A stretch of DNA of 64,000 nucleotides, taken from Sandaracinus amylolyticus (lineage in GTDB: Bacteria; Myxococcota_A; Polyangia; Polyangiales; Sandaracinaceae). The translations under genes and the position numbers were made by a program. The DNA is taken from contig NZ_CP011125.1 in the NCBI RefSeq assembly GCF_000737325.1, forward strand, positions 5,828,001 to 5,892,000, written 5' to 3'. Of this stretch, positions 1 through 64,000 are shown piece after piece (the stretch's first letter is position 1; every line of letters starts with the position of its first letter). Under the pieces are notes generated by a model. That model did no database searches. It was not told where the DNA came from and saw only the letters and a program-made list of their open reading frames with translations.

Positions 1-285
1 GAGGATCACGTGCCCGTCGTCGACCTCGAGCGACCCGCCGTCGGGCAGCGCGACGAAGCGCTCCTTCGCGGCACCGTCGGACCACAGCGGCACGCGCACC
101 TCGTACGGCAACATCGCTGCGATCGGCGTCGAGGATCCCGGCTCGAAGCAGCCGGTGTCGGCGAGCGCGTCCGGGAACGTCGCGCGACCGAGGCACGTCG
201 GGTTGGGCTCGCGTCGATCGAGCCCGGCGCGCGGAGAGGCGCACGCGCCGAGGCCGAGCAGCGCGAGGACGAGCGCGCGCCTCAC
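1..285 (-). CDS. Exported lipoprotein, N-terminal 95 residues (gene runs off the left edge)
   Basis: Partial gene. The GTG start at 285-283 overlaps the TGA of the upstream gene (GTGA), so it is the third member of a coupled operon with the Tat protein and the GMC oxidoreductase. It opens with a lipoprotein signal (RRALVLALLGLGAC, lipid Cys about residue 15). A segment of the type DTGCF...LPYEVRVPLWSDGAAKERF...LPDGG follows. That pattern recalls a family of exported proteins of unknown function, sometimes called HNE_0200-like, seen in proteobacteria. The role is not known; probably a periplasmic or outer-membrane-attached partner of the oxidoreductase. The C-terminus, which could carry further domains, is outside the window. 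Start and export are well supported; the family name is from memory and only moderate. Confidence 0.72.
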   Translation of the reverse strand, partial: MRRALVLALLGLGACASPRAGLDRREPNPTCLGRATFPDALADTGCFEPGSSTPIAAMLPYEVRVPLWSDGAAKERFVALPDGGSLEVDDGHVIL

Positions 286-689
286 GGCTCCACCAGGTGC
301 ACGAGCAGACAGATCGAGAGCTCGGTCGCGCTCATCGTCCAGCCTTCGAGATCGTCGATGTGGTCCTCGAGCAGGTCGCCGGTGACGAGCTGCGCGATGC
401 GCGCGCGCAGCGCGTCGATCGGCTCGTCGGTGTCGAGCAGCGCGACCGTGGGCTCGACGAGCGCGGCCGCGCTCGCTTCGTCTCCGTCGGGCAGGAGGGC
501 CGCGCGACGGACGCCGCCGATCACGTCGGCCGCGCCACGATCGACGAGCTTCTCCGCGCGTCGCGCCGCGCGCGTCGTGCGCTCGTCGCGCAGCACGATC
601 GGCCGCGCGATGCCCTCGCATCCGGCGCCGAGCGCCATCACGATCGCGGCGAGCACGCTGGTCCGCGCGAACCCGCGCCGCGTGATCAC
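282..689 (-). CDS. Small Tat-exported protein coupled to the GMC oxidoreductase
   Basis: A 135-residue protein with a GTG start at 689-687 that overlaps the oxidoreductase stop (GTGA). The N-terminus carries a twin-arginine motif (TRRGF), a hydrophobic stretch and a possible lipobox (ALGAGCEG), so it should be folded before export and may be lipidated. The rest is mostly alpha-helical and charged. Near the C-terminus is LEGWTMSATELSICLL, which resembles a 'GW.LS.TE' tail I associate with small Tat proteins encoded beside FAD-GMC oxidoreductases. A role as chaperone or small subunit that carries the signal-less oxidoreductase across the membrane is inferred from context, as in three-subunit GMC dehydrogenases. 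No cofactor-binding motif is visible. Existence is well supported; function is inference. Confidence 0.7.
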   Translation of the reverse strand: MITRRGFARTSVLAAIVMALGAGCEGIARPIVLRDERTTRAARRAEKLVDRGAADVIGGVRRAALLPDGDEASAAALVEPTVALLDTDEPIDALRARIAQLVTGDLLEDHIDDLEGWTMSATELSICLLVHLVEP

Positions 690-2137
690 GACGCACCTCC
701 CGCGAGGTGATCCGCGAGCCGCGCAGCGAGCGCGACGATCGTCAGCGTCGGGTTCGCGCTGCCGCCGGTCGTGAACACCGACGAGCCCGCGACGTAGAGA
801 TCCTCCACCTCGTGGCAGCGGCAGTCCGCGTCCACCACGCCCTTCGCGGAATCCGCGGACATCCGCGTGGTGCCCATGTGATGCCCGCCGGGCGCGATCT
901 CGTCGGCGAAGCGTCCCTCGGCATCGCGCGGCGTCCACACGCGCCCGAGCCCCGCCGCGCCGAGCTCGCGGCCGAGGACCTCCATCGCGCGCCGATACGC
1001 GCGGAGATCGTCGTCGCGCACCTGCCACCGGAGATCGAGCCGAGGAACGCCGAGCGCGTCGACGTCGTCGCGCAGCGTCACGCGGCTCTCCTCGTAGGGT
1101 GATTGCTCCGCGCGCAGCGTCATGCGGAAGAGCCGCGCGTCACCCGAGCCGCGCCAGAGCCGCGCGACGTCGGGGGCGATCACCTCCCCCGTCTCGGCGC
1201 CGACGTCCTGCTCGCGCAGCGTGATCGTGAAGTCGAGCAAACCTTCGGCTTCGCGCACCTCGCGCGAGAGCGCGAGCGCGCCGCGCACCTCGTCGCCGGC
1301 CTCGGTGCCGTGGGTGTCCGCGTAGAAGCCGACGTCCGCGTGGCCGAGCTCCAGCCACGCCGCGGAGTCGTAGAGGTGCGGGTGCTCCATGAAGCAGCGA
1401 CCCACCCAGTCGCTCCCGTTCGCGACGTCCGACGCGAGCAGCATGCGCGCGTTCTCGAGCCCGCCCATCGCGAGCACGTACGCGCCCGCCTCGACCGAGA
1501 AGCGCGGGCCCCCGAGCGCAGCGCACGCGAGGCGCGACACGCGCGCGCCGTCGACCTCGATGCCGACGAGGTTCGCGTGCATGAGCACGTCGGTCTGCGC
1601 CGAGTCTTCGAGCAGAGGCCGGTACGTCCGACCGAAGCGCGTCGGTGGGCTGTAGCGGAACACGCGCGTCGCGAGGTGCCCGCCGGGTGCGGGCAGGAGC
1701 GCGCGTCCTGCGGCGCCGGCGAGGCGCTCGGCGTCCCATCGATCGCCGATCTGCGCGAGCTCTTGCGCGCGCTCGTAGTACGGAGCGAGATCTTCGAGCG
1801 CGATCGGCCAGCCGCTCAGCGGCACGTGATCGCGCGGCGTGAAGTCCTCGGCGAGCAGCGGCATGCACCAGCCCGCCCAACGGTTCGTCGACCCGCCGAA
1901 GTGACGCCATCGGTGATCGTCGAGGCGGAACGTGCGGATGCCGCTCATCGTCCCGTCGTAGAGCGCTTGGATCGACGGCTCGAGATCCATCGCGCCGCTC
2001 TCGAGCAGCAGCACCGAGCGGCCGCGCCCGAGCAGTTCGAGCGCGATCGTGATCCCCGCGGCACCGGCGCCGACGATGCAGACGTCGGCGGACAGAGCGG
2101 TGCCTTCTTCGAGCGAGCGAGCGTCTCGGATCGACAT
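686..2137 (-). CDS. FAD-dependent GMC-family oxidoreductase
   Basis: 483 residues. The ATG at 2137 is chosen because GAGGAGG lies just upstream; an in-frame start 60 bases earlier lacks this. The N-terminus has the dinucleotide-binding fingerprint CIVGAGAAG (GAGAAG at residues 23-28), and an Arg-Trp-Gly-containing FAD-contact region follows. The C-terminal third has the GMC signature: GGHHMGTTRMS, then YVAGSSVF, then GGSANPTLT, with the His and Asn expected of the active site. The family oxidises alcohols, sugars or sterols and passes electrons to a quinone, cytochrome or oxygen; the substrate here cannot be read. It has no signal peptide, but its stop overlaps the start of a Tat-signal protein, suggesting hitchhiker export. 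First gene of a three-gene operon. Confidence 0.92.
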   Translation of the reverse strand: MSIRDARSLEEGTALSADVCIVGAGAAGITIALELLGRGRSVLLLESGAMDLEPSIQALYDGTMSGIRTFRLDDHRWRHFGGSTNRWAGWCMPLLAEDFTPRDHVPLSGWPIALEDLAPYYERAQELAQIGDRWDAERLAGAAGRALLPAPGGHLATRVFRYSPPTRFGRTYRPLLEDSAQTDVLMHANLVGIEVDGARVSRLACAALGGPRFSVEAGAYVLAMGGLENARMLLASDVANGSDWVGRCFMEHPHLYDSAAWLELGHADVGFYADTHGTEAGDEVRGALALSREVREAEGLLDFTITLREQDVGAETGEVIAPDVARLWRGSGDARLFRMTLRAEQSPYEESRVTLRDDVDALGVPRLDLRWQVRDDDLRAYRRAMEVLGRELGAAGLGRVWTPRDAEGRFADEIAPGGHHMGTTRMSADSAKGVVDADCRCHEVEDLYVAGSSVFTTGGSANPTLTIVALAARLADHLAGGAS

Positions 2138-2238
2138 GGTCCTCCTCGGACGACGCGTGATGCCGCGCGCTGTCGCGCCGGCATCGACCGCTGTCACCGA
2201 AGAGGGCCGCGAGCGGCCTCGAACCTCTCACGCACGCG

Positions 2239-3273
2239 CTACTGCGCGCGCAGCCACGCGACGACCTCGGGCTCGACGCCGAGATCGCCCTCGCGACGGG
2301 GGGCGAGCCCGAGCGACACGTCGTCGGGGAACCCCACGTGCCCGCCGCGGCCGGTCCACACCACGCGCACGTGCTCGCTGATGCGCGCGAGCGCGGGGCG
2401 CACCGTCGTCTCGGGGATCATCGGATCGGCGTCCGCCGCGACGAAGAGCGCGGGCTTGCCGATCGCGCGCAGGTGCGGGCCGACCGCCGCCTGCTCGTAG
2501 TAGTGATCGGCGCTCCGGAATCCGTAGCGCGGCGCGATCACCCAGTCGTCCCACTCGACGATGGTGCGAATCCGGCGCACCTGCTCGACGCGGATCGGCG
2601 CGATGCGCGTGCGCTCGCCGTGTCGCGCGGCGACCGCGGCGTACTGCTCCTTGAGCCCGCGCAGCACGTGGAACTGGTACGGGCGGCGATCGATGCGCTG
2701 GATCGCGCGCACGCCCGCGGCGAGATCGACCGGCGGGCAGATCGCGGCGACGGCGCGCACGCGCGGATGCTCGAGCGCGTGCCCTGCGGCCCAGCGCAGC
2801 GTCACGTGACCGCCGAGCGAGTACCCGATCACGTAGAGACGCTCGTAGCCCGCGAGCGCTTCGCTGCGCAGCGCCGCGTCGAGATCGTCGGTGAGCCCGG
2901 CGTGGTAGACGTCCGCGCCGCGACGATCGGCGCCGCGCATGTGGAGGCGCAGGCACGCCATGCCTGCGTCGAGCGCCGCGCGCGCGGCGAGCAACATGTA
3001 GCGGCTCGTGACGTCACCACCGAGCCCGTGGAGCACCACGACCGCGTCGCGCGCGCCGCCCGCGGGCACTGCGAGCCGACCGCTCAGCTCGACCGGCCCC
3101 GAGATCGCGTCGACGAGCGTCGTCGAGAACGGCACGTCGATCAGGGGCGCCTCGGGGCGGACCATGCCGCGCACGAAGCTGCCCAACGTCCAGTAGTGCC
3201 CGTGGAGCTCGCGCCGGACGCCCGTGGTGTCGATCGTGCGCGGGTCGAACGCGAAGCGCGCGCGCGGCGTCAC
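2239..3273 (-). CDS. Alpha/beta-hydrolase of the YheT type
   Basis: 344 residues, close to the usual length of the YheT/COG0429 hydrolases. The N-terminus has the family's cap-like RELHGHYWTLG region. LHGLGGD forms the oxyanion loop near residues 81-87. The nucleophile elbow is GYSLGG with Ser152. The likely acid is Asp281 or Asp283 (ADADP) and the base is His312 (GGHVG), so the triad is complete. Substrates of bacterial YheT proteins are poorly known; esterase activity on short acyl chains is the usual expectation. The ATG overlaps the stop of the MtfA-like peptidase gene (ATGA), placing it last in a three-gene operon. It is separated from the oxidoreductase operon by about 100 bases, so it is probably a distinct transcript. 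Confidence 0.88.
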   Translation of the reverse strand: MTPRARFAFDPRTIDTTGVRRELHGHYWTLGSFVRGMVRPEAPLIDVPFSTTLVDAISGPVELSGRLAVPAGGARDAVVVLHGLGGDVTSRYMLLAARAALDAGMACLRLHMRGADRRGADVYHAGLTDDLDAALRSEALAGYERLYVIGYSLGGHVTLRWAAGHALEHPRVRAVAAICPPVDLAAGVRAIQRIDRRPYQFHVLRGLKEQYAAVAARHGERTRIAPIRVEQVRRIRTIVEWDDWVIAPRYGFRSADHYYEQAAVGPHLRAIGKPALFVAADADPMIPETTVRPALARISEHVRVVWTGRGGHVGFPDDVSLGLAPRREGDLGVEPEVVAWLRAQ

Positions 3274-4160
3274 GCGTCACCTCGCGGCGCTTCGGTCGGC
3301 GACGAAGCGGGATCCTGTCCGAAGGTGTCGCGCAGCAGCGCGTAGAGCTCGGGGTGCTTGTCTCGCATCGCCCTCGGTCGTTCGAAGAACGCTTCGGTCG
3401 CGACCGCGAAGAACTCCGCTTCGTTGGTGGTCGCGTATCCCCGAAGGATGGATCGGCGTCGCTCGATGCGCTGCGCCTCGTCGTGCATCACCGAGAGCCA
3501 GGGCGTGACGCTGTTCCAGGGCATGAAGCTCGGGACTCCGTCCGCTTGCCCGGTGTCGAAGTCGAGGACGTGCGCGAACTCGTGCACACCGACGTTCAGT
3601 CCGTCGCGCGTGTTCGCGAAGCCGTGCTCGAGCGCGCGCGCCGAGAAGAGGATCGGCCCCTGCCCGTGCACCATGCCGAGGATGTGCTTGGCGTGCCCCT
3701 CCCGGTACTCCTCGTCGAAGGCCTCGTCGTAGACGACGACGTCGCGCAGCTTCGGATAGCGGAAGCCGCGACGACCGAACACGACCATCACCGCGGAGGC
3801 CGCGACGAGCACGCGCAGGCGCTCGTCGAGCGCGGCGCCGCGCGGTCCGGTGATCGTCTGCTCGTCGAGGAAGAAGCGCACCTCGTCCTCGAAACGGCGT
3901 CGCTCGTCCGGCGAGAGACGCTGGTAGTACTCGACGCGCTCCTCGAGCACCGCGCGCATCGACGCGGGGAACGGCGCGCGCGCGAGCGCGCGACGGCGTC
4001 GCGTGCGGCGCGTCTTGAGCAGGTAGAGCGCGATCGCGACCACGAGCGCGATCACGATCCCGACGGGTGGGCCGAAGCGCAGGCCGAGGAGCAGCCCGAG
4101 CGCGGCGCCGACGAGCAGCGCGCCGATCGCAGCGCCGAGATCGATCGCGGAGTCGCTCAT
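3270..4160 (-). CDS. MtfA-like zinc peptidase, membrane-anchored
   Basis: 296 residues. The zinc motif HEFAH lies at 193-197, and NEAEFFAVATE near 246-256 supplies the downstream Glu expected as third ligand in the M90/MtfA family. E. coli MtfA is a cytosolic peptidase that binds the glucose regulator Mlc. This protein differs by having two hydrophobic segments at its N-terminus (about 7-25 and 32-48) followed by a run of Arg, so the catalytic domain should sit at the inner membrane facing the cytoplasm. The start at 4160 overlaps the stop of the upstream lipoprotein gene (ATGA), and its own stop overlaps the YheT-type hydrolase start. The enzyme class is clear; the target is unknown. Confidence 0.88.
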   Translation of the reverse strand: MSDSAIDLGAAIGALLVGAALGLLLGLRFGPPVGIVIALVVAIALYLLKTRRTRRRRALARAPFPASMRAVLEERVEYYQRLSPDERRRFEDEVRFFLDEQTITGPRGAALDERLRVLVAASAVMVVFGRRGFRYPKLRDVVVYDEAFDEEYREGHAKHILGMVHGQGPILFSARALEHGFANTRDGLNVGVHEFAHVLDFDTGQADGVPSFMPWNSVTPWLSVMHDEAQRIERRRSILRGYATTNEAEFFAVATEAFFERPRAMRDKHPELYALLRDTFGQDPASSPTEAPRGDA

Positions 4161-4690
4161 TCGAGGCACGCCTCCGGCATCTCGCACGCGCCCTCGCCGG
4201 GGCATGCGTTCGTCGCGAGCGCGGTGCGATCGATCGTCGCCGCGTCCTCGTCCTGCAGCGCGCAGGTCGTGGCGCGCGGCACGCCGCGGAGGCACGCGGC
4301 GCGGACGTCGAGCACGTCGAGGTCGAAGCGCTCGGTCGTGCACACACCGCCGTCGCAGCCGTAGACGAGATCTTCCCACTGCGGGCAGTCGAGCTCGTCG
4401 TCGCACGCGAGCGGGCGGCACGTCGCCTCGTGCACCGTGAGCTCGCCGTCGTCGCTCTCGGTCGCGGCGCAGAGGATCGCGATCGCACCGGCGCCGACGA
4501 CCCACTGATCGCGCTCGCCGCACGCGGGGGGATCGACGGTCGCGGTGCGCGGCTCGACCTCGCAGTCGCCGCGCTCGCACGTCCATCCGACGAGCACGCC
4601 CTGCGTGTCGGTGAGCGCGGCAGGCGACTCGGTGAGGCAACCCGGGAGCACGAGGAGCGCGGGGAGCAGCGCCAGGAGGCGAGAGATCAC
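4157..4690 (-). CDS. Cys-rich lipoprotein of unknown function
   Basis: 177 residues from a GTG at 4690. A longer frame upstream reads through a palindromic intergenic region and is rejected because the signal peptide starts here. The sequence begins ISRLLALLPALLVLPGC, a clean lipoprotein signal. The mature part has about a dozen Cys residues in spaced pairs (for example CDDELDCPQW and CDGGVCTTE), suggesting a small disulfide-rich domain outside the cytoplasm. No family recognised. It is first in the operon with the MtfA-like peptidase and the hydrolase (ATGA overlap) and diverges from the rhodanese lipoprotein gene. Confidence 0.75.
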   Translation of the reverse strand: MISRLLALLPALLVLPGCLTESPAALTDTQGVLVGWTCERGDCEVEPRTATVDPPACGERDQWVVGAGAIAILCAATESDDGELTVHEATCRPLACDDELDCPQWEDLVYGCDGGVCTTERFDLDVLDVRAACLRGVPRATTCALQDEDAATIDRTALATNACPGEGACEMPEACLE

Positions 4691-4705
4691 GCGAACAGTC
4701 TGACC

Positions 4706-4753
4706 GATCACGGGCGTCCCGCGATCGATCACGGCGCGCCCGTGATCGATCGC
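4706..4753. promoter_or_regulatory. Operator-like inverted repeats in a divergent intergenic region
   Basis: Between the divergent starts at 4690 and 4833 lies a perfect 14-bp inverted repeat, GCGATCGATCACGG at 4721-4734 against its complement at 4740-4753. A further GATCACGG half-site at 4706-4713 pairs with 4740-4747 as part of an alternative 11-bp arm (4706-4716 with 4737-4747). Three GATCACGG half-sites in one promoter region look like the binding site of a dimeric regulator acting on both genes. The arrangement is seen directly; the regulatory role is inferred. No regulator gene is adjacent. Confidence 0.4.
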
Positions 4754-4832
4754 GGCGACGCGTGGATCCGCGCGCCCCGCGCGCGTGGAACACCGCGTGC
4801 TCAGCGGCGCGCACCCGATGGAGGTCTTCGAC

Positions 4833-6359
4833 ATGGCTCGTGCTCGTTCGTCTGCGCTGCGCTCTCTCTCGGTCGTCCTCGCGCTCGCGTGCGGCGCGTG
4901 TGGAGGCGACGACGACGTGAACGAAGGAGATCACGACGCCTCGACCGCGATCGACGCAGGGCACGACGCGGCCCTCGCGATCGAGGAGGACGCGGGCGAG
5001 ATCGAGATCGACGCAGCGGTCGAGGCGATCGACGCGGGCACGGACGCGTCGATCGCCGGCGACGTGCAGGTCGCGACCGCGGCCGATCTCGCGCGCGAGT
5101 CCGCGGACGACTACGCGACGAACACCTACGGCCTGATCACCGGCGCGACGCTCGGACGCTGGGTGCGCGACTGGAGCGCGGCGCGCCCCGCCGCGATCAC
5201 GGGTGATCTCGTGGTGCTGCAGATCGTCCCGACCGGCGCCACCTCGCGCGTGCACGTGTCGCCGGTGTCGACCGGCGTTCGCGTGTACGACGTGCCGCAG
5301 GCCTCGTTGCTCGAGGAGCGCGACAGCGGGCTCTCGTCGATCGAAGCGGAGATCCCGCGCGGCGAGAGCACCGACGCGTTCCTCCAGCGCTACCGCATCG
5401 ACCCGCGACGCGACCTCGTCGTGTGGGTGTTCGAGCAGCTCCCCGGCACCACCGGCGCCGCGGTGCAGCAGCTCGGGCGCGGCTGGCTCTGGCTGGCGTA
5501 CTGGGGCGCCGAGCCGGAGCACCTCGCGGTGCTGAACGGCAGCCTCGACTGGAACGGCGCGAACGAAGGCCTGCCCGTCGCCGAGATCGCCGCCGCTACG
5601 CCGCCCGGCGACGGCGCGACGCGCGTGAGCGATCTGCGCCGCGATCACACGACGCTGGTCGTGCACGTGGGAGAGCTCATCCCGATCGTGCGCGATGCGG
5701 ATCCCGCGTATCGCGTCGTCGATGCGCGCGGCGGCGCCGAAGCGCTCGGCCTGCCGAAGGCGACGAACAGCGGGCGTCGCGACTGCGCGAGCTACACCGG
5801 CAGTGGCACCACCGCGCGTTGCTCGCCGCTCTTCGAGGGGCGCATCCGCGGCGCGCACACCGTGCCGTGGACGCAGCTGCTCACGAGCGCCGACGATGGC
5901 CTCCGGTTCCTCCCGAAGTCGCAGCTGCGCGCGATCTTCGATGCACGGGCCGCGACCGCGCCGGGCCTCACGTACATCCACTATTGCCGCACGAACGTGC
6001 GCTCGATGGTGACGGGCCTCGCGTCGATCCTCGTGCTCGGTCTGCCCACCCGCTGGTACGACGCGTCGTTCATCGAGTGGTCGCACCTCGCGCACGGGCC
6101 GACGGCCGCGACGCAGCTGCTCCCGGCCGACTCGCCGTGGCGCACCGATCTGCCCGCGCTCACCGAGCACAACCTCGCGACCGGCTACACGCCGGGCGGC
6201 AGCACCAGTGATCCCGCGATCACGCCCGGCGAGTGGGTCGCCGGCCCGCGCTACAACGCCGACGACGACATCAGCCCGACGCGCCCGGTGATCCGCCCCG
6301 AGGCGACGAGCAGCGCGGGCACGATCGAGACGGACCGCGCGTACCTCCGCGCGCGGTGA
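4833..6359 (+). CDS. Exported lipoprotein with rhodanese (sulfurtransferase) domain
   Basis: 508 residues. The ATG at 4833 is preferred because GGAGG at 4820-4824 precedes it at normal spacing. A lipoprotein signal ends at the lipobox ALACGACGG, and an Asp/Ala-rich linker typical of myxobacterial lipoproteins follows (about residues 30-75). The C-terminal half carries a rhodanese fold: RRDCASYTG, then a substrate-entry region, and the active-site loop HYCRTNVRSM with the catalytic Cys at 385, followed by LGLPTRWYDASFIEW. The N-terminal half (about 90-290) looks like a degenerate, inactive rhodanese-like repeat. The protein should sit outside the inner membrane and transfer sulfane sulfur, or act on thiosulfate or polysulfide. 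The exported location is unusual. Substrate unknown. Confidence 0.82.
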   Translation: MARARSSALRSLSVVLALACGACGGDDDVNEGDHDASTAIDAGHDAALAIEEDAGEIEIDAAVEAIDAGTDASIAGDVQVATAADLARESADDYATNTYGLITGATLGRWVRDWSAARPAAITGDLVVLQIVPTGATSRVHVSPVSTGVRVYDVPQASLLEERDSGLSSIEAEIPRGESTDAFLQRYRIDPRRDLVVWVFEQLPGTTGAAVQQLGRGWLWLAYWGAEPEHLAVLNGSLDWNGANEGLPVAEIAAATPPGDGATRVSDLRRDHTTLVVHVGELIPIVRDADPAYRVVDARGGAEALGLPKATNSGRRDCASYTGSGTTARCSPLFEGRIRGAHTVPWTQLLTSADDGLRFLPKSQLRAIFDARAATAPGLTYIHYCRTNVRSMVTGLASILVLGLPTRWYDASFIEWSHLAHGPTAATQLLPADSPWRTDLPALTEHNLATGYTPGGSTSDPAITPGEWVAGPRYNADDDISPTRPVIRPEATSSAGTIETDRAYLRAR

Positions 6360-6430
6360 TCGGAGCGCGACACGCTTGACCTCCCCGCGTGCGCGCCGCA
6401 GGTAGGCGCGACCCACGCGGGGAGGACACG

Positions 6431-7458
<1,028 letters not shown>

Positions 7459-7462
<4 letters not shown>

Positions 7463-8643
7463 GCCGGCGCCCGCTCGACGGCGTGCGCGTGCTCGAGCTC
7501 GGGCAGCTCCTCGCGGGGCCCTGGGCCGCGACGATGCTCGCGTACTTCGGCGCCGACGTGATCAAGGTCGAGCCGCCGGGCGGCGATCCGATCCGCACCT
7601 GGCGCGTGGTCGAGGACGGCACGTCGCTCTGGTGGCGCAGCCTCGCGCGCAACAAGCGCAGCGTGGTGATCGATCTGCGCCACGACGAAGGTCGCGCGCT
7701 CGTGAAGCAGCTCGCCGCGACGAGCGACGTGCTGATCGAGAACTTCCGGCCCGGCACGATGGAGCAGTGGGGGCTCGGCCCCGACGATCTGCGCGCGTCG
7801 AGTCCGCGCCTCGTCTACGCGCGCGTCTCGGGCTTCGGGCAGACGGGCCCGCACGCGCATCGGCCCGGGTACGCGTCGGTCGCCGAGGCCGTCGGCGGGC
7901 TGCGCTCGGTGACCGGATTCCCCGATCGTCCGCCGGCGCGCGCGAACGTGAGCCTGGGCGACTCGCTCGCGGGCATCCACGCGGCGCTCGGGATCGTGAT
8001 GGCGCTCTACGAGCGGGATGCGCAGGGCGGCACCGGTCAGACGATCGACGTCGCGCTCACCGAGTCCATCGTGAGCGTGCTCGAGTCGATGATCCCCGAG
8101 GCCGATCGCGGCGTGGTGCGCGAGCGCGCGGGCACGACGGTGACCGGCATCGTCCCGTCGAACACGTACCCGACGCGCGACGGCAAGTGGGTCGTGATCG
8201 GCGCGAACAGCGAGTCGAACTTCCAGCGCCTGATGCGCGCGATCGAGCGCCCGGATCTCGAAGGGCTGCGCGGCAACCCTGCGCGCGTCGCGCGACAGGC
8301 GGAGCTCGACGAGGCGATCGCGACGTGGACGCGCACGCGGAGCGCCGACGAGATCGTGCGCGTGCTCGAGGACGCCGCCGTGCCAGCCGGTCCGATCCAG
8401 GACGCGCGCGACCTGCTGCACGATCCGCAGCTGCAAGCGCGCGGCATGCTCGAGCACGTGGAGGTCGACGGTCGCTCGCTCACGATCCCCGCGATCGCGC
8501 CGAAGCTCGATGGAACGCCGGGGCGCACGGAGTGGCCCGGCGGCGCGCTCGGCGCGCACACGCGCGAGGTGCTGCGCGAGCGCCTCGCGATGCACGACGA
8601 CGCGATCGACGCGCTCGTCGCCCGCGGTGTGATCGCCGAGTAG
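7459..8643 (+). CDS. Class III (CaiB/BaiF) CoA-transferase
   Basis: 394 residues, standard length for the family. The GTG at 7459 overlaps the reductase stop. Family features run in order: LDGVRVLELGQLLAGP at the N-terminus, YFGADVIKVEPPGGD, ARNKRSVVIDLR, LIENFRPGTM, YARVSGFGQTGP, and the catalytic Asp168 in SLGDSLAG, corresponding to the Asp that forms the mixed anhydride in formyl-CoA transferase. These enzymes move CoA between organic acids through an enzyme-bound intermediate. The acid pair cannot be deduced. Coupling to an aldo/keto reductase suggests a short catabolic route for a carbonyl or carboxylate compound. It ends 2 bases from the stop of a convergent gene. Confidence 0.94.
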
Positions 8644-8645
8644 CC

Positions 8646-9089
8646 TCAGCGCATCGCGAGCACGCGCGCGACGGCGCGCATCACGCGCTCGATCCACGTC
8701 CTTCGCGGGCGCGTGATCCTGGATGTCGACGCGCGCGAGCGGACGCCCGTCTCGGGCAGCGGCTCGAAGACCTCGATCGGCACGACGATGCCGTCGTCCG
8801 AGAGCGAGACCGCGCGGATGGGCGCGTTCGACGGCACCGCGCGCGTCGGCAGATCCTCGAGCTCGAGACCGCTCACGTCGACGCTGCGCTCCGCGGTGCC
8901 CTCGAAGATCGCGCGCACCTCGTGCTCCTCGAGCTTGTGCACGCGCGTCGGGATCTCCTCGGTGTCGAGATCCTCGAAGCTCGGATGCTCGGGTGGTCGC
9001 GGCGCATCCGGCTCCGCCGGCGCCGGAGCGCGCGTGATGGGGTGCTCGCCGGAGTCCTCGGGGGACGCGCCATGCACTGCAGAGCTCAT
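8646..9089 (-). CDS. Hypothetical acidic protein
   Basis: 147 residues with no recognised domain. The first 60 residues are rich in Pro, Ala, Glu and Asp and look disordered. The middle is acidic, with motifs such as SFEDLDTEEIPTR and LELEDLPTR that resemble each other and may be short linear repeats. The last 30 residues are strongly basic (SRITRPRRTWIERVMRAVARV) and could form an amphipathic helix. The gene faces the CoA-transferase gene tail to tail. Codon usage matches its neighbours, which is the main argument that it is real. Confidence 0.55.
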   Translation of the reverse strand: MSSAVHGASPEDSGEHPITRAPAPAEPDAPRPPEHPSFEDLDTEEIPTRVHKLEEHEVRAIFEGTAERSVDVSGLELEDLPTRAVPSNAPIRAVSLSDDGIVVPIEVFEPLPETGVRSRASTSRITRPRRTWIERVMRAVARVLAMR

Positions 9090-9154
9090 GTGGCCGGAGG
9101 TGCGAAGACAACGCGCGTGCCATGCAAAAAGGCACGTATTCGCGCACGGACGCG

Positions 9155-9249
9155 GGAGCCGGGCGCGCTCCCGGCTCCACCTCGCGAGCCGCGCGTGCGC
9201 GCGAATGAATGGGCCTCCGGGTTGCTTCGTCGAGCGCGAAGCGCTCGAC
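9155..9249. terminator. Two hairpins between divergent genes, in the leader of the DUF2845 gene
   Basis: Two strong inverted repeats lie upstream of the gene at 9288. GGAGCCGGG (9155-9163) pairs with 9170-9178 around a 6-base loop. GTCGAGCGC (9229-9237) pairs with 9241-9249 around GAA. Neither is followed by a T-run. The second ends 38 bases before the start codon and would fold in the mRNA leader, so it could act as an attenuator or mRNA-stability element rather than a terminator. Function is inferred only. Confidence 0.35.
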
Positions 9250-9287
9250 TCTCGGTCTCGTCCCTCGCTTCGCTCTCGGAGGAACCC

Positions 9288-9707
9288 ATGGCCCGCTGGC
9301 TCTCGCTCCTCGCCCTCGTCGCATCACCGTTCCTGTTCGACGGCACCGCCCACGCGCTCCGTTGCGGAACGCGGCTCGTCGTGACCGGCGACCCCATCCA
9401 CTACGTGCGCTCGATCTGCGGCGACCCGGCGTCGATCACGACGAGCACGGTCTCGCGCACCCGCACCGTCGGGAGCCGCATCGTCGCGGGCACGGTCATC
9501 GCCGACAGCGTGACCGTCACCGTCGCGATCGAGACGTGGATCTACGACTTCGGCCCGCGGCGCTTCATGGAGGAGCTGACGTTCGAGGACGGCACGCTCG
9601 TCCGCCAGCGTCCGCTCAGCTACGGGACGCGCACCGCGATCGATCCGCCCGTGCGCCGCATGCACGAGCGCGTCGCGATCGTCGATCGACGTCGCACGAT
9701 CGTCTGA
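9288..9707 (+). CDS. DUF2845-family exported protein
   Basis: 139 residues. ATG at 9288, preceded by GGAGGAA. A cleavable signal peptide ([21 protein letters not shown]) is followed by [12 protein letters not shown], a Cys-containing start typical of DUF2845 proteins. A second Cys in RSICGDP makes a likely disulfide. The C-terminal half ([22 protein letters not shown]) matches the family's conserved WxYDxGxxxF core. DUF2845 proteins are small periplasmic proteins of unknown role, common in Gammaproteobacteria and Myxococcota. The gene ends immediately before the stop of the convergent yggS gene. Confidence 0.82.
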
Positions 9708-10373
9708 TCACGCGCGCGCGCCGAAGATCGCGGTGCCGACGCGCACGATGGTCGCGCCCTCTTCGATCGCGACCTCGAGGTCCGCGCTCATGCCCATCGA
9801 GAGCTCGCGCAGCCCGTGCTGCTGCGCGAGCTCGCGCAGCGCGCGGAAGTGCGGGCGCGACGCCTCCGGCTCCTGGCCGAGCGGCGGCACCGTCATCAGC
9901 CCGCGCAGCACCAGCGGCGTCGCGCGCACCGCGTCGATGAGCGCGGGCAGCTCGGCGGGCGTGCAGCCCGACTTCTGCGCCTCGCCGCCGACGTTGACCT
10001 GGAGCATCACCTCGAGCGGCGTGCTCGCGTCGACGCGCTTCGCGATCGCCTCGACGAGGCGCACCGAGTCCACGGTCTCGACGCATCGCGCGACCGACGC
10101 GACGTCCTTCGCCTTGTTGCGCTGGAGGTGCCCGATGAAGTGCCAGCGCAGCTCGGTGAGATCCTCGAGCGCCCTCGCCTTCTCGACGAGCTCCTGTACG
10201 TAGTTCTCGCCGAACACGCGCTGGCCCGCGTCGTACGCCGCGCGCACCGCATCCGCGCCCTGCGTCTTGCTGACCGCGACGAGCGCGACGCTCGCAGGAT
10301 CGCGCCCGCATCGCGCGCACGCCGCGTCGATCCGCGCGCGCACGGCCGCGAGCCGCGCCGCGACGTCGCTCAT
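9708..10373 (-). CDS. yggS: YggS/PROSC-type PLP homeostasis protein
   Basis: 221 residues from the ATG at 10373, chosen because it overlaps the maf stop (ATGA); an in-frame start 18 bases upstream is possible. The PLP-binding lysine is Lys36 in LVAVSKTQ. Other conserved parts are [19 protein letters not shown], the glycine-rich [11 protein letters not shown] and the C-terminal [27 protein letters not shown], which holds the phosphate. The family buffers cellular PLP and affects amino-acid pools; no catalysis is established. It is last in the operon after maf and the ParA-like fusion, both joined by 4-base overlaps. Confidence 0.96.
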
Positions 10374-10960
10374 CGCGCGGTCCCCGGCCACGGCGCGATC
10401 ACGCCGTGCTTCTCGAGCAGCTCGATCGTCTCCGCCGCGGGCAGCCCGATCACGTTCGAGTGCGAGCCCTCGATGCCGCGCACGAACCCCGACGCGATGC
10501 CCTGCGCCCCGTACGCCCCCGCTTTGTCGCGCCCCTCGCCCGTCGCGACGTAGCGCTCGACCATGTCGACGGTGAGCGGCCGGAACGCGACGCGCGTGGT
10601 CACCGCGATCGTCTCCACGATCGCGCCATCACGCGCGAGCGCGACCCCGGTGATCACCTCGTGCCAGCGCCCCGCGAGCATGCGCAGCATCCCGCGCGCC
10701 GCCGCGTCGCTCTCCGGCTTACCGAGCAGCTCGCCGTCGACGACCACGATCGTGTCCGCGCCGAGCACCCAGCGACCAGCCTCGCACGCGCTCGCGATCT
10801 CGAGCGCCTTCGCCGCGGCGACACGCTGCACGTACGCCCGCGCCGGCTCGCCCTCGTGCTGCGTCTCGTCGGCGTTGCTCGGGCGAACCTCGAACGCGAC
10901 GCCGAGCGTCGTCAGGATCTCGCGGCGCCGCGGCGACGCCGACGCGAGCACCAGCGTCAT
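10370..10960 (-). CDS. maf: Maf-family nucleotide pyrophosphatase
   Basis: 196 residues. The N-terminal LASASPRRREIL is the Maf signature with the conserved Ser-x-Arg-Arg. The catalytic Asp is in VLGADTIVVVDG and is followed by LGKPESDAAARGML. The C-terminal GYG-like segment is replaced by KAGAYGAQG, as is usual in the YhdE/YceF group. Maf proteins hydrolyse non-canonical or methylated nucleoside triphosphates (dTTP/UTP or m7GTP types) and can inhibit septation. Both ends overlap neighbours by 4 bases (fusion gene upstream, yggS downstream). Confidence 0.96.
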   Translation of the reverse strand: MTLVLASASPRRREILTTLGVAFEVRPSNADETQHEGEPARAYVQRVAAAKALEIASACEAGRWVLGADTIVVVDGELLGKPESDAAARGMLRMLAGRWHEVITGVALARDGAIVETIAVTTRVAFRPLTVDMVERYVATGEGRDKAGAYGAQGIASGFVRGIEGSHSNVIGLPAAETIELLEKHGVIAPWPGTAR

Positions 10961-12606
10961 GCGCTCTTCCCTCGCTCCTCGAGGTGACGTCGATAGCGCC
11001 GGACGTACGTGCGCGCGACCTGCGCCGCGTCGAGCTTCAGTGCCTTCGCGATCTCGGTGACGAAGCCGCGCACGTAGACCGGCGCGGGCAGCGCGTCGAA
11101 CGCGTCGCCCTCGATCGCCTCGAGGTACGGGAGCCCGACCTTCGTGCGCGCGCTGACGTCGCGCAGCGAGATGCCCTGCGACTCGCGCACGGCGCGCAGC
11201 AGCGCGCCCGTGTAGTCGGTGTCGGGCGTCAGCTCGGGCGGAGGCGGGAGCGGCTCGTTGTGCGACATGCGCGCGGGGACCGGCTCCTCGTGCTCCTCGG
11301 ACGGCGGGAACACCGAGAGCTCGTAGGGCTTCCGGCGCACCGGATCGAGCAGCACGTCGTACGCCTCTTCGAGGCGCGCGCGCAGCACCTCGAGCTCGTG
11401 CGGCTCGAACAGCGAGTAACACGCGAGCGCGTCCTCGGCGTAGATGTCGCGCACCCGCTTGAACGCGCGGCGCACCTCTTCGTCGGTCGCGCCGCGATCG
11501 ACCTCGAGCAGGTCGTGGTGGCTCTCGGGCGGCACCGTGCGCGCCGGAGGCTTGCGCTTGCCGGTCTGCAGCGCGAGCAGTCGACGCGCGATCTTCTCGA
11601 CGTTCTTGCTCGCCTTCGTGCCCGGGCTCTCGATGAGCAACAGACGCCGCGCGCGCACGCAGCTCCACACCGTGTCGTCGTACTCGACGTGCCCGAGGTA
11701 CTCGATGCCGATGCCGAGGCGGCGACGCGCGGCGCTGCGCACCTGATCGCCGAGCTCGAGATCGGCGCGCAGACGCGTCTGGCTGATCACGAGGTTCGGA
11801 TGGAAGCGCTCCATCGCGTCGCGCACGACCTCCGCGAGCGGATCGCCGTCGTCCTCGAGCGTGCGCCAGAGATCGAGCGGCGCGGGCGCGCCTCCGAGCT
11901 CACGCGCCTTCTGCATCAGCGCGAGGCGCGTGGGCTGATCGATCACGCTGCGGTGCAGGTAGCGCAGGAATGCGCGGCGCACGAAGCGATACGCGCTCTC
12001 GAGCGCGGTCGGCTCGGGCAGCGTGAGGATCAGCGAGAGGTCCGCGCTCAGCAGCGCATCGATGCCGCCGCGGCTCGTGCACTTGCCGAGGTCGAGCACG
12101 ACGTAGTCGGCCTCGGCGCTCTCGACGGCGCGCGCGAGCTTGCGACGACCACCACCGCGACGACCGCGCAGGCCCTCGTCGAGCGCGCCCCAGAGCAAGC
12201 GCAGCCCCTGGATCTGCGTGTCGACGGGACGACCGACCGCACGATTGTCGGCGCGCGGGCGCGTCGGGCTCGGCGCTCCGACGAGCGTGTGGAGGTTCGC
12301 GCCGCCGGGATCGGCGTCGACGAGCAACACGCGGCGCCCGATGCTCGCGAGGTAGAGCGCGAGGTTCGCGGCGACGACGCTCGTGCCGACGCCTCCCTTG
12401 CTGCCGCCGACCGCGATGGTGCACGCCGGACGCACGCGCGGCGTGGTGCGCTCGCCCTCTGCTTCGTGACGTGCGTCGCGGCGATCGCGCGGCGCGTCGT
12501 CGTCGTCGCCCGGCTCGCGGAAGAGGTCGACCTCGGGAGGTGCGCTGGGGAGCGTCGCGTCGCCGCGCTCGCGCCCACCGCGCGAGTCCGCGTTCTGGCC
12601 CGCCAT
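10957..12606 (-). CDS. ParA/MinD-like protein fused to a J-like domain and a RodZ-type HTH
   Basis: 549 residues in four parts. Residues 1-60 are an acidic, charged, probably disordered tail. Residues 61 to about 345 are a MinD/FlhG-type P-loop domain: VGGSKGGVGTS (70-76), VLLVDADPGGANL, and YVVLDLGKCTSRGG. In the deviant Walker A the first Lys (70) is kept, but the P-loop Lys is Thr75. About 350-425 is J-domain-like (LLEVDRGATDEEVRRAFKRV...AYDVLLDP) with YAED in place of HPD, so it should not stimulate Hsp70. About 465-535 is a RodZ/HTH_25-type helix-turn-helix (ISLRDVSARTKVGLPYLEAIE). A scaffold or positioning role is inferred. First gene of the operon with maf and yggS. Confidence 0.85.
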   Translation of the reverse strand: MAGQNADSRGGRERGDATLPSAPPEVDLFREPGDDDDAPRDRRDARHEAEGERTTPRVRPACTIAVGGSKGGVGTSVVAANLALYLASIGRRVLLVDADPGGANLHTLVGAPSPTRPRADNRAVGRPVDTQIQGLRLLWGALDEGLRGRRGGGRRKLARAVESAEADYVVLDLGKCTSRGGIDALLSADLSLILTLPEPTALESAYRFVRRAFLRYLHRSVIDQPTRLALMQKARELGGAPAPLDLWRTLEDDGDPLAEVVRDAMERFHPNLVISQTRLRADLELGDQVRSAARRRLGIGIEYLGHVEYDDTVWSCVRARRLLLIESPGTKASKNVEKIARRLLALQTGKRKPPARTVPPESHHDLLEVDRGATDEEVRRAFKRVRDIYAEDALACYSLFEPHELEVLRARLEEAYDVLLDPVRRKPYELSVFPPSEEHEEPVPARMSHNEPLPPPPELTPDTDYTGALLRAVRESQGISLRDVSARTKVGLPYLEAIEGDAFDALPAPVYVRGFVTEIAKALKLDAAQVARTYVRRYRRHLEERGKSA

Positions 12607-12707
12607 GGCGGGCGGTGCTTACCAGCGCCCCCCCGCGCACGCAACGAGGGAGGCGCCTGCGCGTTCGGTCAGGAACCCGAGGGGTGCGTTGTGCTAAGGT
12701 CCTCGCC

Positions 12708-13526
12708 GTGGAGTCCCGTGCTCGCCGTGGTCTGCGTGACCCGCGCGATGCCAGCTCGAAGGAGCAGGCCGGCTCGGCCGACAGGCACGAGCGAGGCGCG
12801 CTGCACGCCGACGAAACTGCCGGTTCGCGGGCTGACCGCCGCGAAGGGCCGAACCCCAGCACCATCGAGGCCGTGCCCAAGCCGGGTCGCGCCGCGAAGA
12901 CCGGCCTCGCCGCGCCGGTGCTCGTGCTCAACCGCAGCTTCCAGCCGGTGCGCATCACGACCGCGCGCCACGGCTTCACGCTGCTCTATCTCGGTCGCGC
13001 GCGCGCGCTCGATCGTGCGTACGAGCCCCACGACTTCTCGCAGTGGGCCTCGCTGTCGTCCTCGCACGAGGTGCACGACGGCGACGAGTTCGTCGGGACG
13101 CCGCGCGGCCGCATCCGCGTCCCGCGCGTGCTCCTGCTCTCGGGCTACAACCGCGTGCCGCACGCGCCGCTGCGCCTCTCGCGCCGCAACATCTTCCTGC
13201 GCGACTCGTTCACGTGTCAGTACTGCGGGCGCCGGCCGGGCACGCGCGAGCTCAACCTCGATCACGTGATGCCGCGATCGCGCGGTGGTCGCTCGACGTG
13301 GGAGAACCTCGTGACGTCGTGCCGCGACTGCAACCTGCGCAAGGGCTGGGCGACGCCCGACGAGGCCGGGATGCTGCTGCGCTCGCGACCGGTGCGACCG
13401 GGCTGGAGCACCGCGCTCGTGATGGCCGCGCCGACGCGTCGCTACGTCGAGTGGGAGCCCTTCCTCGCGGGGATCGAGACGCCGGTGTTCCCGGAGGACG
13501 ACGACATCGAGGCCGCCGAGGAGTAG
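12708..13526 (+). CDS. HNH endonuclease-family protein
   Basis: 272 residues from a GTG at 12708 with AAGG at normal spacing; a second GTG at 12873 would remove a charged, poorly conserved N-terminus. The conserved part begins VLVLNRSFQPVRITTARHGF. The nuclease motif follows: CQYCG (Cys170, Cys173), LDHVMPRSRGG (Asp185, His186), ENLVTSC and CRDCN (Cys205, Cys208). That is a complete HNH with a four-Cys zinc site. This stand-alone family is widespread and not obviously phage- or restriction-linked; its substrate is unknown. It diverges from the ParA-like fusion and converges on a kinase gene through two hairpins. Confidence 0.9.
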   Translation: MESRARRGLRDPRDASSKEQAGSADRHERGALHADETAGSRADRREGPNPSTIEAVPKPGRAAKTGLAAPVLVLNRSFQPVRITTARHGFTLLYLGRARALDRAYEPHDFSQWASLSSSHEVHDGDEFVGTPRGRIRVPRVLLLSGYNRVPHAPLRLSRRNIFLRDSFTCQYCGRRPGTRELNLDHVMPRSRGGRSTWENLVTSCRDCNLRKGWATPDEAGMLLRSRPVRPGWSTALVMAAPTRRYVEWEPFLAGIETPVFPEDDDIEAAEE

Positions 13527-13598
13527 CGGGCTCGGCGCGACGCGCGCCGATCGAGAGCAAGCGGGGCTGGGCGCCGCGCGCAGCGTTGGGGAGGGGGG

Positions 13599-13647
13599 CC
13601 CCGATCCGGCTTCGCCGGTCGGGGGAGGGGTCTTCCAAGACCCCTCC
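13599..13647. terminator. Tandem hairpins between convergent genes
   Basis: Two adjacent inverted repeats fill the gap between the HNH gene and the kinase gene. CCCCGATCCGGC (13599-13610) pairs with GCCGGTCGGGG (13614-13624) around TTC, with one mismatch or bulge. GGAGGGGTCTT (13624-13634) pairs perfectly with 13637-13647 around CC. They would stop transcription from both sides. There is no strong T-run, as is common in very GC-rich genomes. Confidence 0.6.
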
Positions 13648-13653
13648 GGAGAC

Positions 13654-15264
<1,611 letters not shown>

Positions 15265-15372
15265 CGCAAGGGAGCATATCCCCGCGAGCGCAGGTCGCGA
15301 AGGGCCAGATCGGGCGGCGCGCGCAACGAAAGAGCGCAACCACACACATCGTGCGTCGATGAGCGGCGCGTC

Positions 15373-16998
15373 ATGCGCACGTCAGCTCTTCTCCACACGC
15401 TCTCGCTCGCTCTCTCGCTGTCCGGCTGCTTCGAGCTGCCACCACCACCGCCGCCACGCGACGCGGCGCTCGACGCGCCACTCGATGCCGCCGAGCCCTT
15501 GCGCATCGTCTCGGTGGCCGTGCTCGACGCGCTCGGCAACGAGCGCTCGATGGACGCGATCCCTCGCTCCGCGCGCATCGTGATCGACGCGAGCGCGACG
15601 CTCGAAGGCGAGCCCGATCCGCTCGTTCTCGTCGCGCAGCTGGACCCCGAGGTGCTGCGCGAGGACCTCGAGAGCGCGCCGCTGCGTAGCGAGACGCTCG
15701 CGCGCGTCGTCGCGTGCGAGCGCATCACGCGGGGCGCGACGATCGAGCTGCGACCGCGCGTCCCGCTCGCGCCCGGCACGACGCTGCACCTCGGGATCGC
15801 GTCGTGGGCGCGCGACGAGGCAGGACGTCGCCTCGGCACGGCGTTCGTGCAGACGATGCACGTCGACCCGAGCGAGCTCGGCGGCGCGCGCGTGGTGAGC
15901 ACCTGGCCGCCCGAAGGCGCCTCGGCGGTCTCGGCGGACCTGCCGCTCGCGGCGGTGCGCTTCGACGGTGCGGTGTCGGGCATCGCCGAGGGCGTGTGGA
16001 TCGAAGGTCCGAGCGGCGAGCGCGTGCCCGGTGATGCGCGCGCCGCGCGCTGCGACGAGATCGGCTGGGAAGGCGCGCACTGCGCGGTGATCGTGCCGTC
16101 GCGTCCGCTGGCGCCGAGCGCGATCCACGCGCTGCGCACCGATGAGCGTCTCCTCGACGCGACCGGCGCGAGCGTGCCCGCGACGAGGGCGCCCTTCGAG
16201 ACCGGGCGCGAGCCCGACCTCGATCCGCCCGAGTGGCTCGCGACGGCGTGCGCGCTCGACGAGCGACCGAGCGACGCGGGGTGCGTGCTCGCCGACGATC
16301 GCCGGATCGTGCTGCGCCTCCGCGGGAGCGAGCCCGTGCGCGTGCGGATGACGATCGGCGATCGCATCCTCACCGCGGTCGCGCCGCGCGGCGAGACCGA
16401 GCTCGCGATCGACGACCTCGGACCGAGCGCGACCATTCACGCGACGCTCGACGCGATCGATCTCGCGGGGACGATCATGCGCACCCAGCTCGAGCTCTCG
16501 ACCACCGACGCCCTCGCGCCGATCTCGATCGTCGAGGTGCGCGCCGATCCCTGGAGCGTCGAGCCGCGCCAGGAGTACGTCGAGATCGCGAACCTCGGCG
16601 CGGTGACGATCGATCTCGCCGGCTTCTCGCTCTCCGACGCGCCGGGCTCGATGGGCGACGTGATCGTCGGTCCCGCGCGCGTCGCGCCCGGCGCGCGCGC
16701 CCTGATCGTCGCGGACGCGTTCGATCCCGACGATCGCGGCGAGGACGATCGCGACGTCGCGATCCCGCCGGGCGTCGCGCTGATCCGCGTCGACCGATCG
16801 CTCGCGTCGGGGGGCCTCGCGAACTCCGGCGAGCCGCTCTTCCTGCGGGATCCCGACGGCCGTCGCGTCTCGGCGATGCCCGCCGAGCCCACCCCGCGCG
16901 CCGGCGTGTGCACCGTGCGCGTCGCGGACGATCCCCGCACGGGCGCGCGCGGCAGCTTCGACTACGATGCCGCTGGCGGCTGCACACCGGGCCGGTGA
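15373..16998 (+). CDS. Lipoprotein with Ig-like and lamin-tail domains
   Basis: 541 residues. The signal peptide ends at the lipobox LSLSGCF and is followed by a Pro run and an Asp/Ala linker. The middle contains an SbsA/Big_5-like segment: VVSTWPPEGASAV...LAAVRFDGAV and SRPLAPSAIHALRT, the pattern of Ig-like domains in surface lipoproteins. Near 385-470 is a lamin-tail domain (ISIVEVRADPW...RQEYVEIANLGAVTIDLAGFSLSDAPG...ARVAPGARALIV). These domains are found in cell-surface adhesive or scaffolding proteins; no catalytic residues are seen. The stop shares its last base with the recD2 start (TGATG), so the two are coupled although functionally unrelated. Confidence 0.8.
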   Translation: MRTSALLHTLSLALSLSGCFELPPPPPPRDAALDAPLDAAEPLRIVSVAVLDALGNERSMDAIPRSARIVIDASATLEGEPDPLVLVAQLDPEVLREDLESAPLRSETLARVVACERITRGATIELRPRVPLAPGTTLHLGIASWARDEAGRRLGTAFVQTMHVDPSELGGARVVSTWPPEGASAVSADLPLAAVRFDGAVSGIAEGVWIEGPSGERVPGDARAARCDEIGWEGAHCAVIVPSRPLAPSAIHALRTDERLLDATGASVPATRAPFETGREPDLDPPEWLATACALDERPSDAGCVLADDRRIVLRLRGSEPVRVRMTIGDRILTAVAPRGETELAIDDLGPSATIHATLDAIDLAGTIMRTQLELSTTDALAPISIVEVRADPWSVEPRQEYVEIANLGAVTIDLAGFSLSDAPGSMGDVIVGPARVAPGARALIVADAFDPDDRGEDDRDVAIPPGVALIRVDRSLASGGLANSGEPLFLRDPDGRRVSAMPAEPTPRAGVCTVRVADDPRTGARGSFDYDAAGGCTPGR

Positions 16999-19244
16999 TG
17001 CCGCTCCCCTCCATGCGCCCTCGCGAACCGCAGCAGACCGCGCTCCCCTCCGACGGCGCGCGCGCGCGCGACGAGGTCGTGCTCGTCGGCGTCGTCGAGG
17101 AGGAGCGCTGGCGCAGCGCCGACGGCAGCTTCGCGGTGCTGCGCGTGAAGCGCGAGAGCGACGACGAGATCCTCTTCGTCGTCGGCGACGTCGGAGGGCT
17201 CGCGCCGGGCGAGGTCGCGCGCTTCCGAGGTCGCTACGAGGACCACGCGTCGTACGGCCGTCGCTTCCGCGCGGTCGCGTACACGCCGGTGATGCCGACG
17301 ACGAAGAAGGGCCTCACGCGCTTCCTCGGCTCGGGGCTCGTGCCCGGCGTGGGCCCGGCGATCGCGAAGAAGCTCGTCGCGAAGTTCGGTGATCGCACGC
17401 TCGACGTGATCACGACCCAGAGCGCGCGCCTCCACGAGGAGATCCCGGGCATCGGGAAGAAGAAGGCGAGCGCGATCGCCGAGGCGGTGAAGGCGCGCCG
17501 CGCCGACGCGGAGGGCCTCGCGTTCTTGCACGGGCTCGGGCTCGGGCCCGCGATGGCGAAGAAGGTCCTCATGAAGTACGGGCCGCGCACCGCGCAGCAG
17601 CTTCGCGACGATCCCTACCGCGCGGCCGAGGAGATCCCGGGCATCGGGTTCGCGACCGCGGATCGCATCGGGCGCGAGGTCGGCATCGCGATCGACGATC
17701 CGCGCCGTGCGGCGGGCGCGGTGCTGCACGTCGTGGGGCGCGCGGCGGACCAAGGGCACGTCTACCTGCCCGACGAGGTGCTGCGCGCGCAGACGCGCGA
17801 GCTGAACGTGCCCGAGGATCTCGTCGCGCCTGCGATCGACGAGCTCGCGTCGCGCGGGATGCTCGTGCTCGACGAAGGCGACGTCTACGCGCCGCCGATG
17901 CACGAGGCCGAGGTCGAGGCCGCGCGCGCGCTCGCGCGGCTGGTTCGCGAGCGGAAGCCGCCGGCGAAGATGCCCGAGGCGCTCGCCGCGATCACCGATC
18001 TCGGGCTCGCGGAGCAGCAAGAAGAAGCCGTGCGTCGCTCGCTCACGAGCGGGCTCATGGTGCTCACCGGCGGGCCCGGCACCGGCAAGACGACGACGGT
18101 GAAGGCCATCGTGCGGGCGCACGAGCGCATCGGGCATCGCATCGTGCTGTGCGCGCCGACTGGTCGCGCCGCGAAGCGCATGAGCGAGGCCGCGGGGCGC
18201 GACGCGCGCACCATCCATCGCCTGCTCGAGTGGAACCCCGCGACCGGCTCGTTCCGTCTCTGCGCGGACGAGCCGATCAACGCGGATCTCGTGCTCGTCG
18301 ACGAGGCGTCGATGCTCGACGTGCAGCTCGCCGCGAGCCTGCTCGACGCGGTGCCGCCCGAGAGCACGCTCGTGCTCGTCGGCGACGTCGATCAGCTGCC
18401 GCCCGTCGGCGCGGGCCAGGTGCTGCGCGAGCTCATCGCGAGCGAGGTGTGCCCGGTGGTGCGCCTCGATCGCGTGTTCCGCCAGGCCCAGGCGAGCGCG
18501 ATCGTCCGCGGCGCGCACGAGATCCTCGCGGGTCGCGCGCCCACGCCGACGCCCACCGGACAGAAGGGCGCGGGCGATCTGTTCGTGGTGCGCGCCCAGG
18601 AGCCCGAGGCGATCCAGCAGCGGCTCGTCGACGTGCTGCGCCGCATCCCCGCCGCGTACGGGCTCGATCCCAAGCGCGACGTGCAGGTGCTGACCCCGAT
18701 GCGCAAGGGACCGCTGGGCACCGAGAAGCTCAACGAGCTCCTGCAGACCGAGCTCAACCCGCCGCGCACCACCTCGTCGCTCGCGGGCGTCATGCGCGCC
18801 GGCGACAAGATCATGCAGCTGCGCAACGACTACGAGCGCGAGGTGTGGAACGGCGATCTCGGCTGGGTCACGAAGGTCGAGGACGGCGTGACGTACGTCG
18901 AGATCGACGGTCGCGCGGTGAGCTACACGCAGGACGACGTCGACTCGATCGCCCTCGCCTACGCGTCGACGGTGCACAAGGCGCAGGGCTCGGAGATCGC
19001 GGCGGTCGTGATCGTGCTGCACGCGTCCCATCACGTGCTGCTCTCGCGCCCGCTGCTCTACACCGCGCTCACGCGCGCGAAGAAGCTCGCCGTGATCGTC
19101 GGCGACCCGCGCGCCATCGCGCGCGCCGCCCGCACCGCGGAGATCGCGAAGACCTACTGCAAGCTCGGCGCGCGCCTGCGCGCATGGAAGACGGGGGCGT
19201 CGAGCACTCGCTCACGCGCCGCGAACGATCACGGCTCGTCGTAG
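16998..19244 (+). CDS. recD2: RecD2-type 5'-3' DNA helicase
   Basis: 748 residues, the normal RecD2 length. An N-terminal OB-like region (about 25-95) is followed by tandem helix-hairpin-helix motifs (LVPGVGPAIAKKL, IPGIGKKKASAI, IPGIGFATADRIG) not found in RecBCD RecD. The SF1B helicase core has Walker A GGPGTGKT (358-365), APTGRAAKRM, the DE box LVLVDEASML, GDVDQLPPVGAGQVL, and the C-terminal STVHKAQGSE and LLYTALTRAKK. RecD2 acts alone in DNA repair and recombination in organisms without RecBCD. The ATG overlaps the upstream lipoprotein stop by one base, so expression depends on that transcript or on an internal promoter. Confidence 0.96.
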   Translation: MPLPSMRPREPQQTALPSDGARARDEVVLVGVVEEERWRSADGSFAVLRVKRESDDEILFVVGDVGGLAPGEVARFRGRYEDHASYGRRFRAVAYTPVMPTTKKGLTRFLGSGLVPGVGPAIAKKLVAKFGDRTLDVITTQSARLHEEIPGIGKKKASAIAEAVKARRADAEGLAFLHGLGLGPAMAKKVLMKYGPRTAQQLRDDPYRAAEEIPGIGFATADRIGREVGIAIDDPRRAAGAVLHVVGRAADQGHVYLPDEVLRAQTRELNVPEDLVAPAIDELASRGMLVLDEGDVYAPPMHEAEVEAARALARLVRERKPPAKMPEALAAITDLGLAEQQEEAVRRSLTSGLMVLTGGPGTGKTTTVKAIVRAHERIGHRIVLCAPTGRAAKRMSEAAGRDARTIHRLLEWNPATGSFRLCADEPINADLVLVDEASMLDVQLAASLLDAVPPESTLVLVGDVDQLPPVGAGQVLRELIASEVCPVVRLDRVFRQAQASAIVRGAHEILAGRAPTPTPTGQKGAGDLFVVRAQEPEAIQQRLVDVLRRIPAAYGLDPKRDVQVLTPMRKGPLGTEKLNELLQTELNPPRTTSSLAGVMRAGDKIMQLRNDYEREVWNGDLGWVTKVEDGVTYVEIDGRAVSYTQDDVDSIALAYASTVHKAQGSEIAAVVIVLHASHHVLLSRPLLYTALTRAKKLAVIVGDPRAIARAARTAEIAKTYCKLGARLRAWKTGASSTRSRAANDHGSS

Positions 19245-19309
19245 GCGTCGACGCCGCAAGGTCAGCACCCAGTGCGTCCTCGCGATCACGCCGTCGCGGG
19301 CGAACGCCC

Positions 19310-20446
19310 TCAGCCGTCGATCACCGCGACCACGCCGTCGTGGAACGCGGGGCGGAAGCCTTTGATCTTCTCGTTCGCGCGGCTCGGGCACACGCGGTTC
19401 GTCAGCAGCACGATCACGAGATCGCGCGTCGGGTCGCAGTAGATGCTCGTCCCCGTGAACCCGAGGTGACCGAACGTCTCTGCGCTCATCCGCTTGCCGG
19501 CCGCGCTGTTCTCCGGGCTCTTGCCGTCCCAGCCGAGCCGGTGCGTCCCGCCCGGGCGCACCTGCAGCGCGCGCCCGACGATCTCCTGCGGCAGGAACTC
19601 CGCTTTGCCGTTGCGGCTGTCGAGGTACGCGCGACCGAACGTCGCCATCGCGCGCGCCGACGCGAACATGCCCGCGTGCCCCGCGACCCCGCCGAGTGCC
19701 GCGCAGTTCTCGTCGTGCACCTCGCCGCGCACCATCACGCCGCGCCAGTCGTCGCGCTCCGTCGCCGCGCATCGCCGCGCGAGGTCCGCGCGCCGGTCCG
19801 GCGCGAGCGCGCCCGCGTACATCATCTGATCCTCGGCGATGCCGAGCGGGCGCACGATCTCCTGCTTCAGCAGATCGTCGAGATCGCGACCCGCGGCGCG
19901 CGCGAGCATCTCGCCCGCGAGCATGTAGCCGAGGTCGCTGTACACCGCGCGACCGGGCGCGCCCTCGTCCGGACGGCGGCACGCCTCGGCGAGGATCCAC
20001 CGCCGCGCCGCGCTCGTCCCGGGATCGTGCGGCACGTCGAGGTAGAGCCCGCCCCACGGCGCGAGGCCCGAGCGATGCGTCAGCAGCTGCTCGAGGGTCG
20101 CCGCGCCGCCCGGCGTGCCGCGCGCGTCGGGCATCAGCGCGTCCGCGCGCGTGTCGAACGAGATCGCCCCGCGCGCGACCAGGCGCAGCGCGATGCTGGA
20201 GACGATCGGCTTCGTCAGCGAAGCGAGATCGAAGGGCGTGTCGTCCGCGACGGGTTTGGCGCCTGGGCCACCTGTCGTGCCCGCGCTGGCCTCGGCCCAC
20301 TCGAGCTCGCCGTCCCTCGACCGCCACGACAGGCACGCCGTCGCGCCTGGGAAGACGGTTCCGGTGACTCCCGCCGCCAACAGCCGACGGGCTTCGGCCC
20401 GGACTCGTTCTCGGCGCGAACCGCCTACTGCGCCTGCGTGACGCAC
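19310..20446 (-). CDS. Beta-lactamase-fold serine hydrolase
   Basis: 378 residues. The GTG at 20446 is preferred because GGGAGGGG lies directly upstream; another GTG 18 bases earlier is possible. Catalytic motifs are SLTK (Ser76, Lys79) and YSD (Tyr169, Asp171), and LGFTGTS near the C-terminus replaces the KTG triad with a Phe-Thr-Gly. LLTHRSGLAPW and SDLGYMLAGEM are typical of the class C/esterase EstB group (PF00144). There is no clear signal peptide, so it is probably cytoplasmic and an esterase or D-aminopeptidase rather than an antibiotic-resistance enzyme. It diverges from truD; only 60 bases separate the starts. Confidence 0.9.
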   Translation of the reverse strand: MRHAGAVGGSRRERVRAEARRLLAAGVTGTVFPGATACLSWRSRDGELEWAEASAGTTGGPGAKPVADDTPFDLASLTKPIVSSIALRLVARGAISFDTRADALMPDARGTPGGAATLEQLLTHRSGLAPWGGLYLDVPHDPGTSAARRWILAEACRRPDEGAPGRAVYSDLGYMLAGEMLARAAGRDLDDLLKQEIVRPLGIAEDQMMYAGALAPDRRADLARRCAATERDDWRGVMVRGEVHDENCAALGGVAGHAGMFASARAMATFGRAYLDSRNGKAEFLPQEIVGRALQVRPGGTHRLGWDGKSPENSAAGKRMSAETFGHLGFTGTSIYCDPTRDLVIVLLTNRVCPSRANEKIKGFRPAFHDGVVAVIDG

Positions 20447-20506
20447 CGCCCCTCCCTCACGCACCGATCGGGGTGCCGGCTCACGAGAATATGCGAGCCG
20501 CTCCCG

Positions 20507-21553
20507 ATGGGAAATGAGAGATTTCGCTCCGTGGAAGATCGTCTCCCGTTCCTGACCCGTCTCGAGCGCCCGATCGCCGGAATCCTCAAGGATCGTCCAC
20601 AGGATTTCCGGGTCGACGAGATCCCCGCCTACGAGCCCTCGGGCGCCGGAGAGCACCTCTACGTGCGCTTCGAGAAGACCAGCGTCGACACCCGCGACGC
20701 CGTGCGGCGCATCGCGGAGGCGCTCGGCTGCGACCCGCGCGACGCCGGTTTCGCGGGGCTCAAGGACCGCCACGCGATCACGACGCAGTGGGCGAGCTTC
20801 CATCGCGGCGACGCGAGCAAGCTCGAGGGCGTGGAGCTCGAGGGCGTGCGCGTGCTCGAAGCGAAGCTGCACGTGAACAAGCTGCGCACCGGGCACCTGC
20901 GCGGGAACCGCTTCCGCGTGCGGCTCCGCGACGCGCCGCGCGACGCCGAGCCCGACGCGCGCGCGGTGATCGCGGAGCTCGAGCGCCAGGGCGTGCCCAA
21001 CTACTTCGGTGATCAGCGCTTCGGGCGCGATCGCGCGAACCTGCCGCGGGCGCGCGCGTGGCTCGTCGAGGGCGGCAAGCCGCCGCGCGACTCGTTCGAG
21101 CGGAAGCTCTTCGTGTCGGTGCTGCAGTCGGAGCTCTTCAACGCGATGTGCGCGGCGCGCGTCCAAGAGGGCACGCTCGGCGCGATCGTCGAGGGCGATC
21201 TCTGCCGCAAGGAGGAGACGGGCGGGCTCTTCGTCGCGAGCGATCTCGCGGTCGAGAGCGAGCGCGCCGCGCGCTTCGAGATCAGCGCGACGGGCCCGAT
21301 GTTCGGCGCGAAGATGCGCTGGCCCGAAGGCGAGGCGAAGCGACGCGAGGAAGAGGCGCTCGCGGCGGCAGGGCTCGATCACGAGATGCTCGCGCGCTTC
21401 GCGAAGTACGGCGAAGGCACGCGCCGCCCCTACCGCATCCGGCTCGGCGCCCCGACCGTCGAGGTCGACGACGAAGGGCTCGTCCTCGCGTTCGATCTGC
21501 CGTCGGGCGGCTACGCGACGGTGGTGATCCGCGAGCTCACGCGCGAAGGCTGA
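20507..21553 (+). CDS. truD: tRNA pseudouridine(13) synthase TruD
   Basis: 348 residues, typical length. TruD signatures in order: IAGILKDRPQDFRVDEI, the catalytic GFAGLKDRHAITTQW (Asp87), LHVNKLRTGHLRGNRF, VPNYFGDQRFGRD, and SVLQSELFNAM. It converts U13 in the D-arm of certain tRNAs to pseudouridine. The ATG at 20507 has a weak ribosome site; a downstream in-frame GTG (residue 9) is an alternative. It ends 14 bases before the stop of a convergent membrane-protein gene. Confidence 0.96.
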   Translation: MGNERFRSVEDRLPFLTRLERPIAGILKDRPQDFRVDEIPAYEPSGAGEHLYVRFEKTSVDTRDAVRRIAEALGCDPRDAGFAGLKDRHAITTQWASFHRGDASKLEGVELEGVRVLEAKLHVNKLRTGHLRGNRFRVRLRDAPRDAEPDARAVIAELERQGVPNYFGDQRFGRDRANLPRARAWLVEGGKPPRDSFERKLFVSVLQSELFNAMCAARVQEGTLGAIVEGDLCRKEETGGLFVASDLAVESERAARFEISATGPMFGAKMRWPEGEAKRREEEALAAAGLDHEMLARFAKYGEGTRRPYRIRLGAPTVEVDDEGLVLAFDLPSGGYATVVIRELTREG

Positions 21554-21567
21554 GCCCGCCCGGATCG

Positions 21568-22425
21568 CTACGCGACGCCGTCGCGCGGTCGGGGGGTCCT
21601 CGGCGGCGGCTCGATCGGCTCGAGGTCGGGCCCGCTGCCCGCGAACGCGATCGGCTCGCGCGCGCTCGCCTCTCGATACGCGCCGCCCTCGCCGCCGCGC
21701 TCCCGCACCAGCACGGCGTCGCGCGTCGCGTCGGGCGAGAACCGCAGCAGATCGGGCGAGTGCTCGATCTCGACGGCGGGCACGATGACGAACCCCGGGA
21801 TCTCGCCGCGCCGCACGCGCGCGAGCCACTGCTGCTGCGAGCGGATGCGCGCGTAGGAGCGCGCCGCGACCACGATCCCGGCCAGCATCGCCGCGACCGC
21901 GAGCACCGACGTGCCCTCCGAGACGATCTCGCGATGCAGCGCGAGCAGCACGATGATCCCCGCGCTCCACGCGCCGAGCGTCGCGCCGATCATCGACGTC
22001 GTGCACGCGGTCGGGCGGAGCGTCTCGCGCACCAACGCCACGCTCGGCACCGCCACCGCGATGCCGGCGGGCGCGCCGAGGAGCGCGCCGATCAACGGCC
22101 CGGCGAGGAACGCGAACGCCGCGTCGCCGGTCGATCGATCGGCGAGCGTCCGCGCCACCAGCCACACCACCGGCGCGGTGATCGCGCAGGCCGCCATCGT
22201 GCCGAGCGCCGCCCGCGTGGACGCGCTCTGCAACGTCTCGGCGCGCGACGCGTGGTGCACCGCGGCCGCGATCGCGCTCCCCGTGATCACCCAGCCGACG
22301 ACGAGCGCTCCGTCGTCGACGATCCCGACCGCGAAGCACCCGGCGTGCAGCCCCGTGACGAGCGCGACCACCGCCGTCGTCGCGAGCCGTGCCTTCCGGA
22401 TCATCGCGGTCGCGGAAGGCGGCAC
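21568..22425 (-). CDS. Multi-pass membrane protein of unknown function
   Basis: 285 residues. A GTG start at 22425 follows GAGG closely; an ATG at 22404 is an alternative. About five hydrophobic segments fill the first 190 residues, for example VVALVTGLHAGCFAVGIV and FAFLAGPLIGALLGAPAG. A basic cytoplasmic tail follows (ARSYARIRSQQQWLARVRRG), then a soluble segment EIPGFVIVPAVEIEHSPDLLRF and a Pro-rich end. No family recognised. The gene begins 9 bases after the kinase stop, so the two form an operon and this protein may be a kinase target or partner. Confidence 0.68.
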   Translation of the reverse strand: MPPSATAMIRKARLATTAVVALVTGLHAGCFAVGIVDDGALVVGWVITGSAIAAAVHHASRAETLQSASTRAALGTMAACAITAPVVWLVARTLADRSTGDAAFAFLAGPLIGALLGAPAGIAVAVPSVALVRETLRPTACTTSMIGATLGAWSAGIIVLLALHREIVSEGTSVLAVAAMLAGIVVAARSYARIRSQQQWLARVRRGEIPGFVIVPAVEIEHSPDLLRFSPDATRDAVLVRERGGEGGAYREASAREPIAFAGSGPDLEPIEPPPRTPRPRDGVA

Positions 22426-22434
22426 GGCCTCGGC

Positions 22435-23718
22435 TCAGCGCATCAAGAAGAACATCGCGACGGCGCCGACCAGACCGAGGAACACCATCGCGCCCACGCC
22501 GAGGCCGATCATCAGGCCCAGGTTGTTGCTGGGCGGCGCCGGCGTGGAGAGCGCGTCGTGCGATGGCGTGGGCGTCATCGGGATCGACGTCGGTGCGGGC
22601 GCCTGCGGCGCGACCGCGGGCTCCGGCGCGCCGTACGGCTTCGGCGCCGGCGGCGTCGCGCTCGCGAGCGCCTGCTCGAGCTGCGCGATCGGCGCGTGCG
22701 CCCACTGCTCGATCCCCGCGCGACCCGGCTGCACCGGCAGGCCGAACGCGCCGAGCGCCGCCGCCGCGAGCTCGACCGTGCTGCCGTAGCGAGCGCGCTT
22801 GTCCTTCGCGAGGCCCTTCTCGATCACGTCGTCGATCGCGCCCGGGAGCCCCGCCTTCTGCGTGCTCGCGGGCGCGGGCATCTCGTTGACGATCTTCATC
22901 AGGATCTGCGCGACGGCCTGGCCGTCGAACGCGATCTTGCCCGTGAGCATCTCGTAGAGGATCGCGGCGAGCGCGAAGACGTCGGTGCGCTGATCGACGT
23001 CCTGTTTCCCCATCGCCTGTTCGGGCGACATGTAATAGGGCGAGCCGAGCGTCGTCCCGAACGCGGTCAGCTTCGGCCCGGTCTCCATCTGCAGCTTCAC
23101 CGAGCCGAAGTCGAGGATGCGAACGTCGTCGCCGCCCTCGCCCTCGCAGAGGAAGAGATTGTCCGGCTTGAGGTCGCGATGGATGACGCCGAACGAGTGC
23201 GCGTCCTCGAGGCCGAGCGCGACCTGACACATCACGCGCAGCGCGCGCGCGAGCGGCAGCGCACCGGCGCCGCGGAGCACGCCGCCGAGCTCGATGCCCT
23301 GCAGGTACTCCATCGTCATGAACCACGAGCGCACGCCGCCCGACGACCCAGGGGCGCCGGGGACCTCGGGCGCCTCGCCGAAGTCGATCACCCGCACGAC
23401 GTGCTTTGAGTCGAGGTCCTTCGCGGTCTCGAACTCGCGCTTGAAGCGCTCGACCGCGACGCGATCCTTCGCGACGTCGTCGTGCAGCACCTTCACGGCG
23501 ACGCGCTGCTTCGTCTGCGCGTGGCGCCCTTCGTACACGCGGCCCATCGCGCCGTCGGCGACGCGCGCGACCGCGACGTAGTCGCCGAAGCGCGTCCCGA
23601 GCCGGCGATCGGGCGTCTCTCCCGCGGGCTGCACCTGGATCGTGATCGACCCGTCGTTCCCGCAGAACGCGATCTGATCCGCGTATTCGGTCCCGCACTG
23701 CGGGCAGCGACGACTCAC
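22435..23718 (-). CDS. Ser/Thr protein kinase with zinc-ribbon start and C-terminal membrane anchor
   Basis: 427 residues. The N-terminus has a zinc-ribbon-like CPQCGTEYADQIAFCGNDG (Cys5, 8 and 19; the fourth ligand is not a Cys). The kinase domain covers about 45-315: Lys76 in VAVKVL, HRDLKPDN (His180, Asp182), LDFGSVKL (Asp203) and MSPEQAM. The glycine loop ADGAMGRVY has lost its first Gly. A Pro/Ala-rich linker precedes one transmembrane segment near 400-422 (LMIGLGVGAMVFLGLVGAVA), so the kinase domain hangs in the cytoplasm from a C-terminal anchor. It is cotranscribed with the membrane protein downstream and preceded by a 14-bp hairpin. Confidence 0.93.
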   Translation of the reverse strand: MSRRCPQCGTEYADQIAFCGNDGSITIQVQPAGETPDRRLGTRFGDYVAVARVADGAMGRVYEGRHAQTKQRVAVKVLHDDVAKDRVAVERFKREFETAKDLDSKHVVRVIDFGEAPEVPGAPGSSGGVRSWFMTMEYLQGIELGGVLRGAGALPLARALRVMCQVALGLEDAHSFGVIHRDLKPDNLFLCEGEGGDDVRILDFGSVKLQMETGPKLTAFGTTLGSPYYMSPEQAMGKQDVDQRTDVFALAAILYEMLTGKIAFDGQAVAQILMKIVNEMPAPASTQKAGLPGAIDDVIEKGLAKDKRARYGSTVELAAAALGAFGLPVQPGRAGIEQWAHAPIAQLEQALASATPPAPKPYGAPEPAVAPQAPAPTSIPMTPTPSHDALSTPAPPSNNLGLMIGLGVGAMVFLGLVGAVAMFFLMR

Positions 23719-23743
23719 GGGGCCCGATGCTACCGGACCGATC

Positions 23744-23779
23744 TGGTGCGAGCAACGAAGACGAACGTTGCTCGCACCA
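23744..23779. terminator. Perfect 14-bp hairpin between two minus-strand genes
   Basis: TGGTGCGAGCAACG (23744-23757) is a perfect inverted repeat of 23766-23779, with an 8-base loop. It lies downstream of the Cys-rich lipoprotein gene and 26 bases upstream of the kinase start. It can serve as terminator for the former. Being inside the kinase leader, it could alternatively be a regulator binding site or attenuator. No T-run follows on the minus strand. Confidence 0.5.
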
Positions 23780-23817
23780 CCGGAACGGGAGATCAGCGCG
23801 AAGAAGAGGCAGCGCCG

Positions 23818-24987
23818 TCAGCGCGCCGACGCCGACGCCGACGCCGATGCCGAGATCGACACCGACACCTCGACCGACACCGACACGCTCGCCATCGAGT
23901 CCGCCACCGCGCCCGCCGCCGCCGTCGCGCACGCGACCGCGCCGATGCCGACCGTCGCCGCGGCGTTCGGAAGGTCCGGCGCGAGGCGCGCGATCTCCCG
24001 GCCCGAGCGCTGGAGGCGCTCGACGCGCGTGCGCAGCGCCAGGATCGCCGAGAGGCCCTCGCGCACCGCGTTCTGCACCGCGTCGACGCGCGGCTGCATC
24101 GCCGGATCGATGCCGCCCGACACGTTCATGCGCGTCTCGCCCGGATCACAGCGGGCGTGCGCCTCGACGCGCGCCTCGCACGACGCGCGGCAGCGCGCGC
24201 TGACCGACGCCGGGCGCACCTGACCGGTGCAGTACGGCTCCTCGTACTCGATCGAGCAGCCGCCGCGGCACTCGCCCTGACAGCTCGCCTGCGCGCGCGC
24301 CACGCACTGGCCCTGGCAGGTGCCCTCGCAGCGCCCCGCGCACGACCCGTCGGGCCCGGTCTGCGAGCACCGTCCGTCGCAGATGCCGTCGCAGGTGCCG
24401 GTGCACTCGCCTTGGACGTCGACCGCGCACGAGCCCGTGCACTGCGCGTTGCATCGCCCGCGGATCTCACCGCCCTCGCACTGGATCTCGATCGATCCCG
24501 GATCGACGCGGGCCTCGCACTCGGCCGCGCACGACGCGTACGCGTCCATCGAGACCTCGCAGTGCGGCGGGCGCGACTCGATCGTCACCTGCACTCGGCT
24601 CGCACCGCGGATCGCCTGCATCTCGGCGCGGAAGCGCTCGTTCACCGTCGTGCACACCGCGCGCACGCCCTCGGGCCCGTCGCCCGCGAGGTCCGCCTCC
24701 GCGACGCCGAGCGCGCGGCCCATCCGCTGACACGCCGCGAGCAGATCGTTCTGCACCGAGATCGCCGCGTCGCTGAAGTCGCCCGCGGCGATCAGGAACG
24801 CCTCGATCTTCTGCGCGGCGTTGTTGGTCCCGAAGTCGCCACGGCACTGTCCACCGACCGCGCCGCCCCCTCCGCCGCCCCCGCCGGCCGAGCCCCGTCG
24901 GCCGGGACGAAGCGCACCGCAGCCTGTCAGGAGCGTGGGGATCGCGAGCAGCGCGACGAGGGCGAGCAAGGGGCGATGGCTTCGCAT
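23818..24987 (-). CDS. Cys-rich lipoprotein with EGF/metallothionein-like repeats
   Basis: 389 residues. GGAGG precedes the ATG at 24987. A lipoprotein signal (ALLAIPTLLTGC) leads into a glycine run. Residues about 145-265 hold dense Cys pairs in an irregular repeat, C-x(3)-C-x(3)-C: CNAQCTGSCAVDVQGEC, CDGICDGRCS, CAGRCEGTCQGQC, CQGECRGGCS. This arrangement looks like tandem small disulfide knots or a metal-binding array. The C-terminal 30 residues alternate Ser with Val, Ala, Ile or Glu (SVSVEVSVSISASASASASA), a low-complexity beta-prone tail. Large myxobacterial lipoproteins of this kind are known only as hypothetical proteins. Probably surface-exposed; function unknown. Confidence 0.78.
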   Translation of the reverse strand: MRSHRPLLALVALLAIPTLLTGCGALRPGRRGSAGGGGGGGGAVGGQCRGDFGTNNAAQKIEAFLIAAGDFSDAAISVQNDLLAACQRMGRALGVAEADLAGDGPEGVRAVCTTVNERFRAEMQAIRGASRVQVTIESRPPHCEVSMDAYASCAAECEARVDPGSIEIQCEGGEIRGRCNAQCTGSCAVDVQGECTGTCDGICDGRCSQTGPDGSCAGRCEGTCQGQCVARAQASCQGECRGGCSIEYEEPYCTGQVRPASVSARCRASCEARVEAHARCDPGETRMNVSGGIDPAMQPRVDAVQNAVREGLSAILALRTRVERLQRSGREIARLAPDLPNAAATVGIGAVACATAAAGAVADSMASVSVSVEVSVSISASASASASAR

Positions 24988-25095
24988 CCGGGTCCTCCGT
25001 GCGCGACGAAGCGTCGCGCGCGGCGCGACTCTATCACCGAGATCGATCGCGCCGGAAACGGCACGAAACGCTCGCCGCGGAGTATCTTCTCGCCG

Positions 25096-25278
25096 ATGGG
25101 ACGGACGCTGCGCGACGGCTCGGGCGCGCTCCTCGTCGGAGTGGCGATGGCGGCGCTCTTCTTCGGCGTCGTGCAGCTGCGCGCGCACGACTACGTCGCG
25201 GCGGTGCTGCTCGTGATCGTCGCGCTCTCGGTGCTGCGCGCCGGCGTCGAGCTCCTGCGGCCCACGCTGGGGGAGTGA
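25096..25278 (+). CDS. Small membrane protein
   Basis: 60 residues. The sequence is basic at the start (MGRTLRDGSG) and then has two hydrophobic stretches (ALLVGVAMAALFFGVVQL and YVAAVLLVIVALSVLRAGVELL), enough for a helical hairpin in the inner membrane. No family recognised. The stop at 25276-25278 lies 3 bases before the TTG start of the isomerase gene, so it appears to open a three-gene operon. Existence rests on operon spacing and the regular hydrophobic pattern. Confidence 0.6.
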   Translation: MGRTLRDGSGALLVGVAMAALFFGVVQLRAHDYVAAVLLVIVALSVLRAGVELLRPTLGE

Positions 25279-25281
25279 CGT

Positions 25282-26235
25282 TTGCGTCGCGCGCGGAGCG
25301 TCGTCGTCGCGTGCCTCGTGTCGCTCGCGCTCGCGTGCGGCGGCGAGACCGCAGCGCCCGACGCGGGGGCTCGTCGCGCCGTCGCGCCGAGCGCGCGCGT
25401 GAGCGGCACCGTCGTGTCCACGGTCGACGGCGCGCCGATCACGCTCGAGGAGGTCGAGGAGGTCGCGCGCGAGACCGGGCTCGCGCCGCAGGACGCGCTG
25501 CGGCGGCTGCAGGAAGAGCGCGTGCTCGCCGCGCACGCCGAGGCGGCCGGGCTCGGCGACGACGACGAGGTGCAGGACGCGGTGCGGCGCGCGTCGGTGC
25601 AGGCGCTGCTCGAGGCGCGCGTCGAGGCGGAGATCACGCCCGCGTCGATCCCCGCCGAGCAGGTCGCGGCGCGGATGGAGGCGCAGCGCGCGCGGTGGGC
25701 GCGCCCCGAGCGGCGGCGGAGCACGCACGTGGTCGCGAGGCTCGCGCCCGACGCACCGCCCGAGGCCGACGCGGCGGCAGAGCGCTTCGCGCGGCGGGCG
25801 ATCGAGCGGATGAGCGCAGCCGAGGACGCGCGCGCCGAGGCACACGTGATCGGCGAGGAGGATCACGCCGGGCGCACGTACGAGGTGCTCGTCGAGGATC
25901 TGCCGCCGGTCACGCGCGAGGGACAGCTGGTGCCCGAGTACCTCGACGCGCTGTTCTCGCGCGCCGAGCCCGGCGTGGTGGCGCAGCCGCTGCGGACGAC
26001 CTTCGGATGGCACGCGATCGTGCTGACCGAGGTGATGCCGCCGTGGGAGGCGCCGCGCGACGAGGTCGTGTCCGCGATGCGCCAGGAGCTCGCGGTCGAG
26101 GCGCGCGCGGCGCGGCTCGAGGAGCTGGCGCGCGAGCTCGCGTCGCGCACGCCGGTGGAGCGCGACGAGGCGGCGATCGATCGTGCGATCACGATCGACC
26201 TCGAGGCGATGGAGCGCGGAGGCGCGAGCCCATGA
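25282..26235 (+). CDS. Lipoprotein peptidyl-prolyl isomerase of the SurA/parvulin type
   Basis: 317 residues from a TTG at 25282 with GGGGGAG 8-9 bases upstream. The lipobox is LALACGG. After an Ala-rich linker come the SurA-like N-terminal helices (VDGAPITLEEVEEVARETG). A parvulin-like domain (about 145-245) follows: RRSTHVVARLAPDAP, LPPVTREGQLVPEYLDALFSRAEPGVVAQPLRTTFGWHAIVLTEVMPP. The TFGWH motif is the family's most conserved strand. It should assist folding of exported proteins outside the inner membrane. The catalytic pair is only partly conserved, so chaperone activity may dominate. The stop overlaps the Roadblock gene (ATGA). Confidence 0.82.
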   Translation: MRRARSVVVACLVSLALACGGETAAPDAGARRAVAPSARVSGTVVSTVDGAPITLEEVEEVARETGLAPQDALRRLQEERVLAAHAEAAGLGDDDEVQDAVRRASVQALLEARVEAEITPASIPAEQVAARMEAQRARWARPERRRSTHVVARLAPDAPPEADAAAERFARRAIERMSAAEDARAEAHVIGEEDHAGRTYEVLVEDLPPVTREGQLVPEYLDALFSRAEPGVVAQPLRTTFGWHAIVLTEVMPPWEAPRDEVVSAMRQELAVEARAARLEELARELASRTPVERDEAAIDRAITIDLEAMERGGASP

Positions 26236-26888
26236 GCCATCCGTCGAGCGTCCCGGTCGAGTCGCGTCGGGATCTCGACGAGAGCAGCTTCACGCCGATC
26301 CTCCGCAGCGTGCTGCACTCCGTCCCTGGCGTGCTCGCGGTGGTGTTCGTCGACGCCGAGGGTGAGTGCATCGACTACTGCTCGTCGCTTCCACCCTTCG
26401 ACGCGAAGGTGATCGCGGCGCACATGCTCGTCGTCACGAGCGAGGTGCGCGAGACGACGAAGCGACGCGCCGGCGAGCCCTGGGCGATTCACGTGCAAGG
26501 CAGCGAGCGCGACATCGTCGTGCGGCGCGTGACGGACGAGTACCTGCTGGTCGTGGTGACGCTCTCGATGGGCATCCCGAGCTTGCTCACCGAGACGATC
26601 GAGCTCGCGGTGCGGAAGCTGCGCGTCGAGAGCGGCGAGGTCACGCCGCGCTGGGAGCCCGCGATCGACGCGCGGGTGCGCGTGGAGGTGCGCGTGGCGA
26701 AGGGCTGGCCGTACGCGCCGAGCGCGTTCTGGATGGGCACCGAGCGCACGAAGGTGGGCGACGTGCTGGGCCGGTGGATCGAAGACGACGACGGGGCGCG
26801 CCTGGTGTGCTTCATGGTGCGGAGCGAGAGCGGCCAAGAGCTGACCCTGGTGCACCACGTGGAAGAGGACCGCTGGGAGCGCAGGTGA
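26232..26888 (+). CDS. Roadblock/LC7-domain protein
   Basis: 218 residues. The first half (about 17-125) is a Roadblock/LC7 fold: FTPILRSVLHSVPGVLAVVFVDAEGECIDY and a later YLLVVVTLSMGIPSLLTETIELAVRKL. These domains bind small Ras-like GTPases such as MglA and act in motility and polarity control of myxobacteria. The second half (about 135-218) has no recognised domain. No GTPase gene is nearby. The ATG overlaps the isomerase stop. Thirteen bases after its own stop the first large repeat copy begins. Confidence 0.82.
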   Translation: MSHPSSVPVESRRDLDESSFTPILRSVLHSVPGVLAVVFVDAEGECIDYCSSLPPFDAKVIAAHMLVVTSEVRETTKRRAGEPWAIHVQGSERDIVVRRVTDEYLLVVVTLSMGIPSLLTETIELAVRKLRVESGEVTPRWEPAIDARVRVEVRVAKGWPYAPSAFWMGTERTKVGDVLGRWIEDDDGARLVCFMVRSESGQELTLVHHVEEDRWERR

Positions 26889-26901
26889 TTCGGTGCGAGC
26901 G

Positions 26902-27119
26902 CTGACCGCGACGCTTCGGTGTGCACGTTCGCGCAAGGGCGCGCTGGCGCGCGCTCGCGCTCACAGCTGGTTCGTTTGGGTCTCGGCCAGCGGGCCGCTC
27001 GTGGTGGGGTTGCTTCGCGGGTCGCGCGATCTCGAGTCCCCGCGGATCGTGCTCGGGAGCGTGATCTCGAGGACACGCTCGTCGCTTTCGAAAGCGTCAT
27101 CTCGAGGACGATCTCGGTA
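26902..27119 (+). repeat. Large repeat, copy 1 (direct, 218 bp)
   Basis: It begins CTGACCG 13 bases after the stop of the Roadblock gene. The conserved core is GCTTCGGTGTGCACG, then GCGCAAGGGCGCGCTGGCGC, then AGCTGGTTCGTTTGGG, then GCTCGTGGTGGGGTTGCTTC, then CTCGAGTCCCCGCGGATCGT. Copy 2 follows head to tail. Internal short palindromes (CTCGAG, GCGCGC) are frequent. The same core occurs in five places in this window, at phases that do not preserve one reading frame, so I treat it as non-coding. Confidence 0.88.
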
Positions 27120-27371
27120 CTGACCGTGAGGCTTCGGTGTGCACGCTCGCGCAAGGGCGCGCTGGCGCGCGCTCGCGCTCGCAGCTGGTTCGTTTGGGTC
27201 TCGGCCAGCGGGCCGCTCGTGGTGGGGTTGCTTCGCGGTATGGCGATCTCGAGTCCCCGCGGATCGTGCTCGGGGGCGTGATCTCGAGAACACGCTCGTC
27301 GCTTGCGAGAGCGTCATCTCGAGATCGCGCTCGTCGCTTGCGAGAGCGTCATCTCGAGGACGATCTCGGTA
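27120..27371 (+). repeat. Large repeat, copy 2 (direct, 252 bp, with a 35-bp internal duplication)
   Basis: Nearly identical to copy 1 but longer. The difference is accounted for by one deleted base and a 35-bp tandem duplication: CGCTCGTCGCTTGCGAGAGC begins at 27293 and again at 27328, each running through CATCTCGAG. The 218 and 252 bp periods give different codon phases, which argues against coding. Confidence 0.88.
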
Positions 27372-27518
27372 CTGACCGTGAGGCTTCGGTGTGCACGCTC
27401 GCGCAAGGGCGCGCTGGCGCGCGCTCGCGCTCGCAGCTGGTTCGTCTGGGTCTCGGCGAGCGGGCCGCTCGTGGTGGGGTTGCTTCGCGGTCGGCGCGAT
27501 CTCGAGTCCCCGCAGATC
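27372..27518 (+). repeat. Large repeat, copy 3 (direct, truncated)
   Basis: It starts CTGACCGTGAGGCTTCGG at 27372 and matches copies 1 and 2 through CTCGAGTCCCCGC near 27513. Then it diverges and the 3' part of the unit is missing. About 160 bases of CTCGA-rich DNA follow, with short hairpins such as CTTCGAG at 27533-27539 with 27550-27556, and ATCGAGA at 27603-27609 with 27615-27621. I see no gene there. Confidence 0.85.
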
Positions 27519-27682
27519 TCGCACGGCCATGCCTTCGAGCGCGTGGGGACTCGAAGCGCTCACTCGATAGGGCCTCTCGATTCGCTGGCGCTCGAAGCTC
27601 CGATCGAGAAGCTTTCTCGATTGGGTGACCTCGAGCGTGTGATCGAGAGCTCCTATCGATGGATGATCCTCGAACCCGCCCG

Positions 27683-27850
27683 ATCCGGACCCTTACGGTT
27701 TGCACCAACCTCCGGGGTGGTCGGATCCGGAACCCTTACCGTCCGACCAACCTCCGGGGTGGTCGGATCCGGAACCCTTACGGTCCGACCAACCTCCGGG
27801 GTGGTCGGGGCCGCACGCTTGCGGCCTCGACCATCACTCCGGGTGGTCGG
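27683..27850. repeat. Cluster of 42-bp hairpin repeats
   Basis: CCAACCTCCGGGGTGGTCGG starts at 27705, 27747 and 27789, an exact 42-bp period; GGATCCGGAACCCTTAC lies between copies. A partial unit precedes the first copy, and a degenerate fourth (CCATCACTCCGGGTGGTCGG) ends at 27850. Each unit folds, CCGACCA pairing with TGGTCGG around the CCTCCGGGG centre. Before the fourth unit the spacer is replaced by another perfect hairpin, GGCCGCA-CGCT-TGCGGCC (27809-27826). All six frames are open through much of it, but no frame shows a protein-like pattern. Confidence 0.85.
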
Positions 27851-27980
27851 CTGACGAATGGCGCCGACAATCCGTCCATGAAGCGCGCGCGCTCCGGACA
27901 GGATGTCCGAGGCGCCGACCGCGATCCGTTGCCCATCGAGCATCCCTGCGCTGGCATCGCTGGTGCTCCACCGTCCGGCG

Positions 27981-28421
27981 ATGTCCAAGCGATCCAGCGA
28001 CTGGGCCTGGATGACGGCGCCGGAGGGGGTCACGTGGCCGAGCCGCCCGCGCGGCGCCGACGATCGAGCCAGCTCGTTCGTGCTCTTCGCGGTGCTCGGC
28101 ACGCTCGCGCTCGGCGCGGCATCGTTCGCGTGCGTGATGCTCTGGCCGCCGTACCACGGATGTGAGCTGGGACCCGCGCACGTCGCGAGGCGAGACGCGC
28201 AGCGCGTCCAGTCCGCGGCTGTCCTCTTTCTCTCCGGAGCGCCCGACGCTCGCTGCGCGGACATCGAGTCGCTCGTCGAGAGCGGGCTGCTCGACCCAGA
28301 GCTCGCGCTCGATCCCTGGGGCACGCGCTATCTCGTGACGTGCGACGGCTACGAGGTCCACGTCCGCTCCGCAGGGCGCGACACGAAGGCCGGGACCGAC
28401 GACGACGTCGACGGGTGGTGA
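27981..28421 (+). CDS. Membrane protein with GspG-type pseudopilin C-terminus
   Basis: 146 residues from the ATG at 27981; ATGs further upstream are possible but extend into repeat DNA. A charged N-terminus is followed by one hydrophobic segment (SSFVLFAVLGTLALGAASFACV). The C-terminal 60 residues look like the end of a type II secretion major pseudopilin: LLDPELALDPWGTRYLVTCDGYEVHVRSAGRDTKAGTDDDV, which includes the calcium-loop region of GspG. The usual prepilin cleavage site (G-FTLIE) is absent, so it is not a standard pseudopilin. It is isolated from any secretion operon and lies inside the repeat-bounded segment, transcribed toward the zinc-ribbon gene. Confidence 0.68.
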   Translation: MSKRSSDWAWMTAPEGVTWPSRPRGADDRASSFVLFAVLGTLALGAASFACVMLWPPYHGCELGPAHVARRDAQRVQSAAVLFLSGAPDARCADIESLVESGLLDPELALDPWGTRYLVTCDGYEVHVRSAGRDTKAGTDDDVDGW

Positions 28422-28459
28422 AGTGCCCGCCCCTCGGGCCCCTCGTTCGAGCCGAGCGC

Positions 28460-29002
28460 TCAGTTCGGCAGCGTCCGCGTCCGCTCGGCGCGCTGACGCA
28501 CCGCGCGCAGCGTCGTCTTCGGCGTCGCGTCGCGCGGGATCGACGCGAAGAGCTGCACGTCGCGCCAGCCGAGCGCGCCCTGCACCTCGGGGACTCCGCG
28601 CGCGAGATCGTCGAGCAGTCCGGTCCCCATCCGCTCGCGCAAGCGGTCGTGCCACGTCGCCGCGCGCGCGATCGCGGTGACGATCAGCGCGATCACCAGC
28701 ACCGCCGACACGATCGGTGCCGCCGCGCCGAACGCGCCCGACGCGAGGCCCGCGATCGGCGCGAAGAGCATCGCCGCGAGCACCGTGACTGCGATCGCCT
28801 GCAGCCTTCGCGCGCGCCGCACGCGGAAGTAGACGTCGCATGCATCGCAGTGCGTCGCCTGCACGTCGACCTTCCCTCCCGGCACGCGCACCCGCACCAG
28901 GAACGCATTGCGCTCGCCGGGCGCGCCGCAGATGTCGCACCGCACCGAGCCACCGGGCGCATCGAAGCCGTCGTGCTCCTGGAGCATCACCACGTCACGC
29001 AC
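28460..29002 (-). CDS. Zinc-ribbon membrane protein of unknown function
   Basis: 180 residues from a GTG at 29002. CDIC (Cys22, Cys25) and CDAC (Cys52, Cys55) form a four-Cys zinc ribbon at the N-terminus. A basic patch (RVRRARRLQ) precedes two hydrophobic segments near 68-113. The C-terminal 65 residues are soluble and helical (RLRERMGTGLLDDLARGVPE). No known family. It converges on the GspG-like gene, and both lie between the left and right sets of large repeats. Confidence 0.68.
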   Translation of the reverse strand: MRDVVMLQEHDGFDAPGGSVRCDICGAPGERNAFLVRVRVPGGKVDVQATHCDACDVYFRVRRARRLQAIAVTVLAAMLFAPIAGLASGAFGAAAPIVSAVLVIALIVTAIARAATWHDRLRERMGTGLLDDLARGVPEVQGALGWRDVQLFASIPRDATPKTTLRAVRQRAERTRTLPN

Positions 29003-29150
29003 CCAGGCTCAGCTCGAGCGCGACCCGACCGCGTCGTGACGCGACACGCGTCTCCGCGATCCCATGCAGCGAGCTCCAAGAGGTCACGACGGAGCGCGTA
29101 GCACGGACCGCACGCCCAGCCCGACCGCGGCCGGAGATCACCGCCTCCAG

Positions 29151-29299
29151 CACAATCCGCAGGGACTCGAGATCCGCTCACCGCGAAGCAACCCCACCAC
29201 GAGCGGCCCGCGCGACGAGACTCAAACGAAACAGCGGTGAGCGCGAGCGCGCGCCAGCGCGCCCTTGCGCGAACGTGCACACCGAAGCCTCACGGTCAG
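29151..29299 (-). repeat. Large repeat, copy 4 (inverted)
   Basis: On the minus strand it reads CTGACCGTGAGGCTTCGG and then the same core as copies 1-3 through CTCGAGTCCC, with scattered substitutions (for example CTGTTTCGTTTGAG in place of CTGGTTCGTTTGGG). Between copies 4 and 5 are about 95 bases rich in CTCGAG and CTCGT motifs that correspond to the divergent 3' part of the unit. No gene is seen between 29003 and 29513. Confidence 0.85.
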
Positions 29300-29393
29300 T
29301 ACCCAGCTCGTTCTCGAGATCACGCGCGCGCAAGCGACGAGCGCGTCCTCGAGATCCACTGCGAGCCGACGCGCGCGTTCTCGAGGCCACCGC

Positions 29394-29509
29394 CCCGAGC
29401 ACGATCCGCGGGGACTCGAGATCCGCTCACCGCAACGCAACCCCACCACGAGCGGCTCGCGCGCCAGCGCGCCCTTGCGCGAACGTGCACACCGAAGCCG
29501 CACGGTCAG
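29394..29509 (-). repeat. Large repeat, copy 5 (inverted, internally deleted)
   Basis: On the minus strand this copy begins CTGACCGTGCGGCTTCGG just 4 bases after the stop of the sigma54 activator gene. It contains the GTGCACG, GCGCAAGGGCGCGCTGGCGC and GCTCGTGGTGGGGTTGC blocks and ends in CCCCGCGGATCGTGCTCGG. About 45 bases between the second and third blocks are missing compared with copy 1. Its placement mirrors copy 1, which starts 13 bases after the stop of the convergent gene. Confidence 0.85.
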
Positions 29510-29513
29510 CAAG

Positions 29514-31439
<1,926 letters not shown>

Positions 31440-31562
31440 GTGATGAACCCGTCGGGAGCATCACCGCCCCGCGGCCGGCGACGCAAGTAGGCGTCCGGAG
31501 GCGGGGCGGCCTGGAAAATGAGGAGGACCGCGCCGGTTCGACGCGGGACCCCCTCGATAGCA

Positions 31563-33284
31563 TCACCGCGACGTGCGTGCCTGGAGCCTGGCCTGGATCG
31601 CGCGGGCGAGCGACTCGGTGTGCGACCAGATCGCGCGGCCCTGCTCCTGCTGCGCGAGCTCGTCGATGCGCGCGATCGCCTCGGGGCTGCCGTTGCTCGC
31701 CGCGTAGTCGAGCGCGTAGAGCACCTCGCCGCGCACCTCTTCGTCGGCGTGGCCGAGCTGGCCGACGAGCGCGTTGATCGCCTCGGGGTTCCCGCGGCCG
31801 TAACGCGCGACCATGTACGCCGCCTTGCGCGCGACGAGCGCGTTGCTGTCGCCGAGCTTGCGGATCCAGCACGCGAGCTCCGCGTTGCACTCGGTCGTCG
31901 ACGCGAGGATCGGATCGAAGTCCGCCCACGCGTCGCGGGTGATGCCCTCGGGCTCCGCGCCCTGGAGCTGGCGCAGCGCCGCGACCTCGTCGCCGTTCGC
32001 GAGGAACGCGTACGCGCGGTACGCGAGGATGCGCTGATCCGGGATCTCGTCCTCGGCGCTGCGCGGGCGACCCGCCTTCTGCAGGAAGAACGGCAGCAGG
32101 CCGGGATCCATGAAGTGCTGCATGCCGACCAGCAGCTGCATCTGGCTCGGCAGCTCGACGCGGTTGTACGCGGCGAGCAGCGCCTCGCGGATCTTCTGGG
32201 TGTCCGCCTCGTCGCGGTTGATCGAGACGAGCGCGATTGCGGCGCCCATCACGCGGCCCGCGTCCTGCGGGCTGAGCTCGCCGGTCGCGCCGACGCGGGT
32301 CTCCGCGATCAGCGGATCGATCGACTCGCGGAAGCCGAGCTGGCCGAGCGCGAACGCCGCCTCGTTCGAGACGATCGACTGCTGCGACATCTGGCCCGCC
32401 GCGTTCGCGTCGCGCTGCCGGACCGCCGCGATGTACTGCGCCGCGATCTGGTTCGCCTCGGCGTTCTCACCGCGGAGCGTCGCGAGCAGCGGCTCGAGCG
32501 CGGGCCGACCGATGCGCACGAGCGCCTGGCCCGCGACGTCGTTCATGCGCATGCCCGGGTTGTTCGGCGCGAACAGATAGAGCGCCTGGATCAACGACGG
32601 CACCGACTCCGGATCCGCGATGCGGCCCATCTGCTCGGCGGCGAGGCGGTTGATCAGGAAGTCCTGGGTCTCGCTCTGCGTGAGCAGCACGCGCGTGAGC
32701 GCGGGCGTCGCGCGGCGATCGCCGATCGTGCCGAGCGCGCGGATGAACTCGATGCGCATCCGGTTGTCGACGCCGCGGTTCTGGCGCACCTGCTCGAGGG
32801 CGCGCGAGATCGCCGCGACGACCTCGCCCTTCTGCGCGTCGTCGAGCTCGATCTGCTGCAGCACGCGCGCCGAGCGGATCGCGTGCTCCTCGGTGACCTC
32901 GGGGCGCCAGTCGAGCGCCTTCGTCAGCGCGGGCAGCGAGCGCGGATCGCGCATCTCGACGAGCAGATCGAGGATGCGCAGACCGTTCTGCATGTCCTCG
33001 GGGTGCTCGACGTAGGTCGACGTGAGCTGCTGGATCGACGCGTCCGCGACGGCGCGCGGCCCCGCGGCGCTGCGATCTCCATCCGCGCGCGAGAGCGCGT
33101 CGGTGTAGAGGCGATGCAGGTTCGCGATCGCGTTCTCGCGTCGCACCGCATCGGAGAGCTCACCCGCTTGACCGGCGGGATCGTTGGCGTCGGCGTGACA
33201 GCCGATCGCGAGCGCGAGCAGTGTGGCGATCGCGCACGCAGCGATCAGGCGATACTGCGTGAGCGCGAATTGATGCCTCTTCAT
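31563..33284 (-). CDS. HEAT-repeat lipoprotein
   Basis: 573 residues. The lipoprotein signal ends at LALAIGCHAD. The rest is an all-helical solenoid of about ten HEAT-type repeats, for example MRDPRSLPALTKALD, IGDRRATPALTRVLL, IADPESVPSLIQALY, IGRPALEPLLATLRGE, LGFRESIDPLIAET and HADEEVRGEVLYALD. Asp-Pro-Arg turns and Ala-Leu helix cores recur throughout. HEAT lipoproteins act as protein-binding scaffolds at the envelope; the partner is unknown. Its stop is 123 bases upstream of the sigma54 activator start, in the same direction, so cotranscription is possible. The intervening DNA holds a CCGCCCCGC/GCGGGGCGG inverted pair (31464-31472 and 31501-31509). Confidence 0.85.
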   Translation of the reverse strand: MKRHQFALTQYRLIAACAIATLLALAIGCHADANDPAGQAGELSDAVRRENAIANLHRLYTDALSRADGDRSAAGPRAVADASIQQLTSTYVEHPEDMQNGLRILDLLVEMRDPRSLPALTKALDWRPEVTEEHAIRSARVLQQIELDDAQKGEVVAAISRALEQVRQNRGVDNRMRIEFIRALGTIGDRRATPALTRVLLTQSETQDFLINRLAAEQMGRIADPESVPSLIQALYLFAPNNPGMRMNDVAGQALVRIGRPALEPLLATLRGENAEANQIAAQYIAAVRQRDANAAGQMSQQSIVSNEAAFALGQLGFRESIDPLIAETRVGATGELSPQDAGRVMGAAIALVSINRDEADTQKIREALLAAYNRVELPSQMQLLVGMQHFMDPGLLPFFLQKAGRPRSAEDEIPDQRILAYRAYAFLANGDEVAALRQLQGAEPEGITRDAWADFDPILASTTECNAELACWIRKLGDSNALVARKAAYMVARYGRGNPEAINALVGQLGHADEEVRGEVLYALDYAASNGSPEAIARIDELAQQEQGRAIWSHTESLARAIQARLQARTSR

Positions 33285-33400
33285 GGCGTCCTCCCGGCGT
33301 ACGAAGGGCGACCGTAGCCAGCGAGAGAACGCAGTGTCAACGCCGTTTCACGTGGATTTCCCGACGTTCGGGCGCGGAAGGTGAGTACGCTGCGCGCGAA

Positions 33401-35344
33401 ATGCAGTACGCCGCTCACGTCGTCCGCTGTGCGCTCCTCGTCGCTCTCTGCAGCTGCGCGAACGATCCCGACCCCTACGTCGTGCCCGAGGGATGCAACC
33501 CGCTCGCGGCGGACTGGGACTGCATGCTGCCCTTCCCGAGCGATCGTTTCCTCGTCGACGATCCGTCGCTGCCGAGCGGGCACCGCGTCGATCTCCCGCT
33601 CGCGGCGCGCGTCCCGTTCGGCGCCGAGCCGCTCGACGCGTTCGCCGATCGCGCGATCGACGGGTTCAGCCCGGCGACGCCGATCCTCGCGTACTTCCCG
33701 GTCGCGCTCGACGCGGAGCCGCTGGTGCGCTGGGACGAGGACGTGACCGCGACGCAGCGCGGTGAGGGCCCGACCGTGATCGTCGACGCGGCGAGCGGCG
33801 AGCTCGTCCCGCACTTCGCGGAGCTCGACGCGTCGAGCGCCGATCCGCTGCGCCGCGTGCTGATCCTGCGGCCGCTGGTGCGGCTCGCGGCGGAGACGCG
33901 CTACGTCGTCGGGCTGCGCGATCTCGTCGACGAGGACGGCGCGCCCGCGCCGGCGCCCGAGGGCTTCCGCCGGCTGCGCGACGGTGACGAGAACGAGGGC
34001 GAGCTCGCGCGCTACGAGGACGCGATCTTCCCGGTGCTCGAGGACGCCGGCTTCGCGCGCGACACGCTGCAGCTCGCGTGGGACTTCACGACCGCGAGCG
34101 AAGAGCGGCTCACGGGCGACATGCTCGCGGCGCGCGCGATCGCGATCGACGCGCTCGCGGCGGCGCCGCCCGCGGTGCGCGTGCTCCGGGTGATCGAGGG
34201 CGACGCGCTCGCGGAGAACCTGCGCGGCTCGACGGCGCGCCAGATCGAGATCGAGGTCGACGCGCCGCGGATCGTGACCAGCGCGACGGCGGGCGAAGGC
34301 TACCTGCTGCGCGACGACGAAGGTCGGGTGCGCACCGAGGGCACCGTGACGTTCGCGGCGACGATCCTCGTGCCGCAGAGCGTCGCGGACGCGGGCACGC
34401 CCGCGCGCCTGCTGCAGTACGGGCACGGCTTCTTCGGATCGCGCGGCGAGATGACCGGCGGGTACGTCGACGACTTCGCGAACGAGCACGGGTTCGTCGC
34501 GATGGCGGCCGACTGGTGGGGGATGATGTTCGAGGACCGCAACGAGGTCGCGGGCGATCTCGCGGCCGGGCGCGCTCGCGAGCTGCTCGCGTTCATCGAG
34601 CGCACGCACCAGGGCATGGTGAACTTCATCGTGCTCGCGGGCGCGGCCGAGGTGATCGCGGCGCTGCCCGAGCTCGCGGCGACGGAGGGCGGGAGCTCGC
34701 TCGTCGATCCGAGCGACGTGTTCTTCTGGGGCAACTCGCAGGGGCACATCCTGGGCGGCGTCTACACCGCGATCAGCCCGCACGTGCGGCGCTCGGTGCT
34801 GGGTGTCGGCGGCGCGAATTTCTCGCTGATCATGTTCCGCAGCCGCGCGTTCGCGGCGCTGCGCGCGCTGCTCGAGCTGAACATCGAGGGGCCGCTCGAG
34901 ACGCAGCAGGTCGCGCTCCTTCTCCAGCACTGGCTCGATCGCATCGACCCGGTGAACTACGCGCGCTTCGTGTCGCGCGAGCCGCTCGAGGGCGCGCCCG
35001 AGAAGCAGGTGCTGCTGCACACCGGGCCCGGCGACGAGGCGGTGACCCACCTCGCCGCGGAGCTGCACGCCCGCGAGCTCGGCATCCCGCTGCTCACGCC
35101 CTCCCCGTTCACGCCGCCGCTGCTCCAGACGGCGACCGCACCGGTGCCCTCGGCGCTCGTCGAGCTCGACTACCTCGACGAGCTCGGGATCGAGATCGTG
35201 CCGACCGCGCAGATCCCCGACGAGGCGAACGCGATCCACGAGTCGATCCGTCGCAACCCGCGGGTGCAGGAGCAGGTCGATGCGTTCCTGCGAGCCGACG
35301 GCGTGGTGACGCACACCTGCGACGGTCCCTGCGACCCGGAGTGA
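33401..35344 (+). CDS. Exported alpha/beta-hydrolase lipoprotein
   Basis: 647 residues. The signal ends at LVALCSCAND. A conserved N-terminal part, CNPLAADWDCMLPFPSDRFLVDD, leads into a beta-rich domain seen in large exported lipase-like proteins of myxobacteria and Legionella (compare the virulence-factor-lipase N-terminal domain). The catalytic half has LLQYGHGFFGSRGEM (oxyanion region) and the nucleophile elbow WGNSQGHILGG with Ser446; the acid and base residues I cannot place with certainty. The C-terminal tail ends with three Cys (THTCDGPCDPE contains two). Likely an ester hydrolase on the cell surface; substrate unknown. Confidence 0.8.
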   Translation: MQYAAHVVRCALLVALCSCANDPDPYVVPEGCNPLAADWDCMLPFPSDRFLVDDPSLPSGHRVDLPLAARVPFGAEPLDAFADRAIDGFSPATPILAYFPVALDAEPLVRWDEDVTATQRGEGPTVIVDAASGELVPHFAELDASSADPLRRVLILRPLVRLAAETRYVVGLRDLVDEDGAPAPAPEGFRRLRDGDENEGELARYEDAIFPVLEDAGFARDTLQLAWDFTTASEERLTGDMLAARAIAIDALAAAPPAVRVLRVIEGDALAENLRGSTARQIEIEVDAPRIVTSATAGEGYLLRDDEGRVRTEGTVTFAATILVPQSVADAGTPARLLQYGHGFFGSRGEMTGGYVDDFANEHGFVAMAADWWGMMFEDRNEVAGDLAAGRARELLAFIERTHQGMVNFIVLAGAAEVIAALPELAATEGGSSLVDPSDVFFWGNSQGHILGGVYTAISPHVRRSVLGVGGANFSLIMFRSRAFAALRALLELNIEGPLETQQVALLLQHWLDRIDPVNYARFVSREPLEGAPEKQVLLHTGPGDEAVTHLAAELHARELGIPLLTPSPFTPPLLQTATAPVPSALVELDYLDELGIEIVPTAQIPDEANAIHESIRRNPRVQEQVDAFLRADGVVTHTCDGPCDPE

Positions 35345-35408
35345 TCGTCGCTGCGGCCGGCGACGCCTCTTCACACGGGCGCGTCGGATGCGGAACCATG
35401 CTCGCCGC

Positions 35409-36341
35409 ATGTCGCTCTACGGAATGTTCGCGGGCAAGGGCCCGAGCGGGTTCGGCTACGGCTCGAGCGCGGAGGACGTGACCGAGGGCGTCTCGCTCGC
35501 GGGCAAGACCATCCTCGTCACCGGCTGCAACTCCGGGCTCGGGCTCGAGACGACGCGCGTGCTCGCGAAGCGCGGCGCGCACGTGATCGGCACCGCGCGC
35601 ACCGCGGACAAGGCGCGCGACGCGGGCAAGAGCGTGCAGGGCGACACGTCGGGGCTCGCGTGCGAGCTCTCCGATCCGCGCTCGGTGCGCGCCTGCGTCG
35701 ACGCGGTGAAGGCGAGCGGCCGCGAGCTCGACGTGATCATCGCGAACGCGGGGATCATGGCGCTGCCGAAGCGCGAGACCGCGCACGGCATCGAGCTGCA
35801 GCTGTTCACGAACCACGTCGGGCACTTCATGCTCGTGACCGGCTTGCTCGACGTGCTCGCGGACGACGGGCGCGTGGTGATCGTGTCGTCGGAAGCGCAC
35901 CGCAGCGCGCCGAAGGAGACGATCCGCTTCGACGACCTCGGCGCCGAGAAGAGCTACTCGCCGTGGGTCGCGTACGGGCAGAGCAAGATCGCGAACATCC
36001 TGTTCGCGAAGGAGCTCGCGCAGCGCTTCGCGGCGTCGGGATCGAAGCGCACCGCGAACGCGCTGCATCCGGGCATCATCCGCACGAACCTGGCGCGGCA
36101 CATCAACCCGATCTCCGCGACGGTCGCGCTCGCGCTGGCGGGACCGATCGCGCTGAAGAGCGTCGGCGAGGGCGCGGCGACGCAGTGTCATCTCGCGGCG
36201 CATCCGGGGGTCGCGGGCGTGTCGGGCGAGTACTTCTCGCACTGCAACGTCGCGAAGCCGCGAGCCGACGCGCGCGACCCCGAGATCGCGAAGAAGCTGT
36301 GGGCGCGCACCGAGGAGATCGTCGCCGCGCTCCCGAGATGA
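35409..36341 (+). CDS. Short-chain dehydrogenase/reductase (retinol-dehydrogenase-like)
   Basis: 310 residues from the ATG at 35409; an upstream start adds seven residues without a ribosome site. Rossmann motif TGCNSGLG at 38-45, NAGIMALP for the structural Asn-Ala-Gly, catalytic Ser in VIVSSEAH, and Tyr189/Lys193 in YGQSKIAN. The sequence is closest in style to the WW-oxidoreductase/retinol dehydrogenase branch, often NADP-dependent. A 30-residue N-terminal extension (FAGKGPSGFGYGS) precedes the core. The substrate cannot be inferred. It stands alone between an exported hydrolase and the YXWGXW protein gene. Confidence 0.92.
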   Translation: MSLYGMFAGKGPSGFGYGSSAEDVTEGVSLAGKTILVTGCNSGLGLETTRVLAKRGAHVIGTARTADKARDAGKSVQGDTSGLACELSDPRSVRACVDAVKASGRELDVIIANAGIMALPKRETAHGIELQLFTNHVGHFMLVTGLLDVLADDGRVVIVSSEAHRSAPKETIRFDDLGAEKSYSPWVAYGQSKIANILFAKELAQRFAASGSKRTANALHPGIIRTNLARHINPISATVALALAGPIALKSVGEGAATQCHLAAHPGVAGVSGEYFSHCNVAKPRADARDPEIAKKLWARTEEIVAALPR

Positions 36342-36425
36342 GCGCACATGATCGAGGCGAATCTTCACATTCGGGCTTGAACGATGCGCGTCGCAGCCCG
36401 TCCAATGCACGCAGGAGGTTCGAGC

Positions 36426-37019
36426 ATGACCATGTCGAAGCTGCGCGCCGTCATCGTGGCGCTCCTCGGAGCGACGTTGCTCCTTGCGATGCCCGATGCG
36501 GCGAGCGCACAGCGTGGGGGGCGCGAGCGGCGAGAGGATCGTCGCGAGCGGCGCGAGGACCGTCGAGAGCGTCGTGAGGATCGACGCGAGGCGCGAGAGG
36601 ATCGTCGTGACCGCCGCGATGATCGACGCGATCGCCGTGACGGGCGCGTCGTCGTCGTGGCGCCGACGCCGCCGCGCGCCGGTGTGGTGGTGACCGCGCC
36701 GACGCCGCCGCGCGCGTCGATCGTGGTGGCGCCCCCGACGCCGCCGCGCGCGTCGATCGTGGTGACGCCGCCGCGCGCGCCCCGCATCGTCGTGCGCCAG
36801 GCGCCGCCGCGCCCGCGCGTCGTCGTGCGCCCGCCCCCGCCGCGCACCGAGGCGGTGTGGGTCGAGGGCTACTGGCAGTGGAACGGCGCGCAGTACGTGT
36901 GGGTCGACGGCCACTGGGACCAGCCGCGCGTGGGCTACGTGTGGGTCGACGCGCGCTGGGAGGTGCAGAACGGTCAGTGGGTCTTCTACGAGGGCCACTG
37001 GCAGGCCGTCGCGCGCTGA
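36426..37019 (+). CDS. Exported repeat protein with YXWGXW-type tail
   Basis: 197 residues. GGAGG precedes the ATG at 36426. A signal peptide (AVIVALLGATLLLAMPDAASA) is followed by three low-complexity zones. The first is a run of RRED/RRDD units (about 30-70) with i,i+4 charge pairing, expected to form a single long helix. Then come four units of the form PTPPRA(S/G)-(I/V)VV. Last is a C-terminal part with three Trp-rich repeats (VEGYWQWNGAQYVWVDGHW, VGYVWVDARW, WVFYEGHW) that match the YXWGXW/BcpO family found in outer-membrane-associated proteins. Role unknown; the layout suggests a spacer that spans the periplasm or wall. Confidence 0.82.
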   Translation: MTMSKLRAVIVALLGATLLLAMPDAASAQRGGRERREDRRERREDRRERREDRREAREDRRDRRDDRRDRRDGRVVVVAPTPPRAGVVVTAPTPPRASIVVAPPTPPRASIVVTPPRAPRIVVRQAPPRPRVVVRPPPPRTEAVWVEGYWQWNGAQYVWVDGHWDQPRVGYVWVDARWEVQNGQWVFYEGHWQAVAR

Positions 37020-37046
37020 CGCTCGGCGCGGCGTGATCGCGTCGTC

Positions 37047-37076
37047 GAGGGGCCTCGGACACGTCCGAGGCCCCTC
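37047..37076. terminator. Strong bidirectional hairpin terminator
   Basis: GAGGGGCCTCGGAC (37047-37060) pairs perfectly with GTCCGAGGCCCCTC (37063-37076), a 14-bp stem. It sits midway between the stop codons of the convergent YXWGXW gene (37019) and lipase gene (37084). A short T-run (GTTT at 37081) follows on the plus strand. Confidence 0.75.
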
Positions 37077-37083
37077 TCGCGTT

Positions 37084-38214
37084 TCACGACGCCGTCGGCG
37101 ACGGCGGCGGCGGAGGGGCCGGCGGCGGCGCCTCGAGGTCGGTGAGGAAGCTGTCCTTCGAGACGCGCAGGTAGTTCGCCGGCGAGTGATCGTCGAACGA
37201 GAAGCGCAGGAGCCGATCGGCGAGCCAGCGCGACGCCGCGAGCTTGAACGGCAGTCGCCGCCGCACGAAGTCGACGCCCGCCGTCGCGAGCGCCGCCGCG
37301 AACCAGCGCGCGACCGGGAACGTCGACGTGTGGTTCGGCCCGATCCACAGCGCCGACTCGTGGCGCGGCGCGGTCCACACGCCCGACACGAAGTGCTCGA
37401 AGTTGCCCGCGACGTCCGACGTCGGCAGGTACGGCACGACGTCCGCGCCGTACGCGTGGCGGAACACGATCTGGCCGAGCCTCTTCTCGTCCATCCAGCG
37501 CGCGAACCCCGCGTCGCCGACCGCCGGCTGTCCGAACGTGTACACGCCGCGCAGCGACGCGCGCACGTCGCGGAAGCGGCGGTCGCGATCCTGCTCGGCC
37601 TCCTTCACGATCTGCGCGGCGGTGAGCACCGCCATCGCGGCACCGAGGCTGTGACCCGCGATGATCAGCTCACCGACGCGCTCGTGCACGAGCATGCTGT
37701 AGACGCGCTTCCACACGGCCTCCATGCCGAAGTAGAAGCCGCCGTGCACGTTGCCGACGCGGAAGTTGCGCGCGGGGAACGGCACCGTCTCGACGAACGC
37801 GTCGGCGAGCACGTCTCCGACGCTCGTGAGCTCGGTGCCGCGATAGACGAGGATGCCGAGGCGCTTGCTCGGATCCTGCTCGGTCGTGCGCAGGAAGAAC
37901 GCGTTGGTGTCGAGGTACATCGGCGCGTTCGTCGCGGGGAACACCGCGCCGGTGATCGGCACCTCGAGCAGGTCTTCCATCTGCGCGCGCAGTGTCTCGG
38001 GATCGGAGTACGCCCACGCCGACGCGGTCGCGGCGACGTACGCCGCGGCCGGGCTGTACGCCCATCCGTCCGCGGTCTGCGCGAAGCGCAGCACCGGGAT
38101 GCGCCGGTCGAGCACCTGCGCGCGATCGCGCGCGCTGTCGCCGTGGATCCGTCGGTACTCGGGATCGTCGATGATCGATCGCTGGAACACCAAGCTGCCA
38201 CTGCCGTTCAGCAT
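37084..38214 (-). CDS. Class 3 (alpha/beta) lipase
   Basis: 376 residues from the ATG at 38214, preceded by GGGGGAAAG; a longer frame upstream has no ribosome site. The class 3 lipase core includes ILVYRGTELTSVGDVLAD, VHGGFYFGMEAVW and the nucleophile elbow IIAGHSLGAAMA (Ser189), followed by VYTFGQPAVGD and HAYGADVVPYLP (probable acid). There is no signal peptide, so it is cytoplasmic or exported by an unknown route. The C-terminus ends in a Pro run. It diverges from mfd across 196 bases, where I see no further gene. Confidence 0.9.
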   Translation of the reverse strand: MLNGSGSLVFQRSIIDDPEYRRIHGDSARDRAQVLDRRIPVLRFAQTADGWAYSPAAAYVAATASAWAYSDPETLRAQMEDLLEVPITGAVFPATNAPMYLDTNAFFLRTTEQDPSKRLGILVYRGTELTSVGDVLADAFVETVPFPARNFRVGNVHGGFYFGMEAVWKRVYSMLVHERVGELIIAGHSLGAAMAVLTAAQIVKEAEQDRDRRFRDVRASLRGVYTFGQPAVGDAGFARWMDEKRLGQIVFRHAYGADVVPYLPTSDVAGNFEHFVSGVWTAPRHESALWIGPNHTSTFPVARWFAAALATAGVDFVRRRLPFKLAASRWLADRLLRFSFDDHSPANYLRVSKDSFLTDLEAPPPAPPPPPSPTAS

Positions 38215-38410
38215 GTCTTTCCCCCATCGCTCGACTCGATGGCGTCGAGCGCGCGCAGCATGGCGACCGGCATCGCGCGTCGCGCCCCGCGAACGTGGGC
38301 ACGTCGCGCGAAGTTCCCGGGCCGACACCTGCTCGCAATGATCACGCGACCTCACGCGAGCGCTCCGGAGCCGATTGCGGTGGGCGGAGGCGTCCCTCAT
38401 ATCCGCGCGC

Positions 38411-41400
38411 GTGGAACAGGACCCCGAGGAGCTCGAGCCCACGCCGGGCCTCGCCGTGTTGTCAGGCCTCTCTCGCGCGAACGCGCGGGTGCCGCAGGCC
38501 GTCGACGCGGTCCTCACGCGCGCGCGCACCGACCTCGCGGGGCTCCCGCCGTCGGCTGCCGCGATGTTGCTCGCGCGCGCCGCGAAGCGCGCGAAGGCGC
38601 CCTTCCTCGTGATCGTCGCCGACGTGGACGCGGCGCGACGCACCGCCGCGGACCTGACGTTCTTCCTCGGCAGCGAGAGCGAGACCGACGGAGACGCGAC
38701 CGACGGCGAGGGCGTGAGCGATCGCGGCGGCGCGCGCGTGCTCGTCTATCCGGGCGGCGACGTGACGCCGTTCGCCGACGTCGCGCCCGATCGACGCGCG
38801 GCGATGGAGCGGCTCGCTGCGCTGTTCCACCTCGCGCAGGGGCTGCCCTTCGAATTCGTCGTCGCGCCGATCGCGGCGCTCGCGCGGCGGGTGCCGCCGA
38901 AGGCCAGCCTCGTCGAGCGCTCGATGGTGGTCCGCGCGGAGGACGAGCTCGATCGCGAGCGGCTGATCCGCGTGATGACCGAGGGCGGCTACCTGCGCGT
39001 CCCGGTGGTCGAGGATCCCGGCACGTTCGCGGTCCGCGGATCGATCATCGACGTGTTCCCGCCGCACTCGCGGCACCCCGCGCGCATCGAGCTCGACGAC
39101 TGGCTCGTCACGTCGATCAAGCTCTTCGAGCCCGAGGATCAGCGCACCGTCGGGACGATCGATCGCATCTTCGTGCACCCCGCGCGGCAGGAGCTGATGG
39201 GGCCCGAGGAGATGGCGCTCGCGCGCACCCGGGTGCGCGACCTCTGCGACGCGATCGACATGCCGACGCGCAACACGCGCCAGCTGATCGACGACCTCGA
39301 GAGCGGCCGCACGTTCCTCGGGATCGAGGGCTTCCTGCCCGCGTTCTACGAGAAGCTCGACACGCTCTTCGACTATCTGCCCGCGGGCACGTCGAGCGTG
39401 GTCGTCGATCCGAGCGCGGTGACGCGCGCGATGCGCGAGGAGATGGAGGCCGCGGACGCGGATCGATCGGCGAAGGTCGCGTCGCGCGCGCCCGCCTTCC
39501 CGATGGACGCGCTCTACGCCGGCGAGGCCGAGCTCGCGTCGTGCATCACGAGCACGCGCGTCGCGATCGTGCATCGCGTGGCGGCGCTCGGCGCGCCGGA
39601 GGAAGGCGAGTCACCGCTCGCCGCGCTCGAGAGCGTGAAGAGCGCGGACGAGGTGCTCGATCTCGGCGCCGAGGATCAGACGCCGCTCACCACCGAGCTC
39701 TCGCAGCGACGTCAGGGACAAGGACGCGACGACGCGCTGCGTCCGCTCGCGACCCGCACTCGCGCGTGGCTCGACGCGGGCATGCGCGTGCTGATGGCCG
39801 CGCGGACGCGCACCCAAGCGGACCGCCTCGCGTCGCTGCTGCGCGGCTACGAGATCCCGATCGCGGGAAAGCCCGCGCCGTTCGCGCCGTCGATGCTCGA
39901 AGGCAAGACGCCGCGCGCGACGGAGATCGTGATCGGCGGCGTCGGTGGCGGGTTCGTGGTCGCGACCGAGGCGCTCGCGCTGGTCACCGAAGAAGAGATC
40001 TTCGGCACGCGCGCGCATCGCCGTCGCGAGGTCGCGGGCAAGAAGAAGCGGCGCAGCAGCGACGCGTTCGTCGAGGACCTGCGGCAGCTGCAGCCGGGCG
40101 ACTACGTCGTCCACGTCGATCACGGCGTCGGCAAGTACCTCGGGCTCGAGAAGAAGACGCTCGGGCTGACGAAGGGCGAGGAGCTGCGCGGCGTGTCCGC
40201 GACGAGCGTCGAGGTGCTCGTCGTCGAGTACGCGGGCGGCGATCGGCTCTTCCTGCCGGTCACGCGCCTGCACCAGATCCAGAAGTTCGCGGGCGGCGAA
40301 GGCGCCACGCCGAAGATGGATCGGCTGGGCGGACAGACGTTCGCGAAGACCAAGGCGAAGGTCAAGAAGCACGTCCAGGAGATGGCGGACGAGCTGCTCC
40401 GTCTCTACGCGCAGCGCGCGGCGACGAAGCGCAACGCGCTCGCGCCCGCGGACCGGACGTATGCGGAGTTCGAGGCGACGTTCCCGTTCGACGAGACCGC
40501 CGATCAGATGAAGGCGATCGAGGACGTGCTCTCGGATCTCGAGCGCGGCCATCCGATGGATCGCATCGTCTGCGGCGACGTCGGGTTCGGGAAGACCGAG
40601 GTCGCGATCCGCGCGGCGTTCCGCGTGGCGCTCACGGGACGACAGGTCGCGGTGCTCTGCCCGACGACCGTGCTCGCGCAGCAGCACTACCAGACGTTCG
40701 CGGCGCGCATGCGGCAGTACCCGGTGCGCATCGAGGTGCTCTCGCGCTTCGTGGACAGCAAGGATCAGGCGAAGATCCTCGCGGACATCAAGGAGGGGAA
40801 GGTCGACATCGTCGTCGGCACCCATCGCCTCCTCAGCAAGGACATCCACTTCAAGGATCTCGGGCTGCTCGTCGTCGACGAGGAGCAGCGCTTCGGCGTG
40901 ACGCACAAGGAGCGCATCAAGAAGCTGCGCACCGAGGTCGACGTGCTGACGCTGACCGCGACCCCGATCCCCCGCACGCTGCAGCTCGCGGTGGGTGGCC
41001 TCCGGGATCTGTCGCTGATCACGACGCCGCCCGCGGATCGACGCGCGGTGCGCACGTTCGTGACGCGCTGGGACGATCACCTGCTGAAAGAAGCGATCCA
41101 GCGCGAGCTCGCGCGCGGCGGTCAGTGCTTCTTCGTCTACAACCGCATCGAGGGTCTCTACGAGCGCGCGCAGAAGCTGCAGCAGCTCGTGCCCGACGCG
41201 CGCTTCGCGGTGGCGCACGGACAGATGGGCGAGGCCGCGCTCGAGCAGACGATGACCGACTTCGTCGCGGGTCGCTTCGACATCCTGTGCGCGACGGCGA
41301 TCATCGAGAGCGGCCTCGACATCCCCCGCGCGAACACGATCCTGATCGATCGCGCCGACACGTTCGGGCTCGCGCAGCTCTATCAGCTGCGAGGGCGCGT

Positions 41401-42127
41401 CGGTCGGTCGCGCGAGCGCGCGTACTGCTACCTCGTGACGCCGCCGCCGAACGCGATGACCGACGAGGCGCGCGCGCGCATCGAGGCGCTCGAGCGCTTC
41501 AGCGAGCTCGGATCGGGCTTCCAGGTCGCGTCGCTCGACATGGAGCTGCGCGGCGCGGGCGACGTGCTCGGCGCGGAGCAGAGCGGCAACCTCGCGGCGG
41601 TCGGGTTCGACCTCTTCCTGCACATGCTCGAGGACGCGGTGGCGCAGCTGCGCGGCGAGCCGATCGTCCACGAGGTCGACACCGAGATCACGCTCGACGA
41701 GCCGCTCTACCTGCCGGACGACTACGTGAGCGACGTCGGGCTGCGGCTCTCGTTCTACAAGCGCTTCGCGAACGCGGAGAGCGAGAGCGAGGTGTCGGAG
41801 CTGGCGAGCGAGATGGAGGATCGCTTCGGTCCGCCGCCGCCCGCGGCGCTGACGTTCGTGCGCGCGATGGGGCTGCGCACGGTGCTGCGCGCGCTGCGCG
41901 TGCTCGGGTGCGAGGCGAACCGCGAGCGCGTGACGCTGCACTTGAGGGAGGACACGCCGCTCGATCCCGCGAAGGTGATGGCGAAGGTCGGGCTGCCGCG
42001 GTCGCCGTGGCGGCTGTCGCCGGACATGAAGCTGACGAAGCGGTTCGGCGTGGAGCTCGCGGGCGATGCGCTCGATCGCGTGGAGCAGGTGCTTCGGGAT
42101 GTCGAGGAGATGAAGAAGGCCTCGTAG
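38411..42127 (+). CDS. mfd: Transcription-repair coupling factor Mfd
   Basis: About 1238 residues from a GTG at 38411; a TTG at 38375 is an alternative and neither has ideal spacing. The N-terminal UvrB-homology region has [15 protein letters not shown] and [13 protein letters not shown]. The RNA-polymerase-interaction domain follows near [19 protein letters not shown]. The RecG-like translocase core has GDVGFGKTE (722-730), DEEQRFGV (from 823), TATPIPRTL and QLRGRVGRS, and the C-terminal TRCF domain is complete. Mfd removes stalled RNA polymerase and recruits UvrA. The small insert [10 protein letters not shown] before the RNAP-binding domain is not unusual. Confidence 0.97.
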
Positions 42128-42270
42128 GGCCGCGCCGCACGCGGAGGTCTCGCCAGCTGCGGTCGTGTTCGGGGGCCACCTGCGCGTGCTCGGCCGTCAG
42201 CCGATCCCCGCCTACGAGCGCGGCCCCGGCCCGGCGCCACCGACCTCGCCGTTCGGGTAGCGGACTGCCG

Positions 42271-42307
42271 GAACGGAGCGTGATCCGTTCGCCCGGGTGG
42301 CCGGGCG
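42271..42307. terminator. Two tandem hairpins after mfd
   Basis: In the 337-base gap after mfd, GAACGGA (42271-42277) pairs with TCCGTTC (42284-42290), and CGCCCGG (42290-42296) pairs with CCGGGCG (42301-42307) around GTGG. They form back-to-back stems sharing one base. They may end mfd transcription or lie in the leader of the next gene. I see no gene between 42128 and 42464. Confidence 0.4.
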
Positions 42308-42464
42308 AGTTGCCAGTCGATCGAGAAACCTGGTTCACACGATGTCGGAGATCCCGACACCGATGTCGGCGCAACTCGGTCGGATCGACGCGGCCTGGAG
42401 GAATTTTCGTGCAGGTTCGCGCGTGTGGCGCGTCGGCACGGAAACTGATAGGCGCGCGGGCGAG

Positions 42465-42809
42465 ATGTCGGGTCTGCTTCTCCTCCTCGCCATCGGCGGC
42501 GTGCTCCCCGTGCCGGCGCTGCTCCTTCCGAGCAGCGTGCTCGAGCGCGCGCGCGAGGTGTCGATCGACGCAGGCTCGCTCCACCTCGAGCTCGATCTCG
42601 CCGCCCCAGCGCCGTCCGGGCTCGACGATCTCGGGCGCACCCTCGGCGACGGCATCGCGCTCGGCGATCTCCACGTCGGGCTCGACGGCGTTCCCGGACA
42701 GCCGTTCCTCAGCAACTTCCTCAGTCAGCACGAGATCCGGTTCACGCACATCGATCCCGAGACCGTCGTGAGTCAGGTGATGGTCCGCGTGCGCATGACC
42801 CTCGACTGA
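42465..42809 (+). CDS. Hypothetical protein with N-terminal hydrophobic segment
   Basis: 114 residues from the ATG at 42465. Starts at 42342 or 42297 would add a charged segment, and the choice is uncertain. The N-terminus (SGLLLLLAIGGVLPVPALLLP) looks like a signal peptide or anchor. The remainder is acidic, with a weak internal repetition (LGDGIALGDLHVGLDG). No family recognised. It ends 8 bases before the stop of the convergent HAD gene. Confidence 0.45.
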   Translation: MSGLLLLLAIGGVLPVPALLLPSSVLERAREVSIDAGSLHLELDLAAPAPSGLDDLGRTLGDGIALGDLHVGLDGVPGQPFLSNFLSQHEIRFTHIDPETVVSQVMVRVRMTLD

Positions 42810-42817
42810 GCCGCGCT

Positions 42818-44071
42818 TCACGCGTCGAGCAGCGCCGAGAGATCCTCGATCACCACGTCCGCGCCGTGGCTCCGCAGCGCCGCCGCCCGACCGGCGCGAT
42901 CGACGGCGACCACGTAGCCGAAGTGCCCGGCGCGCGCCGCTTCGACGCCGGCGAGCCCGTCCTCGAACACCGCGGTGCGTGACGGATCGACCGCGAGCGC
43001 ACGCGCCGCCGCGAGCAACGCGTCCGGGGCGGGCTTGCTCGAGAGGCGCTGCTCCGCTGCGTCGATGCACACGTCGAAGAGCTCCTCGATGCCTGCCGAC
43101 GCCAGGACCTCGCGGCAGCGCTCGCTCGACGAGACGAGCGCGGTCGCGAGGCGCGCTTCGCGCGCCGCGCGGAGGTAGCGCACCGAGCCTTCGTACGTCG
43201 CGATCGCTCCGTCGAGATCGAAGACCAGCGCGCGCACCGACGACGGCACGCCGAGCTCGACCGTGCTCGGCACCACGTAGCGCTCGATCGCGCGCGCGAA
43301 GCCTTCGTCGTCGTTCGAGCTCGTGACGAAGTGCGCGCATCGCTGCACCTCGGGCGTCGCGTTGCCCATCGCGATGCTCGTGCCGGTCACGGCGAACATG
43401 AGCACGTCGGTCGGCATGTCGCCGATCGCCGCCATGCGCGAGAGCGGGACGTGGAGCCGGCGCGCGAGGTCGCGCGCGACCATGCCCTTGTTGGCGTCGG
43501 GATGCGTGACGTCGAGGTAGTACGGCTGCGAGCGCGCGGCCGACGCGTGCCCCGCGACGTGCTCGCGCAGCGCCGCCTCGCAGCGCGCGAGGTGCGCGTG
43601 ATCGTCGCCGACGCCGACGATCTTCACCGCGCCCTCGAGCACCGCGCCCGGATCCGCGATCACCGTCGGCGCGAACCGCACCGTCGCCTCTTCGTGCGCG
43701 ACGTGCGGCGCGGAGCGGTCACGCACGAACCACTCGTCGCCGCGATAGATCCAGACGTCGAGGCCGGCGCGGAGGAGCAGCTCGACGACCTCGACCGAGA
43801 CCGCGAGCGGGATCGTGCGCTGCTCGATCACCGTGCGCAGATCCGGCTCGACGATCAGCCCGCCGTTGAACCCGGCGATCGGCGCGACGAGCCCGAGCGG
43901 CTCGACGAGCATCGCCAGGCCACGCGGCGGGCGGCCGCTCGTGATCGCGAGCTCGATGCCGCGCTCGCGCAGCCGGCGCGCGGCGTCCAGCGTGCGCGAC
44001 GTGAGCTCCTTCGACGACGTCACGAGCGTTCCGTCGACGTCGGCGAGCACGAGCGCGATGTCGCCGGCCAT
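42818..44071 (-). CDS. Double HAD-superfamily phosphatase (Cof type plus capless second domain)
   Basis: 417 residues in two HAD units. Unit 1 (about 1-265) is a Cof/YidA-type sugar phosphatase with a C2 cap: LADVDGTLV (Asp11, Asp13), ITSGRPPRG, and MAAIGDMPTDVLMF for motif IV. Unit 2 (about 280-417) starts VFDLDGAIATYEGSVRYL (Asp285, Asp287), then LVSSSERCREVLASAGI, KPAPDALL and VFEDGLAGVEAARAG. It matches the beta-phosphoglucomutase-like branch, but the 60-90 residue cap expected between DLDG and the second motif is absent. Last gene of the pentose-phosphate operon, 14 bases after tkt. It may clear a dead-end sugar phosphate; substrate not known. Confidence 0.85.
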   Translation of the reverse strand: MAGDIALVLADVDGTLVTSSKELTSRTLDAARRLRERGIELAITSGRPPRGLAMLVEPLGLVAPIAGFNGGLIVEPDLRTVIEQRTIPLAVSVEVVELLLRAGLDVWIYRGDEWFVRDRSAPHVAHEEATVRFAPTVIADPGAVLEGAVKIVGVGDDHAHLARCEAALREHVAGHASAARSQPYYLDVTHPDANKGMVARDLARRLHVPLSRMAAIGDMPTDVLMFAVTGTSIAMGNATPEVQRCAHFVTSSNDDEGFARAIERYVVPSTVELGVPSSVRALVFDLDGAIATYEGSVRYLRAAREARLATALVSSSERCREVLASAGIEELFDVCIDAAEQRLSSKPAPDALLAAARALAVDPSRTAVFEDGLAGVEAARAGHFGYVVAVDRAGRAAALRSHGADVVIEDLSALLDA

Positions 44072-44085
44072 GCGTGTCCCCGACC

Positions 44086-46143
44086 TCAGCGCGCGAGCAC
44101 CGCGAGCGCGCGCGCGACGACGTGATCGGCGGTGAGCCCGTACTGCGTCATCACGACGTCGCCCTTCGCCGACGCGCCGAAACGATCGACCGAGAGCACG
44201 TCGCCCGACGATCCGACCCAGCGCTCCCATCCGATCGCGCGCCCTGCCTCGACGGCCAGACGCGCGCGCACCGACGCGGGCAGCACGCTCTCGCGATACG
44301 CAGCGCTCTCGGCGGCGAACAGCTCCCACGAAGGCATCGAGACGAGACGCGCGCGCACGCCGCGCTCGCGCAGCACGCGCTCGGCCGCGACGACGAGCGA
44401 TACCTCGGAGCCCGTGCCGATCAGGATCATCTGCGGATCGGCGAGCTCCGGGTTCAGCACGTACGCGCCGCGTCGCAGACCTTCGGCGGGCGCGTACACG
44501 GTGCGATCGAGCGTCGGCACGTGCTGTCGCGTGAGCGCGAGCGCGGTCGGTCCCTCGGTGCGCGCGAGCGCGACCTGCCACGCGCAGCGCGTCTCGTTCG
44601 CGTCCGCGGGACGCAGCACGACGAGGCCCGGGATCGCGCGCAGCGCGAGCAGCTGCTCGACGGGCTGGTGCGTCGGGCCGTCCTCGCCGACCGCGATGCT
44701 GTCGTGGGTGAACACCCAGATCGTGTGGAGCCGCGCGATCGCGGAGAGGCGGATCGACGCGCGCATGTAGTCCGAGAACACGAGGAACGTCGCGCCGAAC
44801 GGGATGACGCCGCCGTGATAGGCGAGCCCGTTCACCGCGGCGCCCATCGCGTGCTCGCGCACGCCGAAGTGGATGTTGCGCCCGGCGTAGCTCCAGCCGC
44901 CTCCGACCGTCCCCTGCGCGCTCGCGTCGAAGCGCTGCGGCGGCTCGAAGTCCCCGTCCTGCTTCAGCCAGGTGAACGTGGACGGATCGAGATCGCCAGA
45001 GCCTCCGACGAGCTCGGGCACCCGATGCGCGAGCGACTGCAGGATCGTCTCCGAGGCCTTGCGCGTCGCCATGCCCTTCGCGTCCGCCGGCAGCTGCGGC
45101 AGGCCCTCGTCCCAGCCCGCCGGGAGCGCGCCGCGGAAGCGTCGCTCGATCTCGGCAGCGAGCTCGGGGAACGCCTCGCGATAGTCGGCGAAGCGCCGGC
45201 TCCATCCCTCGCGCGCCGTCTTCCCGCGCTCGAGCGCGGCGCGGAGATGAACGAGCACCTCGCGCGGCACGAAGAAGGGCGGCTCCTCGGGCCATCCGAG
45301 GTGCTCCTTCGTCCGCTTCACCTCGTCGGGTCCGAGCGGGTTGCCGTGCGCCTCGAAGCTGCCTGCCTTGTTCGGCGCGCCGAAGCCGAGCACGGTGCGC
45401 ACGCAGATCAGCGAGGGCTGGCTCGTCGCGTCGCGCGCGGCGCGGATCGCGCGCGACAGCGCGTCGACGTCGTTGCCGTCGTCGACCGTCTGCACGTGCC
45501 AGCCGTACGCCTGGTAGCGGGCCGCGACGTCCTCGGTGAACGTGATCGACGTCGTGCCCGAGAGCGTCACGCGGTTCGAGTCGTAGAGGACGATCAGCTT
45601 GCCGAGCGCGAGGTGTCCGGCGAGCGACGCAGCCTCGGCCTGCACGCCCTCCATCATGTCGCCGTCGCTCGCGATGACGTACGTGCGGTGATCGAAGATC
45701 GTGTGGCCGGGGCGGTTGTATCGCGCCGCGAGGTGCGCCTCCGCGATCGCCATCCCGAGCGCGTTGCCGATGCCTTGTCCGAGCGGGCCGGTCGACGCTT
45801 CGACGCAACCCGTCAGGTGCGACTCGGGATGCCCCGGCGTGAGGCTGCCCCACTGACGAAAGCGCTCGAGCTGCTCGAGCGTCATCTCCTCGTAGCCGGT
45901 GAGGTGCAGGAGCGCGTAGAGCAGCGCGGAGCCGTGCCCGGCGGAGAGCACGAAGCGGTCGCGATCGATCCAGCGCGGGTCCGCGGGATCGTGCTTCAGG
46001 AAGCGAGACCACAGCACGTACGCCATCGGCGCGGCGTCGAGCGGCATCCCCGGGTGCCCCGAGCCCGCCTTCTGCACGGCGTCGACCGCGAGGAAGCGGA
46101 TCGTGTCGATCGCGCGCCGATCGAGCTCGCGCTCGTTCGTCAC
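44086..46143 (-). CDS. tkt: Transketolase
   Basis: 685 residues. The GTG at 46143 overlaps the zwf stop (GTGA). Thiamine-diphosphate and substrate motifs are present: [36 protein letters not shown], the ThDP signature [18 protein letters not shown] with ...LIVLYDSN, then [27 protein letters not shown] and [19 protein letters not shown]. It exchanges two-carbon ketol units between sugar phosphates, linking the oxidative branch to glycolysis. Full length, no odd features. Fifth gene of the six-gene operon. Confidence 0.97.
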
Positions 46144-47534
46144 GGCATCCTCGAGAGCGTGTTCGGGTCGATGCAGCCCGACGGCGCGAGCTGCTGCGCC
46201 TCGGGCGGTCCCCACGTGCCCGGCTCGTAGATGCGGAGCGGCACGACGTCGCCGAGCACCGGCTCGACCACGCGCCACTGCGCCTCGATCGCGTCCTGCC
46301 GCGCGAAGAGGCTCGGATCGCCGCGCATCGCGTCGCCGAGGAGGCGCTCGTAAGGCAGCGTCTCGGTGGCGGGATCTTCCGACGCGAGCAGCTCGCGCGC
46401 GCGCCCGACCATCGTCTCGCCCGACGTGATCCCCGGGCGCTTCACGCGCATGCCGAGCGCGATCACGACCTCCGGCGCGAGCCGGAAGCGGAAGTAGTCG
46501 GCGCAGCGGACGTGCTCGCCGAAGATGTCGCGCGGCGGTCGCTTCAGCTCGACGAGCACCTCGGTGAGCGTGGCCGGCAGGTGCTTGCCGGTGAGCACGA
46601 AGAACGGCACGTCGGCCCAGCGCCACGTGTCGACGCGCAGCGTCACCGCGGCGAACGTCTCGACCGTCGAGCCCGGCGCGACGCCGCGCTCCTCGCGATA
46701 GCCGCGGTACTGTCCGCGCACGGCCTGCGCGGGATCGATCGGCGCGATCGCCTTGAGCACGCGCGCCTTCTCGTCGCGGATCGCTTCGACGTCCTGGCCG
46801 ACGGGCCCGTCCATCGCGAGGATCGCGACGACCTGCAGCAAGTGGTTCTGGACGACGTCGCGGATCGCGCCCGCCTCCTCGTAGAAGCCGCCGCGCCCCT
46901 CGACGCCGAAGCGCTCCGCCATCGTGACGTGCACGCTGCTGACGAAGTCGCGGTTCCACAGCGGCTCGAGGAGCGTGTTCGCGAAGCGGAAGTAGAGCAG
47001 GTTCTGCACCGGCTCCTTCCCGAGGTAGTGGTCGATGCGGAAGATCGACGACTCGTCGAACACCTCGTGGAGGATCACGTCGAGCGCACGGGCCGACGCG
47101 AGGTCGCGACCGAACGGCTTCTCGAGCGCGACGCGCGCGCCCTCGGTGCAGCCCGCGCGATGAAGGCCCGCGACGGCCGTCGCGAAGACGCTCGGCGGGA
47201 TCGCGAGATAGAGCAGCGGCCGCTCGATGCCCGCGAGCGCACGCTGGAGCCCGCCGAATCCTTGGGGATCGGTGAAGTCGACCGGCGCATAACGCAGCAG
47301 CGCGCCGAGCTTCTCGAACGCAGCGCGATCGAGCCCGCCGGACTTCTCGAGGCTCTCGCGCACGCGCGCACGCAGGTCGTCGATCGAGCGCTCGGCGCGT
47401 CCGACGGCGATGACGGGCACGTCGAGCGTGCCGTGACGCACCATCGCCTGGAGCGCCGGGAAGATCTTCTTGTACGCGAGGTCGCCCGTCGCGCCGAACA
47501 CGACCAACGCGTCGGAGCGCAGCGGCGCGCTCAC
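46140..47534 (-). CDS. zwf: Glucose-6-phosphate dehydrogenase
   Basis: 464 residues. The GTG at 47534 overlaps the gnd stop (GTGA). Coenzyme site [15 protein letters not shown] near 14-28, EKPFG at 138-142, and the substrate signature RIDHYLGKE at 166-174 with the catalytic His further along. [17 protein letters not shown] is also diagnostic. It oxidises glucose-6-phosphate to 6-phosphogluconolactone with NADP or NAD. The protein is slightly shorter than the E. coli enzyme but complete. Confidence 0.97.
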
Positions 47535-48544
47535 GGCTGCTTCTCCTGGTGCCCGCCGAACTCGAAGCGCATCGCGGACAGCAGCCGGTTCGCGAACTCG
47601 GCCTCTCCGCGCGATGCGAAGCGCTCGCCGAGCGCCGTCGACAGGATCGGCGCGGGCACGCTCTCGTCGATCGCGGCTTTGAGCGTCCAGCGTCCTTCTC
47701 CCGAGTCCGACACGCGGCCGTGGAAGTCGGCCAGATCCGGGTCGCGCACGAGCGCCGACGCGACGAGATCGAGCAGCCACGACGCGACGACGCTGCCTCG
47801 ACGCCAGACCTCGGCGATCGCGGGGAGATCGAAGTCGTAGCGATAGAGCTCGGGGCTCTCGAGCGGCGTCGTCTCCGCGTCCACGCTGCGCGGCGCGTTG
47901 CCCACGTTCGCGTGGCGCAGGATGTTCATGCCCTCGGCGTACGCGCCCATGAGCCCGTACTCGATGCCGTTGTGCACCATCTTCACGAAGTGCCCGGCGC
48001 CGTGGGGCCCGCAGTGCAGGTAGCCGTGCTCCGCGGGCGACGGCGTTCCCGCGCGACCCGGCGTGCGCGCTGCCGCGTCGATCGGCGGCGCGAGCGCGGC
48101 GAAGATCGGATCGAGGCGCTGCACGATCTCGCGCTCGCCGCCGATCATCTGGCAGTAGCCGCGGTGTCGGCCCCACACGCCGCCCGAGGTGCCGACGTCG
48201 ACGAAGTGGATGCCGTCTTCGGCGAGCGCGCTCGCGCGACGGAGATCCTCGCGGTAGTGCGAGTTCCCGCCGTCGACGATCACGTCGTCGCGCGCGAGGA
48301 GACGGCGCAGCGTCGCGATCATCTCGTCGACGACGCCGGCGGGCAGCATCAGCCAGATCGCGCGCGGCGGGTGGAGCTTCGCGACGAGATCCTCGATGGT
48401 CCTCGCGCCGATCGCGCCCTGCTTCGCGAGCGCTTCGACCGGCGCGGGCGAGCGGTTCCACGCGACGATCTCGTGGCCCGCGTCGAGGAGCCTGGCGGCC
48501 ATGTTCGCGCCCATCCGACCCAGTCCCACGATGCCGATCCTCAT
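47531..48544 (-). CDS. gnd: 6-phosphogluconate dehydrogenase, short GntZ/GndA type
   Basis: 337 residues, the length of the short, commonly NAD-dependent class rather than the 470-residue classical enzyme. GLGRMG at 7-12, [12 protein letters not shown] (90-101), GTSGGVWG (118-125), and the catalytic Lys188 and Asn192 in [12 protein letters not shown]. After beta-2 the sequence is WNRSP, so the cofactor preference is not obvious. It oxidatively decarboxylates 6-phosphogluconate to ribulose-5-phosphate. The ATG overlaps the rpiA stop (ATGA). Confidence 0.95.
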
Positions 48545-49269
48545 GTCCGTGCTCCTTCGTCAGCGCGCGTGAGATGGCGAACTCCGTCCGCGCCGGCGAT
48601 GACGAGGTCCGTCGCGAGATCGAGGAACAGCCCGTGCTCCACGATGCCGGCGCGCTCGGCGAGCCGGCGCGAGAGCTCGTGCGCGGCGCGGATCGGTCCG
48701 AGCTCGCAGTCGAGGATCAGGTTGTCCTCGTCGGTGCGGAACGGCGCGCCGGAGGCCCCCGATCGGACGCGCACGCGCGCGCCGAGCGACTCGAGGTAGA
48801 GCGCCTCCGCGCGCCAACCGAACGGCACGACCTCGACGGGGAGCGCGCAGCGCGTCCCGATGCACGGCGACGGCTTCGACGCGTCGACGACGATCACCTC
48901 GCGGCGGCTCGCCTGCGCGACGATCTTCTCGTGCAGCAGCGCGCCGCCTGCGCCCTTCAGCAGCGCGAACGTCGGGTCGACCTCGTCGGCGCCGTCGATC
49001 GTGAGATCGACGACGGGATGCGCCTCCAGCGTCGTGAGCGGCACGCCGAGCCGCGCGGCGGCGTCGCCCACCGCGCGCGAGCACGGAACGCCGAGCACGT
49101 CGAAGAGCGCGCCGCTCGCGAGGCGCGACGCGATCGATCGCAGCGCGAAGTCCGCCGTCGAGCCCGCGCCGAGCCCGACCACCATGCCCGAGCGCACCCA
49201 CTCGGCCGCGTGCTCCGCGGCGTCGCGCTTCCAGCGCGCGTGCTCGTCCGAAGGCGCGCGCGACGTCAC
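48541..49269 (-). CDS. rpiA: Ribose-5-phosphate isomerase A
   Basis: 242 residues from a GTG at 49269 that overlaps the pgl stop (GTGA). Family motifs: VGLGAGSTA (31-39), TIDGADEVD (90-98) with the catalytic Asp, and [16 protein letters not shown] (103-118) with the catalytic Glu114, then VVDASK and PVEVVPFGW. It interconverts ribulose-5-phosphate and ribose-5-phosphate, feeding transketolase and nucleotide synthesis. Confidence 0.97.
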
Positions 49270-50057
49270 GACCGTCCTCGCAGCTGCGACGCCGCCTCGG
49301 CGTCGATCATCCAGCGGAGCGCGCCGTGGGTGGGAGCGATGCGCGCGGCGGGAAGGCGCTCGGCGCCATCGCGCCCCTCGAGCACGTGTGCGAGCCGCTC
49401 TGCCTTGCTCGCGCCGTCGACGAGGAACGTGACCGCAGCGGCCGCGTCGATCACGACCGGCGTGAGCGTGATGCGCCACATCGGGTGCGGGCGCGCGATC
49501 TCGCTCGGCACGACCCAGCGACGCGCTTCGTTCATCGCCGGCGCGCCGGGGAAGAGCGAGGCGGTGTGCCCGTCGTCGCCCATCCCGAGCAGCACGAGAT
49601 CGAAGCTGCGCGCAGGCGGCCCCTCGACGTCGCCGAAGCACGCGCGCAGCGTGCGCTCGTACGCGCGCGCTGCGTGCTCGGGCTCGTCCTCGCCCGCGAT
49701 GCGGTGCACGTTCGCCGCAGGGATCGGCACGCGATCGAGCAGCGCTTCGCGCGCCATCCGATAGTTCGACTCCGGATGATCGGGCGGCACGCAGCGCTCG
49801 TCGCCGAAGAAGATGCGCGCGCGCGACCAGTCGATGCGCCCGACGAACGAGGGCTGCGCGAGGCGCTCGTACACGGGCCGCGGGGTCGCGCCGCCTGCGA
49901 GCGCGATCGTGAACACACCGCGCGCGGCCACCGCGGCGCGCGCGAGCGCCACGACGTGCTCCGCCGCGGCGTGCACGAGCGCGTCGCGATCGGGGTGGAT
50001 CTCGACCTCGCGCGCGGCACCGTAGACGAGCCGCTCCGGCGCGCGCGGGACGTGCAT
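49266..50057 (-). CDS. pgl: 6-phosphogluconolactonase (DevB/Pgl type)
   Basis: 263 residues from the ATG at 50057, preceded by a weak GAG site. An ATG at 50150 would add 31 residues of low-complexity basic sequence. Motifs: LAGGATPRPVYERL, RIFFGDERCVPPDHPESNYRMA, and LGMGDDGHTASLFPG, all typical of the family. It hydrolyses the lactone made by Zwf. First gene of the operon, so its upstream region (50058-50315) should hold the operon promoter; I see no clear promoter or other gene there. Confidence 0.95.
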   Translation of the reverse strand: MHVPRAPERLVYGAAREVEIHPDRDALVHAAAEHVVALARAAVAARGVFTIALAGGATPRPVYERLAQPSFVGRIDWSRARIFFGDERCVPPDHPESNYRMAREALLDRVPIPAANVHRIAGEDEPEHAARAYERTLRACFGDVEGPPARSFDLVLLGMGDDGHTASLFPGAPAMNEARRWVVPSEIARPHPMWRITLTPVVIDAAAAVTFLVDGASKAERLAHVLEGRDGAERLPAARIAPTHGALRWMIDAEAASQLRGRS

Positions 50058-50315
50058 CTCGAGCGGGAGTCGACGTGCGATCCCACGCAGCTCGTCGGGC
50101 GTCCGTCGGGGCGAGCCGGTCACGTGCACCTCGGCGACCCGACGCGGCATCGTGCGTGCCACGGCGATTCGCCGCGCTCGGTCCCGCCGCTGCGCGGACG
50201 GGGTGCACGACGTCGCGCCGACGCCGTGCGCATGGGGCACGAGCGGACACGCCCCGGCTCGCACGCACCGCTCGGTGCGTGGCGGAGCACGCGCAGCGCG
50301 CGTACCGTGCGCGCG

Positions 50316-51044
50316 ATGATCGTCGAGTACGTTCGTTATCGCGTCGCGCCCGAGCGTGGCGCGCTCCTCGAGCAGGCCTGGCGCGAGGCGTCTGCGCTGC
50401 TCCGCGCATCACCGCATTGTCTCGCGTACGAGCTCACACGCTGCGCGAAGGACCCTGCCCGCTACGTCGTGCGGCTCGAGTGGGACAGCCCCGAGGGCCA
50501 CCTCGAGGGCTTCCGCAAGAGCGCGGCGTTCGCGGAATTCGTCGCGCACGTGCGGCCGTTCATCGCCGACATCGAGGAGATGGAGCACTACGCGCCGACC
50601 GGCGTCGGCTCGCGATCCACGATCTTCGACGCAGCCGGCGGCGTGGCGACGTTCTTCCGGCTCGCGCACGAGATGCACGCGCGCATGAAGGCGGACGCGC
50701 TGCTCGGGCCGCACTTCGCGCGCGCGGCGGAGAGCCACGTGCCGCACCTCGCGATGTGGCTCGTCGAGGTGTTCGGCGGACCGAAGCTCTACAGCGAGAC
50801 CCTCGGCGACATCGCGCCGATCCTCCGGCGCCACGCGGGGCTGCGCATCGACGACGCGCAGCGCGAGCGCTTCGTGCGCGTCGCGGCGGACGCGGCCGCG
50901 CACGTCGTGGCGGACGTGCGCGCGCGGGAGGCGATCGTCCGCTACGTCGCGTGGGGCGCGCGGGTCGCGCAGGAGAACTCCGCGCCCGAGCGCGTCCCGA
51001 ACGCGCAGGCCGGCGTGCCCACGTGGGGCTGGGACGACCGGTGA
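50316..51044 (+). CDS. ABM-domain / truncated-hemoglobin fusion
   Basis: 242 residues in two domains. Residues 1-95 are an antibiotic-biosynthesis-monooxygenase (ABM)-type ferredoxin-like fold: IVEYVRYRVAPERGALLEQAW, YELTRCAKDPARYVVRLEWDS, and HVRPFIADIEEMEHY. About 105-242 is a truncated globin of the group II kind: IFDAAGGVATFFRLAHEMHARM, MWLVEVFGGPKLYSETL and ILRRHAGLRI, where His173 is the likely proximal ligand. ABM proteins act on quinones or heme-like substrates without cofactors; the globin would bring O2 or NO. The gene's stop abuts the stop of the convergent HxlR regulator gene. Confidence 0.88.
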   Translation: MIVEYVRYRVAPERGALLEQAWREASALLRASPHCLAYELTRCAKDPARYVVRLEWDSPEGHLEGFRKSAAFAEFVAHVRPFIADIEEMEHYAPTGVGSRSTIFDAAGGVATFFRLAHEMHARMKADALLGPHFARAAESHVPHLAMWLVEVFGGPKLYSETLGDIAPILRRHAGLRIDDAQRERFVRVAADAAAHVVADVRAREAIVRYVAWGARVAQENSAPERVPNAQAGVPTWGWDDR

Positions 51045-51377
51045 TCACTCGACGCTCGCGCCCACCTCGGGCGCGAGCGCGACACCGCACGCGTAGAGCG
51101 CGTCGAGCGCGGGGCGGAGGCGCTCCGCGCGCGCGGTCGTGCGATACGTCGACGTGCCCGCCCGGCGCGTGACCTCGACGAGGCCGAGCTCCTCCATGTC
51201 GCGCAGCCGCTGGGTGAGCACCTTGTCGCTCAACCCGGGCACGAGCGCGCGCAGCTCGGCGTAGCGCAGCGGGCCGTCCTTGAGGCGCGCGAGGAGCACC
51301 GTCTTCCACTTGCCCCCGAGCACCTCCATCGAGAGCTCGACCGGGCATCCGAACCGCCGCTGGAGATCGTGCGCCAT
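51045..51377 (-). CDS. HxlR-family transcriptional regulator
   Basis: 110 residues, standard for HxlR/MarR-like winged-helix regulators. Key features: FGCPVELSMEVLGGKWKTVLLARL with the conserved Cys10-Pro, GPLRYAELRALVPGLSDKVLTQRLRDMEELGLV as the helix-turn-helix, and STYRTTARAERLRPALDAL as the wing and dimer helix. The N-terminal Cys is the redox or electrophile sensor in YodB/HypR members, so it may respond to quinones or aldehydes. It converges exactly on the ABM-globin gene with no intergenic space. Confidence 0.92.
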   Translation of the reverse strand: MAHDLQRRFGCPVELSMEVLGGKWKTVLLARLKDGPLRYAELRALVPGLSDKVLTQRLRDMEELGLVEVTRRAGTSTYRTTARAERLRPALDALYACGVALAPEVGASVE

Positions 51378-51395
51378 CGCGCGAGCATCCGCGGG

Positions 51396-52052
51396 TCACG
51401 CGCGCGACGCCAGCGCGGCGCTGGTGCCGATCCACGCACCCAGCAGCGCGCCCACGAGCGCACCGGTCACCGCGCCGCACCCGAGCACGCCGAGCTGGAG
51501 CACCAGCAGCCGGAGCGCGTCGTAGTCGAGCTCGCGCGCGCCGAGCGAGATCGCGACGCCGATGATGGGCGCGAAGATCGGGAGCGGCGCGAGCGCGAAG
51601 AGCCACGCCCGCAGCGGCGAGAGCGCCGGCACCACCACGCGCACCAGCGCGGTGCCCATCACCACGGCCGCGAGCGCCGCGGCGATCGCGATGCCGTGCC
51701 CGCCGAACCACGGCGCGTCCATGCGCCCGAAGTGCCACGCCGCGAACGCGCCCGGCGCGACGCCGCCGAGCGCACCACCGAGCGCACCGAGCACGATCCG
51801 CGAGAGCGCGCGTCGCGCCAGCGCCACGCCGCCCGCGATCGTCGCGGCGTACGACGCGCCCGTCAGCGCGACGAACGTCGCGAACTGCGGGATCAGCGCG
51901 AGCCACGGCAGCGGCTCGGTGGCGTGGAAGCGCGCGAGATAGAGCAGCGCCGCGGGCGCGCTCACGATCGGCGCGACGAGCGCGCCCGTCCACGCGCCCT
52001 GCTCGATCGCGCCGAGCACGGTGCGCGGCTCGGCGACGACGAGACGCTCCAC
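51396..52052 (-). CDS. Multi-pass membrane protein of unknown function
   Basis: 218 residues from a GTG at 52052. Roughly six hydrophobic helices rich in Ala, Gly and Leu, with Gly zippers (LGALGGALGGVAPGAFAAW and TGALVGALLGAWIGTS). No catalytic or transport motif is recognised. It stops 18 bases upstream of the HxlR gene start on the same strand, so the two may be cotranscribed. Confidence 0.65.
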   Translation of the reverse strand: MERLVVAEPRTVLGAIEQGAWTGALVAPIVSAPAALLYLARFHATEPLPWLALIPQFATFVALTGASYAATIAGGVALARRALSRIVLGALGGALGGVAPGAFAAWHFGRMDAPWFGGHGIAIAAALAAVVMGTALVRVVVPALSPLRAWLFALAPLPIFAPIIGVAISLGARELDYDALRLLVLQLGVLGCGAVTGALVGALLGAWIGTSAALASRA

Positions 52053-52126
52053 GTCGATCGGTACGCCGTGCGTCGCGTCGCTCTACCCCGGCGAGCCGGC
52101 GGAGCGACGCCGTCCGCGCGCTCGGA

Positions 52127-54214
52127 TCAGAGCTCGAGGCGCACGCGCGTGGTCTCGTTCGCTCGGATCGTCACCGTCGTGCGCTGCGGCGAGCGGCCCG
52201 GCGCGCGCAGCGTGATCACGTGCGTGCCCGCCGGCAGCGCGACGTTCGCGAGCGGCGTGGTCCCGAGGTGACGACCACCGAGGTACACCTCGGACCACGG
52301 CGTCGTCGCGATGGTCAGCGCACCGCTCGCGGTCGCGCGCGCGCTGGCCGCACCGCCGCCCCGACGCGGCGGATCGCGGCGCGGCTCCTCGCGACGCGCA
52401 GGCGTCAGCGCGAAGCTGAGCGTCGCGTGCTCTCCGGCGCGCGCGAGCTCGACCTCGTTCTCCGCGGGCAGGTACCCGTCGTGCTCGAGCACCACGCGAT
52501 GGCGCGCCGGCAGCACCTCGGCGATCAGCGGCGTCGTCCCGATGCGCGTGCCGTCGATGCGCACCGACGCGCCCGGCGGCGTCGAGTCCACGCGCAGGCT
52601 CGCGGTCGCCGCGGCTGCGGGCAGCTGCATCGTCAGCTCTCGGATCTCGCCGGGCTCGACCGTGATCTGCTCGCTCGCGACGAGCCCGCCGCTCGCGTCG
52701 CGGATCTCGATGCGGTGCGCGCCCGGCTCGAGCGCGACGATCGCGGGCGTCGGGCCGAGCGGCCGCGCGTCGACGAAGAGCGGATGTCCCGCGGGCACGC
52801 TCGAGACGCGCAGCTCCGCAGGCGCGCGCGGCGTCGCCGCCGCGGCGGGAGGCAACGGCGGCGGCGCGCTCGGCGCGGTCGTCGGCGGATCGGGCGGCGC
52901 CTCGGGCGCGCCGAGCACCATCGCGCCGCCGGCGAGGGCCGCGAGCGTCACGACGAGCGCGCCGGCGACGAGCGCGATGCGCGTGCGCGACGACCGCTGT
53001 GGCTCGACGTCGGGGGCGCGCGCGAACGAAGGAGGCGTGCCGCGCGGCGGCGTCGGTGGCGCGAGCGGCACCGCGGCAGGAGCGCGCGCGACCACCGTCG
53101 CGTCGAGCTCGTCTCCCGTCGGCACGTCGAGGATCCGCCGCGTCGCGCGCGGAGGCTCGCTGCCCGACACGATCGGCTGCGTGCCCGGCGGCGGGCGCTC
53201 CGAGGACTTCGCGGCGACCGTGCCCGCCGCGCGCGGCGCGCGCGCGTCCTCCTCCAGCGCGTCGGGGAAGAGGTGCCGCACGTATCGACCGAGCTCGACC
53301 GTGCCCGTCGGCTCGACGCCGCTGCGCAGGTACGCCTCGAGATCGGCGCGCAGCGCGAGCGCGTCGGCGTACCGATCCGCGGGCCGCGGCGCGAGCGCGC
53401 GCCGGACCACGGTCGCGAGCGCGCTCGGCATGCGGTCGACCCGCTCGAGCGCCGGGATCGTGCCCTTCGCGCTCATCGTCTTCGCAGCGCGGAAGTCGTC
53501 GTGCGGGAAGAGCGGCTCACCGAGCACCGACTCGAAGAGCAGGATCCCGACGTTGAAGAGATCGCTGCGCGCGTCGAGCGTGTCGCCGCGCGCCTGCTCG
53601 GGCGAGAGGTACGCGAGCTTGCCCTTCACCACGCCGTGCTCGGTCGCCTCGCGCGACTTGCCGCCGGTGCGCGCCTTCGCGATGCCGAAGTCCGCGAGCT
53701 TCACCGCGCCGTCGAACGACACCAGCACGTTCGACGGAGTCACGTCGCGATGCACCACGCCGGCGGGGCGCCCGTCGACCCGCAGTGCGTGCGCGTGGGC
53801 GAGCGCCTCGCACACGAAGGACACGATCTTGGCCGCGTGGTGCGGCGGCAGACCGCCGCTGCGCCCGAACGCCCTGCCCTGCTCCACCGCGCGCACGATC
53901 AGCGCGCGCAGATCGACGCCGCGCACCAGCTCCATCGCGAGCCAGAGCACCTCGCCCTCGACGTCGGGCTCGCTGCCGAAGTCGTACACGTGCACGACGT
54001 TCGGGTGCGAGAGCAGCGCCGCGAGGCGCGCCTCGTCGCGGAACATGCGCGTGAACTCGGGATCGGCCGCGAGGTGCGGCAGGATGCGCTTCACGACGAG
54101 GTCGCGCGCGAACCCGTCCTTGCCCTCCTGCCTCGCGAGGAAGATCTCCGCCATGCCGCCGGCGGCCAGCCGGCGTACGAGCCGGTAGGGGCCGAGCGGG
54201 ATCCCGACTGCCAT
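52127..54214 (-). CDS. Membrane Ser/Thr kinase with PEGA repeats
   Basis: 695 residues. Kinase domain about 8-285: LAAGGMAEIFLA, Lys42 in LVVKRIL, HRDVTPSN (the myxobacterial variant with VT in place of LK), ADFGIAKA and YLSPEQARG. After a Pro-rich stretch is one transmembrane segment near 425-447 (ALVAGALVVTLAALAGGAMVL). The periplasmic part has three PEGA repeats: LRVSSVPAGHPLFVDARPLG, LRVDSTPPGASVRIDGTRIG and LTIATTPWSEVYLGGRHLG. PEGA repeats bind surface polymers or proteins, so the kinase probably senses an extracytoplasmic signal. It diverges from the PAS-GAF-AAA regulator; only 48 bases separate the starts. Confidence 0.95.
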   Translation of the reverse strand: MAVGIPLGPYRLVRRLAAGGMAEIFLARQEGKDGFARDLVVKRILPHLAADPEFTRMFRDEARLAALLSHPNVVHVYDFGSEPDVEGEVLWLAMELVRGVDLRALIVRAVEQGRAFGRSGGLPPHHAAKIVSFVCEALAHAHALRVDGRPAGVVHRDVTPSNVLVSFDGAVKLADFGIAKARTGGKSREATEHGVVKGKLAYLSPEQARGDTLDARSDLFNVGILLFESVLGEPLFPHDDFRAAKTMSAKGTIPALERVDRMPSALATVVRRALAPRPADRYADALALRADLEAYLRSGVEPTGTVELGRYVRHLFPDALEEDARAPRAAGTVAAKSSERPPPGTQPIVSGSEPPRATRRILDVPTGDELDATVVARAPAAVPLAPPTPPRGTPPSFARAPDVEPQRSSRTRIALVAGALVVTLAALAGGAMVLGAPEAPPDPPTTAPSAPPPLPPAAAATPRAPAELRVSSVPAGHPLFVDARPLGPTPAIVALEPGAHRIEIRDASGGLVASEQITVEPGEIRELTMQLPAAAATASLRVDSTPPGASVRIDGTRIGTTPLIAEVLPARHRVVLEHDGYLPAENEVELARAGEHATLSFALTPARREEPRRDPPRRGGGAASARATASGALTIATTPWSEVYLGGRHLGTTPLANVALPAGTHVITLRAPGRSPQRTTVTIRANETTRVRLEL

Positions 54215-54262
54215 CGGGGCGAGCGTACCGCGATCCCGCCCGTCCGAGGCGCTTGCGTCGCG

Positions 54263-57200
54263 ATGCGGTCCCCGCGTAACACAACGACCGGATTGCCCAC
54301 GCGACGCGAGCCCCGATCGCTCTCGTCCGAGTCGGACGCGATGCTCGAGGCGCTCTTCACGAGCCCCTCGGTCGGCCTCGCCTTGCTCGACGCGGATCTC
54401 CGCTTCGTGCGGGTCAACGCGCTGGTCGCCGCGCTCGACGGCGCGCCGATCGAGGCGCACGTCGGGCGCACCGTCGAGGACGTGATGCCGTCGCTCGCGC
54501 CCGTGCTCGTCCCGCTGCTGAAGGGCGTGCTCGAGCGTGGCGAGCCGCGGCTCGACGTCGCGCTGCCGACCGAGCGCGCGCAGGTGCTCGCGAGCTTCTT
54601 CCCGATGCGCCTGCGGGACGGCTCCCGCGGCGTCACGGTGGTCTGCGTCGATCGCAGCGGCTCGGGCGACGCGTCACTGCTCGGGCGCCTCCGCTTCGAC
54701 GATCTCGTCGCGCGCCTCTCGGCGGAGCTCGCGGAGGTCTCGCCCGAGCGCCTCGACCGCACGCTCGAGCAGTCGCTCGAAGCCGTCGCGACGACGTTCG
54801 ACGCCGATCGCGCGCTGGTGATGCTCCTCGACGCGCAGAGCGCGACGATCCGGCGCACGCACGAGTGGCATCGCGCCGACCTCGAGGCCCTGCCCGGGCT
54901 CGAGGTGCCGATGCCGGTCGCCGCGTTCCCGTGGGCGTCGGAGAAGCTCTTCGCGGGCCAGCCGGTGCTCTCCAGCAACTTCGAGGGCCTGCCCGAGCAC
55001 GCCGAGGCGGAGCGGCTGCTCCTGCACCTCGACGGGCCCGGCTCGACGGCGATCGAGCCGCTGCGCGTCGGTCCGCGCACGCTCGGCATCGTCGTGTTCT
55101 CGTGGCGCGAGCGGGCGCGCGACTGGACGCCGCTGCTGCGCGCTCGCCTGCGCACCGTCGCAGAGCTGATCGCGACCGCGCTCGATCGCCGCGAGCTCGA
55201 GCGCACCGCGCACGATCGGCTGCGCTTCGAGCAGCTGCTCTCGCGCATCTCGACGAGCCTGATCGAGGCGAGCGCGGCCCGCCTCGACGACGCGATCGGC
55301 TCCGCGCTGCGCATGCTCGCCCAGGCGATGGAGGTCGATCGCGCGTACGTCTACGAGATCGACGAGGAGACCGCGACCGCGCGCTCGGTGTACCAGCACG
55401 CCGAGCCGGGCGTGCCCGAGATCAAGACGCGCGTGTGGTCGTTCGCGAAAGACGCGGCGTGGGGCCTCGCCGAGCTCCGCGCCGGTCGTGCGCTCGTGGT
55501 CCCGCGCGTCGAGGAGCTGCCCGAGCGCGCGGCCGCCGAGCGCGACGTCCTGCTCGCGGGTGGCGTGCGCTCGCTGCTGATCGCGCCGATGCGCGTCGGC
55601 GATCGTCTGATCGGCATCGTCGGGACCGACACGCGCCGCGAGATCGCCTGGTCCGACGTCGTCGTCTCGCGCGCACAGCTCGTCGGCGAGATCTTCGCGA
55701 GCGCCGTCGATCGACGCCGCCTCGAGCGCCTCGCCGCGGAGCGCCAGCGGATCGACGCGCTGCTCGCGACGATCTCGACCGCGCTGATCGACGCGCCCGC
55801 GGAGCGCATCGACGAGGAGCTCGGCGGCGCGCTCGCGCGCATCTGCGTGGAGCTGGGCCTCGTGCGCGCCCTCGTCATGCGCTTCGATCGCGCGGCGAGC
55901 ACGTTCCGCGTGACCCACCACGCGGGCGCGCCGGCCGCGTTCGACGTCGGCGTCGATCAGCCGCGGAGCGAGCTCGAGGGCGCGCTCGCGCCGACGCTCT
56001 CGCGCGGCGTCCACCTCGTGCGCACCGCCGCGCTCCCTCCCGGGCGCCTGCGCGAGACGTGGGAGCGCCAAGGGATCGTGGGCGCGGCCGCCGCGGCGCT
56101 GCGCCGGCACGACGACGTCGTCGGCGCGCTCGTGTTCCTCTCTCGCGAGGAGCGCGCCTTCGAGGGCACGTTCCGCGCGCGCATCCTGCTGATGGAGGAC
56201 GTCGTCGCGCACGCGCTCGCACGCCGCGACGCCGAGCTCGCACGGCGCGCCGCGTTCGACGAGCTCGAGCGCATGAAGGCGCAGCTCGAGCGCGAGCGCG
56301 ACTACCTCCGCGAGGAGATCCGCGGCGAGCACGACGTGCACGCGATCGTCGCGCAGAGCGCGGCGCAGCAGCGCGTCATGACCAGCGTCGAGGCGGTCGC
56401 GTCGACCAGCGCGAGCGTGCTGGTGCGCGGCGAGACCGGCGTGGGCAAGGAGCTCATCGCGCGCGCCATCCACGCCCGCAGCCCGCGCGCCGAGCGCCCG
56501 CTCGTGAAGGTCGACTGCGCGTCGATCCCGCACGAGCTGTTCGAGCGCGAGTTCTTCGGACAGGTGCGCGGCGCGATCGCGGGCGCGCTCGAGGATCGCG
56601 TCGGGCGCTTCGAGCTCGCCGATCGCGGGACGCTCTTCCTCGACGAGGTCGGCGAGATTCCCCTCGAGATGCAGTCGAAGCTGCTCCGCGTCCTGCAGGA
56701 CGGCGCGCTCGAGCGCATCGGCGATCCGCGCACCCGGCGCGTCGACGTGCGCGTGATCGCCGCGACGAACCGCGACCTCGAGGCCGACGTCGCGGCGGGC
56801 CGCTTCCGGCGCGACCTCTACTACCGGCTCGGCGTGTTCCCGCTCGAGGTGCCTCCGCTCCGCGAGCGCGCCGAGGACGTGCTCCCGCTCGCGCGCTACT
56901 ACCTGCGGCGCTCCGTGAAGGCCCTCGGTCGTGGCCCCCTGGAGCTCACCCGCGTCCACGAGCGCCTGCTGATCGATCACGACTGGCCGGGCAACGTCCG
57001 CGAGCTCGCGAACGTGATCGAGCGCGCGGTGATCCTCTCCTCGGGCTCCGAGCTGCGGCTCGATCTCGCGATGCCCAAGCGCGCGCGCACCACGCCCGTC
57101 GCGACGCCGCCCGCGGTGGTCCCCAGCGCAGCGCGCGACGAGCCCGAGAAGCCCGCGCCGGCACCGATCCGCACCGAGAGCGAGCTGCGGGAGCTCGAGC

Positions 57201-57349
57201 GCGCGAACCTCCTCGCCGCCCTCGAGCGCGCAGGTGGGCGCATCGCGGGCCGTGGCGGTGCCGCCGAGGTGCTCGGCGTCCGTCCGTCCACACTTCGCGA
57301 TCGCATGCGCGCCTTCGGGATCGAAGCGCGGCATTACCGACGTTCGTAG
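54263..57349 (+). CDS. PAS-GAF-GAF-GAF-AAA+ regulator with degenerate sigma54 loop
   Basis: About 1028 residues from the ATG at 54263; a TTG at 54293 is possible. An N-terminal PAS domain (SPSVGLALLDADLRFVRVN) is followed by three GAF domains near 130-300, 320-480 and 490-650, then a coiled-coil. The AAA+ domain starts near 690: GETGVGKE, FLDEVGEIPLEMQSKLLR, and ATNRDLEADVAAGRFRRDLYYRL. In place of the GAFTGA loop is RGAIAGALED (Gly770-Ala775), losing the Phe and Thr that contact sigma54. A Fis-type HTH ends the protein (GRGGAAEVLGVRPSTLRDRM). It may work with another sigma factor, or as a repressor, as TyrR does. It precedes the Rsb module. Confidence 0.93.
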   Translation: MRSPRNTTTGLPTRREPRSLSSESDAMLEALFTSPSVGLALLDADLRFVRVNALVAALDGAPIEAHVGRTVEDVMPSLAPVLVPLLKGVLERGEPRLDVALPTERAQVLASFFPMRLRDGSRGVTVVCVDRSGSGDASLLGRLRFDDLVARLSAELAEVSPERLDRTLEQSLEAVATTFDADRALVMLLDAQSATIRRTHEWHRADLEALPGLEVPMPVAAFPWASEKLFAGQPVLSSNFEGLPEHAEAERLLLHLDGPGSTAIEPLRVGPRTLGIVVFSWRERARDWTPLLRARLRTVAELIATALDRRELERTAHDRLRFEQLLSRISTSLIEASAARLDDAIGSALRMLAQAMEVDRAYVYEIDEETATARSVYQHAEPGVPEIKTRVWSFAKDAAWGLAELRAGRALVVPRVEELPERAAAERDVLLAGGVRSLLIAPMRVGDRLIGIVGTDTRREIAWSDVVVSRAQLVGEIFASAVDRRRLERLAAERQRIDALLATISTALIDAPAERIDEELGGALARICVELGLVRALVMRFDRAASTFRVTHHAGAPAAFDVGVDQPRSELEGALAPTLSRGVHLVRTAALPPGRLRETWERQGIVGAAAAALRRHDDVVGALVFLSREERAFEGTFRARILLMEDVVAHALARRDAELARRAAFDELERMKAQLERERDYLREEIRGEHDVHAIVAQSAAQQRVMTSVEAVASTSASVLVRGETGVGKELIARAIHARSPRAERPLVKVDCASIPHELFEREFFGQVRGAIAGALEDRVGRFELADRGTLFLDEVGEIPLEMQSKLLRVLQDGALERIGDPRTRRVDVRVIAATNRDLEADVAAGRFRRDLYYRLGVFPLEVPPLRERAEDVLPLARYYLRRSVKALGRGPLELTRVHERLLIDHDWPGNVRELANVIERAVILSSGSELRLDLAMPKRARTTPVATPPAVVPSAARDEPEKPAPAPIRTESELRELERANLLAALERAGGRIAGRGGAAEVLGVRPSTLRDRMRAFGIEARHYRRS

Positions 57350-57498
57350 CGCTCGCGACACTTCGTTCCTGCGCACGGGAATCCGTGCCTGCGCGCGAGA
57401 TTCCGCGAGCGCGTGCGAGGTACGTGCAAATTTTCCGTGAATCCACGATCCGTCCCCCTTGCGGCGAACGGCACGAGACCTGCTCAAGGGGGGCGCGC

Positions 57499-57699
57499 AT
57501 GAGCAGTCCTCCTCACGAGTCCCCCGACGCTCGCGCGGCGCACACGACCCGCCACGAGCACCCGACGAGGCGCGCTCGCCCCGCGTCGCGCGCCCCGCTC
57601 GGCGCGACGCCGCTCCGTCCTCCGACCCGCAGCGAGCGCGCGGCGCTCGACGTCTCCCCTCGCGCCCGCCTGCCGCAGCGCGAGCCCCTGGATCCATGA
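57499..57699 (+). CDS. Small basic protein opening the Rsb module
   Basis: 66 residues with no recognised domain, rich in Arg, Pro, His and Ala. The case for it being real is translational: AAGGGGGG lies at good distance from the ATG at 57499, and the stop overlaps the next gene's ATG (ATGA at 57696). It may be a leader peptide whose translation opens the downstream start. The 149 bases between the preceding stop and this start contain a small hairpin (GCACGG at 57373-57378 with 57383-57388) and the only AT-rich patch nearby (CAAATTTTCC), a plausible promoter zone. Confidence 0.5.
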   Translation: MSSPPHESPDARAAHTTRHEHPTRRARPASRAPLGATPLRPPTRSERAALDVSPRARLPQREPLDP

Positions 57700-58322
57700 A
57701 CGAAGAGCTCGCACGCCTGCGCGACACGCTCGTACAGGTGGTGGAACGGCTGACCCGCGACGTCAGGGCGCTGGAGCGCGAGGTGGAGAGCGATCACGCG
57801 CTCGCCACGACGCTCGCTGCGCTCGCGGGCGGCACCCCGGACCTGCCGCCACTCCGCGCGCGGCTGGTGATCGTCCAGCCCGTGCGAGGCACGCGCATCG
57901 AGGACGAGATCGCGGAGCTCGACGCCGTGTCGGCCGAGCTCGACGCGCGCCTCGAGTCGCTGCGACGCGAGAGCCGCCGGATCGATCACGCGCTCGAGCC
58001 GCTGCTCTGGAACAGCGACGACGCGATCCTCACGCGCACGCCGGGCGGACGAACGCTCGCGAATTCGCGCGGCGCGCCGATCCTCGACGCGCTCGCCACG
58101 CGCGCGCCCGGCGCCGGTCTGTTCACGCTCGCGACCGGCGAGCGCCTCGCGGGCGACGCGCTCCCGCACGAACGCGCCGCGCGCGGCGAGGCGATCGATC
58201 AGCTGGCCGTGCACCTGCGCGCGCCCGGTGAGCTCGTGCCGACGGCGCTCGTCGCCGTGGCGCGTCCGCTGCCACACGGCGCGGGCGTCGCGGTCTTCCG
58301 CGCGCGCCGCGCCGCTCGTTGA
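57696..58322 (+). CDS. Coiled-coil protein with PAS-like C-terminus
   Basis: 208 residues. Two heptad-rich helices (LARLRDTLVQVVERLTRDVRALEREV and IAELDAVSAELDARLESLRRE) flank a short linker. The C-terminal 80 residues (WNSDDAILTRTPGGRTLANSRG...ALVAVARPL) look like a reduced PAS domain. There is no STAS domain, so it is not a complete RsbR paralogue, but position and layout suggest a sensory input subunit of the following partner-switching module. The start overlaps the small upstream ORF; the next gene starts 22 bases after its stop. Confidence 0.65.
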   Translation: MNEELARLRDTLVQVVERLTRDVRALEREVESDHALATTLAALAGGTPDLPPLRARLVIVQPVRGTRIEDEIAELDAVSAELDARLESLRRESRRIDHALEPLLWNSDDAILTRTPGGRTLANSRGAPILDALATRAPGAGLFTLATGERLAGDALPHERAARGEAIDQLAVHLRAPGELVPTALVAVARPLPHGAGVAVFRARRAAR

Positions 58323-58344
58323 GAGAGACGACAGGGGAGGAACG

Positions 58345-59280
58345 ATGGAGAGCACCGCGACGACGACCGACATCCACGCAGAGCTCCAGGCGCTGCGCGC
58401 CGAGCTCGCGCAGAAGCGCACGCTGGTCGAGCTCCTGCTCGACAACAACCCCGACGGGATCGCGATCCTCGGGGCGGACGGCACGATGAACACGAACGAG
58501 GTGGGCAGCCGCGTCCTCGGGGCCGTGCCGGCGAACACCGCGCCGGGCGACTGGTCCGAGGGCTTCGGCTACTTCGCGGCGGATCGCGTGACTCGCAAGT
58601 CGTTCGACGAGCTCCCGGCGGTGCGCGCCGCGCGCGGCGAGACGATCGTGGACGAGCTGCTCTACTGCGTGGGCGCGACGGCGCCGGACGGCGTGATGCT
58701 CTCGTGCTCGGCGCGCCCGCTCCCGGGCGGCGGATCGATCACGGTCTTCCGTGACGTGACCGAGCGCGTGAAGCTCGAGTCGGAGCTCGCGACGCGGAAC
58801 GACGCGCTCGCGAAGCGCGAGGAGGAGAACCGCGAGCTGATCGAGCGCCTGCGCGTCGCGCTCGACGAGCTCTCGACGCCGGTGCTCGAGGTCGCGGAGG
58901 ACGTGCTCGTGCTCCCGGTGATCGGCCTCGTCGACACCCAGCGCAGCGCCGCGATGTCGGAGCGCCTGCTCGCAGAGGTGGTGCGCACGCGCTCGAAGCA
59001 CGTGATCGTCGACCTCACCGGCGTCGAGCTGATCGACACCGGCACCGCGGATCGTTTCGCGAAGCTCGCGCGCGCGGTCGAGCTGCTCGGCGCGAGCTGC
59101 GTGCTGAGCGGCCTGCAGCCCGCGGTCGCGCAGACGCTCGTCGAGCTGGGCGTGGAGTTCTCCGGGCTCGACACGCAGCGCAACCTGCGCCACGCGCTCG
59201 AGCACACGATGCGCGCGCGGCGCGCGTTGAAGACGCGCGACCGTGAGCGCGAGCGCGGCACGGCCCGCGAGGGGCGCTGA
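58345..59280 (+). CDS. rsbR: RsbR-like sensor with PAS and STAS domains
   Basis: 311 residues. AGGGGAGG precedes the ATG at 58345. An N-terminal coiled-coil (HAELQALRAELAQKRTLVELLL) leads into a PAS domain (NNPDGIAILGADG...ITVFRDVTERVKLESEL). After a second coiled-coil comes a C-terminal STAS domain (about 170-290) with HVIVDLTGVELIDTGTADRF. Thr225 and Thr232 line up with the two threonines phosphorylated by RsbT in Bacillus RsbR. In stressosomes RsbR and RsbS form a capsule that holds RsbT until stress. The signal for this PAS domain is unknown. Confidence 0.88.
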   Translation: MESTATTTDIHAELQALRAELAQKRTLVELLLDNNPDGIAILGADGTMNTNEVGSRVLGAVPANTAPGDWSEGFGYFAADRVTRKSFDELPAVRAARGETIVDELLYCVGATAPDGVMLSCSARPLPGGGSITVFRDVTERVKLESELATRNDALAKREEENRELIERLRVALDELSTPVLEVAEDVLVLPVIGLVDTQRSAAMSERLLAEVVRTRSKHVIVDLTGVELIDTGTADRFAKLARAVELLGASCVLSGLQPAVAQTLVELGVEFSGLDTQRNLRHALEHTMRARRALKTRDRERERGTAREGR

Positions 59281-59284
59281 GCCG

Positions 59285-59929
59285 GTGCGGACGGGCGCTC
59301 GTACGAACGACGTCGAGCACGCGGTCGCGATCACGCTGCGCCGTTATCTCTCGGAGATCCTCGCCGACTCGGTGCGGCGTCGCGCCCAGGCGGCGCTCGG
59401 GATCGCCGAAGGATCGCTCGCCGTCGCGGATCTCTCGCGGCTCGTGCCCCGCCTCGAGCAGGGCGTGAAGCTCTTCGTCGACCCTGCGCTGCAGCCCGCG
59501 CTCATGCGCGAGCTCGCCGCGCTCGAAGGCCCGCGGCCGGTGCCGGCGCGCGAGTCGCACGCGATCACGACGGAGGAGGACATCTCGCGCGTGCGCATCC
59601 GGGCGCGCGAGCTCGCGCTCGAGCTCGGCGCGACGAGCCTCGGCGCGCAGCGCGCGGCGACGGTCACGAGCGAGCTCGCGCGCAACATCGTCGCGTACGC
59701 GCCGCCGGGCAGCGTCGATCTCGAGCCGGGACGCGGGGAGCGAACGCTCGCGATCCGCGCCGTCGATCGAGGCCCCGGGATCGCGATGCTCGACGAGGTG
59801 CTCGGCGGCGCGTACCGCAGCCGCACCGGGCTCGGGAAGGGCCTGCTCGGCGTGAAGCGGATCGCGCTGCGGTTCGAGGTGAAGACGGGTCCGAACGGGA
59901 CGACCGTGGAGACGGAGGTGGCGCTGTGA
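59285..59929 (+). CDS. rsbT: RsbT-like switch kinase with N-terminal extension
   Basis: 214 residues from a GTG at 59285, preceded by GAGGGG; a start at 59243 inside the previous gene is possible. The C-terminal 130 residues are an HATPase_c_2 kinase: N-box SELARNIV with Asn134, DRGPGIAML as G1, and TGLGKGLLGVKRI as G2. Typical RsbT is about 130 residues. Here about 85 extra residues (LRRYLSEILADSVRRRAQAALGI...LVPRLEQGVKLFV) precede it, a helical domain I cannot name. It should phosphorylate the STAS partners on either side. The stop overlaps the RsbS-like gene (GTGA). Confidence 0.85.
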   Translation: MRTGARTNDVEHAVAITLRRYLSEILADSVRRRAQAALGIAEGSLAVADLSRLVPRLEQGVKLFVDPALQPALMRELAALEGPRPVPARESHAITTEEDISRVRIRARELALELGATSLGAQRAATVTSELARNIVAYAPPGSVDLEPGRGERTLAIRAVDRGPGIAMLDEVLGGAYRSRTGLGKGLLGVKRIALRFEVKTGPNGTTVETEVAL

Positions 59930-60414
59930 GGGCGAGGACGACGACGACCTACGATCGGTCCGCGACGACGACGATCCCGATCCTCGAGCTCTGGGGCAAC
60001 CTCGTGGTGCCGCTCCAGGGCGAGATCCGCGACTCGCAGATGGACGAGCTCCGCGATCGTCTGCTCGCGCGGCTGCGCGATCGCGGCGCGCGCGGGCTCG
60101 TGATCGACGCCTCGGGCGTGTGGCTGCTCGACAGCCATCTCTGCTCGATGGTCGGTCGCATCGCGCGCGCGGCGCGCCTCATGGGCGCGGAGACGTTGCT
60201 CTGCGGGCTCGGCCCCGACGTGGTCACGACGCTGCTCGACATGGGCATCGAGCTCGAGGGCATCCGCACCGCGCTCGGCCTCGAGGAGGCGCTGGAGCAG
60301 CTCGGCGTGCACGCCGAGAGCCCCGACGAGGAGGACGACGTCTGGGACGAGCTCTTGGACGGGCGCGACGACGAGGACGAGGGTGAAGGCGAGCGCGACG
60401 CGCGCGATGCCTGA
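59926..60414 (+). CDS. rsbS: RsbS-like STAS antagonist
   Basis: 162 residues from a GTG overlapping the rsbT-like stop. A STAS domain covers about 15-125: IPILELWGNLVVPLQGEI, GLVIDASGVWLLDSHLCSM and TLLCGLGPDVVTTLLDMGIELEGI. Ser70 in LLDSHL aligns with the phosphorylated Ser59 of Bacillus RsbS. The last 40 residues are a very acidic tail (SPDEEDDVWDELLDG, then EDEGEGE) not found in RsbS and possibly a docking or solubility element. Gene order R-T-S differs from the Bacillus R-S-T order. Confidence 0.87.
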   Translation: MRARTTTTYDRSATTTIPILELWGNLVVPLQGEIRDSQMDELRDRLLARLRDRGARGLVIDASGVWLLDSHLCSMVGRIARAARLMGAETLLCGLGPDVVTTLLDMGIELEGIRTALGLEEALEQLGVHAESPDEEDDVWDELLDGRDDEDEGEGERDARDA

Positions 60415-60856
60415 CGGCGAGGCGCGCCGCGTCGTGTGCAGCGACGCGCGCGATCGCCTCGTCGCGTCGATCGTGGTGCGCGCGTTCGCGGGCTCCCTCG
60501 GGTTCCCGCCGCGCGCGTGCCTCGAGCTCGCGATCGCGGCCGCCGAGCTCGCGTCGAACGCGGTGCGGCACGGTGGTGGCGGCGTGCTCGAGGTGCGTGT
60601 GCTGCGCGACGGTGCGCGTGTGGGCGTCGAGCTCGCCTGCTCCGACGAGGGTCAGGGCATCCCCGACCCCGACGCGGCGGTGCGCGACGGCTGGTCGCGC
60701 GGTCGCGCGCTCGGCCCCGACGACCCGTGGCACGAGGGCCTGGGACGCGGGCTCGGCGCGGTGTCGCGCGCGGTCGACGAGCTGATGTTCGTGCCTGCGC
60801 GCGAGGGCCGTCACGTGGTGCGCGCGCGCCGCTGGATCCCGCGTTCGCGCGCTTGA
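60407..60856 (+). CDS. Second HATPase (RsbT/RsbW-like) of the module
   Basis: 149 residues from the ATG at 60407, overlapping the previous stop by 8 bases; a GTG at 60383 is an alternative. It is a small stand-alone GHKL ATPase: ELASNAVRHGGGG with Asn51, CSDEGQGIPDPD as G1 and GLGRGLGAVSRAV as G2. In Bacillus, RsbT has such a paralogue only in RsbW, the anti-sigma factor. Another possibility is the ATPase of an RsbX/SpoIIE-type output. No sigma factor gene is present, so the output is not visible here. Confidence 0.85.
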   Translation: MPDGEARRVVCSDARDRLVASIVVRAFAGSLGFPPRACLELAIAAAELASNAVRHGGGGVLEVRVLRDGARVGVELACSDEGQGIPDPDAAVRDGWSRGRALGPDDPWHEGLGRGLGAVSRAVDELMFVPAREGRHVVRARRWIPRSRA

Positions 60857-60865
60857 CGCCAGCCG

Positions 60866-61378
60866 ATGCCCAGCGTCACGCTCACCCGCGTGGAGAACGC
60901 AGTCCCGACGCCGATCGCTCGTCCGATGCCGGCCCCCACGGGGCTCGGGATCGAGCCCGGGACGTGGGTCTCCCGGCTGACCTGGGCGATCCTCTTCGCG
61001 CTGCCGACGGCGGTGTTCATCACGGCCGCGTGGCTCACGCCGAACCCCGAGGGGCACGGCACGCACACGCAGCTCGGCCTTCCGCCGTGCGGCTTCCTCG
61101 TGTTCACCGGGTACCCGTGCCCGGGCTGCGGCCTCACGACCGCGTTCTCGTACATGATCCGCCTCGACGTGCTCGGGGCGTGGCACGCGAACCCGTTCGG
61201 CATCGCGCTCTTCCTCGCGGTCGCGCTGTTCATCCCGTTCGCGGCGCTCGGCTTCGTGCGCGGCTGGTCGGTGGTGTCGGCGCTCGATCGCGTGCACGCC
61301 GAGAAAGTCGCGATCGTGCTCGCGCTGCTCTCCGTGATCTCGTGGGTCACGCGCATCGCGCTGATCTCGCTCGCCTGA
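60866..61378 (+). CDS. DUF2752 membrane protein
   Basis: 170 residues. A Pro-rich N-terminus is followed by three or four hydrophobic segments. The hallmark is PCGFLVFTGYPCPGCGLTTAF, in which the CPxCGxTT motif defines DUF2752, then LGAWHANPFGIALFLAVALF. DUF2752 proteins are short inner-membrane proteins of unknown role. This gene starts 9 bases after the HATPase gene and overlaps the putative methyltransferase start, so it may belong to the same transcript. Confidence 0.88.
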   Translation: MPSVTLTRVENAVPTPIARPMPAPTGLGIEPGTWVSRLTWAILFALPTAVFITAAWLTPNPEGHGTHTQLGLPPCGFLVFTGYPCPGCGLTTAFSYMIRLDVLGAWHANPFGIALFLAVALFIPFAALGFVRGWSVVSALDRVHAEKVAIVLALLSVISWVTRIALISLA

Positions 61379-62157
61379 GCGCGCCCGCGCTCGACGCGCT
61401 GCCGGCGTCGCTCGCATCGCGTCACCTCGCGCGCCCCGACGATCCCGACACGCGCGCCTGGCTCGATGCGAACGCATCGCGTCCCCACGGCGCGCTCGCG
61501 ACCGCGCTGCATCGCGCGCTGCGCCGCGTCGCGTCGGACTACGACGTCGACGCGTGGCTCGGGATGCACCCGATGCACCTGCTCGGCACGACGTCGTGGC
61601 GCGCGCTGCTCGGCGCCGAGCACGTCGGCGGGGCGCTGCTCGACGTCGGTGCGGGCAACGGCGACGTCACCGCGACGCTCGCGCCGCTCTTCGATCGCGT
61701 CGTCGCGACCGAGACGTCGCGCCCGATGGTGCGTCGCTTGCGCGCGAAGGGCTTCGACGCGCACCCGATCGATCTCGCGACCGAGCGGCTGCCCGATGCG
61801 ACGACGCGCTTCCGCGCCGTCGCGCTGCTCGACGTGCTCGATCGCTGCGCGCGCCCGCGCTCGCTGCTCGACGCCGCGCTCTCGGCGCTCGAGCCGCGCG
61901 GCGCGCTGATCATCGCGTCACCGCTGCCGATGCGACCGCACGTCGACGTGGGCGGGCACACCGTCGATCCCGACGAGCCGCTCGGCGTCGAGGGTGATGG
62001 CTTCGAGGACGCGCTGGTGTCGCTGGTCGACACGCTGCTCGCGCCGCGCGGCCTCGAGGTCGAGCGGTGGACCCGCGCGCCCTATCTCGCGCGGGGCGAT
62101 CGCGACGCGCCGCTCCACGTGCTCGACGACGTGGTGCTCGTCGCGCGTCGTCGCTGA
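61342..62157 (+). CDS. METTL9/DREV-family methyltransferase homologue
   Basis: About 271 residues if the GTG at 61342 is used; no ATG occurs in the first 75 codons, so the start is uncertain. The SAM motif is LLDVGAGNGDVTATL (GAGNG at 103-107). The whole domain follows animal METTL9 (DREV family): ATETSRPMVRRL, LLDVLDRCARPRSLL, an ASPLPMRPHV block followed by a GGH, PDEPLGVEGDGFEDALVSL, VERWTRAPYLARGD and LDDVVLVARR. These blocks, rather than just motif I, are what separates the family from ordinary methyltransferases. METTL9 makes 1-methylhistidine at His-x-His sites. The bacterial substrate is unknown. It overlaps the DUF2752 gene. Confidence 0.83.
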   Translation: MGHAHRADLARLSAPALDALPASLASRHLARPDDPDTRAWLDANASRPHGALATALHRALRRVASDYDVDAWLGMHPMHLLGTTSWRALLGAEHVGGALLDVGAGNGDVTATLAPLFDRVVATETSRPMVRRLRAKGFDAHPIDLATERLPDATTRFRAVALLDVLDRCARPRSLLDAALSALEPRGALIIASPLPMRPHVDVGGHTVDPDEPLGVEGDGFEDALVSLVDTLLAPRGLEVERWTRAPYLARGDRDAPLHVLDDVVLVARRR

Positions 62158-62165
62158 GTGCCGCG

Positions 62166-62194
62166 GTGGCACTGGCAGTGCCACGGTGGCACTG
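62166..62194. terminator. Triple palindrome between convergent genes
   Basis: GTGGCACTG (62166-62174), its complement CAGTGCCAC (62176-62184) and GTGGCACTG again (62186-62194) alternate with single-base spacers. The middle arm can pair with either flank, giving two mutually exclusive hairpins on either strand. It lies between the stops at 62157 and 62199 and can act as a bidirectional terminator. Confidence 0.55.
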
Positions 62195-62198
62195 GCAA

Positions 62199-64000
62199 TC
62201 AGGCGTCCTGCGCGACCGACTCGATGCGCGACGCGTCGTCCGCACGACCGAGCGCGCGCAGACACGCCGCGAGCATGCGCATGGCGGTCGTCTCGCCCTT
62301 GCGATCCCCGGCACGCCGCGCGAGCGCCAGCGCGCGCAGCGCGAGCCGCACCGCGCCCGTCGCGTCCCCACCGCGCAGCGCGACGGCGCCCTCCGCCAGC
62401 GGCTGCCGCGGATCCGCGTCCTTCGCCGCCCCGCGATACCCCCGCGCCTTCGCGAGCGAGAGCCGCGCCGCGCCGAGATCGCCGCGCATCAGATCCGCGA
62501 GCGCACGGAAGCGCGACACCGCGGCCATGTCGCTGCCCGACGCGACCGCGCGCTGCAGCAGCTGATCGAGCGCGACGAGATCGTGCGAGCGCACCGCCTC
62601 CTCCGCGGCCGCCGCGAACGACGAGCGACGATCGTCCTCCTCGCCGCGCGAGTCGATCACGCCCGACTGCGTCGACGCGAGATCGTGGGCCGCGAGCGAG
62701 ACCTGCTCCGTCGGCGGCTCGGTGTCGCGCACCGGGTGCTTGCCCGTGCCCTCGAGCTCGTCGAGCGCGATCTCGGCAGAGGGCGGCGCCGCGTCCTCCT
62801 CGTCCCAGTCGGACTTGGGCGGCACGGTCGCCGACGCGCGCGAGAGCGCATCGACGTCGTGCGACGCGCCCGTGCCGAGCCGGCCGAGCAGCATCGCGAT
62901 CCGCGACGCCGCGCGCCGGTAGCCCGTCTCCAGCGCGGCGCGACCGATCTCCATCAGCCGCGCGCTGCCGCGTTCCTCGAGCCCGCCTTCGATCTCGTAG
63001 TACGCGAGCTCGGCGCGCAGCGAAGGCAGCGCGACGTCGTCGGCACCTCGCTCGAGCAGTGCCTCCGCGACGAAGCGATGCAGCTCGGCCGCGCGCGCGG
63101 GAGGCATGCCCTGCACGACGAACCGGCGCAGGAACGACGAGCTCGGGTGCGGCCGCATCACGCCGTGCGGCGCCGCGCCGGCGGGCCATCCACCGTCGGG
63201 CGAGAGCCACGCCTCGCGCGCGAGCCGATCGAGCGCGCGCGCCCTCGCCTTCTCGCTCACTCCGTCGCGCGACGCGACCGCCTCGATCAGCTCGCGCGTC
63301 GCGCCCTCGGGCGACACGCAGACCGCCTCGAGCAGACGGCGCGGCTCGTCCTCGAGCCGCGACATCCGCTCGTCGACGACCTCCTCGAGCGGGATCGCGC
63401 TCATCCCGCCGCGCGGCGCGCCGCGCCACACGAACCCGTCGCCCTCGACGACGAGGTCCCCCGACGCGATCAGCGCGCGCGCGACCTCGACCACGCCGAG
63501 CGGGGTCTCGCCGCCGAGCACCGCGATGCGGCGCGCGAGCTCGGGATCCGTCGCGTCACCGAGCACCGTCTGCGCGACCGCGCGCGCGTCCGACGTGCGC
63601 AGCGGCGGCAGCACGAGCTCGCGCACCGGCTCCGCGAGACCGGTCGGGAGCTTCACGTCGACGGGATACCGCGCGATCAGCGCGATCGGCGCGCCGATCG
63701 CGCGCGCACCGAGCAGCACGTCGAGGCTCGCCGCGTCGACCATCGCGAGCGGCGTGAGGAACACCCAGCTGCGCGCGTCGCGCCCGCCATCACCGACGCG
63801 CGAGAGCAGCGTCGCGAGCGCGTCCGCGACGGCATCGCACGGAGGCAGACCGCCGCGCAGCGTCACGCGCAGCACGCGTCCCGCGCTGCGCCCCGCCGCG
63901 TCGTCTCCGCACGCCGCGATCACCGCGTCGTCCGCGCCGAGCGTCCGCCCGAGCGCGTAGCGCAGGCTCGCGAGCGGCGCGATGCCGCCCGCCGCGCTCC
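62199..64000 (-). CDS. Large STAND/TPR-type regulatory protein, C-terminal 600 residues (runs off the right edge)
   Basis: The frame is open to the window edge. An in-frame GTG at 63923 could start it, but the preceding 25 codons (APLASLRYALGRTLGADDA) continue a protein-like pattern, so I treat it as partial. The visible N-terminal part looks like the second half of an AAA/STAND ATPase: WVFLTPLAMVDAASLDVLLG as a Walker B/sensor-like strand, then APIALIARYPV and LPPLRTSDARAVAQTVLG. Winged-helix-like and TPR-like helices follow (LHRFVAEALLERGADDVALPSLRAELAYYE). In the middle is an acidic linker (SDWDEEDAAPPSAEIALDELEG), and the last 150 residues are TPR-like (DAARLSLAKARG-type helices). Myxobacterial kinases often carry such C-termini. 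Confidence 0.7.
   Translation of the reverse strand, partial: SAAGGIAPLASLRYALGRTLGADDAVIAACGDDAAGRSAGRVLRVTLRGGLPPCDAVADALATLLSRVGDGGRDARSWVFLTPLAMVDAASLDVLLGARAIGAPIALIARYPVDVKLPTGLAEPVRELVLPPLRTSDARAVAQTVLGDATDPELARRIAVLGGETPLGVVEVARALIASGDLVVEGDGFVWRGAPRGGMSAIPLEEVVDERMSRLEDEPRRLLEAVCVSPEGATRELIEAVASRDGVSEKARARALDRLAREAWLSPDGGWPAGAAPHGVMRPHPSSSFLRRFVVQGMPPARAAELHRFVAEALLERGADDVALPSLRAELAYYEIEGGLEERGSARLMEIGRAALETGYRRAASRIAMLLGRLGTGASHDVDALSRASATVPPKSDWDEEDAAPPSAEIALDELEGTGKHPVRDTEPPTEQVSLAAHDLASTQSGVIDSRGEEDDRRSSFAAAAEEAVRSHDLVALDQLLQRAVASGSDMAAVSRFRALADLMRGDLGAARLSLAKARGYRGAAKDADPRQPLAEGAVALRGGDATGAVRLALRALALARRAGDRKGETTAMRMLAACLRALGRADDASRIESVAQDA

Follow-up and report, generated by a model that had tools for sequence, protein, structure and literature searches.

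A bacterial branch of the METTL9 family in the order Polyangiales and its predicted protein-histidine methyltransferase in Sandaracinus amylolyticus

Overview

A stretch of 64,000 nucleotides from the genome of the soil-type bacterium Sandaracinus amylolyticus (NZ_CP011125.1, positions 5,828,001 to 5,892,000; here called the window) encodes a protein of 271 aa that is placed by sequence comparison in the DREV/METTL9 family. The gene is, on balance, best read as a bacterial orthologue of METTL9, with a product predicted by analogy to be a SAM-dependent protein-histidine N-pi-methyltransferase whose target is probably a His-x-His-like stretch (HxH), with a shifted target preference. METTL9 makes most of the 1-methylhistidine of mammals, though there is as yet no agreement on where it arose or on its central role. 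The proteins described here form a new bacterial branch of METTL9, the family itself being already in Pfam. The initial annotation held that a role in bacteria had not been described, and this agrees with the open-access METTL9 papers found (a 2026 review included), which mention eukaryotic orthologues only and no bacterial members; nothing was found in the open-access literature linking METTL9 with myxobacteria. With METTL9 present in about a quarter of one bacterial order, an enzyme so far described in eukaryotes only could be studied in bacteria, where smaller proteomes could allow its targets to be catalogued completely. The bacterial proteins also provide an outgroup for METTL9 evolution and a natural series of substrate-loop variants.

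The gene and its reading frame

The features of the gene and of its upstream neighbour are listed in Table 1. Comparison with the gene of a congener showed the ORF to be retained, with 54 of 77 base differences occurring at third codon positions and a dN/dS of 0.18; because of this third-position bias and low ratio, the frame is a genuine gene under purifying selection. We infer the GTG at 61342 to be the start codon of the DREV gene. A GTG is located at the equivalent position of the congener's methyltransferase gene, no clear ribosome-binding site was seen for the 61342 start, and in-frame ATG codons are absent before codon 75. Profile searching of the host genome (a single contig of 10,327,335 bases) found the full-length DREV gene in single copy, with two further matches below cut-off.

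Table 1. Coordinates of the methyltransferase gene, its predicted functional sites and the overlapping upstream gene (positions within the window)
Feature	Position	Strand	Remarks
DUF2752 membrane protein gene, overlapping upstream neighbour	60866..61378	+	PF10825, 55.4 bits
DREV/METTL9-family methyltransferase gene	61342..62157	+	271 aa; putative GTG start, TGA stop
SAM-binding motif I, DVGAGNGDVT region (human D151-G157 block)	61642..61671	+	D, G, G invariant in 44 bacterial sequences
Glu124 codon, equivalent to human E174 (SAM ribose)	61711..61713	+	Invariant, 44/44
D164-V-L-D167-R168-C169 codons, equivalent to human N210-L-L-D213-R214-C215, catalytic histidine pocket	61831..61848	+	N210 is Asp here
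Post-II block RAPYLARGDRD, equivalent to human RLPYLCEGDMY (Y295 and D300 kept; C297 replaced by Ala)	approx. 62071..62103	+	By alignment
L-H-V-L-D-D codons, equivalent to human Y305-Y306-V-L308-D-D (Y306 replaced by His)	approx. 62116..62133	+	By alignment

Assignment to the METTL9 family

The protein matches PF05219 (DREV) with 130.6 bits (E 7.6e-38; Pfam gathering cut-off 26 bits) over residues 20-268, covering profile positions 8-263 of 265. General and small-molecule methyltransferase models lie far below this: the best of the general ones (Methyltransf_11, compared alongside Methyltransf_23 and Methyltransf_25) reaches at most 36 bits, and the best NCBIfam match, TIGR04345 (ovoA_Cterm), gives 32 bits over residues 149-197 only, below its cut-off of 170 bits. 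A sequence search of the PDB returned human METTL9 (98.9 bits, E 3.6e-27) and Ostreococcus METTL9 (94.2 bits), followed by METTL27 at 25.5 bits. Using a profile of the bacterial family, METTL9 scores 212 bits and the next family 39 bits.

An AlphaFold2 model was built from three sequences, with a pLDDT of 80-92 in the core and below 50 in the N-terminal third and the 247-261 loop, low-scoring regions which hold part of the substrate groove. In a Foldseek search with this model, METTL9 structures ranked highest, at E values from 1e-16 to 5e-14 against 3e-8 for the next family; the top match was METTL9 of Ostreococcus tauri (8bvi). VIA-align gave METTL9 Z scores of 19.9-22.7 (next chain 17.4). 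The class I methyltransferase fold is in itself widespread, and the assignment is made because of the margin in fold score together with the full-length sequence match, not on account of this fold alone. The identification of 61342-62157 as a METTL9-family homologue, proposed initially from the letters of the sequence, is thus borne out by both profile and fold, including the comparison of the predicted structure with human METTL9. The blocks quoted in support of that proposal (LLDVGAGNGDVT, LLDVLDRCARPRSLL, PLPMRPHVDVGG, ALVSL, VERWTRAPYLARGD and LDDVVLV) are all present in the protein, and all are conserved in the family with the exception of ALVSL, which corresponds to QVNSL in the human protein.

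Conservation of the catalytic site and of the substrate groove

Residues were compared in an alignment of 44 bacterial sequences, using the numbering of the human METTL9 structure paper (PMC10073072). D151, G153, E174, D213 and R214 are invariant, and N210 is kept in 41 of 44; further along, Y295 (42/42), L308 (41/42) and a Cys or Ser at position 297 (39/42) are nearly constant, with D300 (29/42) and Y306 (24/42) more variable. In human METTL9, E174 contacts the SAM ribose, the E174A change inactivates the enzyme, and D213, the Asp of an N-x-x-D-R motif, binds N3 of the imidazole (PMC10073072). By analogy, histidine N-pi chemistry is likely for the bacterial proteins. As a seven-beta-strand enzyme, the protein would move the methyl group of SAM to N-pi (N1) of a protein histidine. 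Going by the human structures, Glu124 (E174) would hold the SAM ribose, Asp167 (D213) would hold N3 of the imidazole and so free N1 to attack the methyl group, and the counterparts of Tyr Y295 and Arg R214 would stack on the imidazole ring.

Relative to human METTL9, a protein-L-histidine N-pros-methyltransferase to which it is alike over its whole length in sequence and fold, the S. amylolyticus protein is identical at E174, D213, R214 and Y295 and also retains M126, D300 and L308. It differs in its bacterial host, in the changes N210D, C297A, Y306H, G124H and V241P, and in having no established N-terminal signal-like segment. At N210, which belongs to the SAM carboxylate site and the pocket, the Asp is found in this protein and in that of its congener, a deviation at one residue, and the residues contacting the substrate are altered more here than in its relatives. 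Overall identity of human METTL9 to one bacterial homologue (L004) is 39.3%, compared with 36.7% to the Ostreococcus enzyme (OtMETTL9), a proven HxH methyltransferase (PMC12269839); the S. amylolyticus protein and Ostreococcus METTL9 share 34.5% identity over 258 aligned positions. The Ser of Ostreococcus METTL9 at the C297 position is also found in many bacterial copies. Unlike the bacterial proteins, however, the algal enzyme retains R93-G94-x-M96 (human R123-G124-x-M126), whereas R123-G124 is replaced in all bacterial sequences, mostly by Thr/Met/Ala-Tyr/His. Because of this replacement, the bacterial branch would be expected to prefer another 'x' or another flanking residue. Examination of the groove gave a divided answer on the METTL9 substrate-binding residues. 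The catalytic residues are in place together with much of the histidine pocket, and this check did not contradict the initial annotation, but the surroundings of 'x' and of the H-2 position are altered, more so in this species than in its relatives: of the contact residues there, M126, D300 and L308 are retained and G124, C297 and Y306 are replaced.

These changes could also be taken to mean that the branch consists of METTL9-fold protein-histidine methyltransferases lacking HxH recognition, acting on one specific histidine context or a dedicated protein, with the bacterial loop (T/M-Y/H-P/D-M/L) setting the target. This seems unlikely, if still worth considering: in the human enzyme the replaced G124 is in contact with the S-1 residue, Pro stands in place of V241 in 37 of the 44 sequences, Y306 is frequently lost, and the fly and algal METTL9 enzymes already differ in specificity (PMC12269839), yet much of the H-2 pocket (Y295, C/S297, L308 and often Y306) is retained in most bacterial sequences.

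Similarity to ovothiol-type enzymes

After METTL9, the family with the next highest score against the bacterial-family profile is the 5-selenohistidine methyltransferase OvsM (39 bits), with OvoM and OvoA further down among other methyltransferases. The match to these three is centred on N-x-x-D-R, which there reads NLIDR. The C-terminal domain of OvsM/OvoM/OvoA resembles METTL9 in carrying N-L-I-D-R at the corresponding alignment site and in methylating an imidazole nitrogen; it differs in acting on small-molecule substrates, in scoring only about 30-39 bits, and in that its alignment ends before the METTL9 C-terminal block. Among generic methyltransferases of related genomes with readable alignments, Asp-Arg is absent at the motif site (VLEH, VIEH, VLVY and similar). 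We infer from these alignments that N-x-x-D-R is common to METTL9 and OvsM/OvoM/OvoA, by common ancestry or convergence, and the motif may be a general marker of imidazole N-pi-methyltransferases. No open-access paper making the connection between METTL9 and OvoA was found.

The shared motif, together with ovoA_Cterm being the top NCBIfam match, raises the question of a small-molecule imidazole N-methyltransferase resembling OvoM/OvsM, with free histidine, a histidine-derived metabolite or a peptide natural product as its substrate. Such a function is improbable, given that the likeness to METTL9 runs from end to end of the protein, takes in the peptide-binding Post-II block and is far stronger (212 versus 39 bits), and that the genes show no consistent biosynthetic neighbourhood. 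Ovothiol-type (OvoA) enzymes were not detected above cut-off in the genome or in 57 relatives, which makes thiohistidine an unlikely substrate.

Distribution and origin of the gene

Full-length matches were distinguished from those covering the SAM domain only (around profile positions 90-190). Of 184 Polyangiales genomes, 52 have a full-length DREV gene, always as one copy, and these represent 33 of the 84 genera; no full-length match was obtained in the other orders of the phylum (379-genome phylum sample). A tree of 44 bacterial and two eukaryotic sequences tracks the host families, requiring six label changes (minimum five; shuffled mean 23.8). Since the tree follows the host families, the gene is, by its phylogeny, of long standing in the order, where it has been passed on mainly by vertical descent, with losses.

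That the order acquired the gene horizontally from a eukaryote, as opposed to transfer from bacteria to eukaryotes or a common source, appears rather doubtful. Its patchy presence within the order and its absence from the remaining phylum sample would fit such an event, but the agreement of the tree with host families means that any transfer would be at least as old as the families of the order, the gene is under purifying selection within the genus, and two eukaryotic sequences are too few to give a direction. DREV genes may also be present in other phyla, where sampling was sparse, because only one protein was searched against the named genomes, with no more than three loci found; one of these, in Dojkabacteria (L006), is a match to the SAM domain only. 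A full-length relative was not found among viral contigs or plasmids.

Candidate substrates

The codon pattern for HxHxH occurs 114 times in the genome, compared with 93 in the reversed control, and is not clearly enriched. The genome encodes three cation efflux transporters and one ZIP transporter. One of the cation efflux transporters (G000:C1:5252245, L123; probable GTG start) possesses a His-rich N-terminus, MGAHHDHHHHDHDHAHDHGHDHAAE, containing HAH and HGH. This N-terminus is put forward as the first candidate, since its transporter family is one that human METTL9 acts on, ZNT and ZIP transporters being among the human targets (PMC12269839). As a guess by analogy, the substrate class of the METTL9-type enzymes may be metal-binding histidine stretches such as the MGAHHDHHHHDHDHAHDHGHDHAAE N-terminus. 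His-rich N-termini of cation efflux proteins are also common in bacteria lacking METTL9. Tentatively, the METTL9 long inherited in the order might introduce 1-methylhistidine into metal-binding histidine stretches, with a target preference of its own and by an N-x-x-D-R solution in common with ovothiol-type enzymes. If so, protein 1-methylhistidine at such stretches would be a mark extending beyond eukaryotes.

Two other candidates were set aside. The GHAH in the N-terminus of the methyltransferase itself is GDAG in the congener and is attributed to chance. Long repeats of the CACGCT type were noted in L109 (G000:C1:2900000-2918000), around 2907135-2908500 and 2911289-2911357, reading as (His-Ala)n, (Thr-Leu)n or other dipeptides depending on the frame; as a source of an HxH protein these repeats (2.907-2.911 Mb) were rejected, being probably intergenic, non-coding or alternative-frame repeats.

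Gene neighbourhood

An overlap with a DUF2752 membrane protein gene had been pointed out initially and was confirmed, measuring 37 bp (61342-61378). A DUF2752 gene is also located directly upstream in another genus of the family of S. amylolyticus (L058), the arrangement occurring in only part of that family, and an Endo_dU gene is a neighbour in two relatives of the same family. The overlap gives no indication of function. In family f2, the recurring neighbours are a GMC oxidoreductase, PhoX, DUF2891 and an Imm5-like gene, the last of which separates PhoX from the methyltransferase gene and is read from the opposite strand. HxH is absent from the conserved neighbour genes examined. The neighbours were therefore discarded as a functional clue or operon partners, as their composition varies from family to family, the Imm5-like gene is on the opposite strand and HxH is lacking. 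This small, divergent Imm5-like gene is situated approximately 1.4-0.8 kb upstream of the DREV stop in L041, L043, L044, L039, L051 and L005, its match being marginal (24.4 against a cut-off of 25).

Several other genes were observed in the window. A sigma-54 activator with PAS, several GAF domains and a Fis-type HTH is encoded at about 54300-57349 (+). Genes for PAS+STAS, HATPase, STAS and HATPase_c_2 proteins follow at 58345-60856 (+); they resemble a stress module of the RsbR/S/T/W type and end just 5' of the DUF2752 gene. Convergent with the methyltransferase gene, 62199-63998 (-) encodes a large protein with a weak TPR match only, which four genomes in the family retain in this vicinity.
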